NCBI GenBank assembly: GCA_024228115.1
Contig: JAAETT010000133.1
Location: 1-35,869 of the forward strand
Direction of reading: 5' to 3'
Source of the DNA: a bacterium
GTDB taxonomy: Bacteria > Myxococcota_A > UBA9160 > UBA6930
Length of the DNA: 35,869 bases
Shown: positions 1 through 35,869 of the stretch, one piece after another
How the letters are laid out: every line of letters begins with the position of its first letter
Position numbering within the stretch: the first letter of the stretch is position 1
Translations under genes and position numbers: made by a program
The notes under the pieces: model-generated
Databases searched by the model: none
What the model saw: the letters and a program-made list of their open reading frames with translations, nothing else
What the model was told of the DNA's origin: nothing

Positions 1-217
1 CGTAGCCATACACCAGCACCTTCAGCATCATCCGCGGATCGAAGGCCTGGTTGCCAGGCCCCTCGTCTCCGTAGCGGGCGTCAAAAGCGCTCAGGTCCAT
101 CGCCTCGATCGCATCCGATACGAAGTGCGACAGATGATCCCCGGGAAGCCAATCCCGAAGCGAGGGCGGCAGGAGAAGCGACTGGTCCGGCTCGTAGCGT
201 CGAAAGTCTCGCGGCAT
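1..217 (-). CDS. IS1182-type transposase, N-terminal part (cut by window edge)
   Basis: The minus strand reads from an ATG at 217 off the left edge. The 72 visible residues start MPRDFRRYEPDQ, continue with LLLPPSLRDWLP and DHLSHFVSDAIEAMDLSAF, and end GNQAFDPRMMLKVLVYGY. This is the conserved N-terminal (DUF772-like) region of IS1182/IS1380-like DDE transposases, which position the element ends; the catalytic Asp residues lie outside the window, so intactness cannot be judged. About 50 bp after its start lies the 46-bp hairpin at 269-363. Family call is from remembered motif patterns. Confidence 0.8.
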   Translation of the reverse strand, partial: MPRDFRRYEPDQSLLLPPSLRDWLPGDHLSHFVSDAIEAMDLSAFDARYGDEGPGNQAFDPRMMLKVLVYGY

Positions 218-268
218 GGCTCACTCTAGCGAGACTCACCCCTCAATGGCCCTCTGCCGCGCAGACTC

Positions 269-363
269 CTAGCGGGGACGTTCCTTGCGAACTTGTGTTG
301 TTGGGGTTGTGGGGTTCCCCCACAACCCCAACAACGCAAGTTCGCAAGGAACGTCCCCGCTAG
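269..363. repeat. 46-bp inverted repeat (REP-like hairpin), copy 1
   Basis: Arms 269-314 and 318-363 are reverse complements over 46 bp with a 3-nt loop; the only exception is a G-T wobble (t296/g336). The outer end reads CTAGCGGGGACGTTCC. The head AGCGGGGACG is shared with the repeats at 7778-7891 and 35813-35869, while the inner part differs (TTCCTTGCGAACTTG here, GGGTTTACAATTGACTT there). The right arm contains the TAG stop of ogt (360-362). It sits between the starts of a transposase and the 3' end of ogt. It could be a REP/MITE-like element or a very strong terminator; it has no T-tract. Confidence 0.9.
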
Positions 364-884
364 AGCAGGTTGCCCGCTAGCGGCTTGGCGTGCTCCATCG
401 CCAGGAGCTGCTTCTTCATCGGCAGACCGCCGGCGTAGCCGCCGAGCTTGCCTCCGGTGGCGACGACCCGGTGGCAGGGGACGACAAGGGAGATCGGGTT
501 CGCGCCGTTGGCCGTGCCGACGGCGCGCACCGCCTTGGGCTGGCCGATGCTGCGGGCGATCTCGGCATAGGTGCGTGTCTCGCCGTACGGAATCTCGAGC
601 AGCGCCTGGTAGACGAGGTGCTGAAAGGGAGTCGCGCGCAGATCGAGGGGCAGATCGAAACTGGAGCGCTTGCCCTCCAGGAACTCGGTGATCTGCTGGA
701 TGGCCACCCGGTTCGGCTCCCAGGCCGTGATCGGCTCGGCGTCGGGGGCGTGCCGGCGCCGCCAGCCATCCAGCCCGCGCCCTCCGGCCCGGGGCAGGTG
801 GACGTAGGCCAGGCCGCGCTCGGTGGAGGCGCAGCGCATCAGGCCGTGGCGTGTCTCGAACTCCGCGACGTGGAGGTTCTCCAT
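360..884 (-). CDS. ogt: Methylated-DNA--protein-cysteine methyltransferase
   Basis: 174 residues. It transfers the alkyl group from O6-alkylguanine (or O4-alkylthymine) to its own cysteine in a suicidal repair reaction in the cytoplasm. The signature PCHRV is at 136-140 with acceptor Cys137. Upstream are the helix-turn-helix IPYGETRTYAEIA (98-110) and the recognition segment RAVGTANGANP (120-130). The length fits single-domain Ogt without an Ada-type N-terminal domain. The frame stays open to 1118, but homology begins at the ATG at 884 (MENLHVAEFET), and longer versions run into galE. It is divergent from galE with only 52 bp between the starts. Its stop lies inside the palindrome at 269-363. 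Confidence 0.93.
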   Translation of the reverse strand: MENLHVAEFETRHGLMRCASTERGLAYVHLPRAGGRGLDGWRRRHAPDAEPITAWEPNRVAIQQITEFLEGKRSSFDLPLDLRATPFQHLVYQALLEIPYGETRTYAEIARSIGQPKAVRAVGTANGANPISLVVPCHRVVATGGKLGGYAGGLPMKKQLLAMEHAKPLAGNLL

Positions 885-936
885 CGGGGCGTCACAATAG
901 CAGGGTCGCTCAGTCGCGTGGACTCTCGGAGGTACG

Positions 937-1920
937 TTGCCCCATCTTCTCGTCGCCGGCGGTGCCGGATACATCGGTAGCCATACCCTGCGCGCTCTGC
1001 GAAAGGCCGGGCACACCGCCGTCGTGATCGATGACCTGCGCAGCGGCCGCGAATCCGCCGTGGAGGATGCGCCGCTGGTGCGCTGCGACGTCGGCGACCG
1101 GGCCGGTGTCGATCGCATGCTGGCGAGCTACGGCCCCTTCGACGGTGTGCTGCACTTCGCGGCTTCCATCCAGGTGGGCGAATCCGTGGCCGATCCGCTG
1201 GCCTACTACCGGAACAACGTGCTGGCGGCGGCCAACCTCATCGAGCGGGCGTTGCATCACGGCGCACGCGCATTCGTGCTCTCCTCCACGGCGGCCGTCT
1301 ATGGCAACCCGGAAACGCAACCGATCGCAGAAACCGTGCCGCTGGCGCCCGTGAACCCCTACGGCGCTGGCAAGGCCATGGTCGAGCGCATCCTGGCCGA
1401 CGTCGAGGCCGCCCATGGCATGCGCTGGGCGGCCCTTCGCTACTTCAATGCCTGCGGCGCGGATCCTGACGGCGGGCTGGGCGAGTGCCACGAGCCGGAA
1501 ACCCACCTGATCCCGCTGGCCCTCGAAGCCGCGGCCGGTCTGCGGCCCGCGCTGAAGCTCTTCGGCACGGATTACCCGACACCCGACGGCACCTGCGTGC
1601 GCGACTACGTACACGTCACGGATCTGGCATCTGCCCATGTCGCCGCGATCGAAGGCCTGCTCGGTGGAGGCCCCGGAGGGGCATTCAACCTGGGCAGCGG
1701 TGCGGGCCTGAGCAATCGCCAGGTCATCGAAGGCGTCGGCCGGGTCGTGGGGCTGCCGGTTCCCTGCGAAGACGCGCCGCGCCGCGCCGGAGACCCCCCG
1801 GTCCTCGTCGCCGACGCCACTCGCTTCCGGCAAGCCTACGGCTGGCAGCCGCGCCACTCCAACCTGGAGACGATCGTCCGAACCGCCTGGGACTGGCTCC
1901 GCCTCTGGCGAGCGCTCTGA
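937..1920 (+). CDS. galE: UDP-glucose 4-epimerase
   Basis: 327 residues, extended SDR family. It interconverts UDP-glucose and UDP-galactose for surface polysaccharide or galactose metabolism. The NAD-binding GGAGYIGSH motif is at 8-16; FAASI around 74-78, SSTAAVYG around 116-123 and the catalytic pair Tyr142/Lys146 (PYGAGKAMVE) follow; ALRYFNACGADPDG and CVRDYVHVTDLA are typical GalE blocks. The start is TTG at 937, with GGAGG at 928-932, a 4-nt spacer and the dinucleotide-binding fold starting at once. It converges on the response regulator with a 16-bp gap. No other sugar-nucleotide genes are nearby, so the exact sugar specificity is inferred from the family. Confidence 0.92.
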   Translation: MPHLLVAGGAGYIGSHTLRALRKAGHTAVVIDDLRSGRESAVEDAPLVRCDVGDRAGVDRMLASYGPFDGVLHFAASIQVGESVADPLAYYRNNVLAAANLIERALHHGARAFVLSSTAAVYGNPETQPIAETVPLAPVNPYGAGKAMVERILADVEAAHGMRWAALRYFNACGADPDGGLGECHEPETHLIPLALEAAAGLRPALKLFGTDYPTPDGTCVRDYVHVTDLASAHVAAIEGLLGGGPGGAFNLGSGAGLSNRQVIEGVGRVVGLPVPCEDAPRRAGDPPVLVADATRFRQAYGWQPRHSNLETIVRTAWDWLRLWRAL

Positions 1921-1936
1921 ACGCAGCCGGGGGCGC

Positions 1937-3421
1937 TCAGTCCATCTCCAGGCGTTTCATCATCTTCTGAAGCGATTGCCTGGGGATCCCGAGCCGCTCG
2001 GCCGCGCGGGTCTTGCTGCCAGCTTCTTCGATGGCGTGGGCGATCATGCTCCGCTTGAGTGCATCGACGGCCCGGTTGAGATCGCGTTCCTCGAGGAGGG
2101 AGCGGCCACCGCCGGCGGGTTCCCGCGGAGATTCGGCGCGAAGATGCTCCGAGAGCATGGCTTCGGAGATCGTTTCCTCATCTCCCGCCAGGGCGATGGC
2201 TCGCTGGATTTCATTCTCGAGTTCGCGGACGTTGCCGCTCCAGGCATGACCGGTGAGACGGTCCATCGCCGCGTTCGTGAAGCCCGCCAGGCTTCGGCCC
2301 ATGCGTTCGTTCGTGACATCCAGGAAATGGTGGGCAAGCGTCGGGATGTCCTCGGGCCGCTCGCGCAGCGGCGGGATCGCGACCTCGACCACACGCAGGC
2401 GGTAGTAGAGATCTTCCCGGAAGCGACCCTCCTTCACCTCGTTGCGGAGATCCCGATTGGTGGCGGCGATGATGCGCACGTCCACCTGGCGGGTCTCCGA
2501 CGAGCCGAGGGGCCGGATCTCGCCGTCCTGGAGCACCCGTAGGAGGCGCACCTGCATCCCCGGCTCGGTCTCGCCGACTTCATCGAGGAAGATCGTGCCG
2601 CCATCGGCAACCTCGAAGAGCCCCTTCTTGTCCTGGTGGGCGCCAGTGAATGCACCGCGCTTGTGGCCGAAGAGCTCGCTCTCGAGAAGCGTATCCGGCA
2701 GCGCGCCACAGTTCTGGGCGACGAAGCGATGCTCCTTGCGCTCACCTGCGTAGTGGATTGCACGGGCGACGAGATCCTTGCCGGTGCCGGTCTCGCCGGA
2801 GAGCAGCACCGTCGCATCGGTCTGGGCCACCTTCTCCATCACGTCGAAGACGCGTTGCATGGCCGGGCTCGCCCCGATGATCTGGTCGAACGCGTATTGA
2901 CGCTCCACCTCGCGGCGCAGGTAGATGTTCTCGGCCCGCAGCTGCTCGTTGGCCTGGGCCAGCGCCGCGGCCAGCTGGGTGTTCTCGGCGTTGAGCCGGT
3001 ACGCCTCCAGAGCCCGCTTCACATCCAGGCGCAGCTCGTCCGGCTCCCAGGGCTTCTGGATGTAGCGGTAGATGCGGCCCTCATTGATCGCCCGAACGAC
3101 CATGTTGATGTCCGCATAGCCTGTCAGCATCATCCGCACGCAGGATGGGCGGATCTCGATCACCTTCTCCAGGAACTCGACACCGGTCATCTCCGGCATC
3201 ACCTGGTCGGCGATCACCAGGTCGATCTCCTCGTTCTCGAGGATCTCGAGCCCGTCTCGGCCGTTGTCGACGGCAAAGACCGTGTAGTCCTCGGCGAGCG
3301 TCAGCTCGAGGGATTCGAGGATCGCGACCTCATCGTCGACCAGCAGCACCTTGAAGGGCCGCTCATCCTTGCCGACGCCCTGGCGAGCGCCCTCGATGCT
3401 GGTCGGGGGTTCCGGGACCAC
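1937..3421 (-). CDS. Sigma-54-dependent response regulator (REC-AAA-Fis, HupR/HoxA-like)
   Basis: 494 residues; activates sigma-54 RNA polymerase when phosphorylated. The receiver domain is about 23-140: acidic pair VDDE (28-31), phosphoacceptor Asp72 (ADQVMP), Thr100 (MLTGY), Lys123 (YIQKPW). A predicted coiled-coil linker (about 140-175) precedes the AAA+ domain: Walker A GETGTGKD (209-216), the sigma-54 contact loop GAFTGA (256-261), Walker B GGTIFLDE (274-281), and a Fis-type helix-turn-helix at the C-terminus (AAERLGIPRQSLQKMMKRL). All motifs are intact, so it should be active. The receiver, with YIQKPW, resembles HupR/HoxA more than NtrC. No kinase is adjacent. The start is a GTG at 3421 without a strong ribosome site. 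Confidence 0.93.
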   Translation of the reverse strand: MVPEPPTSIEGARQGVGKDERPFKVLLVDDEVAILESLELTLAEDYTVFAVDNGRDGLEILENEEIDLVIADQVMPEMTGVEFLEKVIEIRPSCVRMMLTGYADINMVVRAINEGRIYRYIQKPWEPDELRLDVKRALEAYRLNAENTQLAAALAQANEQLRAENIYLRREVERQYAFDQIIGASPAMQRVFDVMEKVAQTDATVLLSGETGTGKDLVARAIHYAGERKEHRFVAQNCGALPDTLLESELFGHKRGAFTGAHQDKKGLFEVADGGTIFLDEVGETEPGMQVRLLRVLQDGEIRPLGSSETRQVDVRIIAATNRDLRNEVKEGRFREDLYYRLRVVEVAIPPLRERPEDIPTLAHHFLDVTNERMGRSLAGFTNAAMDRLTGHAWSGNVRELENEIQRAIALAGDEETISEAMLSEHLRAESPREPAGGGRSLLEERDLNRAVDALKRSMIAHAIEEAGSKTRAAERLGIPRQSLQKMMKRLEMD

Positions 3422-3493
3422 TTGAGAGCACCCTAGCGATCAGCGAGGGGTGCAGCAAAACGCGGCACCTTCGGCTGGCGGGGCCCCAACGCA

Positions 3494-3527
3494 AGAAGGC
3501 GGCCGACCCTCGGGCCGACCGCCTTCT
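3494..3527 (-). terminator. Stem-loop terminator after the histone-like gene
   Basis: AGAAGGCGG (3494-3502) pairs with CCGCCTTCT (3519-3527); the intervening 16 nt can pair further (CCGA with TCGG). On the minus strand it lies 20 nt after the stop of the Lys/Arg-rich gene and before the start of the response regulator. It is followed by a weak CTTCTTGCGTT tract. This suggests the two same-strand genes are separate transcription units. Confidence 0.6.
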
Positions 3528-3546
3528 CAGACTCCGAGGCGATGCG

Positions 3547-4050
3547 CTAGCGCCTCCGGGCCGTCTTGCGGCGGGTGGTCTTCCGCGCGGTCTTGCGAGC
3601 CGGCCGCTTGGCAGCCTTCTTCCGCGTGGTCTTCTTGCGCGCCGTCTTTCGCTTCGTGGTGGCCTTCTTGCGGGTCGACGCCTTCTTGCGAGTGGTCGCC
3701 TTCTTCCGCGTCGTGGCCTTCTTGCGGGTCGTCGCCTTCTTGCGGGTGGTCTTCCGCACGGCTTTCTTCCGCGTCGTCTTGCGCGCAGTCTTGCGCCGGA
3801 CCGTCTTGCGCCGGGCAGGGCGGCCTCGTCGCGCCATCTTGGTGCGAGCGACATCACCCTGTTTGTCGATGAAGTACAGGAAGCCGTCTTCCCGCTCGAC
3901 ACCGGCCTTCTGGACCATCTGGGGCTTGACCCGAGAGGGCTTGCCGCCGCCCCGCGCCATCTTGGCCCGGCTCACATGCCCCTTTTTATCGAGGTAATAG
4001 AGCCAGCCCTTCTCTCGTGTGATTCCAGTCCTTGCGACCTTGGTGGCCAT
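3547..4050 (-). CDS. Histone H1-like Lys/Arg/Thr-rich protein with two N-terminal repeat modules
   Basis: 167 residues. Residues 5-34 and 46-75 are two copies of a 30-residue module (16 of 30 identical), with the pattern V..G..RE.G.LY..DK.G.V.R.KMAR. From about 76 to the end it is almost wholly K, R, T and A, including six-residue RKKATT units, like the tails of histone H1 and of bacterial HctB/AlgP-type proteins. Such tails bind DNA or RNA through charge; a nucleoid-binding role is inference. The start at 4050 has AAGGAGGGG just upstream; the frame is open to 4179 but lacks support there. It is monocistronic, with a promoter at 4151-4179 and a terminator at 3494-3527. I recall the small modules as short proteins in deltaproteobacteria, but cannot name a domain. 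Confidence 0.85.
   Translation of the reverse strand: MATKVARTGITREKGWLYYLDKKGHVSRAKMARGGGKPSRVKPQMVQKAGVEREDGFLYFIDKQGDVARTKMARRGRPARRKTVRRKTARKTTRKKAVRKTTRKKATTRKKATTRKKATTRKKASTRKKATTKRKTARKKTTRKKAAKRPARKTARKTTRRKTARRR
3664..3753. repeat. Five tandem 18-nt units encoding RKKATT
   Basis: Five consecutive 18-nt units (3664, 3682, 3700, 3718, 3736) each start CTTCTT and share a consensus like CTTCTTGCGGGTCGTCGC. They differ by a few bases per unit and encode the six-residue repeats of the basic tail. In-frame unit gain or loss would change tail length without a frameshift. Confidence 0.85.
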
Positions 4051-4150
4051 GGACCCCTCCTTTTCTGGTGTGGTTCGGTTTGCCCGCCCGGGGAGGCGGG
4101 GCTCTGGAGGAACCGCACCGCGGTGGGGGAGGACCGGCGGTACACCACAG

Positions 4151-4179
4151 AGGATCGGGAGCGCCCCCGACGGTGTCAA
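4151..4179 (-). promoter_or_regulatory. Sigma-70-type promoter of the histone-like gene
   Basis: The minus strand reads TTGACA (4179-4174), a 17-nt spacer, then GATCCT (4156-4151). The -35 is a perfect consensus; the -10 matches at three of six positions. The predicted start near 4144 gives a leader of about 95 nt before the ATG at 4050. The stretch 4051-4254 holds no other gene. Confidence 0.5.
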
Positions 4180-4254
4180 TAGGAAAAACAGGGGTTTATC
4201 GACGGAGTTGCGAGTCCGGAAAAACCGCCCACCGAGGGTGGGGCCGGGGCGGCC

Positions 4255-5208
4255 CTAGGCCAGCCTGCTCTCGACCGCCTCGATCACGTCCACCTCGTAG
4301 CGCACACCGTCGAAAGCGTTCATTTCCTGGATCCCGGTGGGGCTGGTGACGTTGATCTCGGTCAGCTTTCCGCCGATCACGTCGAGCCCGACGAAGAACA
4401 GGCCATCCCGGCGGATCCATGGGGCGACCCGCTCGATGATGGTGCGGTCGGTGTCGTCGAGAATCCCCTCGGCGGCCCTGCCACCGACGTGGAGGTTGGC
4501 TCGCACTTCACCCTCGGCGGGGACCCTCAGCAGGGCGCCCAGGGGTTCACCGTCGAGCAGCAGGATCCGCTTGTCGCCGATGCGCACGTCGGGCAGGTAG
4601 CGCTGGGCCATCACCCGACGCTCGCCGAAGCGAGTGCTCTGCTCGAGGATCGAGTTGAGATTCCGGTCGTCCCGGGTGACGAGGAAGATCCCCTCTCCGC
4701 CGCGGCCATCGAGGGGCTTCACGATCATCTCGCCACCGAGGGAATCAAGGAACTCGAGCAGCCAGGGGATCTCGCGTGTGACGAGGGTTTCGGGCATCAA
4801 ATCGGCAAAGTTGAGGGCGTAGAGCTTCTCGTTGGCGGCCAGGATGCCCGCCGGCCGGTTCAACACCAGGGCCTTGCTGCAGAGCCCCAGGATCTGGGTG
4901 GCGACGATGAACTCCTCGTCGACCGGCGGATCCTTGCGTTGCCAGACCACGTCGAACGCCTCGTCGAGGGCCACGTGGCTCGGTTCGCCGACGCTCGCGT
5001 GGTTGCCCTTCTCGCGCCGCAAGGTGACCGGGCGCACCGTGGCGACAGCCCCGCGTGCGTCCACGCCGAGGTCGGCAGGATCCACGAACCAGAGCCCGTG
5101 GCCGCGCTCCTGGGCGGCCAGCATCAGCACGAAGCTGGTATCCGCATCGATATCGATCGAGTCCAGCGGGTCCATCACGAAGGCCATGCGCAGGGGTCGG
5201 ACTGACAC
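4255..5208 (-). CDS. gshB: Glutathione synthetase (prokaryotic ATP-grasp type)
   Basis: 317 residues from the GTG at 5208. It ligates gamma-glutamylcysteine and glycine using ATP. The whole chain follows the E. coli GshB pattern: FVMDPLDSIDIDADTSF near the N-terminus, WQRKDPPVDEEFI, LNRPAGILAANEKLYAL, ADLMPETLVTR, IVKPLDGRGGEGIF (ATP-grasp), DKRILLLDGEPLGALLR, and GLDVIGGKLTEINVTSPTG near the end. The GTG has GAGGA 10 nt upstream and gives the family length (316 in E. coli); an ATG at 5187 gives 310 residues and is the alternative. No gshA is in the window. It is divergent from the PBP gene. Confidence 0.92.
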   Translation of the reverse strand: MSVRPLRMAFVMDPLDSIDIDADTSFVLMLAAQERGHGLWFVDPADLGVDARGAVATVRPVTLRREKGNHASVGEPSHVALDEAFDVVWQRKDPPVDEEFIVATQILGLCSKALVLNRPAGILAANEKLYALNFADLMPETLVTREIPWLLEFLDSLGGEMIVKPLDGRGGEGIFLVTRDDRNLNSILEQSTRFGERRVMAQRYLPDVRIGDKRILLLDGEPLGALLRVPAEGEVRANLHVGGRAAEGILDDTDRTIIERVAPWIRRDGLFFVGLDVIGGKLTEINVTSPTGIQEMNAFDGVRYEVDVIEAVESRLA

Positions 5209-5359
5209 GTTCAGGAAATCCTCAGCTCCCCAGGCGGGGAACCCGTAAGCGGAATGAGGGGTCTGGTTAGCGCAGTGCCCGCGCCGTCGGCTACGGTGCG
5301 GCCGAGATCGGGGGATCCTGGCCAATGAGCCGCTTCCACATCCGAGTGGAGCCTGGGCT

Positions 5360-7777
5360 TTGAGCCGGTTCCGCATTCTGCTTGCGGCGGTCGTGGTGCT
5401 GGGTCTGGCCCTGGGGGCTGCCAGCAGCGCGTTCTACGTGGAGTTCGTGCGCGATCTGCCGAGCTTCGAGACGTTGGCCGATTACCGGCCGGCGCTCACC
5501 AGCAACGTCTTCGATCGTCAAGGCCGTCCGATCGGTGAGTTCTACGAGCATCGCCGCCAGCTGACGCCCCTGGAAGAGGTTCCGCAGCTCGTCATCCACG
5601 CCTTCCTGGCCGCCGAGGATGACACCTTCTACGAGCACGCCGGCGTGGACTACCTGTCCATCCTGCGGGCCGCCTGGGCGAACCTGCGAGCCGGCGGAGA
5701 AACGGTCCAGGGCGCCAGCACGATCACCCAACAGACGGTGAAGCAGCTGCTGCTCAGTTCCGAGCAGACCTACACGCGCAAGATCCGCGAGTTGATCCTG
5801 GCTCGGCGCATCGAGCAGCGCTTCAGCAAGGATGAGATCCTCTACCTCTACCTGAACCAGATCTACTTCGGCGCAGGTGCATACGGTATCGGCGAAGCGG
5901 CGCACACCTACTTCGGCAAGGCGATCGGCGAGATCGACGCCTCCGAAGCGGCGCTGCTCGCCGGGCTTCCGAAAGCGCCCGGTCGGAACTCGCCGTACTT
6001 GAATCCGGAACGCGCAGAGGAGCGGCGGGTGTACGTGCTCAACCGGATGCGCGAGGAGGGATTCCTCGATGTGGCGACCCATGCAGCAGCCGTGGAAGCG
6101 CCGCCGCTTCTCCGAGACCCGGAGGCAGACACCAACACCGCGGCTTCCTATGTCACCGAAGAGGTCCGGCGCTCGTTGGTCGCGATTCTCGGAAACGACG
6201 CCGTCCTGCACGGCGGTCTGCGCATCGAAACCAGCATCGACCTGGATCTTCAAACTGCAGCAGTCGCCGCCGTGCGCGGCGGTCTCGAGGCGCTCGACCG
6301 GCGTCGCGGCTTCCGCGGGCCGCTTCGCCGCATCGAAAACCTGGAGAGCGACGACCCGACCCAGGCCCTCGAGGAGATCGCTCGTCTGAATGCTCTCGAC
6401 GAGCAACCGGAGCTGCGTGGCCAGCCTCTGGTGGCATTGGTGCTCGAGGTCGAGAAGGAACGTGCGCGAATCGCACTGGCGCCGGGCATGGACGCGGAAC
6501 TCCGGCTGGAAGATCTGGGCTGGGCACGGCGCGAAGAAGAGCCGCGCCGCGAGGTCAAGGATCTCACGAAGGTCTTCTCCGCAGGCGACATCGTGCCGGT
6601 CACGCTCGGTACCACCGAGACCACAGACGCCGCCCTGCCGCGCGCCAGCCTGGCACAACACCCGGAAGCGCAAGGTGCCCTGTTGTCGTTCGAAGTCGAG
6701 ACCGGAGACATCCTCGCGATGGTCGGCGGCTATGACTTCGAAGACAGCGAGTTCAATCGCACGACCCAGGCAACCCGCCAACCCGGTTCCGCCTTCAAAC
6801 CGATCGTCTACGCATCGGCTCTGGGGCGAGGCTACACCCCCGCGTCGATCCTCTACGACCGGCCAGTCGTCATCGAAAGCGAGGGCTTCACGTGGCGCCC
6901 CGAGAACTACGGACGCAAGTTCCTCGGGCCCATTTTGTTAGGCGAGGCATTGGCGCGTTCGGTGAACAACGCCACGATCCACTTGCTGCAAGATGTCGGC
7001 ATCGACCACGTCATGGAGTTCAGTCGGGAAATCGGCATCGAGGGGCCGCTCGAGCGCAATCTCGGCCTGGCCCTCGGCTCGAACCCGGTCACGCTGCTCG
7101 AGATCACCCGGGCCTATGGGATCTTCGCCGCAGGCGGACGACGGGTCGAGCCGCGTTTGATCCTCCGGGTGCTCGACCGCAATGGCGAGGTGCTCCTGGA
7201 AGCACTGCCCCTCACGGCGCCGACGGATGAGCCGGCTGAAGCCGAAATTGCGGAGCTTCCCGAGCCCCCGGAAGAAAACGAACTCCCCGAGGGCTACGCG
7301 ATGCCACCGCAGCAAGCCTACCTGGCCAGCTCCGTGCTGAGGCTGGTCGTCGAACACCCGCGCGGAACCGGCCGCCGTGCCCGAAGCCTGGGACGTCCTG
7401 TCGCTGGCAAGACCGGCACCACCAACGACCAGGGAGACGCCTGGTTCGTGGGCTTCTCCCCGGATGTCGCCACCGGTGTCTGGGTCGGCTTCGACGAGAA
7501 GCGCGTGCTAGGCCGAGGCGAGACCGGCGGTCGTGCTGCCCTGCCGATCTGGATCGACTTCATGGGCGCCGCCCTGGCCGACCGGCCGGTGCGCGACTTC
7601 GCCGTTCCCGAAGGCATCGTGTTCGCCCGCATCGATGGCAAGAGCGGCCTTCTGGCCGCCTCGGGCAGCGACCAGACCCTCTTCCAGGCCTTCGCCGAAG
7701 GCACGGAACCCACCGAACAAGCCGACCGCGCCGTGACCGTCTCCAAGGAACGACGGCGCCTCCAACAAGACCTCTAA
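5360..7777 (+). CDS. Class A penicillin-binding protein (PBP1A-type)
   Basis: 805 residues, bifunctional peptidoglycan glycosyltransferase/transpeptidase. A signal-anchor segment is at about 6-28. The GT51 domain has catalytic Glu86 (AAEDDTFYEH), GASTITQQ (118-125), and RKIRELILARRIEQ with LYLNQIYFGAGAYGIGEAA (about 140-180). The transpeptidase has nucleophile Ser477 in SAFK, SVN (534-536) and KTGTT (684-688), so both activities look intact. An OB-like insert lies between the domains, as in PBP1A. The start is TTG at 5360 with GGAG at 5348-5351. A 12-codon ATG ORF (5325-5363) ends across this start. The stop directly abuts the palindrome at 7778. Confidence 0.94.
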   Translation: MSRFRILLAAVVVLGLALGAASSAFYVEFVRDLPSFETLADYRPALTSNVFDRQGRPIGEFYEHRRQLTPLEEVPQLVIHAFLAAEDDTFYEHAGVDYLSILRAAWANLRAGGETVQGASTITQQTVKQLLLSSEQTYTRKIRELILARRIEQRFSKDEILYLYLNQIYFGAGAYGIGEAAHTYFGKAIGEIDASEAALLAGLPKAPGRNSPYLNPERAEERRVYVLNRMREEGFLDVATHAAAVEAPPLLRDPEADTNTAASYVTEEVRRSLVAILGNDAVLHGGLRIETSIDLDLQTAAVAAVRGGLEALDRRRGFRGPLRRIENLESDDPTQALEEIARLNALDEQPELRGQPLVALVLEVEKERARIALAPGMDAELRLEDLGWARREEEPRREVKDLTKVFSAGDIVPVTLGTTETTDAALPRASLAQHPEAQGALLSFEVETGDILAMVGGYDFEDSEFNRTTQATRQPGSAFKPIVYASALGRGYTPASILYDRPVVIESEGFTWRPENYGRKFLGPILLGEALARSVNNATIHLLQDVGIDHVMEFSREIGIEGPLERNLGLALGSNPVTLLEITRAYGIFAAGGRRVEPRLILRVLDRNGEVLLEALPLTAPTDEPAEAEIAELPEPPEENELPEGYAMPPQQAYLASSVLRLVVEHPRGTGRRARSLGRPVAGKTGTTNDQGDAWFVGFSPDVATGVWVGFDEKRVLGRGETGGRAALPIWIDFMGAALADRPVRDFAVPEGIVFARIDGKSGLLAASGSDQTLFQAFAEGTEPTEQADRAVTVSKERRRLQQDL

Positions 7778-7891
7778 CCCAACAAGTCAACCAGCGGGGA
7801 CGGGGTTTACAATTGACTTCTTGCAAAGCAAGAAGTCAATTGTAAACCCCGTCCCCGCTGGTTGACTTTTCCCGCTGGTTGACTTGTTGGG
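7778..7891. repeat. Composite palindromic repeat, copy 2 (41-bp and 21-bp inverted repeats)
   Basis: Arms 7784-7824 and 7828-7868 are perfect reverse complements over 41 bp with a 3-nt loop. A second 21-bp perfect pair (7778-7798 and 7871-7891) encloses it, because the right side carries a tandem 15-bp duplication (7854-7868 and 7871-7885). The core is AGCGGGGACGGGG followed by TTTACAATTGACTT, shared with 35813-35848. It fills the space between convergent pbp and HAD genes: the pbp stop abuts its left end and the HAD stop (7836-7838) lies in the right arm. A bidirectional terminator or REP-like role is plausible. Confidence 0.93.
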
Positions 7892-8552
7892 GGAGGTCGG
7901 CGGGGGTGGCGGCCAGGTGGTCTGCGCCGGCTTGCTCGAGTTCGTCTTTGCCGCCGATTCCCCAGACGGCGCCGATCGTGGTCAGGCCGTGGGTTCGGCC
8001 GGCGATCACGTCGAAATGACGATCGCCGACCATTGCGGCGCAGCAATCCGGTGGCTCCAAGCCCAGGATCCGGAGTGCCCGGCCGACCGTCGCGGTCTTG
8101 TCCTCGTGATGCGTCTTGTCGAGGGGCGCGCCTACGATGGCCTCGAAATGGACGGCCAGACCGAGGCTCTCGAGGATCGGCCTGGCGAATTCCACGGGTT
8201 TCGAGGTCGCGACGGCCAACCTGTGATCGGCGGCGAGCGTTTCGAGCACCTCGGGGATCCCTTCGAATGCGGGCGTCGCCTTGGGTGCCACGATCGTGTA
8301 GCGCTCCCGGTAGTGTTCGATGGCGGCCGGTGCCAGTGCGGGATCGGCACCCCGGGCGGAGAGCAGCGCGCGAAACACATCGTGGAGCGAAGCGCCGATC
8401 CAGCCGTGGAGCGCTTCGACCGGCTCTGGAGCCAACCCCAGTTCGATCAAACCATGGTTCAGGCATTGGCTGATCGCATGACGTGAATCGACCAGGACAC
8501 CATCGAGATCGAACAAGATGGCGTCGTGCAGAGTGCGATCGTGGATTGACAT
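7836..8552 (-). CDS. HAD-family phosphatase (phosphoglycolate phosphatase-like), repeat-derived C-terminus
   Basis: 238 residues. HAD motif I is FDLDGVLVDS (with the nucleophile and acid/base Asp), followed by an alpha-helical cap, motif II VATSKP, motif III Lys in KTHHEDKTATVGRAL and motif IV MVGDRHFDVIAGR. This matches the Gph/PGMB subfamily; substrate (phosphoglycolate or another small phosphoester) is not determined. The final residues (VNQREKSTSGDGVYN) are encoded by the palindromic repeat and its tandem duplication, and the stop is in the repeat arm. The same tail occurs in the kinase at 34156. The start is ATG at 8552; a GTG at 8567 is possible. It is divergent from the histidine kinase. 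Confidence 0.88.
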   Translation of the reverse strand: MSIHDRTLHDAILFDLDGVLVDSRHAISQCLNHGLIELGLAPEPVEALHGWIGASLHDVFRALLSARGADPALAPAAIEHYRERYTIVAPKATPAFEGIPEVLETLAADHRLAVATSKPVEFARPILESLGLAVHFEAIVGAPLDKTHHEDKTATVGRALRILGLEPPDCCAAMVGDRHFDVIAGRTHGLTTIGAVWGIGGKDELEQAGADHLAATPADLPQQVNQREKSTSGDGVYN

Positions 8553-8575
8553 ACCTACGGTCGGCACGTTAGCAA
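8546..8575 (+). promoter_or_regulatory. Possible sigma-70 promoter of the histidine kinase
   Basis: TTGACA (8546-8551), an 18-nt spacer and TAGCAA (8570-8575). The -35 is consensus, the -10 weak and the spacer one longer than ideal. It overlaps the start of the divergent HAD gene. If used, transcription would begin near 8582, favouring a kinase start at 8626 or later over 8581. Confidence 0.3.
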
Positions 8576-8580
8576 CAGGG

Positions 8581-9771
8581 GTGGGGGAACGTCCGATCGA
8601 GAACTCGGCCCAGCCGCGGCGACAGGTGACGAACGGCGCGAGAGAGATTGCGTTGGAGGGGGACCTTCACACGCTGCTCGGGCGTGCGCTCGATCAGCTT
8701 GCCGCCACCACCCGTTGTACTCGGGTCGCCATCTGGAGCGCGGGGCCAGCAGGCGAACCACAGGTGCTTGCGGCTCGGATCGACGGCGCATCGCTGGTGC
8801 TGCCCGAGCAGGCTCCGTTCGCGGCAGCCCTGGCGCTTGGTCGCGCCTTCGATCTGGGCGAAACGAACGCCTCGCCGCAACTGGCGCCGCTGCTCGATCA
8901 GGGCTTCAGCGCGGTCGCACCAATCCTCGGTATCGAAACCCACGGTCCTGCGGCCGGTCTCGTGTTGCTGGGCGGGCCGGGCGAGCCGCCGAATCGGGTG
9001 CGCCCCCGCACCCTGGCTGCCCTGAGTGCGACCGCCGAACGCCTGCGCGCGCCGCTACAAACGGCCGCCGCGGCGGAGCGGCTCTCCAGCCTCGATCAGG
9101 AGATTCAACAGCTGAATCGGCTGGCCGCCCTGGGCGGGCTCGTCGCTGAAGTCGTCCATGAGATCCGCAACCCCCTGGTCAGCATCAAGACCTTCCTGCA
9201 ACTGCTCCCAGAACGCGAATCCGATCCGGAGTTCACGGAGAACTTCCTCGGCATCGCGCGGGAAGAGCTGCAACGGATCGAACGCCTGCTGACGGTCGTA
9301 CTGCAGCACGGGCGCACCCCGCGCAAGGAACAATGCGGCGAGCTTGGCGAAGCCCTGGAGACCGTGCTCGCACTCGTGCGTTTCCGCGCGGAAGACCGGG
9401 AGCTCTCCCTCGTCGCCGAGCTGCCCGAGACGCTCCCCACCATCGGCCTTGGCGGCGATGAACTCCGCCATATCCTCCTCAACCTGTCCCTCAATGCAAT
9501 CGAGGCGTCACCCATTCGTGGCACCGTCATGATCTCGGCCCGGGACGACGCGGGCCGGCTCCGAGTCGACATCGACGACGACGGTCCTGGCATTTCGGAC
9601 GAAGTGCGCCCCCACCTCTTCACACCCTTCTTCTCGACCAAGTCCGAGCGCCCCGGCGGCCTCGGCCTGGCGATCACTGCCCGCATCATCGAACAAGCGG
9701 GAGGGCGCATCGAAGCGGTCAATCGTCCGAGCGGAGGCGCGCGCCTCCGCATCTGGCTACCGCTCGGCTGA
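8581..9771 (+). CDS. Soluble sensor histidine kinase (GAF-like, HisKA, HATPase)
   Basis: About 396 residues with no membrane segment. The N-terminal 150 residues look like a GAF sensor (LHTLLGRALDQLAATTRCTRVAIW to AAGLVLLGGPGEPP). Then follow an H-box with phospho-His (AEVVHEIRNPLVSIKTFLQLL), N-box (ELRHILLNLSLNAIEA), G1 (DIDDDGPGI), F-box (FTPFFSTK) and G2 (GGLGLAI): an NtrB/ZraS-like kinase of the type that pairs with sigma-54 regulators. None is adjacent; the regulator at 1937-3421 is a possible but unproven partner. The start is uncertain: GTG 8581, GTG 8626 and TTG 8653 are in frame and none has a good ribosome site. Its 3' end overlaps the convergent hydrolase by 15 bp. Confidence 0.88.
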   Translation: MGERPIENSAQPRRQVTNGAREIALEGDLHTLLGRALDQLAATTRCTRVAIWSAGPAGEPQVLAARIDGASLVLPEQAPFAAALALGRAFDLGETNASPQLAPLLDQGFSAVAPILGIETHGPAAGLVLLGGPGEPPNRVRPRTLAALSATAERLRAPLQTAAAAERLSSLDQEIQQLNRLAALGGLVAEVVHEIRNPLVSIKTFLQLLPERESDPEFTENFLGIAREELQRIERLLTVVLQHGRTPRKEQCGELGEALETVLALVRFRAEDRELSLVAELPETLPTIGLGGDELRHILLNLSLNAIEASPIRGTVMISARDDAGRLRVDIDDDGPGISDEVRPHLFTPFFSTKSERPGGLGLAITARIIEQAGGRIEAVNRPSGGARLRIWLPLG

Positions 9772-10404
9772 AGCGGAAGGCAGCCAGCCGGCGACACAAC
9801 GGGCGAGTTCAGCGAGGCCCCTCGCAAAGAAGTGATCCGTTTCCGGCAGGACGACCAACTCCACCTGAGGTGCGTCGCCGAACGCCGTCTCCAGGGCACT
9901 CGCCGGCGCGAGATCGTCCAACGCACCGACGATCACCAGCGCACGCTTGCCGCTCCCGAGGATCGTCTCCGCTGAGATCAATGCCGGCGGCGGTGCCACC
10001 AGGATCAATCGATCGACCCGTGGATGCCGGGCGGCGACCCGCACCGCGGCCGCGGCACCAAAGGAATAGCCACAAGCGACGAGCTTCCCTGGCACCGTCT
10101 CGGCGATCTGGTCGAGAGCCGCTGCGTAGTCCTGGTCTGCATCGTCCGCCTCGCCACTCGGTTCACCGGAGCTTGCGCCGACCCCCCGCCAGTTGAAGCG
10201 CAGACTGTCCAGCCCCTGCTTGAAACAGGCGTAGGCCAGCTCGTTCACCACGGGCGATTCCAGGCTTCCGCCGTAGAGCGGATGCGGCGGCGCCACCACC
10301 GCACCCTTGGGCGCGTCCGGCCCCGCCGCCACATAGATCGCCTCGAGGCTCGCCTGGGGATCATCCCGACGGGCAACCGTCACCATCCGTTCGGTCCACT
10401 TCAT
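9757..10404 (-). CDS. Alpha/beta hydrolase, COG2945-like
   Basis: 215 residues. APPHPLYGGSLESPVV near the N-terminus, LRFNWRGVGASSGEP, the nucleophile elbow GYSFGA, the late acid region VGALDDLAPAS and the catalytic His in PETDHFF follow the COG2945 alpha/beta hydrolase pattern. The substrate is unknown; the family is annotated as esterase or dienelactone-hydrolase-like. Start is ATG at 10404 (MKWTERM); the frame remains open upstream through the nth promoter region, which I reject. It is convergent with and overlaps the kinase by 15 bp, and is divergent from nth. Confidence 0.83.
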   Translation of the reverse strand: MKWTERMVTVARRDDPQASLEAIYVAAGPDAPKGAVVAPPHPLYGGSLESPVVNELAYACFKQGLDSLRFNWRGVGASSGEPSGEADDADQDYAAALDQIAETVPGKLVACGYSFGAAAAVRVAARHPRVDRLILVAPPPALISAETILGSGKRALVIVGALDDLAPASALETAFGDAPQVELVVLPETDHFFARGLAELARCVAGWLPSASAER

Positions 10405-10451
10405 GAACGGAGAATGCGCAACCTGAACGCCTACGGCTAGAGTCCGAAGCC

Positions 10452-11090
10452 ATGGCCGAGGAGAGCAGCACGGACCGCAAGAAACGCGCCGGACGAATCG
10501 TCCGCAAACTCGCCCGCGCCTACCCGGACGCCGATTGTGCGCTCCACTACCAGAACGCCTTCCAGTTGCTGATCGCAACGATCCTCTCGGCCCAATGCAC
10601 CGATTCGATGGTGAATCAGGTCACGGCGGAGTTGTTCCCGAAGTTCGGCACACCCGAGGCACTGGCGAATGCCGAGCCCAGCGAGATCGAGCAGTTGATC
10701 CGTCGCACGGGCTTCTACCGTCAAAAGACGAAATCAATCCAGGCCGCGGCCCGAGGCGTCTGCGAGGATTTCGAAGGAGAAGTGCCGCGCACCCTCGACG
10801 AGCTGGTCACCCTGCGGGGAGTGGCGCGCAAGACAGCCAACGTCGTGCTCGGAAATTGCTTCGGCGTGCCGGGCCTCACCATCGATACCCACATGAAGCG
10901 TGTGAATCGACGCCTGGGCCTCACGACCGAGGAGAACCCGGACAAGATCGAGCGAGACCTGATGACGCTCGTCCCCGAGAAGGAATGGACTGTCTATTCT
11001 CATCGGGTCATCACCCATGGCCGCGAATGCTGCGATGCCAAACGGCCCAACTGCAGTGCGTGCCCGCTGCGTGAGGAATGCCCCCATTGA
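10452..11090 (+). CDS. nth: Endonuclease III (DNA glycosylase/AP lyase)
   Basis: 212 residues. It removes oxidised pyrimidines and nicks abasic sites in base-excision repair. The helix-hairpin-helix LRGVARKTANVVLGN (121-135) carries catalytic Lys127; catalytic Asp145 is in TIDTHM. The 4Fe-4S cluster ligands Cys194, Cys201, Cys204 and Cys210 fit C-x6-C-x2-C-x5-C. Length matches E. coli Nth (211). The start is ATG at 10452. Its stop overlaps the NUDIX gene start, so the two are probably translationally coupled. Confidence 0.96.
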   Translation: MAEESSTDRKKRAGRIVRKLARAYPDADCALHYQNAFQLLIATILSAQCTDSMVNQVTAELFPKFGTPEALANAEPSEIEQLIRRTGFYRQKTKSIQAAARGVCEDFEGEVPRTLDELVTLRGVARKTANVVLGNCFGVPGLTIDTHMKRVNRRLGLTTEENPDKIERDLMTLVPEKEWTVYSHRVITHGRECCDAKRPNCSACPLREECPH

Positions 11091-11602
11091 ATCGCGTGAT
11101 CCATCAGGGACGCTCGTTCAGCCTGCAGGTCGAGGAAGCCCACCTGCCCGGCGGGCGCACGGTAGAACTCGACGTCTTGCGCCACCCTGGTGCGTCCGCC
11201 GTCGTGCCCTTCGAAACCGACGACGTCGTGCTCTTGATTCGCCAGTACCGCCACTGCGCTGGGGGCATGATCTGGGAGATTCCCGCCGGCAAACTCGACG
11301 GTGATACTCCGGAAGTCTGTGCGGCCAAGGAACTCGAAGAAGAAGCCGGGCGCCGCCCTGGAAGGTTGGAGAAGCTGGGCTCGGTGTGGACGACCCCAGG
11401 CTTCACCGACGAGGTGATCCACCTGTTCGCCGCTTTCGACCTCGAAGAGGTGCCAGCACGGCCCGAGGACGACGAGATCATCGAGGTCGTGCCGACGCCG
11501 CTGGGGCGCGCGCTGGAAATGATCTGGAGTGGCGAATTGCGCGATGGCAAGAGCGCATTGGCCCTGATCCATGCGGCGCGACGCCTGGGACGCCTGACGT
11601 GA
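11078..11602 (+). CDS. NUDIX hydrolase (ADP-ribose pyrophosphatase-like)
   Basis: 174 residues. VLLIRQYRHCAGGMIWEIPAGKLD followed by the NUDIX helix KELEEEAG is the ADP-ribose pyrophosphatase (NudF) arrangement; TTPGFTDEVIHLFAA downstream is also typical. Compared with the consensus, the segment before the helix (GKLDGDTPE) is one residue shorter and its acidic position is Asp rather than Glu, but the metal-binding Glu residues are present. The ATG at 11078 overlaps nth by 13 bp; a TTG at 11087, overlapping the nth stop as TTGA with GAGG 10 nt upstream, is equally possible. It would hydrolyse ADP-ribose to AMP and ribose-5-phosphate. Confidence 0.88.
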   Translation: MPPLNRVIHQGRSFSLQVEEAHLPGGRTVELDVLRHPGASAVVPFETDDVVLLIRQYRHCAGGMIWEIPAGKLDGDTPEVCAAKELEEEAGRRPGRLEKLGSVWTTPGFTDEVIHLFAAFDLEEVPARPEDDEIIEVVPTPLGRALEMIWSGELRDGKSALALIHAARRLGRLT

Positions 11603-12525
11603 AGCCTGGGCTCGGCGTGGTGTTGGCCTGGCAACACTACGCCTGGGAGACGCTCCTCGAGCTGGTGCAGCACGCCGAGGCCTGCGGCTATGACGTCGTC
11701 TACACCGATGGCGACGTCTCCATGATGCCCGGGAGGGGCGAGGGAGATGTCCTCGACGGTGCGACGCTTACCACCGCATTGCTAGGTGCGACGACACGAA
11801 TCGGTGTCGGATCCATCCGCCTCGTGCAGCATTGGAATCCAGCGCGGCTCGCCCAGTGGACCGCGACCCAGGAACGGCTGTTTCCTGGCCGGCTCCACCT
11901 TCTGCTTGGAATCGGTGGCCAGGCGACGGACCAGCGTTTCGGTCTGCCGTGGGCCGAGCCCACCGAGCGCGCGGCCTGGCTGGAAGAAACCGTCATGGCG
12001 TGTCGTGCCTTGTGGCGCGGTGAGCCGGTGACGCAACGCGGTCGATGGGTGCAGCTCGATCGTGCGAAGATCCGCCCGATCATGCCCGAGGGCCGACCGG
12101 TTCTCGAAATTGGCTGCGGCGCCAGCTCACCTCTTCTGCCGGTCGTCGCACGACATGCCGAGTGGTGGGACCTGAACGTGCCGGCCTCGCCAAGCAGGAT
12201 CCGAACCGCCTTACGCGCACTCGTGGACGCCTGCGCAGCCGAGAGCCGAGACCCGACGACCCTCGGCCGGCAGCTCTGGGTCATGACGCGGCCCCAGGGG
12301 GGCAGCGGCGCCGACAAGCTGCGTCATGCTTTTCGGCGCTGGTACCCCTGGTTCTCCTGGCTGCCGGATGACGAGATCGACTCGGCGGTGATCGCCGGAA
12401 GCCCCGATGCCTGCCGGGACCAGTTAGGCGAGTTGCGCAGCGCCGGGATCGACCGGCCACTCCTCGACTTGACCGGCCTCGATCGTGACGCAGCGCATCA
12501 GGCTATTGACGCGCTCGCCCCCTAG
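11599..12525 (+). CDS. LLM-class (luciferase-like) F420-type oxidoreductase
   Basis: 308 residues. The GTG start at 11599 overlaps the NUDIX stop as GTGA. The TIM-barrel pattern of the bacterial-luciferase superfamily is visible: LGVVLAW at the N-terminus, AEACGYDVVYTDGDV, LTTALLGATTRIGVGS, RLAQWTATQERLFPGRLHLLLGIGG, and EETVMACRALWRGEPV. F420 or FMN dependence and substrate cannot be decided from sequence by eye. It ends the nth-nudix-LLM run; a 186-bp gap follows. Confidence 0.82.
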   Translation: MKPGLGVVLAWQHYAWETLLELVQHAEACGYDVVYTDGDVSMMPGRGEGDVLDGATLTTALLGATTRIGVGSIRLVQHWNPARLAQWTATQERLFPGRLHLLLGIGGQATDQRFGLPWAEPTERAAWLEETVMACRALWRGEPVTQRGRWVQLDRAKIRPIMPEGRPVLEIGCGASSPLLPVVARHAEWWDLNVPASPSRIRTALRALVDACAAESRDPTTLGRQLWVMTRPQGGSGADKLRHAFRRWYPWFSWLPDDEIDSAVIAGSPDACRDQLGELRSAGIDRPLLDLTGLDRDAAHQAIDALAP

Positions 12526-12538
12526 CTGGAAAGCCTCG

Positions 12539-12567
12539 TTGACCCGCGGAGTTACACGCCGTAGTCT
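12539..12567 (+). promoter_or_regulatory. Candidate promoter of the rhomboid-sirtuin-DUF4097 operon
   Basis: TTGACC (12539-12544), 17-nt spacer, TAGTCT (12562-12567). The -35 matches five of six positions and the -10 three of six. Transcription would start near 12574. The rest of the gap 12526-12711 contains no gene I can support. Confidence 0.35.
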
Positions 12568-12711
12568 GGCCAGAGTACGCGGGAACCGCGCCCTCCCGCC
12601 TGTCTGAGCCGCTCTTCGCGAACTGGGTTTGCCACTCTGGGGGTGGCTAGCCGGGTCGCGGAACGGCATACACCCCGCGGTATCCAACCGGAACGGGGAG
12701 GCAAGCGAGCT

Positions 12712-13452
12712 TTGAACGGACGCGGATATTCGGTGGGCTTCGGCCCGCCCCAGACACCCGACGTGATCAAGTACCTGATGATCGCGAATGTCGGTGTGTT
12801 CATCTTGCAGAACCTCTTCCCGGGCATCGTCGAAGCCTTCTTTGCCGTCTGGCCCCAGCGCGTCTGGGAGCAGGGCTTCTTCTGGCAGCCAGCCACCTAC
12901 ATGTGGCTGCACTCGACCAGCACGGTGTTCCACCTGCTCTTCAATATGTTCGCCCTCTGGATGTTTGGTTCGCCGGTCGCGAGCCATTGGGGCGACCGGC
13001 GCTTCCTTCGTTTCTACGTCCTTTGCGGCGTCGGTGCCGGCGTGATCATTGCCGCCTGGCCCGCCCTGCTCTTCCTGTTCGGCATGCCGACGATCCAGTA
13101 CGTGATCCCGACCCTCGGAGCATCCGGCGCGGTCTTCGGCGTGCTGCTCGCCTACGCCCTTATGTGGCCCGACCGGACGATCATGTTGATCTTCCCCCCG
13201 ATCCCCATCAAGGCGATCTGGCTCATCCCGCTCTTGTTCGTCATGGAACTCTTCAGCGGCCCGTCGAACGTGAGCCATGTGGGCCACCTCGGCGGAGTTC
13301 TCGTCGGTTGGATCCTCTTGCAACGCATGGGCGTGGGTGAGCGGGTCGGGCTCAAGCAGATCAAGTATCGCTACCGACGCTGGAAGATGCGTCGAGAGCT
13401 GCGTGCCGTGCAGAAAGAAGACCGGCGCGACGATCACAGGACGTTCCACTGA
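12712..13452 (+). CDS. Rhomboid-family intramembrane serine protease
   Basis: About 246 residues and six hydrophobic segments. The conserved WMH/L loop (YMWLHSTSTVFHLLFNMFALWMFG) is followed by the nucleophile motif GASGAVFG and the catalytic His in SHVGHLGGVLVGW; both members of the Ser/His dyad are present. A basic tail (about 45 residues, KQIKYRYRRWKMRREL) is cytoplasmic. The TTG at 12712 has GGGGAGG 10 nt upstream; a GTG at 12643 would add 23 unsupported residues. Its stop overlaps the sirtuin ATG as TGATG, implying coupled translation. Confidence 0.9.
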   Translation: MNGRGYSVGFGPPQTPDVIKYLMIANVGVFILQNLFPGIVEAFFAVWPQRVWEQGFFWQPATYMWLHSTSTVFHLLFNMFALWMFGSPVASHWGDRRFLRFYVLCGVGAGVIIAAWPALLFLFGMPTIQYVIPTLGASGAVFGVLLAYALMWPDRTIMLIFPPIPIKAIWLIPLLFVMELFSGPSNVSHVGHLGGVLVGWILLQRMGVGERVGLKQIKYRYRRWKMRRELRAVQKEDRRDDHRTFH

Positions 13453-14273
13453 TGTCCGAACCCTTCGTCCTCAGCCCGGCCCTCGATGCCGAGATCAGCG
13501 AGGCAGCGGCGCTTCTCCGCCGCGCCTCCCGGGTCGTGGCGCTGACGGGTGCAGGGCTCTCGGTGGAAAGCGGCATCCCGCCCTTCCGGGGCCCCGGCGG
13601 CTTGTGGACGAAGTACGGCGAACCCCCGATGGACGGCTATCAGCGCTTCCTCGCGGATCCGGCCGAGGCGTGGCGAGAGCGACTGAACCCGACGGCCTCG
13701 TGGGCCAAGGGGCTGCTCGAAACCCTTGGCCAGGCCAAACCGAACCTCGGCCACGATGCGATGGTCGTCCTCGAAGAAATTGGCGTGCTAACGGCCACGA
13801 TCACCCAGAACGTCGATGATCTGCACCGCCAGGCCGGCAGCCACTCCTTGCTCGAAATCCACGGCAACCACTCCATGTTGCGATGCATGGAGTGTCACGA
13901 GCGCTTCGACCCGGACGAGGTCGAGGTCGACCCGGATGCCCTGCCTCCCCTTTGCGACCGTTGTGGAGGCATCCTCAAGGGCGATACCGTGCAATTCGGC
14001 GAACCGATCCCGCCGGACGTGTTGCGCGCCTGTTATGCGGCCGTCCAGGGCTGTGATTGCATGCTCGTGGTCGGCACTTCCGCCACGGTCTATCCCGCTG
14101 CCGAGTTCCCGCTCGAAGTGCTACGCGGCGGTGGCAGCCTCATCGAGGTGAACCCCTACGAGAGCGAGCTCACACCCGTCGCCTCCGTTTCGCTGAGAGG
14201 CCCGGGGGGTGCAATTCTGGAGCGACTACTCCACCACACTCGTGCGCGCCAACCCTACGAGGCCACAGGATGA
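13452..14273 (+). CDS. Sir2-family NAD-dependent protein deacylase
   Basis: 273 residues. The sirtuin signatures are LTGAGLSVESGIPPFRG (NAD loop), TQNVDDLH (ribose/nicotinamide pocket), the catalytic His in EIHGN, a zinc site formed by CMEC and CDRC, VQFGEPIP, and GTSATVYPAAEFP. All key residues are present, so it should use NAD to deacylate lysines and give O-acyl-ADP-ribose and nicotinamide. The ATG overlaps the rhomboid stop; its own stop overlaps the next gene as ATGA. Confidence 0.93.
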   Translation: MSEPFVLSPALDAEISEAAALLRRASRVVALTGAGLSVESGIPPFRGPGGLWTKYGEPPMDGYQRFLADPAEAWRERLNPTASWAKGLLETLGQAKPNLGHDAMVVLEEIGVLTATITQNVDDLHRQAGSHSLLEIHGNHSMLRCMECHERFDPDEVEVDPDALPPLCDRCGGILKGDTVQFGEPIPPDVLRACYAAVQGCDCMLVVGTSATVYPAAEFPLEVLRGGGSLIEVNPYESELTPVASVSLRGPGGAILERLLHHTRARQPYEATG

Positions 14274-15166
14274 GTCGAAACGACTGCGACGACGACGGCC
14301 TCGACCAGCCGACTCGCGGACGGGGCATCAGCGGCTTCATTCGGAGTCTGCTCTCCGGCGTGCCGTGGAGCGAGCGGGCCGAAGTAACGGAGACACTCCA
14401 CCTCGAAACACCACCGCTGATGCGGATGCGGGTCGACAACGCCAACGGTCGCACCCAGGTCGTCGGTGAGGATCGCAGCGATATCGAGATCGAGATCCAC
14501 AAGACGGCGCGCGCCGAATCCGAGGCAGGTGCCCAGCGGCTGGTCGAAGACATCCGGCTCCTCACCCGGGAGGATGCCCAGGGTGTGCTGGAAATCGAAG
14601 TCGACATCCCCGGCCGATGGAACCGCCAGGGCCGGGCGGACCTGACGATCCGCCTTCCGAAAGAGGTATGGGTTGCAGTCCAGGCGGCCAACGGGCGCAT
14701 CTGCCTGGACGGCCTGCGCGGTAAGGTACGCGCACACTCGAGCAACGGCCCGGTGCGGGCGAGCAATGTCGTCGGCGATATGGATCTCCAGGCCATGAAC
14801 GCCAAGGTGCAAACCCTCTGCACCTGCGGGCGGCTGCTGGCCCGGTCGAGCAATGGCAAGATCCAGGTGGAGGAACATCGCGGCGGCGTGGATGCCTCGA
14901 CGACGAATGGAACCGTCACCTGCAAGATTGATGAACTGGGCAAAGAGGGCATCACGCTCGTCACGAGCAACGGCCGGATTTCCCTCGACCTCCCCGACGA
15001 TGCCGACGGGGATCTCGACGTACGGGTCGACAACGGTCTGATCCGCGCCTCCCGCGAACTCTCCGGTGAGAGCCCGGAACGGCGCGGACGACTCAAGGTC
15101 ACCCTCGGTCAGGGTGGCACGCCGATCCGTCTCCGAGCGAGCAACGGAACGATCACGGTACGTTAG
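14270..15166 (+). CDS. DUF4097-type beta-helix protein
   Basis: 298 residues. After about 45 residues, it shows the repeating short strands typical of DUF4097 (putative adhesin) proteins: VDNANGRTQVVG, VQAANGRICLDGLRGKVRAHSSNGPVRASNVVGDMDLQAMNAKVQTL, ARSSNGKIQV, ASTTNGTVTCKI, LVTSNGRISLDL, LRASNGTITVR. The recurring NG turn is the hallmark. No signal peptide or membrane segment is obvious, so it is probably cytoplasmic despite the adhesin label. The ATG at 14270 overlaps the sirtuin stop. Function unknown. Confidence 0.82.
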   Translation: MSRNDCDDDGLDQPTRGRGISGFIRSLLSGVPWSERAEVTETLHLETPPLMRMRVDNANGRTQVVGEDRSDIEIEIHKTARAESEAGAQRLVEDIRLLTREDAQGVLEIEVDIPGRWNRQGRADLTIRLPKEVWVAVQAANGRICLDGLRGKVRAHSSNGPVRASNVVGDMDLQAMNAKVQTLCTCGRLLARSSNGKIQVEEHRGGVDASTTNGTVTCKIDELGKEGITLVTSNGRISLDLPDDADGDLDVRVDNGLIRASRELSGESPERRGRLKVTLGQGGTPIRLRASNGTITVR

Positions 15167-15194
15167 TTACGCCACGGGCCTCTGGTCGGCCGCT

Positions 15195-16256
15195 CTACTT
15201 CCCGACGGAACGTCGCAGGCGCGCCCCGCCATGCAGGAAGACGACGGCCGAGGGTTGGATCTCTGTGACGACCAGCACGCCAACCGCGTCCCCCTCCTTC
15301 AACTCGAGGGGTTCGACGAAACCTTCGACCTCGACCTGCGCACTGCGCCGATCCGGGCTGGGATGCCAGACGGTTCTCGTGACGTGCACCGTCGGCGCCG
15401 GGGGAATCGACACGACTCGCGTAGGCCGGGGTTTGGCCGGCGGAGGCTTTGGTGCCGGTTCGGGCTTAGCGGTTGGAGGCGTGGACCTGGGTTCGGGCTC
15501 GGTTCGCGCCGCTGGCGGTGCCAATGCGACACTCGCCTCGGCCCGCGGTGCGACCGGCGTGGGGGCGGGCTCGACGGAAGGCGGATCCTCGGGGAGCGCC
15601 GCGGGTAGCGAAGCGACCGGAGGCTCAGCGCGGGAAGGGGCCGGTGACGGAGGAACCGATCGAACAGTGCTCGCAGGCGGAGAGGTCGGCCCTTCTGCCG
15701 TCGGCTGGATCTCGGCCGCGCCCGCCAGAGGAGGCGGTTCCGCGGCAGGCGGCACGACCCGGCCTCGAGGCGATTCCGGGGCGGGCGGCACAACCCGGCC
15801 TCGAGGCAGCTCGGCGGCCGGAGGCGGAGCAACGTTGGATACGGGCGGCTTGTCAGACACCGCCGCGGCGAGGCGCGTAGCGATGCTATTGGCGAGGTCG
15901 CCCGGATCGTTGCCGATCGACGCTGTCGGCACGGACTTGTCCAGATCGCTGCTGACAGCCGCTGTCTCTGTGGGCTCGGCAGCTGCGCGGAGGGCAGGCC
16001 GGGCTTCGCCAGGCGCCGTCTGAGCGATTTCCTTCTCGGCTTGCTCGGGGCTCCACAACCAGACCAATCCCAGCGTGAACGTCACGACCGCAGCGCCCAC
16101 CAGGGCGCCGCGCCAGGGCAGCCTGCGCCCCTCCTGCGATGCGGGCTCTGCAGGAGCAGCAGATTCCAGCGGGGCCCCGGGCTCCGCGTCCCCGGGCGTA
16201 CGACCGAGTCGCTCGTCTTCCTCCACCTTTTCGAGCGCCTTCAAGATCGTACTCAT
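15195..16256 (-). CDS. gspB: GspB-like type II secretion assembly protein
   Basis: 353 residues. It begins MSTILKALEKVEEDERLG, the standard GspB/ExeB N-terminus; a membrane segment is at about 50-68 (ALVGAAVVTFTLGLVWLW). A Pro/Ala/Glu linker of about 190 residues follows, with a tandem PRGRVVPPA element. The C-terminal domain (VTRTVWHPSPDRRSAQVEVEG to VGVLVVTEIQPSAVVFLHGG) matches the periplasmic GspB domain. It binds GspA and peptidoglycan to help the secretin assemble. It overlaps gspA by ATGA, so stoichiometric translation is likely. The linker is longer than in most GspB. No other T2SS gene is nearby. Confidence 0.85.
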   Translation of the reverse strand: MSTILKALEKVEEDERLGRTPGDAEPGAPLESAAPAEPASQEGRRLPWRGALVGAAVVTFTLGLVWLWSPEQAEKEIAQTAPGEARPALRAAAEPTETAAVSSDLDKSVPTASIGNDPGDLANSIATRLAAAVSDKPPVSNVAPPPAAELPRGRVVPPAPESPRGRVVPPAAEPPPLAGAAEIQPTAEGPTSPPASTVRSVPPSPAPSRAEPPVASLPAALPEDPPSVEPAPTPVAPRAEASVALAPPAARTEPEPRSTPPTAKPEPAPKPPPAKPRPTRVVSIPPAPTVHVTRTVWHPSPDRRSAQVEVEGFVEPLELKEGDAVGVLVVTEIQPSAVVFLHGGARLRRSVGK

Positions 16257-18076
16257 GAACGATCCTCAGTCGCCAATTCCGGCAGCACGTAACCCGGAAG
16301 AGCGCGGTACAGCTCGATCTTCGTCACGGGCCCGACCGTCCCGTCCACGCCGAGTTCCAGTCGCTTCTGGAGCGCCCGCACGCCGGCGATGGTTGCCGCG
16401 TCGTAGCGTCCGGTTGCCGTGCCTCGAAGCAGGCCCAGGCGCGTCAAAGCCTGCTGAAGCCAGCGCACTGAATCGCCCTGGGCGCCGGGCCGTATCACCG
16501 AGGGAAGCGATTCGAAATCCCGCCACGGAACGAAGGCTTCTCCGGTCCAGTGGGAGAGCAACTGCTCGTCCGTCACTTCGAAAGCGACAGGCCCGATGCC
16601 CTCGAGGCGCAAGCCCTCCTCCCAGAGCGCCGTGACAGCCGCATAACGTGGCGCACCGTCCAACGCCTCGAGCACCAACAGTGCAGGCAGATCCAGCGCC
16701 CGGAGGGTCGCAAGCCGGGCTTCCCTCAGTTTCAGCAGCGAGAACCCCTGATCGTCCAATGCCTCGACCAGGTCTGGCAGCGAAAGCAGATCGGCTGCAA
16801 GCGGCACCTCCTGCCATGTCTCGAGCAGGGCATCGAGCGAAGTCGCCATCGTGACCGCCGGCGAACTCCGTCCCAGCGCCAGGCCCAGATCCTGGCCGGG
16901 GGGCGCCAGGGTTTCGGGCTCCGGCAGGTCGAGCTCGTCGTATTCGCCCTCAGGTGCCAGCTCATCCGGCGGCGGAGCCATCCCCACGGCCGGGAGCGCA
17001 TCCGCCGCCATTTCCAGGGTTTCGGCAGGGACTGGCGCGGGCGGGGCGGAGACGCTCTCGAGCCGCTGGGCCGGGGGCTCCTCCGGCGACGATCCTCCCT
17101 GACCCGAAGGCGAAAAGGCCAGCCAGCCTCCGATCGCGATCGTCAGCAGCCCGGCCCCGGCCGCGACCGGAAGGGCTCCGTCACGGATCCAGGTCGGCAG
17201 ACGAATGCGTCCCAGAAGCTCGCCCAGTCGGCCCAGCAACTTGCCGCGTGTTCCTCTCGGTTTCGAGCCTGTGCTGACTCGCACCTCCCGATCGGTCTGG
17301 GTCACCAACCCGAGACCGATCGCCTTGGCTTCCGCCGCATAGCCGGCCAACAAAGCCCGATCACAGAGCAGATTGATCAGCCGGGGAATACCGCCGGATC
17401 GGCGGTGGATCTCCCGCAGCGCCAGATCCGTGAACAACTCGCGAGGTGCGCCCGCTGCGATCCGCAGGCGGTGGCGGACGTAATCTCGCGTGTCCGTGAC
17501 CGAGAGCGGCGTCAGCCTCCAACGCACACTGATGCGCTGGCGAAGCTGTCGCAGATCCGGCGATTCGAGCATGGTGTCGAGTTCGGGCTGCCCGATCAGC
17601 ACGATCTGGATCAGCTTGGCCGTGTTGGTCTCCAGGTTCGAGAGCAACCGAACCTGCTCGAGGGCATCGCGCTCCATCACCTGGGCTTCGTCGACGATCA
17701 GCAGCACGCGCCGGCCGTCCCGGCGCTTGGCCAACAAGAAGCGGTTCAACTGCTCGTGGAGCTGACGCCGATCGTGGTCTTCCACGGGCAGGCCGAGCTC
17801 CGCATTGATCGCCTGGAGCAACTCCAGCCCCGAGAGCTGGGGATTGAAGATGAAGGCCACTTCGGTGCCAGCCTCGAGCCTGCCGAGCAGGGTGCGGCAA
17901 AGCGTGGTCTTCCCGGTCCCGACCTCCCCGGTGACGCAGATGAAGCCTTCGCCCTGCTCGATTCCATAGAGCAGGTGCGCCAAGGCTTCCCGGTGGGGAT
18001 CCGCCAGGAAGAGATAACGAGGATCCGGACTCAGGGAGAACGGCTTTTCCCGAAGTCCGTAGAACTGGGTATACAT
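16253..18076 (-). CDS. gspA: GspA/ExeA-type AAA ATPase with peptidoglycan-binding domain
   Basis: 607 residues. MYTQFYGLREKPFSLSPDPRYLF is the ExeA start; Walker A GEVGTGKT is at 50-57, Walker B LLIVDEAQ at about 125-132, and GGIPRLINLLCDRALL the sensor region. A membrane segment is at about 296-316, followed by an acidic Pro-rich linker, a C39-like domain (LDALLETWQEVPLAADLL to YAAVTALWEEGLRL), and a peptidoglycan-binding domain (PGAQGDSVRWLQQALTRLG, about 535-595). This is the complete Aeromonas ExeA architecture: cytoplasmic ATPase and periplasmic wall-binding. It uses ATP to remodel peptidoglycan contact during secretin assembly. It lies upstream of gspB and is divergent from the pantothenate kinase. 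Confidence 0.9.
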   Translation of the reverse strand: MYTQFYGLREKPFSLSPDPRYLFLADPHREALAHLLYGIEQGEGFICVTGEVGTGKTTLCRTLLGRLEAGTEVAFIFNPQLSGLELLQAINAELGLPVEDHDRRQLHEQLNRFLLAKRRDGRRVLLIVDEAQVMERDALEQVRLLSNLETNTAKLIQIVLIGQPELDTMLESPDLRQLRQRISVRWRLTPLSVTDTRDYVRHRLRIAAGAPRELFTDLALREIHRRSGGIPRLINLLCDRALLAGYAAEAKAIGLGLVTQTDREVRVSTGSKPRGTRGKLLGRLGELLGRIRLPTWIRDGALPVAAGAGLLTIAIGGWLAFSPSGQGGSSPEEPPAQRLESVSAPPAPVPAETLEMAADALPAVGMAPPPDELAPEGEYDELDLPEPETLAPPGQDLGLALGRSSPAVTMATSLDALLETWQEVPLAADLLSLPDLVEALDDQGFSLLKLREARLATLRALDLPALLVLEALDGAPRYAAVTALWEEGLRLEGIGPVAFEVTDEQLLSHWTGEAFVPWRDFESLPSVIRPGAQGDSVRWLQQALTRLGLLRGTATGRYDAATIAGVRALQKRLELGVDGTVGPVTKIELYRALPGYVLPELATEDRS

Positions 18077-18196
18077 GAAGGTCGTTGGCCCAATGCGGTT
18101 CAGCCGAGAATATCAGGCATGCCCCCGAAGGGGAATCAGGCGGGATTCATGAGCGCAGGGCGGGATCAGAGCGAGAAAGCTGGCGGAGGGCGGGCG

Positions 18197-19012
18197 ATGG
18201 GCCTCGACCTCGGAGCGAGCCTCGCCAAGCTGGCCATCCGCCACGATTCCGGAGAGCGGGAGCTTCGGCTTCTACCCTCCCGGGACGCAAGCGCGGTGCT
18301 CGAGGCGGTGGCGGAGATAGCCCCCAGCCGGGTGGGCCTGACCGGCGCCGGAGCCCAGGATCTGGCCGAGCAGCTGCCCGCCGAGCCGCTTCTGATCAAC
18401 GAATTCGCCGCCTGGGGGCGCGGCGCGAGCGTCCTGCTGGACGGACAGGACACATCCGAGGACCAGCGATTCCTGCTCGTCTCTCTGGGAACCGGCACCT
18501 CGGTCATGCTCTGCGACGGAATGGCGGTGAGCCGGGTCGGCGGGACGGCACTTGGCGGAGGCACGGTGATGGGCCTGGGCTCCCTCCTGGTGGGCGAGAG
18601 TTCCTATTCGCACCTCACGGAGCTGGCCTCCAAGGGTGACCGACGCAATGTGGACCTGCTGGTGGGCGATATCTACCAGCCGGGCCAGATCGCCCTGGCG
18701 GGGGACGCCACCGCGGCAGCGTTCGGCAAGCCCGTGATTCGCAGCAAGGCCTGCAGCCCGGAAGACCTCGCCCAAGCCATCATGGGCATGGTGGGCGAGA
18801 ACGTCGCGGTCTTGTGTTCGGCACTGGCCGGCACCCACCAGGTGAAGCGCGTCGTGTTCGGCGGCGCCACCCTTCGCGAGAACCCGGCGCTGCAAGCGAT
18901 CCTGCTCGGTACGACGGCGGCCTTCGGCCGTCAGCCGGTTTCCCTCGAAGACGGTGAGTTCACGGGCGCGCTCGGCGCACTCGCGTTGGTCAACGAGACC
19001 GCCGCGGCCTGA
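18197..19012 (+). CDS. Type II pantothenate kinase
   Basis: 271 residues, ASKHA fold. MGLDLGASLAKLAI (phosphate 1), LINEFAAWGRGASVLL with catalytic Glu, LLVSLGTGTSVML (phosphate 2) and RVGGTALGGGTVMGLGSLLVG are PanK-II signatures; length matches S. aureus CoaW (267). It phosphorylates pantothenate in CoA synthesis. The ATG at 18197 has GGAGGG 6 nt upstream; an earlier ATG at 18149 adds 16 residues not expected in the family. The same frame is open back to 16550 only because it is antisense to gspA. Type II enzymes are usually insensitive to CoA feedback. Confidence 0.88.
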   Translation: MGLDLGASLAKLAIRHDSGERELRLLPSRDASAVLEAVAEIAPSRVGLTGAGAQDLAEQLPAEPLLINEFAAWGRGASVLLDGQDTSEDQRFLLVSLGTGTSVMLCDGMAVSRVGGTALGGGTVMGLGSLLVGESSYSHLTELASKGDRRNVDLLVGDIYQPGQIALAGDATAAAFGKPVIRSKACSPEDLAQAIMGMVGENVAVLCSALAGTHQVKRVVFGGATLRENPALQAILLGTTAAFGRQPVSLEDGEFTGALGALALVNETAAA

Positions 19013-19035
19013 CGGCTCGGGCTCTGGACAGCCGC

Positions 19036-20487
19036 CTAGAGCTTCGGGGCGGGCTCGTTCGCTTCCTCTTCGGGCCGGGCGATGGTGCGCAACACGCGTT
19101 GGGTGCGGGCGATGGCTGCCCGCTGAACCCGCAGCTCTTCGGTCTGCGCGGAAACCTGTCGTTCCAGGCGCTCCTTGGCGTCGACCACCTCTTCCAAGCG
19201 GTTCTCGAGATGGGCGATGCGACGATCGAACTCCTCGACGGTCTTGGCCACTTCACCCGTTCCGGCCTCGCTCGATCCCATGCCGGCCAGCGGTGCCGTC
19301 GGGAAACCGGCCGCGGCCGGTGCGGGATAGTCCATTTCCTGATCCATCGGAGTTCCTTCCACGACAGCCTCTTCGGCCACCTCATCGACGCGGATCGCGC
19401 CAGGCTCGATGTCGTACTCGCCTGCCGGCGGCAGCGCGCTCTCGTCGACCACGGGCTCCACGGCGACCTCGGGGGCCTCCGTGGTTCCCTGCTCCTCAGC
19501 GCCTTCGGTAACCGCGCCAGCGCCATCGTCCGCCGCATCCAGCGGCGAGAGGGTTTCTTCTTCCGGGTCGCTTCGGCGTCGGCGTCCGAGCACGAACAAC
19601 AGCACAACCAGGGCGAGGCCTGCCAGCGCTGCCATTCCTACCGGGCTGCCGAGCAGGCTCCCGCTCGACTGGCTCTCCGAAGAATCGGTGGGCTCGGGGC
19701 TCAAACCCGACGGCATCTCCTGGGCGGGCTCCTCTGCCACGACCTCCCCGATTTCGACACCGGCATAGGCATCGTCGGGCCCTTCAGCAGGCTCGAACTC
19801 GTCCGGAACGGTGCCGAGCACTTCCCCCTCGAGCGCGTCCGGCCCCGCCTCGGGCTCCTGGATACCGTCCTCGGGCGCTTCGGAAGGCGGCTCCGTCTCG
19901 CCGGCTGGTTCGGCAGCCACCTCCGCCACCGCTTCGGGATCGATCGGCTGGCTGACCGCGGCGAACTCACCGCTCTCGAGCGGCGCCTCTGCGACCGGTT
20001 CAGCGGGTTCAGGCGTCCCCTCATCTGCGACGCTGGTCGCCACGAGGCCGGATACCAGCGACGCGACGCCAGCACCCGGATCGTAGAAATCGAGCACGAT
20101 GCGATCGGGCTTGCGCAGCACCAGCTCTTTCATCTCTACGTCGCCGCTGAGAACGATATTGGCCCTGCTCCCGTCGGCTCCGCCGCGGAACCGGACCGCA
20201 CGAATGTGGCGGCTCCCTGCGGGCTTGATCGGTGCCAGTTCGCCCGCCGCTGCATCGAGAGCAACGACCAACACCAGACGACCGTCGTCCTTCGGTCTCA
20301 GCTCCGCCAGCCGATAGGGCGAGACCCCATCGAGCTGGAAGACGACGCGGGAGTAGTCCTTGTGGACCCCGACCCGTACATCGATGAGGTTCGCGCCGCC
20401 TGCCGCACTGGCAAACAGCAAGGCCACGCCCGCGATCAAGCTGATCGTCGGACGACGGCCTCGGATTCGTAGAATACGACTCGGCAC
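19036..20487 (-). CDS. AMIN-domain membrane protein with acidic linker and coiled coil
   Basis: 483 residues. A signal peptide/anchor (about 14-32, ISLIAGVALLFASAAGG) precedes an AMIN domain (about 33-140, LIDVRVGVHKDYSRVVFQLDG to RIVLDFYDPG), which targets peptidoglycan or envelope complexes in PilQ and AmiC. A very acidic Pro/Glu linker (about 155-280) leads to a membrane helix (about 285-305, GMAALAGLALVVLLFVLGRRRR). The C-terminal 180 residues are acidic, ending in a coiled coil (VAKTVEEFDRRIAHLENRLEEVV onward). This resembles FimV-like layout without LysM. It is the last gene of the ArsA operon, 6 bp after the BtuF-like gene. The GTG start is at 20487. Confidence 0.82.
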   Translation of the reverse strand: MPSRILRIRGRRPTISLIAGVALLFASAAGGANLIDVRVGVHKDYSRVVFQLDGVSPYRLAELRPKDDGRLVLVVALDAAAGELAPIKPAGSRHIRAVRFRGGADGSRANIVLSGDVEMKELVLRKPDRIVLDFYDPGAGVASLVSGLVATSVADEGTPEPAEPVAEAPLESGEFAAVSQPIDPEAVAEVAAEPAGETEPPSEAPEDGIQEPEAGPDALEGEVLGTVPDEFEPAEGPDDAYAGVEIGEVVAEEPAQEMPSGLSPEPTDSSESQSSGSLLGSPVGMAALAGLALVVLLFVLGRRRRSDPEEETLSPLDAADDGAGAVTEGAEEQGTTEAPEVAVEPVVDESALPPAGEYDIEPGAIRVDEVAEEAVVEGTPMDQEMDYPAPAAAGFPTAPLAGMGSSEAGTGEVAKTVEEFDRRIAHLENRLEEVVDAKERLERQVSAQTEELRVQRAAIARTQRVLRTIARPEEEANEPAPKL

Positions 20488-20493
20488 CTCTGG

Positions 20494-21285
20494 TCACCCC
20501 CCTGTAGCCATGAGGTCCCGGAGCGTCACAATCGCTCTCGAGATACGCGGACCGTACCAAGACACCCATGTGCCGTCGATCACATGGATACGACCGCTGC
20601 GAGAAGCCGGCAGCGGCAGGTCAGCGAGCGCCCGGGCATCGCGATCGGTGAAGGCGTAGGGCTCATCGGGCAGCAGCACGACCTCGGGAGCCGCGCGCAC
20701 GATTTCTTCTTCAGTGACACGCGGATAGCGGCGATCCGTTCGATTTGCGAACACGTTCGCACCACCGCATAGACGCAGGAGATCGTGGGCATAGGTGTCC
20801 TCGCCAACCGACATCCACGGCCCCTTCCAGATCGGACAAAAGACGGGAATCGGACGCTCCACCGGTTCGGATTCGGCCTGCGCTACGGCAGACAGGGTGG
20901 GCTGGACGACCCGACGCACGGCTTCGGGCCCTGCGCCCAGCCCCGCCATCTCCGCGAGCAGCTCCGCCCCTTCCGCCACGCTGCGCGGATGGGTCACCCA
21001 GACCGGAACGCCTGCCTCGGCCAACCGCTCCACGTCCTGACGGCGGTTCTCCTCTCGGTTTGCGATCACCAGATCCGGCGCGAGCGCGAGCACTGCCTGT
21101 AGATCCGGATTCTTGGTACCGCCGAGCTTGGGCAGAAGAGCCACCTCGGCAGCCGGATGAACGCACCACTCCGTCACGCCGACCAGCCGGTCGCCGAGGC
21201 CCAACGCGAAGAGAGCCTCCGTCAGGCTCGGGACCAGGCTGACGATGCGGCGCGGCGAGCCTTCGGGCCGCTGCTCGACGATCAC
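20494..21285 (-). CDS. BtuF-like helical-backbone metal receptor/cobalamin-binding protein, no signal peptide
   Basis: 263 residues. RIVSLVPSLTEALFALGLGDRLVGVTEWCVHP is the start of the cobalamin/siderophore-binding BtuF fold; IANREENRRQDVERLAEAGVPVWVTHPRSV (long linking helix region), FCPIWKGPWMSVGEDTYAHDLLRLCGGANVF and PEVVLLPDEPYAF complete both lobes. There is no signal peptide or lipobox: the first strand starts at about residue 12, so the protein is predicted cytoplasmic. No permease or ATPase of an ABC importer adjoins. The GTG overlaps the upstream ArsA stop by 4 bp (GTGA). Metal or corrinoid ligand is unknown. Confidence 0.83.
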   Translation of the reverse strand: MIVEQRPEGSPRRIVSLVPSLTEALFALGLGDRLVGVTEWCVHPAAEVALLPKLGGTKNPDLQAVLALAPDLVIANREENRRQDVERLAEAGVPVWVTHPRSVAEGAELLAEMAGLGAGPEAVRRVVQPTLSAVAQAESEPVERPIPVFCPIWKGPWMSVGEDTYAHDLLRLCGGANVFANRTDRRYPRVTEEEIVRAAPEVVLLPDEPYAFTDRDARALADLPLPASRSGRIHVIDGTWVSWYGPRISRAIVTLRDLMATGG

Positions 21286-22439
21286 TCGAAATCCACCGCG
21301 AGCAAGCCCTCGTGGAGGCGGGCCCGACGAATCGGACGCCCCACCAGGCTGCGGGGCAAAGCGACGATGCGGATGGCATCCCGCAGCCGAATCACCAGGG
21401 AATCACCGCGGGCATCCACCTCGAGAGCTTCCTTGGCGGCTCCCGGCAACTCGATCTCGAGCCGCGGATGTCCCGAATGGGTCCGCAGGCGGATCGGGCG
21501 GCCCTGGCGCCATAGAGCGGCCGGGTCGCGCTCGGCGTAGAGACGGCCCGCCATGGCCTGAAGCGCCGGGAGGCCCGTCAGCTCCTTGGGCTCCATCGGA
21601 ACCTCGATGCGCGGGATCGGAAACGAGGTGCGGATCTCTTCCAGGATCGCCTGCTCACGAGCGGCCCACCGGCCGAACCAGCCTTCGCTGGCCGCCGAGG
21701 GCAGGACCCGGTTCACGATCACACCATCGGTGGCCACCCCGTAGAGCGAGAGGTAGGCGAAGGAGCGCCGCGCCTCCTCCAGGACGACCTGGGTCGGATT
21801 CAACACCAGGCGTGCCGTGGTGCGGCTGGTGTCCATCAGGATTTCCCGCACATCGTCGACATCGCTCCAGAGCCGTTCGAAGGCGTCGAACATCTCTTCG
21901 CCGGGTACGAGCCCACCTGCGCTGAAGGGTTCGAGCAATGGCTTCAACAAACGAGCACCGCGACGTTCCAGCTCGAAGAAATTCTCCATGAAGATCCGCA
22001 GCACATCCGGAAAGCGGAGCATGCGCAGGGTCGAACCGGTTGGCGCGCAATCGACCACACACAGGTCGAACTCGCCCGTGGCTTCGACATCGCGAATCGC
22101 ACGCAGGGCGATCAACTCCTCGAGGCCTGGAAAGACGAGCAGCTCGTCAGCGACGAGTGCGTCCGTTTCTTCTTTCAGGAGTTGGCGAAAGTACTGCTGG
22201 AGCGTTCCCCAACTTCGATCCAGCTCATCGAGCGTCGAAACCTCCTGGGCAACGACACCCTCGGCAATCGGCACGGGCCTTGCCCCGACCGGCCGCCCGA
22301 GAGCATCCCCCACGCTATGTGCAGCATCGGTCGAGAGCAGAAAGACGCGATGGCCACGATCGGCAGCGCCTAACGCCGTGGTGATCGAATGGGTCGTCTT
22401 TCCGACGCCACCCTTTCCGGTGAGAAGCACGACACGCAT
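21282..22439 (-). CDS. ArsA/Get3-like ATPase with alpha-crystallin tail (second of pair)
   Basis: 385 residues. Deviant Walker A GKGGVGKTT (with the signature Lys) is at 8-16, Switch I STDAAHSVGDAL, Switch II VVDCAPTGSTLRMLRFP. The C-terminal about 75 residues (LEIELPGAAKEALEVDARGDSLVI to LLAVDFE) form an HSP20-like domain seen in ArsA homologues of the Get3d type. The CxxC zinc site of eukaryotic Get3 is absent. Arsenite pumping is unlikely: no ArsB or ArsR is present. Its start follows the paralogue by one base and its stop overlaps the BtuF-like gene. Partner of the homologue at 22441, perhaps as a heterodimer. Confidence 0.9.
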   Translation of the reverse strand: MRVVLLTGKGGVGKTTHSITTALGAADRGHRVFLLSTDAAHSVGDALGRPVGARPVPIAEGVVAQEVSTLDELDRSWGTLQQYFRQLLKEETDALVADELLVFPGLEELIALRAIRDVEATGEFDLCVVDCAPTGSTLRMLRFPDVLRIFMENFFELERRGARLLKPLLEPFSAGGLVPGEEMFDAFERLWSDVDDVREILMDTSRTTARLVLNPTQVVLEEARRSFAYLSLYGVATDGVIVNRVLPSAASEGWFGRWAAREQAILEEIRTSFPIPRIEVPMEPKELTGLPALQAMAGRLYAERDPAALWRQGRPIRLRTHSGHPRLEIELPGAAKEALEVDARGDSLVIRLRDAIRIVALPRSLVGRPIRRARLHEGLLAVDFE

Positions 22440-22440
22440 G

Positions 22441-23643
22441 CTAGACAGGCTCCGTCGGACGGAACTGCACTTCGAGAACTCCGTCGCGACAGCGTGCTCC
22501 CGAAATGTCGATACCTGACAAATGACGCGGAAGTGGAATCGGGCGACGGAGGGCGCCGGTGCGAACCATCAACTGCGTGCCAACACGAGTCACGTCGAGG
22601 TCCCCGGGGCGGGCGTTCGGCAACGGCAGTCGCAGCGCGTAGCCCGATCCCTCGCGCCTGAACTCCAGGCCGGGTTCGCTCGAGAGAAGCATCTCGGGTG
22701 CGTGATCCCTGAAGAGAATTTCTCCGTGCGCTCGGAGACGCGCCAAGCCGACCACCTCATCGTCCTGGAGCGGGGCAGCGAGGATGGGGAGCGGCGAGAA
22801 GAGCTCGGCCACTTCATTGCGCCGGGCCGCCTGCTGGCGCACCCACTCCGCAAAGAAGGGTTCGGCGGCAACCTGCTCCGGTAGCAGCCGGTTCATCACG
22901 ACGGCATCGACAGCCACGCTGAAGAGCGCCAGATCGGTTCGCGCACGCAGCGATTCATCGATGACCATGCGCTCGGGCGTCAGCACCAGACGAACGCTGG
23001 TACCCGGGTCGGAGATGAGCTCGTGCAGTTTCCCGAGCTGGCGGTAGATCAATCCCTCGGCGTCGCGAAAAACCTCGGGCCCGGGAAGGGGAACCGCCAC
23101 CAGGTTGCGTGCCAACGGCGTGACCAGCCCCGCAATGGCGCGTTGCAGCTTGAGTAGGATGCGCAGGGCCGAGTGGGCGGCCTCGGGCAGGGTCAGCAGG
23201 CGCAGCGCCGAGTCCGTCGGCGCACAATCGACCACGACCAGGTCGTAGGCTCCCTCCCGCGCCCAGGTGTCGACCGCGAGCAGGGTCGTCAGCTCTTCCA
23301 GCCCGGGCAGCAGGGCGAGCTCGTCGGCCATCACCTCTTCGATGCCCTGATGGCGGAAGAGTTGGCCCAGGTAGTCGCGCACGGCGCCCCAATGCCGGGC
23401 CACCTCGGCCCGGGCATCTACCTCGACGGCCGACAACGTGCCCGAAAACGCTTCGTCGTCCTGCATGTCCAGCTGACGGGGTTCGTCTCCGAGAGGCTCC
23501 TCGAGCACATCGCCCAGACTGTGAGCCGCGTCCGCAGAAGCCACCAGGACTCGCATGCCGCGGGTCGCGGCCCAGACCGCGCTGGCTGCTGCGGTCGTCG
23601 TCTTTCCGACTCCGCCTTTGCCGGTGTAGAGGACGACCCGCAC
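22441..23643 (-). CDS. ArsA/Get3-like ATPase with alpha-crystallin tail (first of pair)
   Basis: 400 residues. GKGGVGKTT at 8-16, Switch I SADAAHSLGDVL, Switch II VVDCAPTDSALRLLTLP and a C-terminal HSP20-like domain (LEFRREGSGYALRLPLP to DGVLEVQFRP). Its sequence differs from the neighbour in the Switch II (APTD vs APTG), suggesting paralogues with separate roles. It starts 15 bp after the zinc-ribbon gene and ends one base before the next ATG. Tandem ATPases can form pseudodimers; eukaryotic and bacterial ArsA have two halves fused. Role (membrane-protein targeting, other) is inference. Confidence 0.9.
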   Translation of the reverse strand: MRVVLYTGKGGVGKTTTAAASAVWAATRGMRVLVASADAAHSLGDVLEEPLGDEPRQLDMQDDEAFSGTLSAVEVDARAEVARHWGAVRDYLGQLFRHQGIEEVMADELALLPGLEELTTLLAVDTWAREGAYDLVVVDCAPTDSALRLLTLPEAAHSALRILLKLQRAIAGLVTPLARNLVAVPLPGPEVFRDAEGLIYRQLGKLHELISDPGTSVRLVLTPERMVIDESLRARTDLALFSVAVDAVVMNRLLPEQVAAEPFFAEWVRQQAARRNEVAELFSPLPILAAPLQDDEVVGLARLRAHGEILFRDHAPEMLLSSEPGLEFRREGSGYALRLPLPNARPGDLDVTRVGTQLMVRTGALRRPIPLPRHLSGIDISGARCRDGVLEVQFRPTEPV

Positions 23644-23658
23644 TCTGGAACGGTAGGG

Positions 23659-23871
23659 CTAGGCAGCCTCGACCGCCGCGACCCGAACCAAGCGAGCGGG
23701 CAGCGGCGAACACACCCGAAGCGGTGTCGAATGCGGCCTCTCCGTCCAGCGATGGTCACAGCGCGGACACTCGGCAAGCAGAACGACACCCCGATCGATG
23801 ACCTGATCGGTGTGGACCTCGTTGAAGCCACAAACGAGGCAGCGCGTGAGGGTACGGGTGGCAGCGATCAT
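23659..23871 (-). CDS. Small zinc-ribbon protein, first gene of the ArsA operon
   Basis: 70 residues. Two Cys pairs, RCLVCGF and ECPRCDH, are 20-odd residues apart with the intervening VIDRGVVLLAECP strand, forming a typical zinc ribbon. The tail is Pro/Arg/Val rich. The ATG at 23871 has AAGGAG 6 nt upstream, so this is a solid start; the open frame further up to 23991 lacks support. It is 15 bp before the first ArsA and probably cotranscribed. Function unknown; a DNA- or protein-binding role fits. Confidence 0.8.
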   Translation of the reverse strand: MIAATRTLTRCLVCGFNEVHTDQVIDRGVVLLAECPRCDHRWTERPHSTPLRVCSPLPARLVRVAAVEAA

Positions 23872-23921
23872 GGGGTTCTCCTTGTCAGGTTCATCCTTGG
23901 GGGGCCGAAGCCCCGGGGCTT

Positions 23922-23955
23922 GGCCCCCGGCGGCGACTGAACTCCGCCGGGGGCC
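23922..23955. repeat. GC-rich hairpin in the ArsA-operon leader
   Basis: GGCCCCCGGCGG (23922-23933) and CCGCCGGGGGCC (23944-23955) are a 12-bp perfect inverted repeat with a 10-nt loop. A second smaller hairpin (GGCCGAAGCCCC, 23903-23914, and neighbours) lies beside it. It is 50 nt upstream of the zinc-ribbon start codon and would be part of its mRNA leader. Confidence 0.6.
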
Positions 23956-23985
23956 ATGGGGGGTGGACGCGGGGTGGGGGCGTGC

Positions 23986-24004
23986 CTTCATCTCGAGAAT
24001 GAAG
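23986..24004. promoter_or_regulatory. Operator-like dyad in the ArsA-operon upstream region
   Basis: CTTCAT (23986-23991) and ATGAAG (23999-24004) flank a CTCGAGA centre, giving a 19-bp dyad. It lies about 115 nt upstream of the zinc-ribbon start. No cognate regulator is in the window; a repressor site is inference only. Confidence 0.25.
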
Positions 24005-24040
24005 AAACCACCTGGATGTGACGGTTCCGGTCATGGGAGC

Positions 24041-24069
24041 GAAAAAAAACCGAAAATCTCGCATTCGGT
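24041..24069 (-). terminator. Hairpin plus T8 tract upstream of the ArsA operon
   Basis: On the minus strand ACCGAA (24069-24064), a 9-nt loop and TTCGGT (24054-24049) are followed by seven further T residues (run 24049-24042). No minus-strand gene ends upstream nearby, so it would terminate read-through toward the operon, or act as an attenuator if the promoter is further up. On the plus strand it lies in the leader of the barrel gene. The rest of 23872-24112 has no gene I can support. Confidence 0.45.
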
Positions 24070-24112
24070 GGGAAGAGGCCTAGGATTGCGGCCCCGAAGA
24101 AGAGGAAAATCC

Positions 24113-24667
24113 ATGGATCTCAGCCTGCTTGGCCCGCTCGCTCCCCTAGCTGGAACCTGGGAGGGCAATGAAGGAATCGACCTCGCCTTCTCCTACGGCG
24201 AGGGCGGGGCGAAGGAGACTCCGTTCCGCGAGCGCATGACCTTCGAGCCCTTCGGTCCCGTCGTGAACGGCTCACAGCAGCTGTATGGCCTCGACTACCG
24301 CACCACTGCCTGGCCGATCGGCGAGGAGGAGGCGTTCCACATGGAGGTCGGTTACTGGCTGTGGGATGCGGCGGCCAGCCAGGTGATGCGCTGCTTCATG
24401 GTGCCGCGTGGCTCGACCATCCTGGCCGGCGGCACGGCGGCCGCAGACGCAAGCGTGCTGGAGATGCAGGCCGAGGTGGGATCGGAGACCTTCGGCGTGC
24501 TCTCGAATCCGCATCTTGCGAAGGCCGCGCGTTGCGTGCGCTACGACCTGAAAGTGCGCATCGAAGCCGACGACTGCTTCTCCTACGAAGAAGACACGGT
24601 CTTGCAGCTCCGCCCGGTAGATGGCCTCTTCCACCACACGGATCGCAATCGCCTGCGTCGGGCCTGA
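24113..24667 (+). CDS. Heme-binding beta-barrel (nitrobindin/FABP-like) protein
   Basis: 184 residues. The N-terminal LAPLAGTWEGNEG, FRERMTFEPFGPVVNGSQQLYGLDY, FHMEVGYWLWD and a C-terminal HHTDRNRLRR follow the THAP4/nitrobindin lipocalin-like barrel, which binds heme with a C-terminal His in some members. The heme ligand position cannot be assigned with confidence here. The ATG at 24113 has GAGGA 6-7 nt upstream. An 85-bp gap without gene follows before the LLM gene. Ligand unknown. Confidence 0.75.
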   Translation: MDLSLLGPLAPLAGTWEGNEGIDLAFSYGEGGAKETPFRERMTFEPFGPVVNGSQQLYGLDYRTTAWPIGEEEAFHMEVGYWLWDAAASQVMRCFMVPRGSTILAGGTAAADASVLEMQAEVGSETFGVLSNPHLAKAARCVRYDLKVRIEADDCFSYEEDTVLQLRPVDGLFHHTDRNRLRRA

Positions 24668-24752
24668 TCCCGAGCCTTCCGGGCGATCGGGGACGGCGCC
24701 CGGGAGAAGAGCCGTGCCAGCGTCCAGGCAGGGTCGCCGGTAGCATACCGCC

Positions 24753-25766
24753 ATGAGAAACGGACTCATCCTCATCACGGGTTCGGCACGGGGCGACGTC
24801 GAGCTCGCCATTCGCGCCGAGGAGAAGGGTTTCGACTCGGTCTTCACGATCGAGTTCTTCAATCGACACGGGTACGTGCCGTTGGCGGCGATTGCCCAGG
24901 CCACCTCGCGCATTCGCATCGGCACTGGCATCGCGAACGCGTTCACGCGCAGCCCGCTCCTGCACGCCAGCGCCGCGATGGATCTCGATGAGCTGTCGGA
25001 GGGGCGCATGGTGCTGGGCCTCGGCAGCGCGACCAAGCGCATGAACGAAGATTGGTTCGGCATGCCCTTCTCCGCGCCGGCGGCGCGCATGGAGGAGCTG
25101 GTGAATCTCCTGCGCGCGGCATTCACCGCGCAAAAAGGAGGAGGCTTCCGTTTCGAGGGCGAGTTCTGGGACTTGAAGGTGCCGATCTACGCCAGGCCCG
25201 GTGCGGCGCGGGAACAGATCCCGATCTGGATCGCTGCGGTGAACCGGGGGATGATCCGCGCGGCGGGGCACGTAGCAGACGGGCTGGTCGGCCATCCCAT
25301 CGCAACCCGCCGCTGGCACCGGGAGGTGACGTTGCCCGGGCTGCGAAAGGGAGAGACTTCGGCAGGCCGAGAGGAAGGAGCCTGTCTCCTCGCACCGTAT
25401 GTCGTCTGCGTGATTGCGGATTCCCGGGAGCAGGCATTGCGTGAGGCGAAGGGACAGATCGGTTTCTACTACACGACGAAGCTCTACCACTCGATCCTCG
25501 ATCTGCATGGCCTGCGGCACATCGGCGAGGCCTGCTCTGCGGCACTCCGAAAGTTCGACACGAAAGCGATGGCCGAAGCGATCCCGGACGACCTGGTGGA
25601 CGAGATCGCCATCGCATGCACGCCGGATGAAGCCCAGGACCGCCTCGACCAGTGGAAGGATCTGACCGACGATCCGCTCTTCTATCCGCCCTCGATCGGC
25701 GTCCGGCCGGAACGCGTGCTCGAAAACGCCCATACGATTCTCGACGTCTTCGGCAGCCACGGATGA
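24753..25766 (+). CDS. LLM-class (F420-type) oxidoreductase
   Basis: 337 residues. AIRAEEKGFDSVFTIEFFNRHGYVPLAAIAQATSRIRIGTGIANAFTRSPLLHASAAMDLDELSEGRMVLGLGSA is the classic luciferase-like pattern, followed by MEELVNLLRAAFTAQKGG and IPIWIAAVNRGMIRAAGHVADGLVGHP. F420 dependence is inferred from family. Its stop overlaps the start of the hotdog thioesterase (ATGA), suggesting function with an acyl-CoA pathway. It is not closely similar to the LLM protein at 11599. Confidence 0.88.
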   Translation: MRNGLILITGSARGDVELAIRAEEKGFDSVFTIEFFNRHGYVPLAAIAQATSRIRIGTGIANAFTRSPLLHASAAMDLDELSEGRMVLGLGSATKRMNEDWFGMPFSAPAARMEELVNLLRAAFTAQKGGGFRFEGEFWDLKVPIYARPGAAREQIPIWIAAVNRGMIRAAGHVADGLVGHPIATRRWHREVTLPGLRKGETSAGREEGACLLAPYVVCVIADSREQALREAKGQIGFYYTTKLYHSILDLHGLRHIGEACSAALRKFDTKAMAEAIPDDLVDEIAIACTPDEAQDRLDQWKDLTDDPLFYPPSIGVRPERVLENAHTILDVFGSHG

Positions 25767-26503
25767 GCAGCGGTTCGGGTGATCCGGACGACAGCGTTCG
25801 CAGACGATCGTTCAAGCTCCGTTGGGAGGTGAATCAGTTCCCCGTCTCGGGCGTATGGTCGGTTCGGCGGCGCCTGGCCAAGGCCATGCGCGCTGTGATC
25901 GAAAAGCTGGTCACCAGTGACGCACCGGAGAACGAGTTGGAAATCGCTGCCGAGCGACTCGAGGAATACGCAGAGCGGCTCGCCTCCCACCCACAGCGCC
26001 AACGCTACCTGGGTTTTTCGGAAGCCGCCGTCGCCGACCCGGATGCGGAGAACCCCCCGCCCGACGGCGGTGGCCATTTCGATTTCAGTCCACTGATCGG
26101 CCCGTCGAACCCCCTCGCGCCGCCCATCGAGATGACCTCCGACGAACACGACACGGTCCACGGCACGGTGAACTTCGGTTCGGCCTACGAGGGTCCGCCC
26201 GGATGCGTGCACGGCGGCTACATCGCCGCGGCCTTCGATGAAGTGCTGGGCTATGCCGAGACCTTCTCCGGCCAGCCCGGAATGACAGGCACGCTGACCA
26301 CCCGCTACCGAAGCCCAACACCGCTACATACCGAGCTTCGCTTCGAAGCACGCGTCGATCGCATCGAAGGCCGAAAGATCTTCGTGAACGGAACCCTCCA
26401 CGCCGGCGACCGCCTCTGCGCAGAGGCCGACGCCATCTTCATCAGCAGCCACCCCGGCGCATTCGCCAAACTCCTCGCCGAGCGCAACGTCCGCCAACCC
26501 TGA
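25763..26503 (+). CDS. PaaI-like hotdog-fold thioesterase
   Basis: 246 residues. The C-terminal half has the hotdog pattern VHGTVNFGSAYEGPPGCVHGGYIAAAFDEVLGYAE, with the HGG(Y/W) motif before the central helix and Asp/Glu in DEVLGY, then LTTRYRSPTPLHTELRFEARVDRIEGRKIFVNGTL. This is the PaaI/THEM4-like single-hotdog type that cleaves acyl-CoA. The N-terminal 100 residues are helical and unrecognised. ATG overlaps the LLM stop by 4 bp. It converges with the acyl-CoA synthetase with a 9-bp gap. Confidence 0.86.
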   Translation: MSSGSGDPDDSVRRRSFKLRWEVNQFPVSGVWSVRRRLAKAMRAVIEKLVTSDAPENELEIAAERLEEYAERLASHPQRQRYLGFSEAAVADPDAENPPPDGGGHFDFSPLIGPSNPLAPPIEMTSDEHDTVHGTVNFGSAYEGPPGCVHGGYIAAAFDEVLGYAETFSGQPGMTGTLTTRYRSPTPLHTELRFEARVDRIEGRKIFVNGTLHAGDRLCAEADAIFISSHPGAFAKLLAERNVRQP

Positions 26504-26512
26504 CTCTCTCGA

Positions 26513-28003
26513 CTAGCGAAGCTCCCGCTTGAGGATCTTGCCGGTGGGGCCTTTCGGCAGGGTGTCGATGATTTCGACGTGGCGAGGATATTTGTAGGCG
26601 GCGAGGTTCTGTTTGCAATAGGCGATCAGCTCCTCGGAAGTCACTTGTTGGTCCTTTCCGAGGGCCACGAAAGCCTTCACCTCTTCGCCATGGCTCTCAT
26701 GAGGAATTCCGATCACGGCAGCCTCGACGATCGCCGGATGGGCGTAGAGCACTTCCTCGACCTCACGCGGATAGACGTTGAAACCGCCGCGCAGGATCAT
26801 GTCCTTCACCCGATCGACGATACGGTAGCTCCCGCCCGGATCCCGGATACCGATATCGCCGGAATGGAACCAGCCGTTGCGCATGGTCTCGGCCGTGGCC
26901 TCCGGGCGGTTCCAATAGCCCTTCATGATGTTATGGCCGCGAATGCAGATCTCTCCGCGCTCGCCATCCGGCAGGGGCTGATCCTTGTCATCGAGGATCG
27001 CCATCTCCACGCCCCATACCGGGTAACCGATCGAACCCGGCGTGCGGGGACGGTTCAGTTGGTTGAAGCTCGCGACGGGCGAGGTTTCCGAAAGCCCGTA
27101 GCCCTCGAGAACATCGACGCCGAACTTCGCCTCGAAGGCCTTCATCACCTCGACCGGCATTGGTGCACCGCCGGCCATGCAATATCGCACAGACGAGAGA
27201 TCGGGCGGACGGGCACCCTCGTGGTGCAACAGGGCGAAGTACATCGTCGGCACGCCGGCGAAGAGCGTCACCTTGTCGCGCTCGATGATCTCGATCGCCT
27301 CTTCCGGCGTAAAGCGCGGAAGCAGGGTGAAGGTCCCACCGGTGGCAATCGTCGCGTTCTGGATGCAGGTCTGCCCGAACGAGTGAAAGAGCGGCAAGGT
27401 CGCGAGAGCCACATCGTCTTCACCGAGCGGCAGAAGCTTCGGCACCACGACCGAGCAGTTCACGAAGAGATTCGCGTGGCTGAGTTCGGCGCCCTTGGGC
27501 TTGCCCGTGGTTCCGGAAGTGTAGAGGATGACGGCGGTATCATCGGGGCCCGTGGCATGCAGGGTTTCGACCGGCGACGCAGCCGCCATGGCGGGGAGAT
27601 CGGTCTGGCCATCTCCGTCACTCCACGCCACCGGAACGCCTGCGCCCTCGGCTCCCTTCCGCGCGGGTTCCGCGAACAAAGGATGGGCGACGAGCAACTG
27701 CGCGCCGGAATCCTCGATGTGGTAGGTGACTTCCGGCGCGGAGAGCAACACGTTCAGAGGCACCACCGCGCAACCGGCATACAGGATGCCGTAGTAGGCA
27801 ATCGTGAACTCGGGGACGTTCGGAACCATCAGCGCGACCTGGTTGCCAGGCTCGATGCCGCGTTCATGCAGACTCGCCGCAACCCCGCGCGCCGCACGGT
27901 CGAGCTCTGCGTAGCTCACGCTGCGCTCACCGAGACGAATGGCAGGGTGGTCCGGGCGGCCGTGGGCGGCCGCCATCAGGATGGATCCGAGGTTCAGGCT
28001 CAT
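26513..28003 (-). CDS. Acyl-CoA synthetase (AMP-binding, FadD-like)
   Basis: 496 residues. Motif A3 ILYTSGTTGKPKGAELSH, A5 EGYGLSETSPVASF, A7 GWFHSGDIG, A8 VDRVKDMILRGGFNVYPREVEEVLYAHP, and the C-terminal catalytic Lys in PKGPTGKILKRELR are all visible. It adenylates a carboxylic acid then makes the CoA thioester. The ATG at 28003 has AGGAGA 6 nt upstream; the frame is open to 28159 but lacks support. Chain-length preference is not readable. It is divergent from the panE-like gene, 55 bp between starts. Confidence 0.93.
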   Translation of the reverse strand: MSLNLGSILMAAAHGRPDHPAIRLGERSVSYAELDRAARGVAASLHERGIEPGNQVALMVPNVPEFTIAYYGILYAGCAVVPLNVLLSAPEVTYHIEDSGAQLLVAHPLFAEPARKGAEGAGVPVAWSDGDGQTDLPAMAAASPVETLHATGPDDTAVILYTSGTTGKPKGAELSHANLFVNCSVVVPKLLPLGEDDVALATLPLFHSFGQTCIQNATIATGGTFTLLPRFTPEEAIEIIERDKVTLFAGVPTMYFALLHHEGARPPDLSSVRYCMAGGAPMPVEVMKAFEAKFGVDVLEGYGLSETSPVASFNQLNRPRTPGSIGYPVWGVEMAILDDKDQPLPDGERGEICIRGHNIMKGYWNRPEATAETMRNGWFHSGDIGIRDPGGSYRIVDRVKDMILRGGFNVYPREVEEVLYAHPAIVEAAVIGIPHESHGEEVKAFVALGKDQQVTSEELIAYCKQNLAAYKYPRHVEIIDTLPKGPTGKILKRELR

Positions 28004-28058
28004 GGCATCTCCTGGCTGGGAAGCCCACTCTACACTGGCGTGCGGAGGGTGCCCATCT

Positions 28059-29021
28059 GTGAATGTGATCGTGTACGGTGCCGGGGCGGTCGGCCTCGGC
28101 CTGGCCAGCGCGCTACTCGAAGCCGGAAGAGAAGTGGCGCTCGTCGCTCGACCGGCCACGGCGGCCGCCCTCCAGGAACGAGGCCTTCGGCGCAGCGGGA
28201 TCTTCGGCGAAATCGTCCACCCACCCCAGAGCTTTCGGGTTGCGACAACCCTCGAAGAACTCCCCCATCAGTCGCCCGACTTCGTCCTGGTGGCGACGAA
28301 ATCCTTCGACTCGGCAGCGACCGCAGAGAGCCTGGCGTCCTCCGGGCGAATCGGGACGGCAACCCGCATCGTGTTGTGCCAGAACGGCTGGGGGAACGCG
28401 GCACACTTCACGGCTCTCTTTCCCGAACGCCAGGTGTGGAACGCCCGAATCATCACCGGCTTTCGAAGGCCAGCGTCCCATCACGTCGAGATCACGGTGC
28501 ACGCCGAACCCGTTCGCATCGGAAGCCTGTTCGGCGAAGCCTCGCAAGCGATCTCCGCGCTCTGCGCCGCAATCCATCAGGGTGGCCTTCCCTGTGACGC
28601 GACCGACCGGATCGCCCAGGACTTGTGGGCAAAGCTCTTGTACAACGGCCTGCTGAATCCGTTGGGTGCGATCTTCGAGGTCTCCTACGGGGAAATCGGG
28701 AAGAGTGAAGCGGCCTGCGACATCCTGCGCGCCCTCGCTCACGAGATCTTCGACGTCATGCAGGCCTCCGGCTACGCGACCCATTGGCCCGATGCGGACG
28801 CCTATCTCGAGCATTTCTTCACAGTCCTGCTTCCGCCGACCGCCGCGCACGAATCCTCGACGCTGCAGGACCTGCGCGCCGGCAAGCGCACCGAGATCGA
28901 TGCGCTTACCGGCGCCGTCGTCCGCCTCGGCGAGGAGCGCGCCATACCCGTTCCGGTGAACCGCACGCTCCTCGCCATGGTGAAGTTCATCGAGACGCGT
29001 CGCCGCTCGAATCCGAAGTAG
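28059..29021 (+). CDS. 2-dehydropantoate 2-reductase family protein
   Basis: 320 residues. NADP-binding VIVYGAGAVGLGLASALLEAG is at the N-terminus; FVLVATKSFDSAAT, VLCQNGWGN, and the helical C-terminal domain KLLYNGLLNPLGAIFEVSYGEI with RAGKRTEIDALTGAVVRLGEE fit ketopantoate reductase (PanE/ApbA). Lys of AKLLYN and the late Glu are conserved. It reduces ketopantoate to pantoate in pantothenate synthesis. GGAGGG 9 nt upstream supports the GTG at 28059. It overlaps the convergent PspA-like gene by 35 bp. Paralogues of this family can have other substrates. Confidence 0.88.
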   Translation: MNVIVYGAGAVGLGLASALLEAGREVALVARPATAAALQERGLRRSGIFGEIVHPPQSFRVATTLEELPHQSPDFVLVATKSFDSAATAESLASSGRIGTATRIVLCQNGWGNAAHFTALFPERQVWNARIITGFRRPASHHVEITVHAEPVRIGSLFGEASQAISALCAAIHQGGLPCDATDRIAQDLWAKLLYNGLLNPLGAIFEVSYGEIGKSEAACDILRALAHEIFDVMQASGYATHWPDADAYLEHFFTVLLPPTAAHESSTLQDLRAGKRTEIDALTGAVVRLGEERAIPVPVNRTLLAMVKFIETRRRSNPK

Positions 29022-29733
29022 GCGCCCGGGGCTCGGGAGCGACGCCCTCGGAGGAAGCGGGGGCGGACCCCGCCTCGAAGCGCCGCAGCGCCTCTTCCGC
29101 GAGTTCCGCCTGCTCCTCTTCGTCCTCTTCGAGGGCCGGGAGATCGATGCATCCCTGGGCGACGCGCGTGCGGCCCACGGCCACCTCCCTCTGCTCCTCC
29201 AGCTTCTCCTGCACCCGATCGAGGGTGCCGTCGCAGAGCCCGATGCGGCCCTGCATCGAGGCCGCCATCTCCGAGAGTTCGGCCTGGGCGCGTTGGATCT
29301 TCACGCCGCTGATGGTGCGCTTCAGGCCCTCGAGTTTGGCACGAGCCGTGTCGACCGCCGCGTCCCGGGATTTCACCAGATTGCGATACGTCTCCTCGGC
29401 TTGTTCGAGTTGCCCGCGTAGCTCTTCGCGTTCCTCACCAACGGCTTCGAGTCTCAACGCCAGTTCCGCAGCACGCTCGCGCTTGCCAGCCTCGAGAAAG
29501 CGTTCGACCCGCGTGCGGAGCGTCACTTCCTCTTTCCCAAGCAACTCGCGACGGGCACGCAGACGCTCACAGAGCCCGGCATGGCCCGCCAGGTGTCGGT
29601 TGTACTGGGCAATCTGGATGCGCAGCTGTTCGCGCTCGTAGTCGAGCACCGCCTCGGGGTGCTGGGCTTCGAGCTCGGAAACCGCATGACCACTGATCGC
29701 CGCAAACATTCGTCGGATACGTAGGCCCAACAT
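28987..29733 (-). CDS. PspA/IM30-like coiled-coil protein
   Basis: 248 residues, nearly all helical with charged heptads (about 20-190). The N-terminus (LRIRRMFAAISGHAVSELEAQHPEAVLDYEREQLRIQIAQYNRHLAGHAGLCERL) follows the PspA/IM30 layout of an amphipathic start then helix 1; it ends in an acidic Pro/Ala/Ser tail. PspA-type proteins polymerise on membranes and maintain integrity. The ATG at 29733 overlaps the upstream stop as TGATG with GGAGG 7 nt upstream. Adjacent YiaAB-like protein and the sigma-54 promoter support the assignment; homology to PspA is inferred, as divergence is large. Confidence 0.72.
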   Translation of the reverse strand: MLGLRIRRMFAAISGHAVSELEAQHPEAVLDYEREQLRIQIAQYNRHLAGHAGLCERLRARRELLGKEEVTLRTRVERFLEAGKRERAAELALRLEAVGEEREELRGQLEQAEETYRNLVKSRDAAVDTARAKLEGLKRTISGVKIQRAQAELSEMAASMQGRIGLCDGTLDRVQEKLEEQREVAVGRTRVAQGCIDLPALEEDEEEQAELAEEALRRFEAGSAPASSEGVAPEPRAPTSDSSGDASR

Positions 29734-30014
29734 CAAGCCGCCTCCTCGCCGTACTCACGCAGCATGCGTTCCGTCCGCGCTTCGCTGATCTGATTCGTCA
29801 TCTTCTCGCGTTCGTGTTGGTCGCGGAGCGTCTTGGCGAGCGTGAAACAGGACGAGACCGTGAAGTAGAGGCCAACCCCCAGGTAGCCCTTCACCCAGAT
29901 ATCGACCGGCAGGTAGAGCACGCCGACGGTGGTCAGGGCAAGGGCAAGGCCGAAGGACAGCCATACCTGCATGCGCCAGGCCTGTGTATCGAGATCCATC
30001 AGTTTTCGTTCCAT
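29733..30014 (-). CDS. YiaA/YiaB-like two-helix membrane protein
   Basis: 93 residues. Two membrane helices (about 16-36 and 42-62) with LPVDIWVKGYLGVGLYFTVSSCFTLAKTLRDQHE match the YiaAB two-helix domain (KG and the K-x-RD-x-E end). The tail is charged and helical. Start ATG at 30014 has AAGGAA 7 nt upstream. The TGATG overlap couples it to the PspA-like gene. YiaAB proteins occur next to PspA in other bacteria, so they probably form a membrane-stress unit. Confidence 0.8.
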   Translation of the reverse strand: MERKLMDLDTQAWRMQVWLSFGLALALTTVGVLYLPVDIWVKGYLGVGLYFTVSSCFTLAKTLRDQHEREKMTNQISEARTERMLREYGEEAA

Positions 30015-30068
30015 GGGGATTCCTTTCGAGGGAGAGGGTTCGGGTCGAATCGAGTCCTTGCGTTGCGT

Positions 30069-30084
30069 TGCACCGAGCGTGCCA
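30069..30084 (-). promoter_or_regulatory. Sigma-54 promoter of the YiaAB-PspA operon
   Basis: On the minus strand TGGCACGCTCGGTGCA fits the consensus TGGCACG-N4-TTGCA at all but one base (G for the first T of TTGCA); the invariant GG (-24) and GC (-12) are correctly spaced. Transcription would start near 30057, giving a leader of about 43 nt to the ATG at 30014. A dyad GGCTCC-N10-GGAGCC (30086-30107) lies just upstream and could bind an activator. The rest of 30085-30249 contains no gene I can support. Confidence 0.75.
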
Positions 30085-30249
30085 AGGCTCCGGACGCTCG
30101 TGGAGCCCCTACGCGAGCAGGCGAGAGCAAGCCATGCCCTCTTGCGTGCAGTGGATGTACGGCAACTCCAGCCAGGGCTACGTCAGCGGCCGAGAGAGGC
30201 CCTGGCGAAACGGCACGCTGCTTGCTCAATGACAAGGCGAGGAGACCCC

Positions 30250-31119
30250 ATGAAACACACGATCACGAAGGTCCGCGTCCTTGGTCAGGAAATTCCCGTT
30301 TGCGAGTGGTTGTCCGAAGGAGGGCCGACGCTCCTCTTTCTGCACGGCTTCGGACGCCACCCCGCGCAATACGGAATGGTCCACGCGCTCGCTCGGGATC
30401 ACGGGTTCCGCGTACTCGCGCCCTTCCTCTACCCGAACAACTCGTTGGCTGAGCCTCCGCGCAGCTTCCGTGCATGCGTTGCACTCACGCGTGCCGTGGT
30501 GCGCGAGCTCGAGAATGAAGGCGAACTCCTGGCTGGCTACAGCGTCGTCGGACACTCGACAGGCGCTGGTGTTGCCCAATGTCTTGCCGATTCGACACCA
30601 CGGCCCGGGGCGATCCTCGCGCTCAATCCGGTGCTACCGGTGACATACGGTCCTTCGGGCTTCCTGGCCCGATCCGCGTGCATCACGGGCAACCAGCTGT
30701 TGGGCCGTACGGGTTCTGCCTTCCGTGGGTGGGCGCTCATGCTTCGCCATGGCGGAACGATGCTCGCGAATCTGGCACGTAAGCTCGACGTGACGTGGTC
30801 CCTGGCGACGAACCTGTCCAGGCTTCAGCTGCAGGAGTATCGGCTCCTCTACGATAGCTGGGGCCAACGCGGCGTTCGATTCGATGTACCCACCGCCATC
30901 TTCCAATCCCAGCGCGATGAGTTCTTTCGCATTCCACGCGATCTTCGCGCCTGGATGGGCCTGGTGTTCGAGAACTTCGAGATCCGCCGGCTTCGCGATG
31001 TGCGAGGCCACGAATGGCCGCTGATGCATCCGGACCTGGCCGCACAGAAGGTCTCGGCCTGGCTCGTGGCCCGGAGCCGATCGAGGAGTGCAGAATCCCT
31101 GTTTCAGTTGACTGCCTAA
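30250..31119 (+). CDS. Alpha/beta hydrolase
   Basis: 289 residues. TLLFLHGFGRHPAQYG is the oxyanion segment, the nucleophile elbow is VVGHSTGAG, and a late catalytic His is in RGHEWPLMHP; Asp is in QSQRDEFF. A cap domain of about 80 residues follows the nucleophile. The ATG at 30250 has GAGGAG about 6 nt upstream. It is divergent from the YiaAB gene. No substrate can be assigned. The 86-bp gap to the kinase gene is empty. Confidence 0.83.
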   Translation: MKHTITKVRVLGQEIPVCEWLSEGGPTLLFLHGFGRHPAQYGMVHALARDHGFRVLAPFLYPNNSLAEPPRSFRACVALTRAVVRELENEGELLAGYSVVGHSTGAGVAQCLADSTPRPGAILALNPVLPVTYGPSGFLARSACITGNQLLGRTGSAFRGWALMLRHGGTMLANLARKLDVTWSLATNLSRLQLQEYRLLYDSWGQRGVRFDVPTAIFQSQRDEFFRIPRDLRAWMGLVFENFEIRRLRDVRGHEWPLMHPDLAAQKVSAWLVARSRSRSAESLFQLTA

Positions 31120-31205
31120 CAAGATCCCACGTGCGAGCCGTGGCTGCTGGCAGCAGAGAAGCTGATAGACTCCGTGCCAACGGGAACGGAAGGAGCAGAA
31201 GGCGC

Positions 31206-32117
31206 ATGGCGGCGGAGGATCTCGACCCCTGGCGCGAGGAACTTGCGGGCTTCCTGACGGGAGCCTTTGGCGAGCTCCCCGAGCAACCTCTCTCGCTTCT
31301 TCGCCCGGCCACACAGCGCGCCGACGATGTGATGAAGCTCCGGATTCGTGATGTCCGGGGCCGAACCGTCGCAGTGGCTCTCTGCTCTTCTCCCGAATGG
31401 CCGGATATGGTGGCCCGCGCGGTGAAGCGCGCACGCCAGGCCTTTGACGCCCTGGGCGAGGAACTCGGCAGCGCAGTGCTCCTGCCGGAACACGAGGGAG
31501 TCCGGGATGGAAGGTCCTATGCGGTCCTCCCCTTCTGTGAGCCGCTTGGCACGAAGCGCCTGCTCTGGCCCATACAACGGTCCCGAATCGGCAGCGCCGT
31601 CGGGAGCTGGCTCGCTGCAAGTGCCGCGCAAACCTCCCGTCCGCTCGAACGGGAAGAACTGGAGTCGAACTTCCGCAACCCGCTCCAGGCGCTCTCGGCG
31701 ATGAAGGGCGTCTCAGCACGGCTTCAAGATGCAGCTGCCCACGCGCTGGCCCGCCTGGACGATGCTGCCTGGATTCCCAGACACGCCGTGATGCACGGTG
31801 ATCTCTGGGAGGCGAACGTTCTGATCAGCGAGAACCGTCATGGCTTCGTGCTCATCGACTGGGCTGGATCCAAGACCGACGGTTACGGGATCTTCGATCT
31901 GGTGCGCTGGGCCACCTCCATGCGCTTTCCGAGCCGGAAGCTCCGAGCAGAACTAGCCACCCACTGCGAGCACCTGGAGTGTGACCTCGAGGATGCTCGT
32001 TCTCACCTGCTGGCTTCGCTTGCCGATCTCGGAATGAACCTGGACCAGTTTCCGCGCAATGAGTTTTCGGCGATGGCCGACCGCTGCCTCGACACCCTGG
32101 AGCGAGCCGAGAGCTGA
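31206..32117 (+). CDS. APH/choline-kinase-like phosphotransferase
   Basis: 303 residues. The catalytic loop HGDLWEANVLI (Asp and Asn of HGDxxxxN) and LIDWAG (metal Asp) are typical of the aminoglycoside phosphotransferase fold. The N-lobe strand (RTVAVALCSSPEW) lacks the Lys usually found in beta-3, so activity is less certain. Start ATG at 31206 has AGGAG about 10 nt upstream. Substrate unknown; ordinary housekeeping kinases (homoserine, choline, macrolide) share this fold. Confidence 0.72.
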   Translation: MAAEDLDPWREELAGFLTGAFGELPEQPLSLLRPATQRADDVMKLRIRDVRGRTVAVALCSSPEWPDMVARAVKRARQAFDALGEELGSAVLLPEHEGVRDGRSYAVLPFCEPLGTKRLLWPIQRSRIGSAVGSWLAASAAQTSRPLEREELESNFRNPLQALSAMKGVSARLQDAAAHALARLDDAAWIPRHAVMHGDLWEANVLISENRHGFVLIDWAGSKTDGYGIFDLVRWATSMRFPSRKLRAELATHCEHLECDLEDARSHLLASLADLGMNLDQFPRNEFSAMADRCLDTLERAES

Positions 32118-32124
32118 ACGGACG

Positions 32125-32142
32125 CCGGGCGTGACAGCCCGG
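32125..32142. terminator. Hairpin between convergent genes
   Basis: CCGGGC (32125-32130) pairs with GCCCGG (32137-32142) around a 6-nt loop, in the 29-bp gap between the kinase and pyrE stops. There is no T-tract on either side, so termination is possible but not assured. Confidence 0.4.
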
Positions 32143-32146
32143 GCCG

Positions 32147-32701
32147 TCAGATCGGCAGATCGTCCCGGGTGAAGATCGCCTCGAGTTCGACGCCCCGCTC
32201 GGCGAAGACTTCTGCGGCGCCCTCGCCTCGATCAACGAGGCAGAGGACCCTTGTCACCTTGCCGCCGGCGGCCTCGACGAGTTCGAGTGCATCGAGGGTG
32301 GAGCCGCCGGTAGTGCACGTATCTTCGACCAGGGCGACCTTCTGCCCCGGCACGAAGCCGCCCTCGATCTGACGGCCCTTGCCGTGTTTCTTCGTCTCCT
32401 TGCGAACGAAGAAACCCCGGAGATCGGTTTCCGGATCGTGGTGCGCGGCTGCGGAGAGCACCGCCGAGACGAGCGGTACGGCGCCGACCGCCATGCCGCC
32501 GACCGCATCGACCGACGGGCCTGACATGAGCAGGCCGAGCATCTGCTCTCCCGCGAGCTTCTGGCCGAGAGGCTTCATCAGGGGAATCCGACAATCGAGA
32601 TAGAAATTGGACTTCTTTCCACTCGAGAGGGTGATCTCCTTCCTTTCGAATGTGGCCAGGACCATTTCCAGTAGCCGTGCGCGTCCCTCTTCATGGCTCA
32701 T
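32147..32701 (-). CDS. pyrE: Orotate phosphoribosyltransferase
   Basis: 184 residues. The PRPP-binding motif VALVEDTCTTGGSTLDALE is intact; FERKEITLSSGKKSNFYLDCR (orotate/PRPP site) and GFFVRKETKKHGKGRQIEG (catalytic flexible loop with Lys) follow the OPRT pattern. It forms orotidine-5'-phosphate in UMP synthesis. The ATG at 32701 overlaps the acyl-CoA dehydrogenase stop by 4 bp (ATGA), so it is cotranscribed with it. It converges with the kinase. Confidence 0.93.
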   Translation of the reverse strand: MSHEEGRARLLEMVLATFERKEITLSSGKKSNFYLDCRIPLMKPLGQKLAGEQMLGLLMSGPSVDAVGGMAVGAVPLVSAVLSAAAHHDPETDLRGFFVRKETKKHGKGRQIEGGFVPGQKVALVEDTCTTGGSTLDALELVEAAGGKVTRVLCLVDRGEGAAEVFAERGVELEAIFTRDDLPI

Positions 32702-33876
32702 TGCTTGCGAATCCCCAGCATGAATTCCGCGATCATCTTCGTGTGCAGCTCACTCGTGCCCTCACCGAACTCGAGAGATTTGGCTTCGAGCAGGAGGCGC
32801 CCCACCTCGTACTCCTCGGAGAGACCGTAGCCACCGTGGATCTGGATGGCGTCCAGCGCATTCTGCACAGCGGCCTGGCTGGCCATCAGCTTGGCCATCG
32901 AACTCTCCATCGAGGCGCGCGGCACACCGGCATCCTTCATGCGACCGAGCTGGTAGACCGCGTTGCGGGCGGCCTGGGTGCGGCAGGTCATGTCGGTGAT
33001 CTTCTGTTGGATCATCTGGAACTCGCCAATTCGTTGGCCGAAAGCCTCGCGCTCCAAGGCGTAGGGAAGTGCCAGATCCAGGCAACGTTGGGCCTGGCCC
33101 ACGCAGCGCGCCGCCACCGAAAAACGACCGGTATCGAGCGCCGAGCCCAGGACCGGAAAGCCTTTGCCCGGGTCGCCGAGGAGCGCTTCGTCGGGAACGA
33201 AGGCGTCTTTGAAATGCACCTCGGCCAGCTTGTCGCGTTTGAGTGTCCGCATCGGAAAGGCGCCGATCGTGATGCCCTCCGTTTCGCGCGGATCGACCAG
33301 AAAGGCGGTCACGCCTCCGTGTTTCTTCGCAGTATCGACGCTCGCCACCACGAAGAAGAGACCCGCATGGTCCGCGTGGGAGATGAAGACCTTGGTTCCA
33401 TTCAACCGCCAGCCGCCGGACACCTTGGTAGCGGTGCTCTTCATGTTGCCGAGGTCCGTTCCGCCCCCCGGTTCCGTCAGACAGGCGGAACACAGGCAGG
33501 AGCCGTCGGCCACCTGGGGCAACCAGCGCTGCTTCTGGGCATCAGTCCCGAACTTGAGGATCGAGCCGGCGACGAGCGAATTGGCCACGGAGACGACGGA
33601 GGCGATCACCCAATCGGCCCGGGCTAGCTCCTCCATCAGGATTCCGTAGCTGACGACGTCCTGGAAGGCGCCGCCGTATTCCTCGGGAATCATCGGGGCC
33701 ATGAAGCCCAGCGGCGGCAGCTTGGCGACCAGCTCGAGCGGGTAGCGTTCCTCCCTCTCGTATTGTTCGACGTAGGGAAGGATCTCCTTCTGGGCAAATT
33801 CGTGAACGATTTCACGCACTTGACGCTGCTCGAGGGTCAGGTCGAAATCAGCCAGGCGGTCCAGGGGGGTCTGCAA
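32698..33876 (-). CDS. Acyl-CoA dehydrogenase
   Basis: 392 residues. The N-terminal helical domain (LTLEQRQVREIVHEFAQKEILP), the FAD/substrate sequence CLTEPGGGTDLGNMKSTATKV and WRLNGTKVFISHADHAG, RCVGQAQRCLDLALPYALEREAFGQRIGEFQMIQQKITDM, IQIHGGYGLSEEYEVGRLLLEAKSLEFGEGTSELH (catalytic Glu in GEGT) complete the family. The TTG at 33876 has GGAGG 6 nt upstream and no ATG competes. It oxidises acyl-CoA to trans-enoyl-CoA; chain length unknown. It is upstream of pyrE and divergent from the 42-residue gene. Confidence 0.93.
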   Translation of the reverse strand: MQTPLDRLADFDLTLEQRQVREIVHEFAQKEILPYVEQYEREERYPLELVAKLPPLGFMAPMIPEEYGGAFQDVVSYGILMEELARADWVIASVVSVANSLVAGSILKFGTDAQKQRWLPQVADGSCLCSACLTEPGGGTDLGNMKSTATKVSGGWRLNGTKVFISHADHAGLFFVVASVDTAKKHGGVTAFLVDPRETEGITIGAFPMRTLKRDKLAEVHFKDAFVPDEALLGDPGKGFPVLGSALDTGRFSVAARCVGQAQRCLDLALPYALEREAFGQRIGEFQMIQQKITDMTCRTQAARNAVYQLGRMKDAGVPRASMESSMAKLMASQAAVQNALDAIQIHGGYGLSEEYEVGRLLLEAKSLEFGEGTSELHTKMIAEFMLGIRKQ

Positions 33877-33915
33877 CGGGGGCCTCCGAGATTCCGGGGA
33901 CTGTAGATTTTTCCT

Positions 33916-33925
33916 GCGAATTCGC
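33916..33925. promoter_or_regulatory. 10-bp palindrome between divergent genes
   Basis: GCGAATTCGC is perfect in the 83-bp space between the acyl-CoA dehydrogenase and the 42-residue gene, 35 bp from the latter's ATG. It may be an operator. The surrounding sequence (TAGATTTTTCC, TACTTT) gives only weak promoter matches. Confidence 0.25.
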
Positions 33926-33959
33926 CTACTTTGCCGCGCCGTCCCCGGAGGAGCCCGTC

Positions 33960-34088
33960 ATGCGCAAAAGCACCAAGCTGCCGCACCGCAACCGAAGCCG
34001 CAGTGCGCGCCATCGCGGCAAGCTGCGCCGGAAGCTACAGCGACGCCGGCTCAAGCAGAGCGGCGGCGGACGGAAGTTCCACCGCTAG
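33960..34088 (+). CDS. 42-residue highly basic protein
   Basis: The sequence starts MRKSTKLPHRNRSR and ends GGGRKFHR; more than 40 percent is Arg/Lys, plus His. The ATG at 33960 has a strong GGAGGAG 7 nt upstream, and the stop is at 34086-34088. It is too short for usual ORF listing. I do not recognise a named family; composition resembles small ribosome-associated or nucleic-acid-binding proteins. It is divergent from the acyl-CoA dehydrogenase and precedes the membrane kinase by 67 bp. Confidence 0.7.
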   Translation: MRKSTKLPHRNRSRSARHRGKLRRKLQRRRLKQSGGGRKFHR

Positions 34089-34155
34089 TCGAGACGTTCC
34101 CGGAGCCACCTTACCCTCCGGCAGCATGTAGAATCCCCGCCATGGGGAGTGACCG

Positions 34156-35844
34156 GTGAACGAACAGGCCTTGCTCCTGGCCGGTGTCGTGTTCATCGCC
34201 TTCTTGGCGGCGCCGATGATCTGGTTCGGCGCCGCGAATGGAGGCGTTGCCTGGTCTGCGGGTTGGATTTGTCTGTTTCTCTCCGGCGTCTGTGTCGTAC
34301 TCGCCGAGACCTGGCCAGCGTTGCGAGCCGGATACCCGATCCTGGGCACCGCTTTCCCGACGTTGATCTGGATTGGAACCCGACAATTCGCGGGGCGCAG
34401 CGTCCCCCGAAGCGTGCTTCTCGCAGCTTCCTTGGCAGCGTTGTTACGGGTAGGCCTCCAGCCATTCGTCTCCGAGGCAGCGACGCAGGCGACCGGCGCG
34501 AGCCTCGTCAGCCTTGGCGCCTTCGCGGCCGCGTACGAAATGCAGCGGCTCTCTCGCTCGCCGCGCGGAGGCACGCCCGACACGTTGTTGGCCTTGACCA
34601 TGCCACTCATCGCCGCAACGGCCTGCCTTTATGCGTGGTACCGGGTCTCGGGCAACGAAGCGAACGGCATGTTCCTCTGGCTGTTGACCGGCATCTTGAT
34701 CGCTGGTCTCCAGGCGAACTCCGTGGTCGGTCGGATAGGACGAGCCGCGGAGCGCGGCCGCGCGACCCTCGCTGCACTCTTCGATTCCGTGCCGATTGGC
34801 CTGGTGCTGTCCGACGCGAGTGGCCGCATCAAGCTGACCAACCCCACGATGGCCAAGATGGTTGGCGACGAACCAGCCGACGCGTGGAAGACACGCTCCG
34901 TCGATGATCTCCTTACGCACCTCGGGGGAGCCGGTACAGACCACACGCAGCGTGCCTCCCATCGACTCGATGATCTGCGAGGAGATGTCTGCGAGGAAGA
35001 ACTCCAGCTACCAGACGATCGCGTCATCGAAACACACGGTCGAACCGTTCTCGCCGAGGATGGCGCGATCGTCGGTCGTTTGATCCTTGCGCGCGATGTC
35101 ACGATCGAGCGGCAGTTGCAGGAAAAGGCACAACGCACGGGGCGGCTCGAGACCCTCGGCCGACTGGCGGGTGGCATCGCCCATGATTTCAACAACAAGC
35201 TCACCACGGTCATCGGCAATGCCGCATTGGTGCGTTCGAGCCTGCCGTCCGGACATCCTCAGCATGCATCCCTTGCCGATCTCGAGAGCGCGGCGAATGA
35301 ATGCGCTGACCTGACTCGTGATCTTCTCGACTTTGCCAAGCGAGGCCCGCGTTCGGCGCGCCCCCTCGAACTGGAGCCCTTCCTGAATGAGCTGATAGAC
35401 GGCTTGGAATTCCGCCTGGGCTCCGACGTGACGCTCGACATCCAAGTGCACCCGGACGTGGGCACGATCCGAGCCGACCCCGCGCAACTCGAACGCGTCA
35501 TCACGAATCTGCTGCTCAACGCCCGCGATGCCGTGGCCCATGGAGGCTGGATCCATCTGGCAGCGACGCGTGTTCAGCGGGCCGAGTTGGAACAAATCGA
35601 GATCGCCATATCAGATGACGGCATCGGCATGGACGAAGGAACGCGCCAGCGCATCTTCGACCCGTATTTCTCCATCAAGGCCAGTGGAACCGCCGCTACC
35701 GGCCTGGGCTTGGCCATCGTCCACGGAATCGTCACCTCCCACGACGGGGAGATCCACGTAGAAAGCTGTCCAGGGCAGGGAACGAAGGTCATCACGACCT
35801 GGCCCACAGCGGAAGTCAACAGCGGGGACGGGGTTTACAATTGA
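34156..35844 (+). CDS. Membrane PAS histidine kinase, repeat-derived C-terminus
   Basis: 562 residues. The N-terminal 190 residues carry about six membrane helices (for example LLLAGVVFIAFLAAPMIWFG), then a PAS domain (ALFDSVPIGLVLSDASGRIKLTNPTMAKMVGDEP), H-box LGRLAGGIAHDFNNKLTTVIGNA, N-box QLERVITNLLLNARDAV, G1 ISDDGIGM, F-box FDPYFSIK and G2 TGLGLAIVHGIV. It resembles NtrB-like hybrid kinases but has no receiver. The last residues NSGDGVYN are encoded by a repeat copy and match the HAD protein's end. The GTG at 34156 has GGGGAG about 6-7 nt upstream. A partner regulator is not adjacent. Confidence 0.9.
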   Translation: MNEQALLLAGVVFIAFLAAPMIWFGAANGGVAWSAGWICLFLSGVCVVLAETWPALRAGYPILGTAFPTLIWIGTRQFAGRSVPRSVLLAASLAALLRVGLQPFVSEAATQATGASLVSLGAFAAAYEMQRLSRSPRGGTPDTLLALTMPLIAATACLYAWYRVSGNEANGMFLWLLTGILIAGLQANSVVGRIGRAAERGRATLAALFDSVPIGLVLSDASGRIKLTNPTMAKMVGDEPADAWKTRSVDDLLTHLGGAGTDHTQRASHRLDDLRGDVCEEELQLPDDRVIETHGRTVLAEDGAIVGRLILARDVTIERQLQEKAQRTGRLETLGRLAGGIAHDFNNKLTTVIGNAALVRSSLPSGHPQHASLADLESAANECADLTRDLLDFAKRGPRSARPLELEPFLNELIDGLEFRLGSDVTLDIQVHPDVGTIRADPAQLERVITNLLLNARDAVAHGGWIHLAATRVQRAELEQIEIAISDDGIGMDEGTRQRIFDPYFSIKASGTAATGLGLAIVHGIVTSHDGEIHVESCPGQGTKVITTWPTAEVNSGDGVYN

Positions 35845-35869
35845 CTTGTTGAGAGGGGGCTTTGCCCCC
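35813..35869. repeat. Palindromic repeat family, copy 3 (partial, runs off the edge)
   Basis: The core AGCGGGGACGGGG followed by TTTACAATTGACTT (35821-35847) equals the left arm of the 7784 element, apart from one deleted C in the flanking AAGTCAAC-AGC. The kinase stop TGA (35842-35844) is within it. It is followed by a GGGGGC-TTT-GCCCCC hairpin (35855-35869) at the window end. The right arm, if present, is outside the window. Confidence 0.85.

Follow-up and report, generated by a model that had tools for sequence, protein, structure and literature searches.

Repeats that supply genes with stop codons have been described before. The termini of REP sequences often provide TAG stops, and convergent REPs are described as lying no more than 20 bp from the end of either gene (PMC3733652). 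The same account presents TIRtrons, in which some RAYT-like genes are flanked by inverted repeats lacking GTAG. For the pneumococcal repeat BOX, 36 genes are listed whose extreme 3' end and stop codon are encoded by the repeat (PMC3049150). REPINs are reported to carry compensatory changes (PMC3116915), and orthologous RAYTs are reported to be flanked by different REP classes (PMC3686654).

The window considered here, that is, the whole stretch of 35,869 nt that was analysed, contains two unrelated genes ending in one repeat-coded peptide (Table 1). The sensor histidine kinase has the C-terminus TAEVNSGDGVYN-TGA, and the HAD phosphatase ends with REKSTSGDGVYN-TGA. Their final codons are identical, AGC GGG GAC GGG GTT TAC AAT TGA, and both tails come from one repeat arm read in the same frame, as noticed in the preliminary description. 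The arm at the kinase opens with AAGTCAAC-AGCGGGG, and the contig (C133) terminates within this copy. No kinase orthologues with the same end point were found in four relatives from the genus. Folded as single-stranded DNA, the complete copy at the HAD gene forms a hairpin of -63.7 kcal/mol, compared with a mean of -20.1 for shuffled sequences (z = -14). The TAA codon of the gene converging on it (7775-7777) lies 6 nt outside the element. On the right side only, this copy is accompanied by an extra outer-arm segment (7869-7891), which adds QQVNQREK to the HAD tail and is probably a partial duplication or a nested insertion. The HAD orthologue of the sister genome G003 has a single arm at this place.

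Table 1. Features of the window at the two tail-bearing genes.
Feature	Position	Strand	Remarks
Left element arm, truncated by the contig end	35813..35869	+	Encodes the kinase tail VNSGDGVYN-TGA; from sequence and arm alignment
PAS / HisKA / HATPase_c sensor histidine kinase	34156..35844	+	Stop TGA (35842-35844) inside the arm
Full palindromic element copy	7784..7868	.	Arms AAGTCAACCAGCGGGGACGGGGTTTACAATTGACTT
Additional outer arm segment (CCCGCTGGTTGACTTGTTGGG)	7871..7891	.	From inverted repeat I14 and sequence
HAD-family phosphatase gene	7836..8567	-	Stop within the right arm of the copy at 7784..7868
Penicillin-binding-protein-like gene, converging on the copy at 7784..7868	5360..7777	+	Assigned from sequence reading alone

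The SGDGVYN-stop string is the translated arm of a near-perfect palindrome of roughly 81-103 bp, counted from the first to the last arm base. In its usual form the arm reads AAGTCAAC(C)AGCGGGGACGGGGTTTACAATTGACTT; next come an inner hairpin that is specific to the copy and the mirror arm. There are about 50 palindrome copies in the 6.4 Mb (6.41 Mb) genome. The 28-nt arm with at most 3 mismatches has 46 forward and 41 reverse matches genome-wide, and a shorter arm core has 50 and 43, all these counts being lower bounds because MAG assemblies break at the copies. The reversed control pattern yielded no matches, which excludes chance occurrence of the repeat. Every copy was retrieved with its flanks, and 53 sites were read.

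The two arms of a copy change together. In the 40-nt arm regions the mean difference is 1.1 nt within a copy and 6.9 nt between copies. Departures from the consensus are matched on both arms in 151 cases, some of which reflect a one-C/two-C length variant, and unmatched in 43. The five intact copies shared with G003 carry 12 changes on both arms and one on a single arm. These paired changes point to the hairpin, as DNA or RNA, as the unit that is constrained or copied. In one pair of orthologous copies (L058 and L111) the outer arms are the same and the inner hairpin is wholly replaced while remaining internally perfect, as if the tip of the hairpin had been swapped as a unit.

One gene for a Y1 (IS200-like) transposase of 303 aa is flanked by copies of the element in the same genome (L060 3250-4161, minus strand), the flanking sequences being a degenerate arm (3239) and, on the other side, a copy (4241). 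The protein matches PF01797 above the cut-off (2.9e-10). Its match to the RAYT model NF047646 (E = 9.3e-14, 51.5 bits) falls below the curated cut-off of 80. The H60-V61-H62 residues of the NHVHL motif, that is, the HUH motif of the Y1 domain, are invariant across three genes. A sequence search of PDB with this transposase gave no match at E up to 0.01. A Y1 search of G003 found no transposase gene between element copies, so that the case for a cognate pair is incomplete in G003. Given its position, the L060 transposase presumably moves the element.

The element family belongs to a known kind of stop-supplying repeats, since REP- and BOX-supplied stops have already been published, and it is closest to TIR repeats and REPINs. 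As in the TIRtrons and TIRYT elements presented in PMC3733652, a RAYT-like Y1 gene lies between long inverted repeats without GTAG, extra copies are scattered genome-wide, and the core is of the GGGG... type; some TIRs are also self-complementary. Unlike them, the core is GGGGACGG and not GGGGWSAS, with G in place of the motif A; that account assigns GGGGWSAS to part of the family. The near-perfect palindromes of the present length with a variable inner hairpin are another difference. As in REPINs and RAYTs (described in PMC3116915, PMC2817692 and PMC8049555), two inverted units and a diverse spacer form one hairpin with paired changes, and the transposase gene adjoins its own repeat class; the inner stems vary, and decayed half copies occur in G003 as solo remnants. 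However, GTAG is absent, each arm has a foot stem of 6-7 bp (AAGTCAA/TTGACTT) instead of the classical REP palindrome, and the transposase falls short of the NCBIfam cut-off for RAYTs.

The arm consensus AAGTCAACCAGCGGGGACGGGGTTTACAATTGACTT does not contain GTAG, and the repeat unit does not begin with it, which separates the family from the GTAG REP superfamily. The CGTC superfamily has units ending in CGTC and no linked transposase; here CGTC is only internal, in the complement, and a transposase is linked. GTAG REPs, in the description of PMC3733652, are likewise mobile repeats near gene 3' ends that supply stops, with a minority in the ends of coding regions. The stops differ: here a fixed peptide precedes a TGA within the arm, or a host T completes a TAA. 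BOX also encodes gene 3' ends and stops, but its sequence and boxA/B/C architecture are unrelated, and the account in PMC3049150, as far as it covers this, reports no cognate Y1 gene.

The copies are concentrated at gene ends, which were taken from a gene caller trained on the retrieved DNA (a retrained periodic model, coding density 89%). Thirty-eight copies have a gene on each side; the two neighbours are convergent in 25 cases, tandem in 11 and divergent in 2. The 260 element-free junctions comprise 32 convergent, 177 tandem and 51 divergent cases (for convergent junctions, 25/38 vs 32/260, odds ratio 13.7, p = 7e-12). At 16 borders the stop codon is situated exactly at the arm edge, defined relative to GTCAAC, and in 13 of these it is TAA composed of a host T and the AA of the arm; overall TAA ends only 30 of the 326 called genes. 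About 30 borders have the stop 1-20 nt outside the arm, and 14 have it inside. Thus the element does bring its own stop, as had been suggested, either as the TGA within the arm or through the edge AA that converts a host T into TAA.

It had also been proposed that the elements preferentially land near stop codons. The concentration at gene ends holds, but a preference for stops is not needed to account for it. Where no element is present, the median gap between convergent genes is 16 bp, and therefore anything surviving there adjoins two stops. A transposase that targets stop codons or a motif containing them, directing insertion to gene ends, would agree with the clustering of stops at 0 to -10 nt relative to the edge of the arm and with the short motifs beside the hairpin that are employed in RAYT cleavage, as described in PMC8266576. 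It would also agree with the host remnant at convergent copies, whose median is -7 bp compared with 16 bp for element-free gaps (p = 0.0008), but a smaller remnant is expected when the element itself brings the stop. Moreover, genes run into fourteen copies before reaching any host stop, with varied bases preceding AAGTCAAC, and the pattern already follows from short convergent gaps combined with the removal of harmful insertions. Hence we consider such targeting unlikely.

In our opinion, it is highly probable that the repeat belongs to the non-autonomous mobile palindromes of the REPIN or TIR-repeat type and is copied by a RAYT-like Y1 transposase, surviving at gene ends. The folded single strand would be copied, most likely by the transposase of the same genome. 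The surviving copies would be those that landed in the short gaps between converging genes or in the last few codons of a gene, which are weakly constrained, so that their placement would reflect survivorship rather than targeting. The shared C-terminal peptide would then arise incidentally, through the new stop that the element provides.

Since the element is a palindrome, neighbour genes entering from either side read the same arm. In one frame it encodes (KST)SGDGVYN followed by TGA. In the second frame there is an immediate stop, TAA, when the host base preceding the AA of the element is T. The third frame mostly reads on (examples are L050 and L087). Genes stopping at or inside the element are distributed among the frames as 15, 16 and 3 (p = 0.01), the read-on frame being the rarest, as expected if selection removes long extensions.

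The tail is not confined to the kinase and the HAD phosphatase, nor are the copies always intergenic. It was found at 14 gene ends of unrelated proteins genome-wide (12 with SGDGVYN, one with TGGDGVYN and one with SGDGGYN), a count that covers the stretches around copies and matches, so that SGDGVYN ends encoded by unrelated DNA would escape it. The preliminary description, which had two such proteins, was right about the repeat being common to non-homologous genes and too low in its count. Translated arms are closer to the 24-nt consensus than other arms (0.14 vs 0.79 mismatches, p = 0.016), a comparison that is biased because the definition of the translated set leaves out arms that are heavily decayed or have a broken TGA. 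The better match could hint at selection on the peptide.

Comparison with relatives bears on whether SGDGVYN has a role of its own. Among 98 genomes searched, the element is present only in its own genome and in G003; its arm is absent from the 96 other relatives at a threshold of at most one mismatch. One full copy was seen in a MAG labelled Alphaproteobacteria (OFTM70, L101 180-240), which may reflect transfer or a misplaced contig. G003 has 15+19 arms, decayed half copies of the element, and seven ends with the tail or its variant. Four relatives from the genus were searched with the C-terminal portion of each of the 14 tail proteins, and the ends found there were read. In G001 and G002, which do not have the element, the orthologues terminate close to the insertion point, at a distance of a few to about 15 residues (e.g. 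HGLTKNKSTGGDGVYN in the original genome and HGLTKP* in G001). The tail is kept in four of the 13 G003 orthologues, in one of them as NGDGVYD, and is lost or changed in nine. The latter have decayed copies, a different frame or no element; in one of the nine (L123) the stop has disappeared and the reading frame continues. In G001, just past the stop of the orthologue of the L057 tail gene (L138), there are repeats GACCCCTTCGTCAAC(G/A)AGTTGACC, possibly another related repeat.

These data make it very improbable that SGDGVYN is a functional C-terminal tag (a degron, a localisation signal or an interaction motif) spread by the repeat. The occurrence on fourteen unrelated proteins and the slightly better conservation of translated arms would fit a tag. 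However, most of the G003 orthologues have not retained the tail, the relative G004 has a different peptide at orthologous ends (see below), and the changes in an arm have counterparts in its partner, which in most cases is not translated. Besides, SGDGVYN does not resemble the tmRNA tag of this genome, ADDNYALAA. The tag-like phenomenon raised earlier is thus not borne out, and the case cautions that unrelated proteins can have a C-terminal peptide in common without its being a motif or tag. It is a clean natural example of one transposase-linked palindrome rewriting the C-termini of many unrelated proteins.

G004 has no arms of this family. Instead, a diverged palindrome arm, GGGGCCGGAGTTAAGAATTCACTT, is present there in 21+18 copies, and G004 proteins entering the palindrome end with KRGRS or KGGRS. 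The G004 family is present at 14 of 25 gene ends orthologous to the original element sites (12 of 23 without the transposase locus). Control gene ends from these loci carry it in 2 of 54 cases (p = 2e-6). The exact boundaries at orthologous sites are often several nucleotides apart. The usual forms of the arm foot are AAGTCAA/TTGACTT in the original genome and AAGTGAA/TTCACTT in G004, the differences being paired. The G004 orthologue of the L060 transposase is 67% identical, syntenic and has the same neighbours; its gene (C412 15338-15661) lies between copies of the G004 family at 15202 and 16203. Different repeat classes flanking orthologous RAYTs are on record for REPs as well (PMC3686654).

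The co-occurrence means either an inherited site with rewritten sequence or repeated insertion at favoured ends. Only tentatively can it be suggested that the gene-end sites are inherited while each lineage replaces the element sequence throughout its genome, jointly with the orthologous transposase, with SGDGVYN swapped for KRGRS on the same proteins between sisters. Less expected is the finding that many gene ends are occupied by one palindrome family in one sister species and by another family in the other. In the REP, TIR and BOX literature, to the extent covered by the sources cited here, we found no description of an identical tail on many proteins that is exchanged in sister species. 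The orthologous transposases with different palindromes at many shared gene ends make the joint change of repeat and transposase testable.

The element may also be retained at gene ends through a function of its hairpin, which would block transcriptional read-through in both directions or stabilise mRNA 3' ends. Such functions have been proposed for REPs (as presented in PMC3733652), and the excess of copies between convergent genes, the maintenance of near-perfect hairpins through paired changes and the different palindrome families at gene ends of sister species are all consistent with them. On the other hand, the orthologous junctions in G001 and G002 end without the element, and transposition or arm-to-arm conversion would also maintain hairpins. 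We regard a hairpin function as conceivable but doubtful; it is compatible with a mobile element surviving at gene ends. Whether repeats at convergent ends are tolerated passengers or useful hairpins becomes testable in this system.

Some other repeats were observed. The window contains a second palindrome family at 269-363 (CTAGCGGGGACGTTCCTTGCGAACTTG...), with arms 98% complementary. Its core, GCGGGGACGTTC, is common to the 36-nt inverted repeats (L090 2877-2912 and 3858-3893) around the second RAYT-like gene of the genome. The second RAYT-like protein (L033 1462-2352) is 41% identical to the first. Finally, the region 3547-4179 of the window encodes a Lys/Arg-rich protein with many KKATTRKKA-like repeats and contains 18 bp tandem DNA repeats at 3655-3751.
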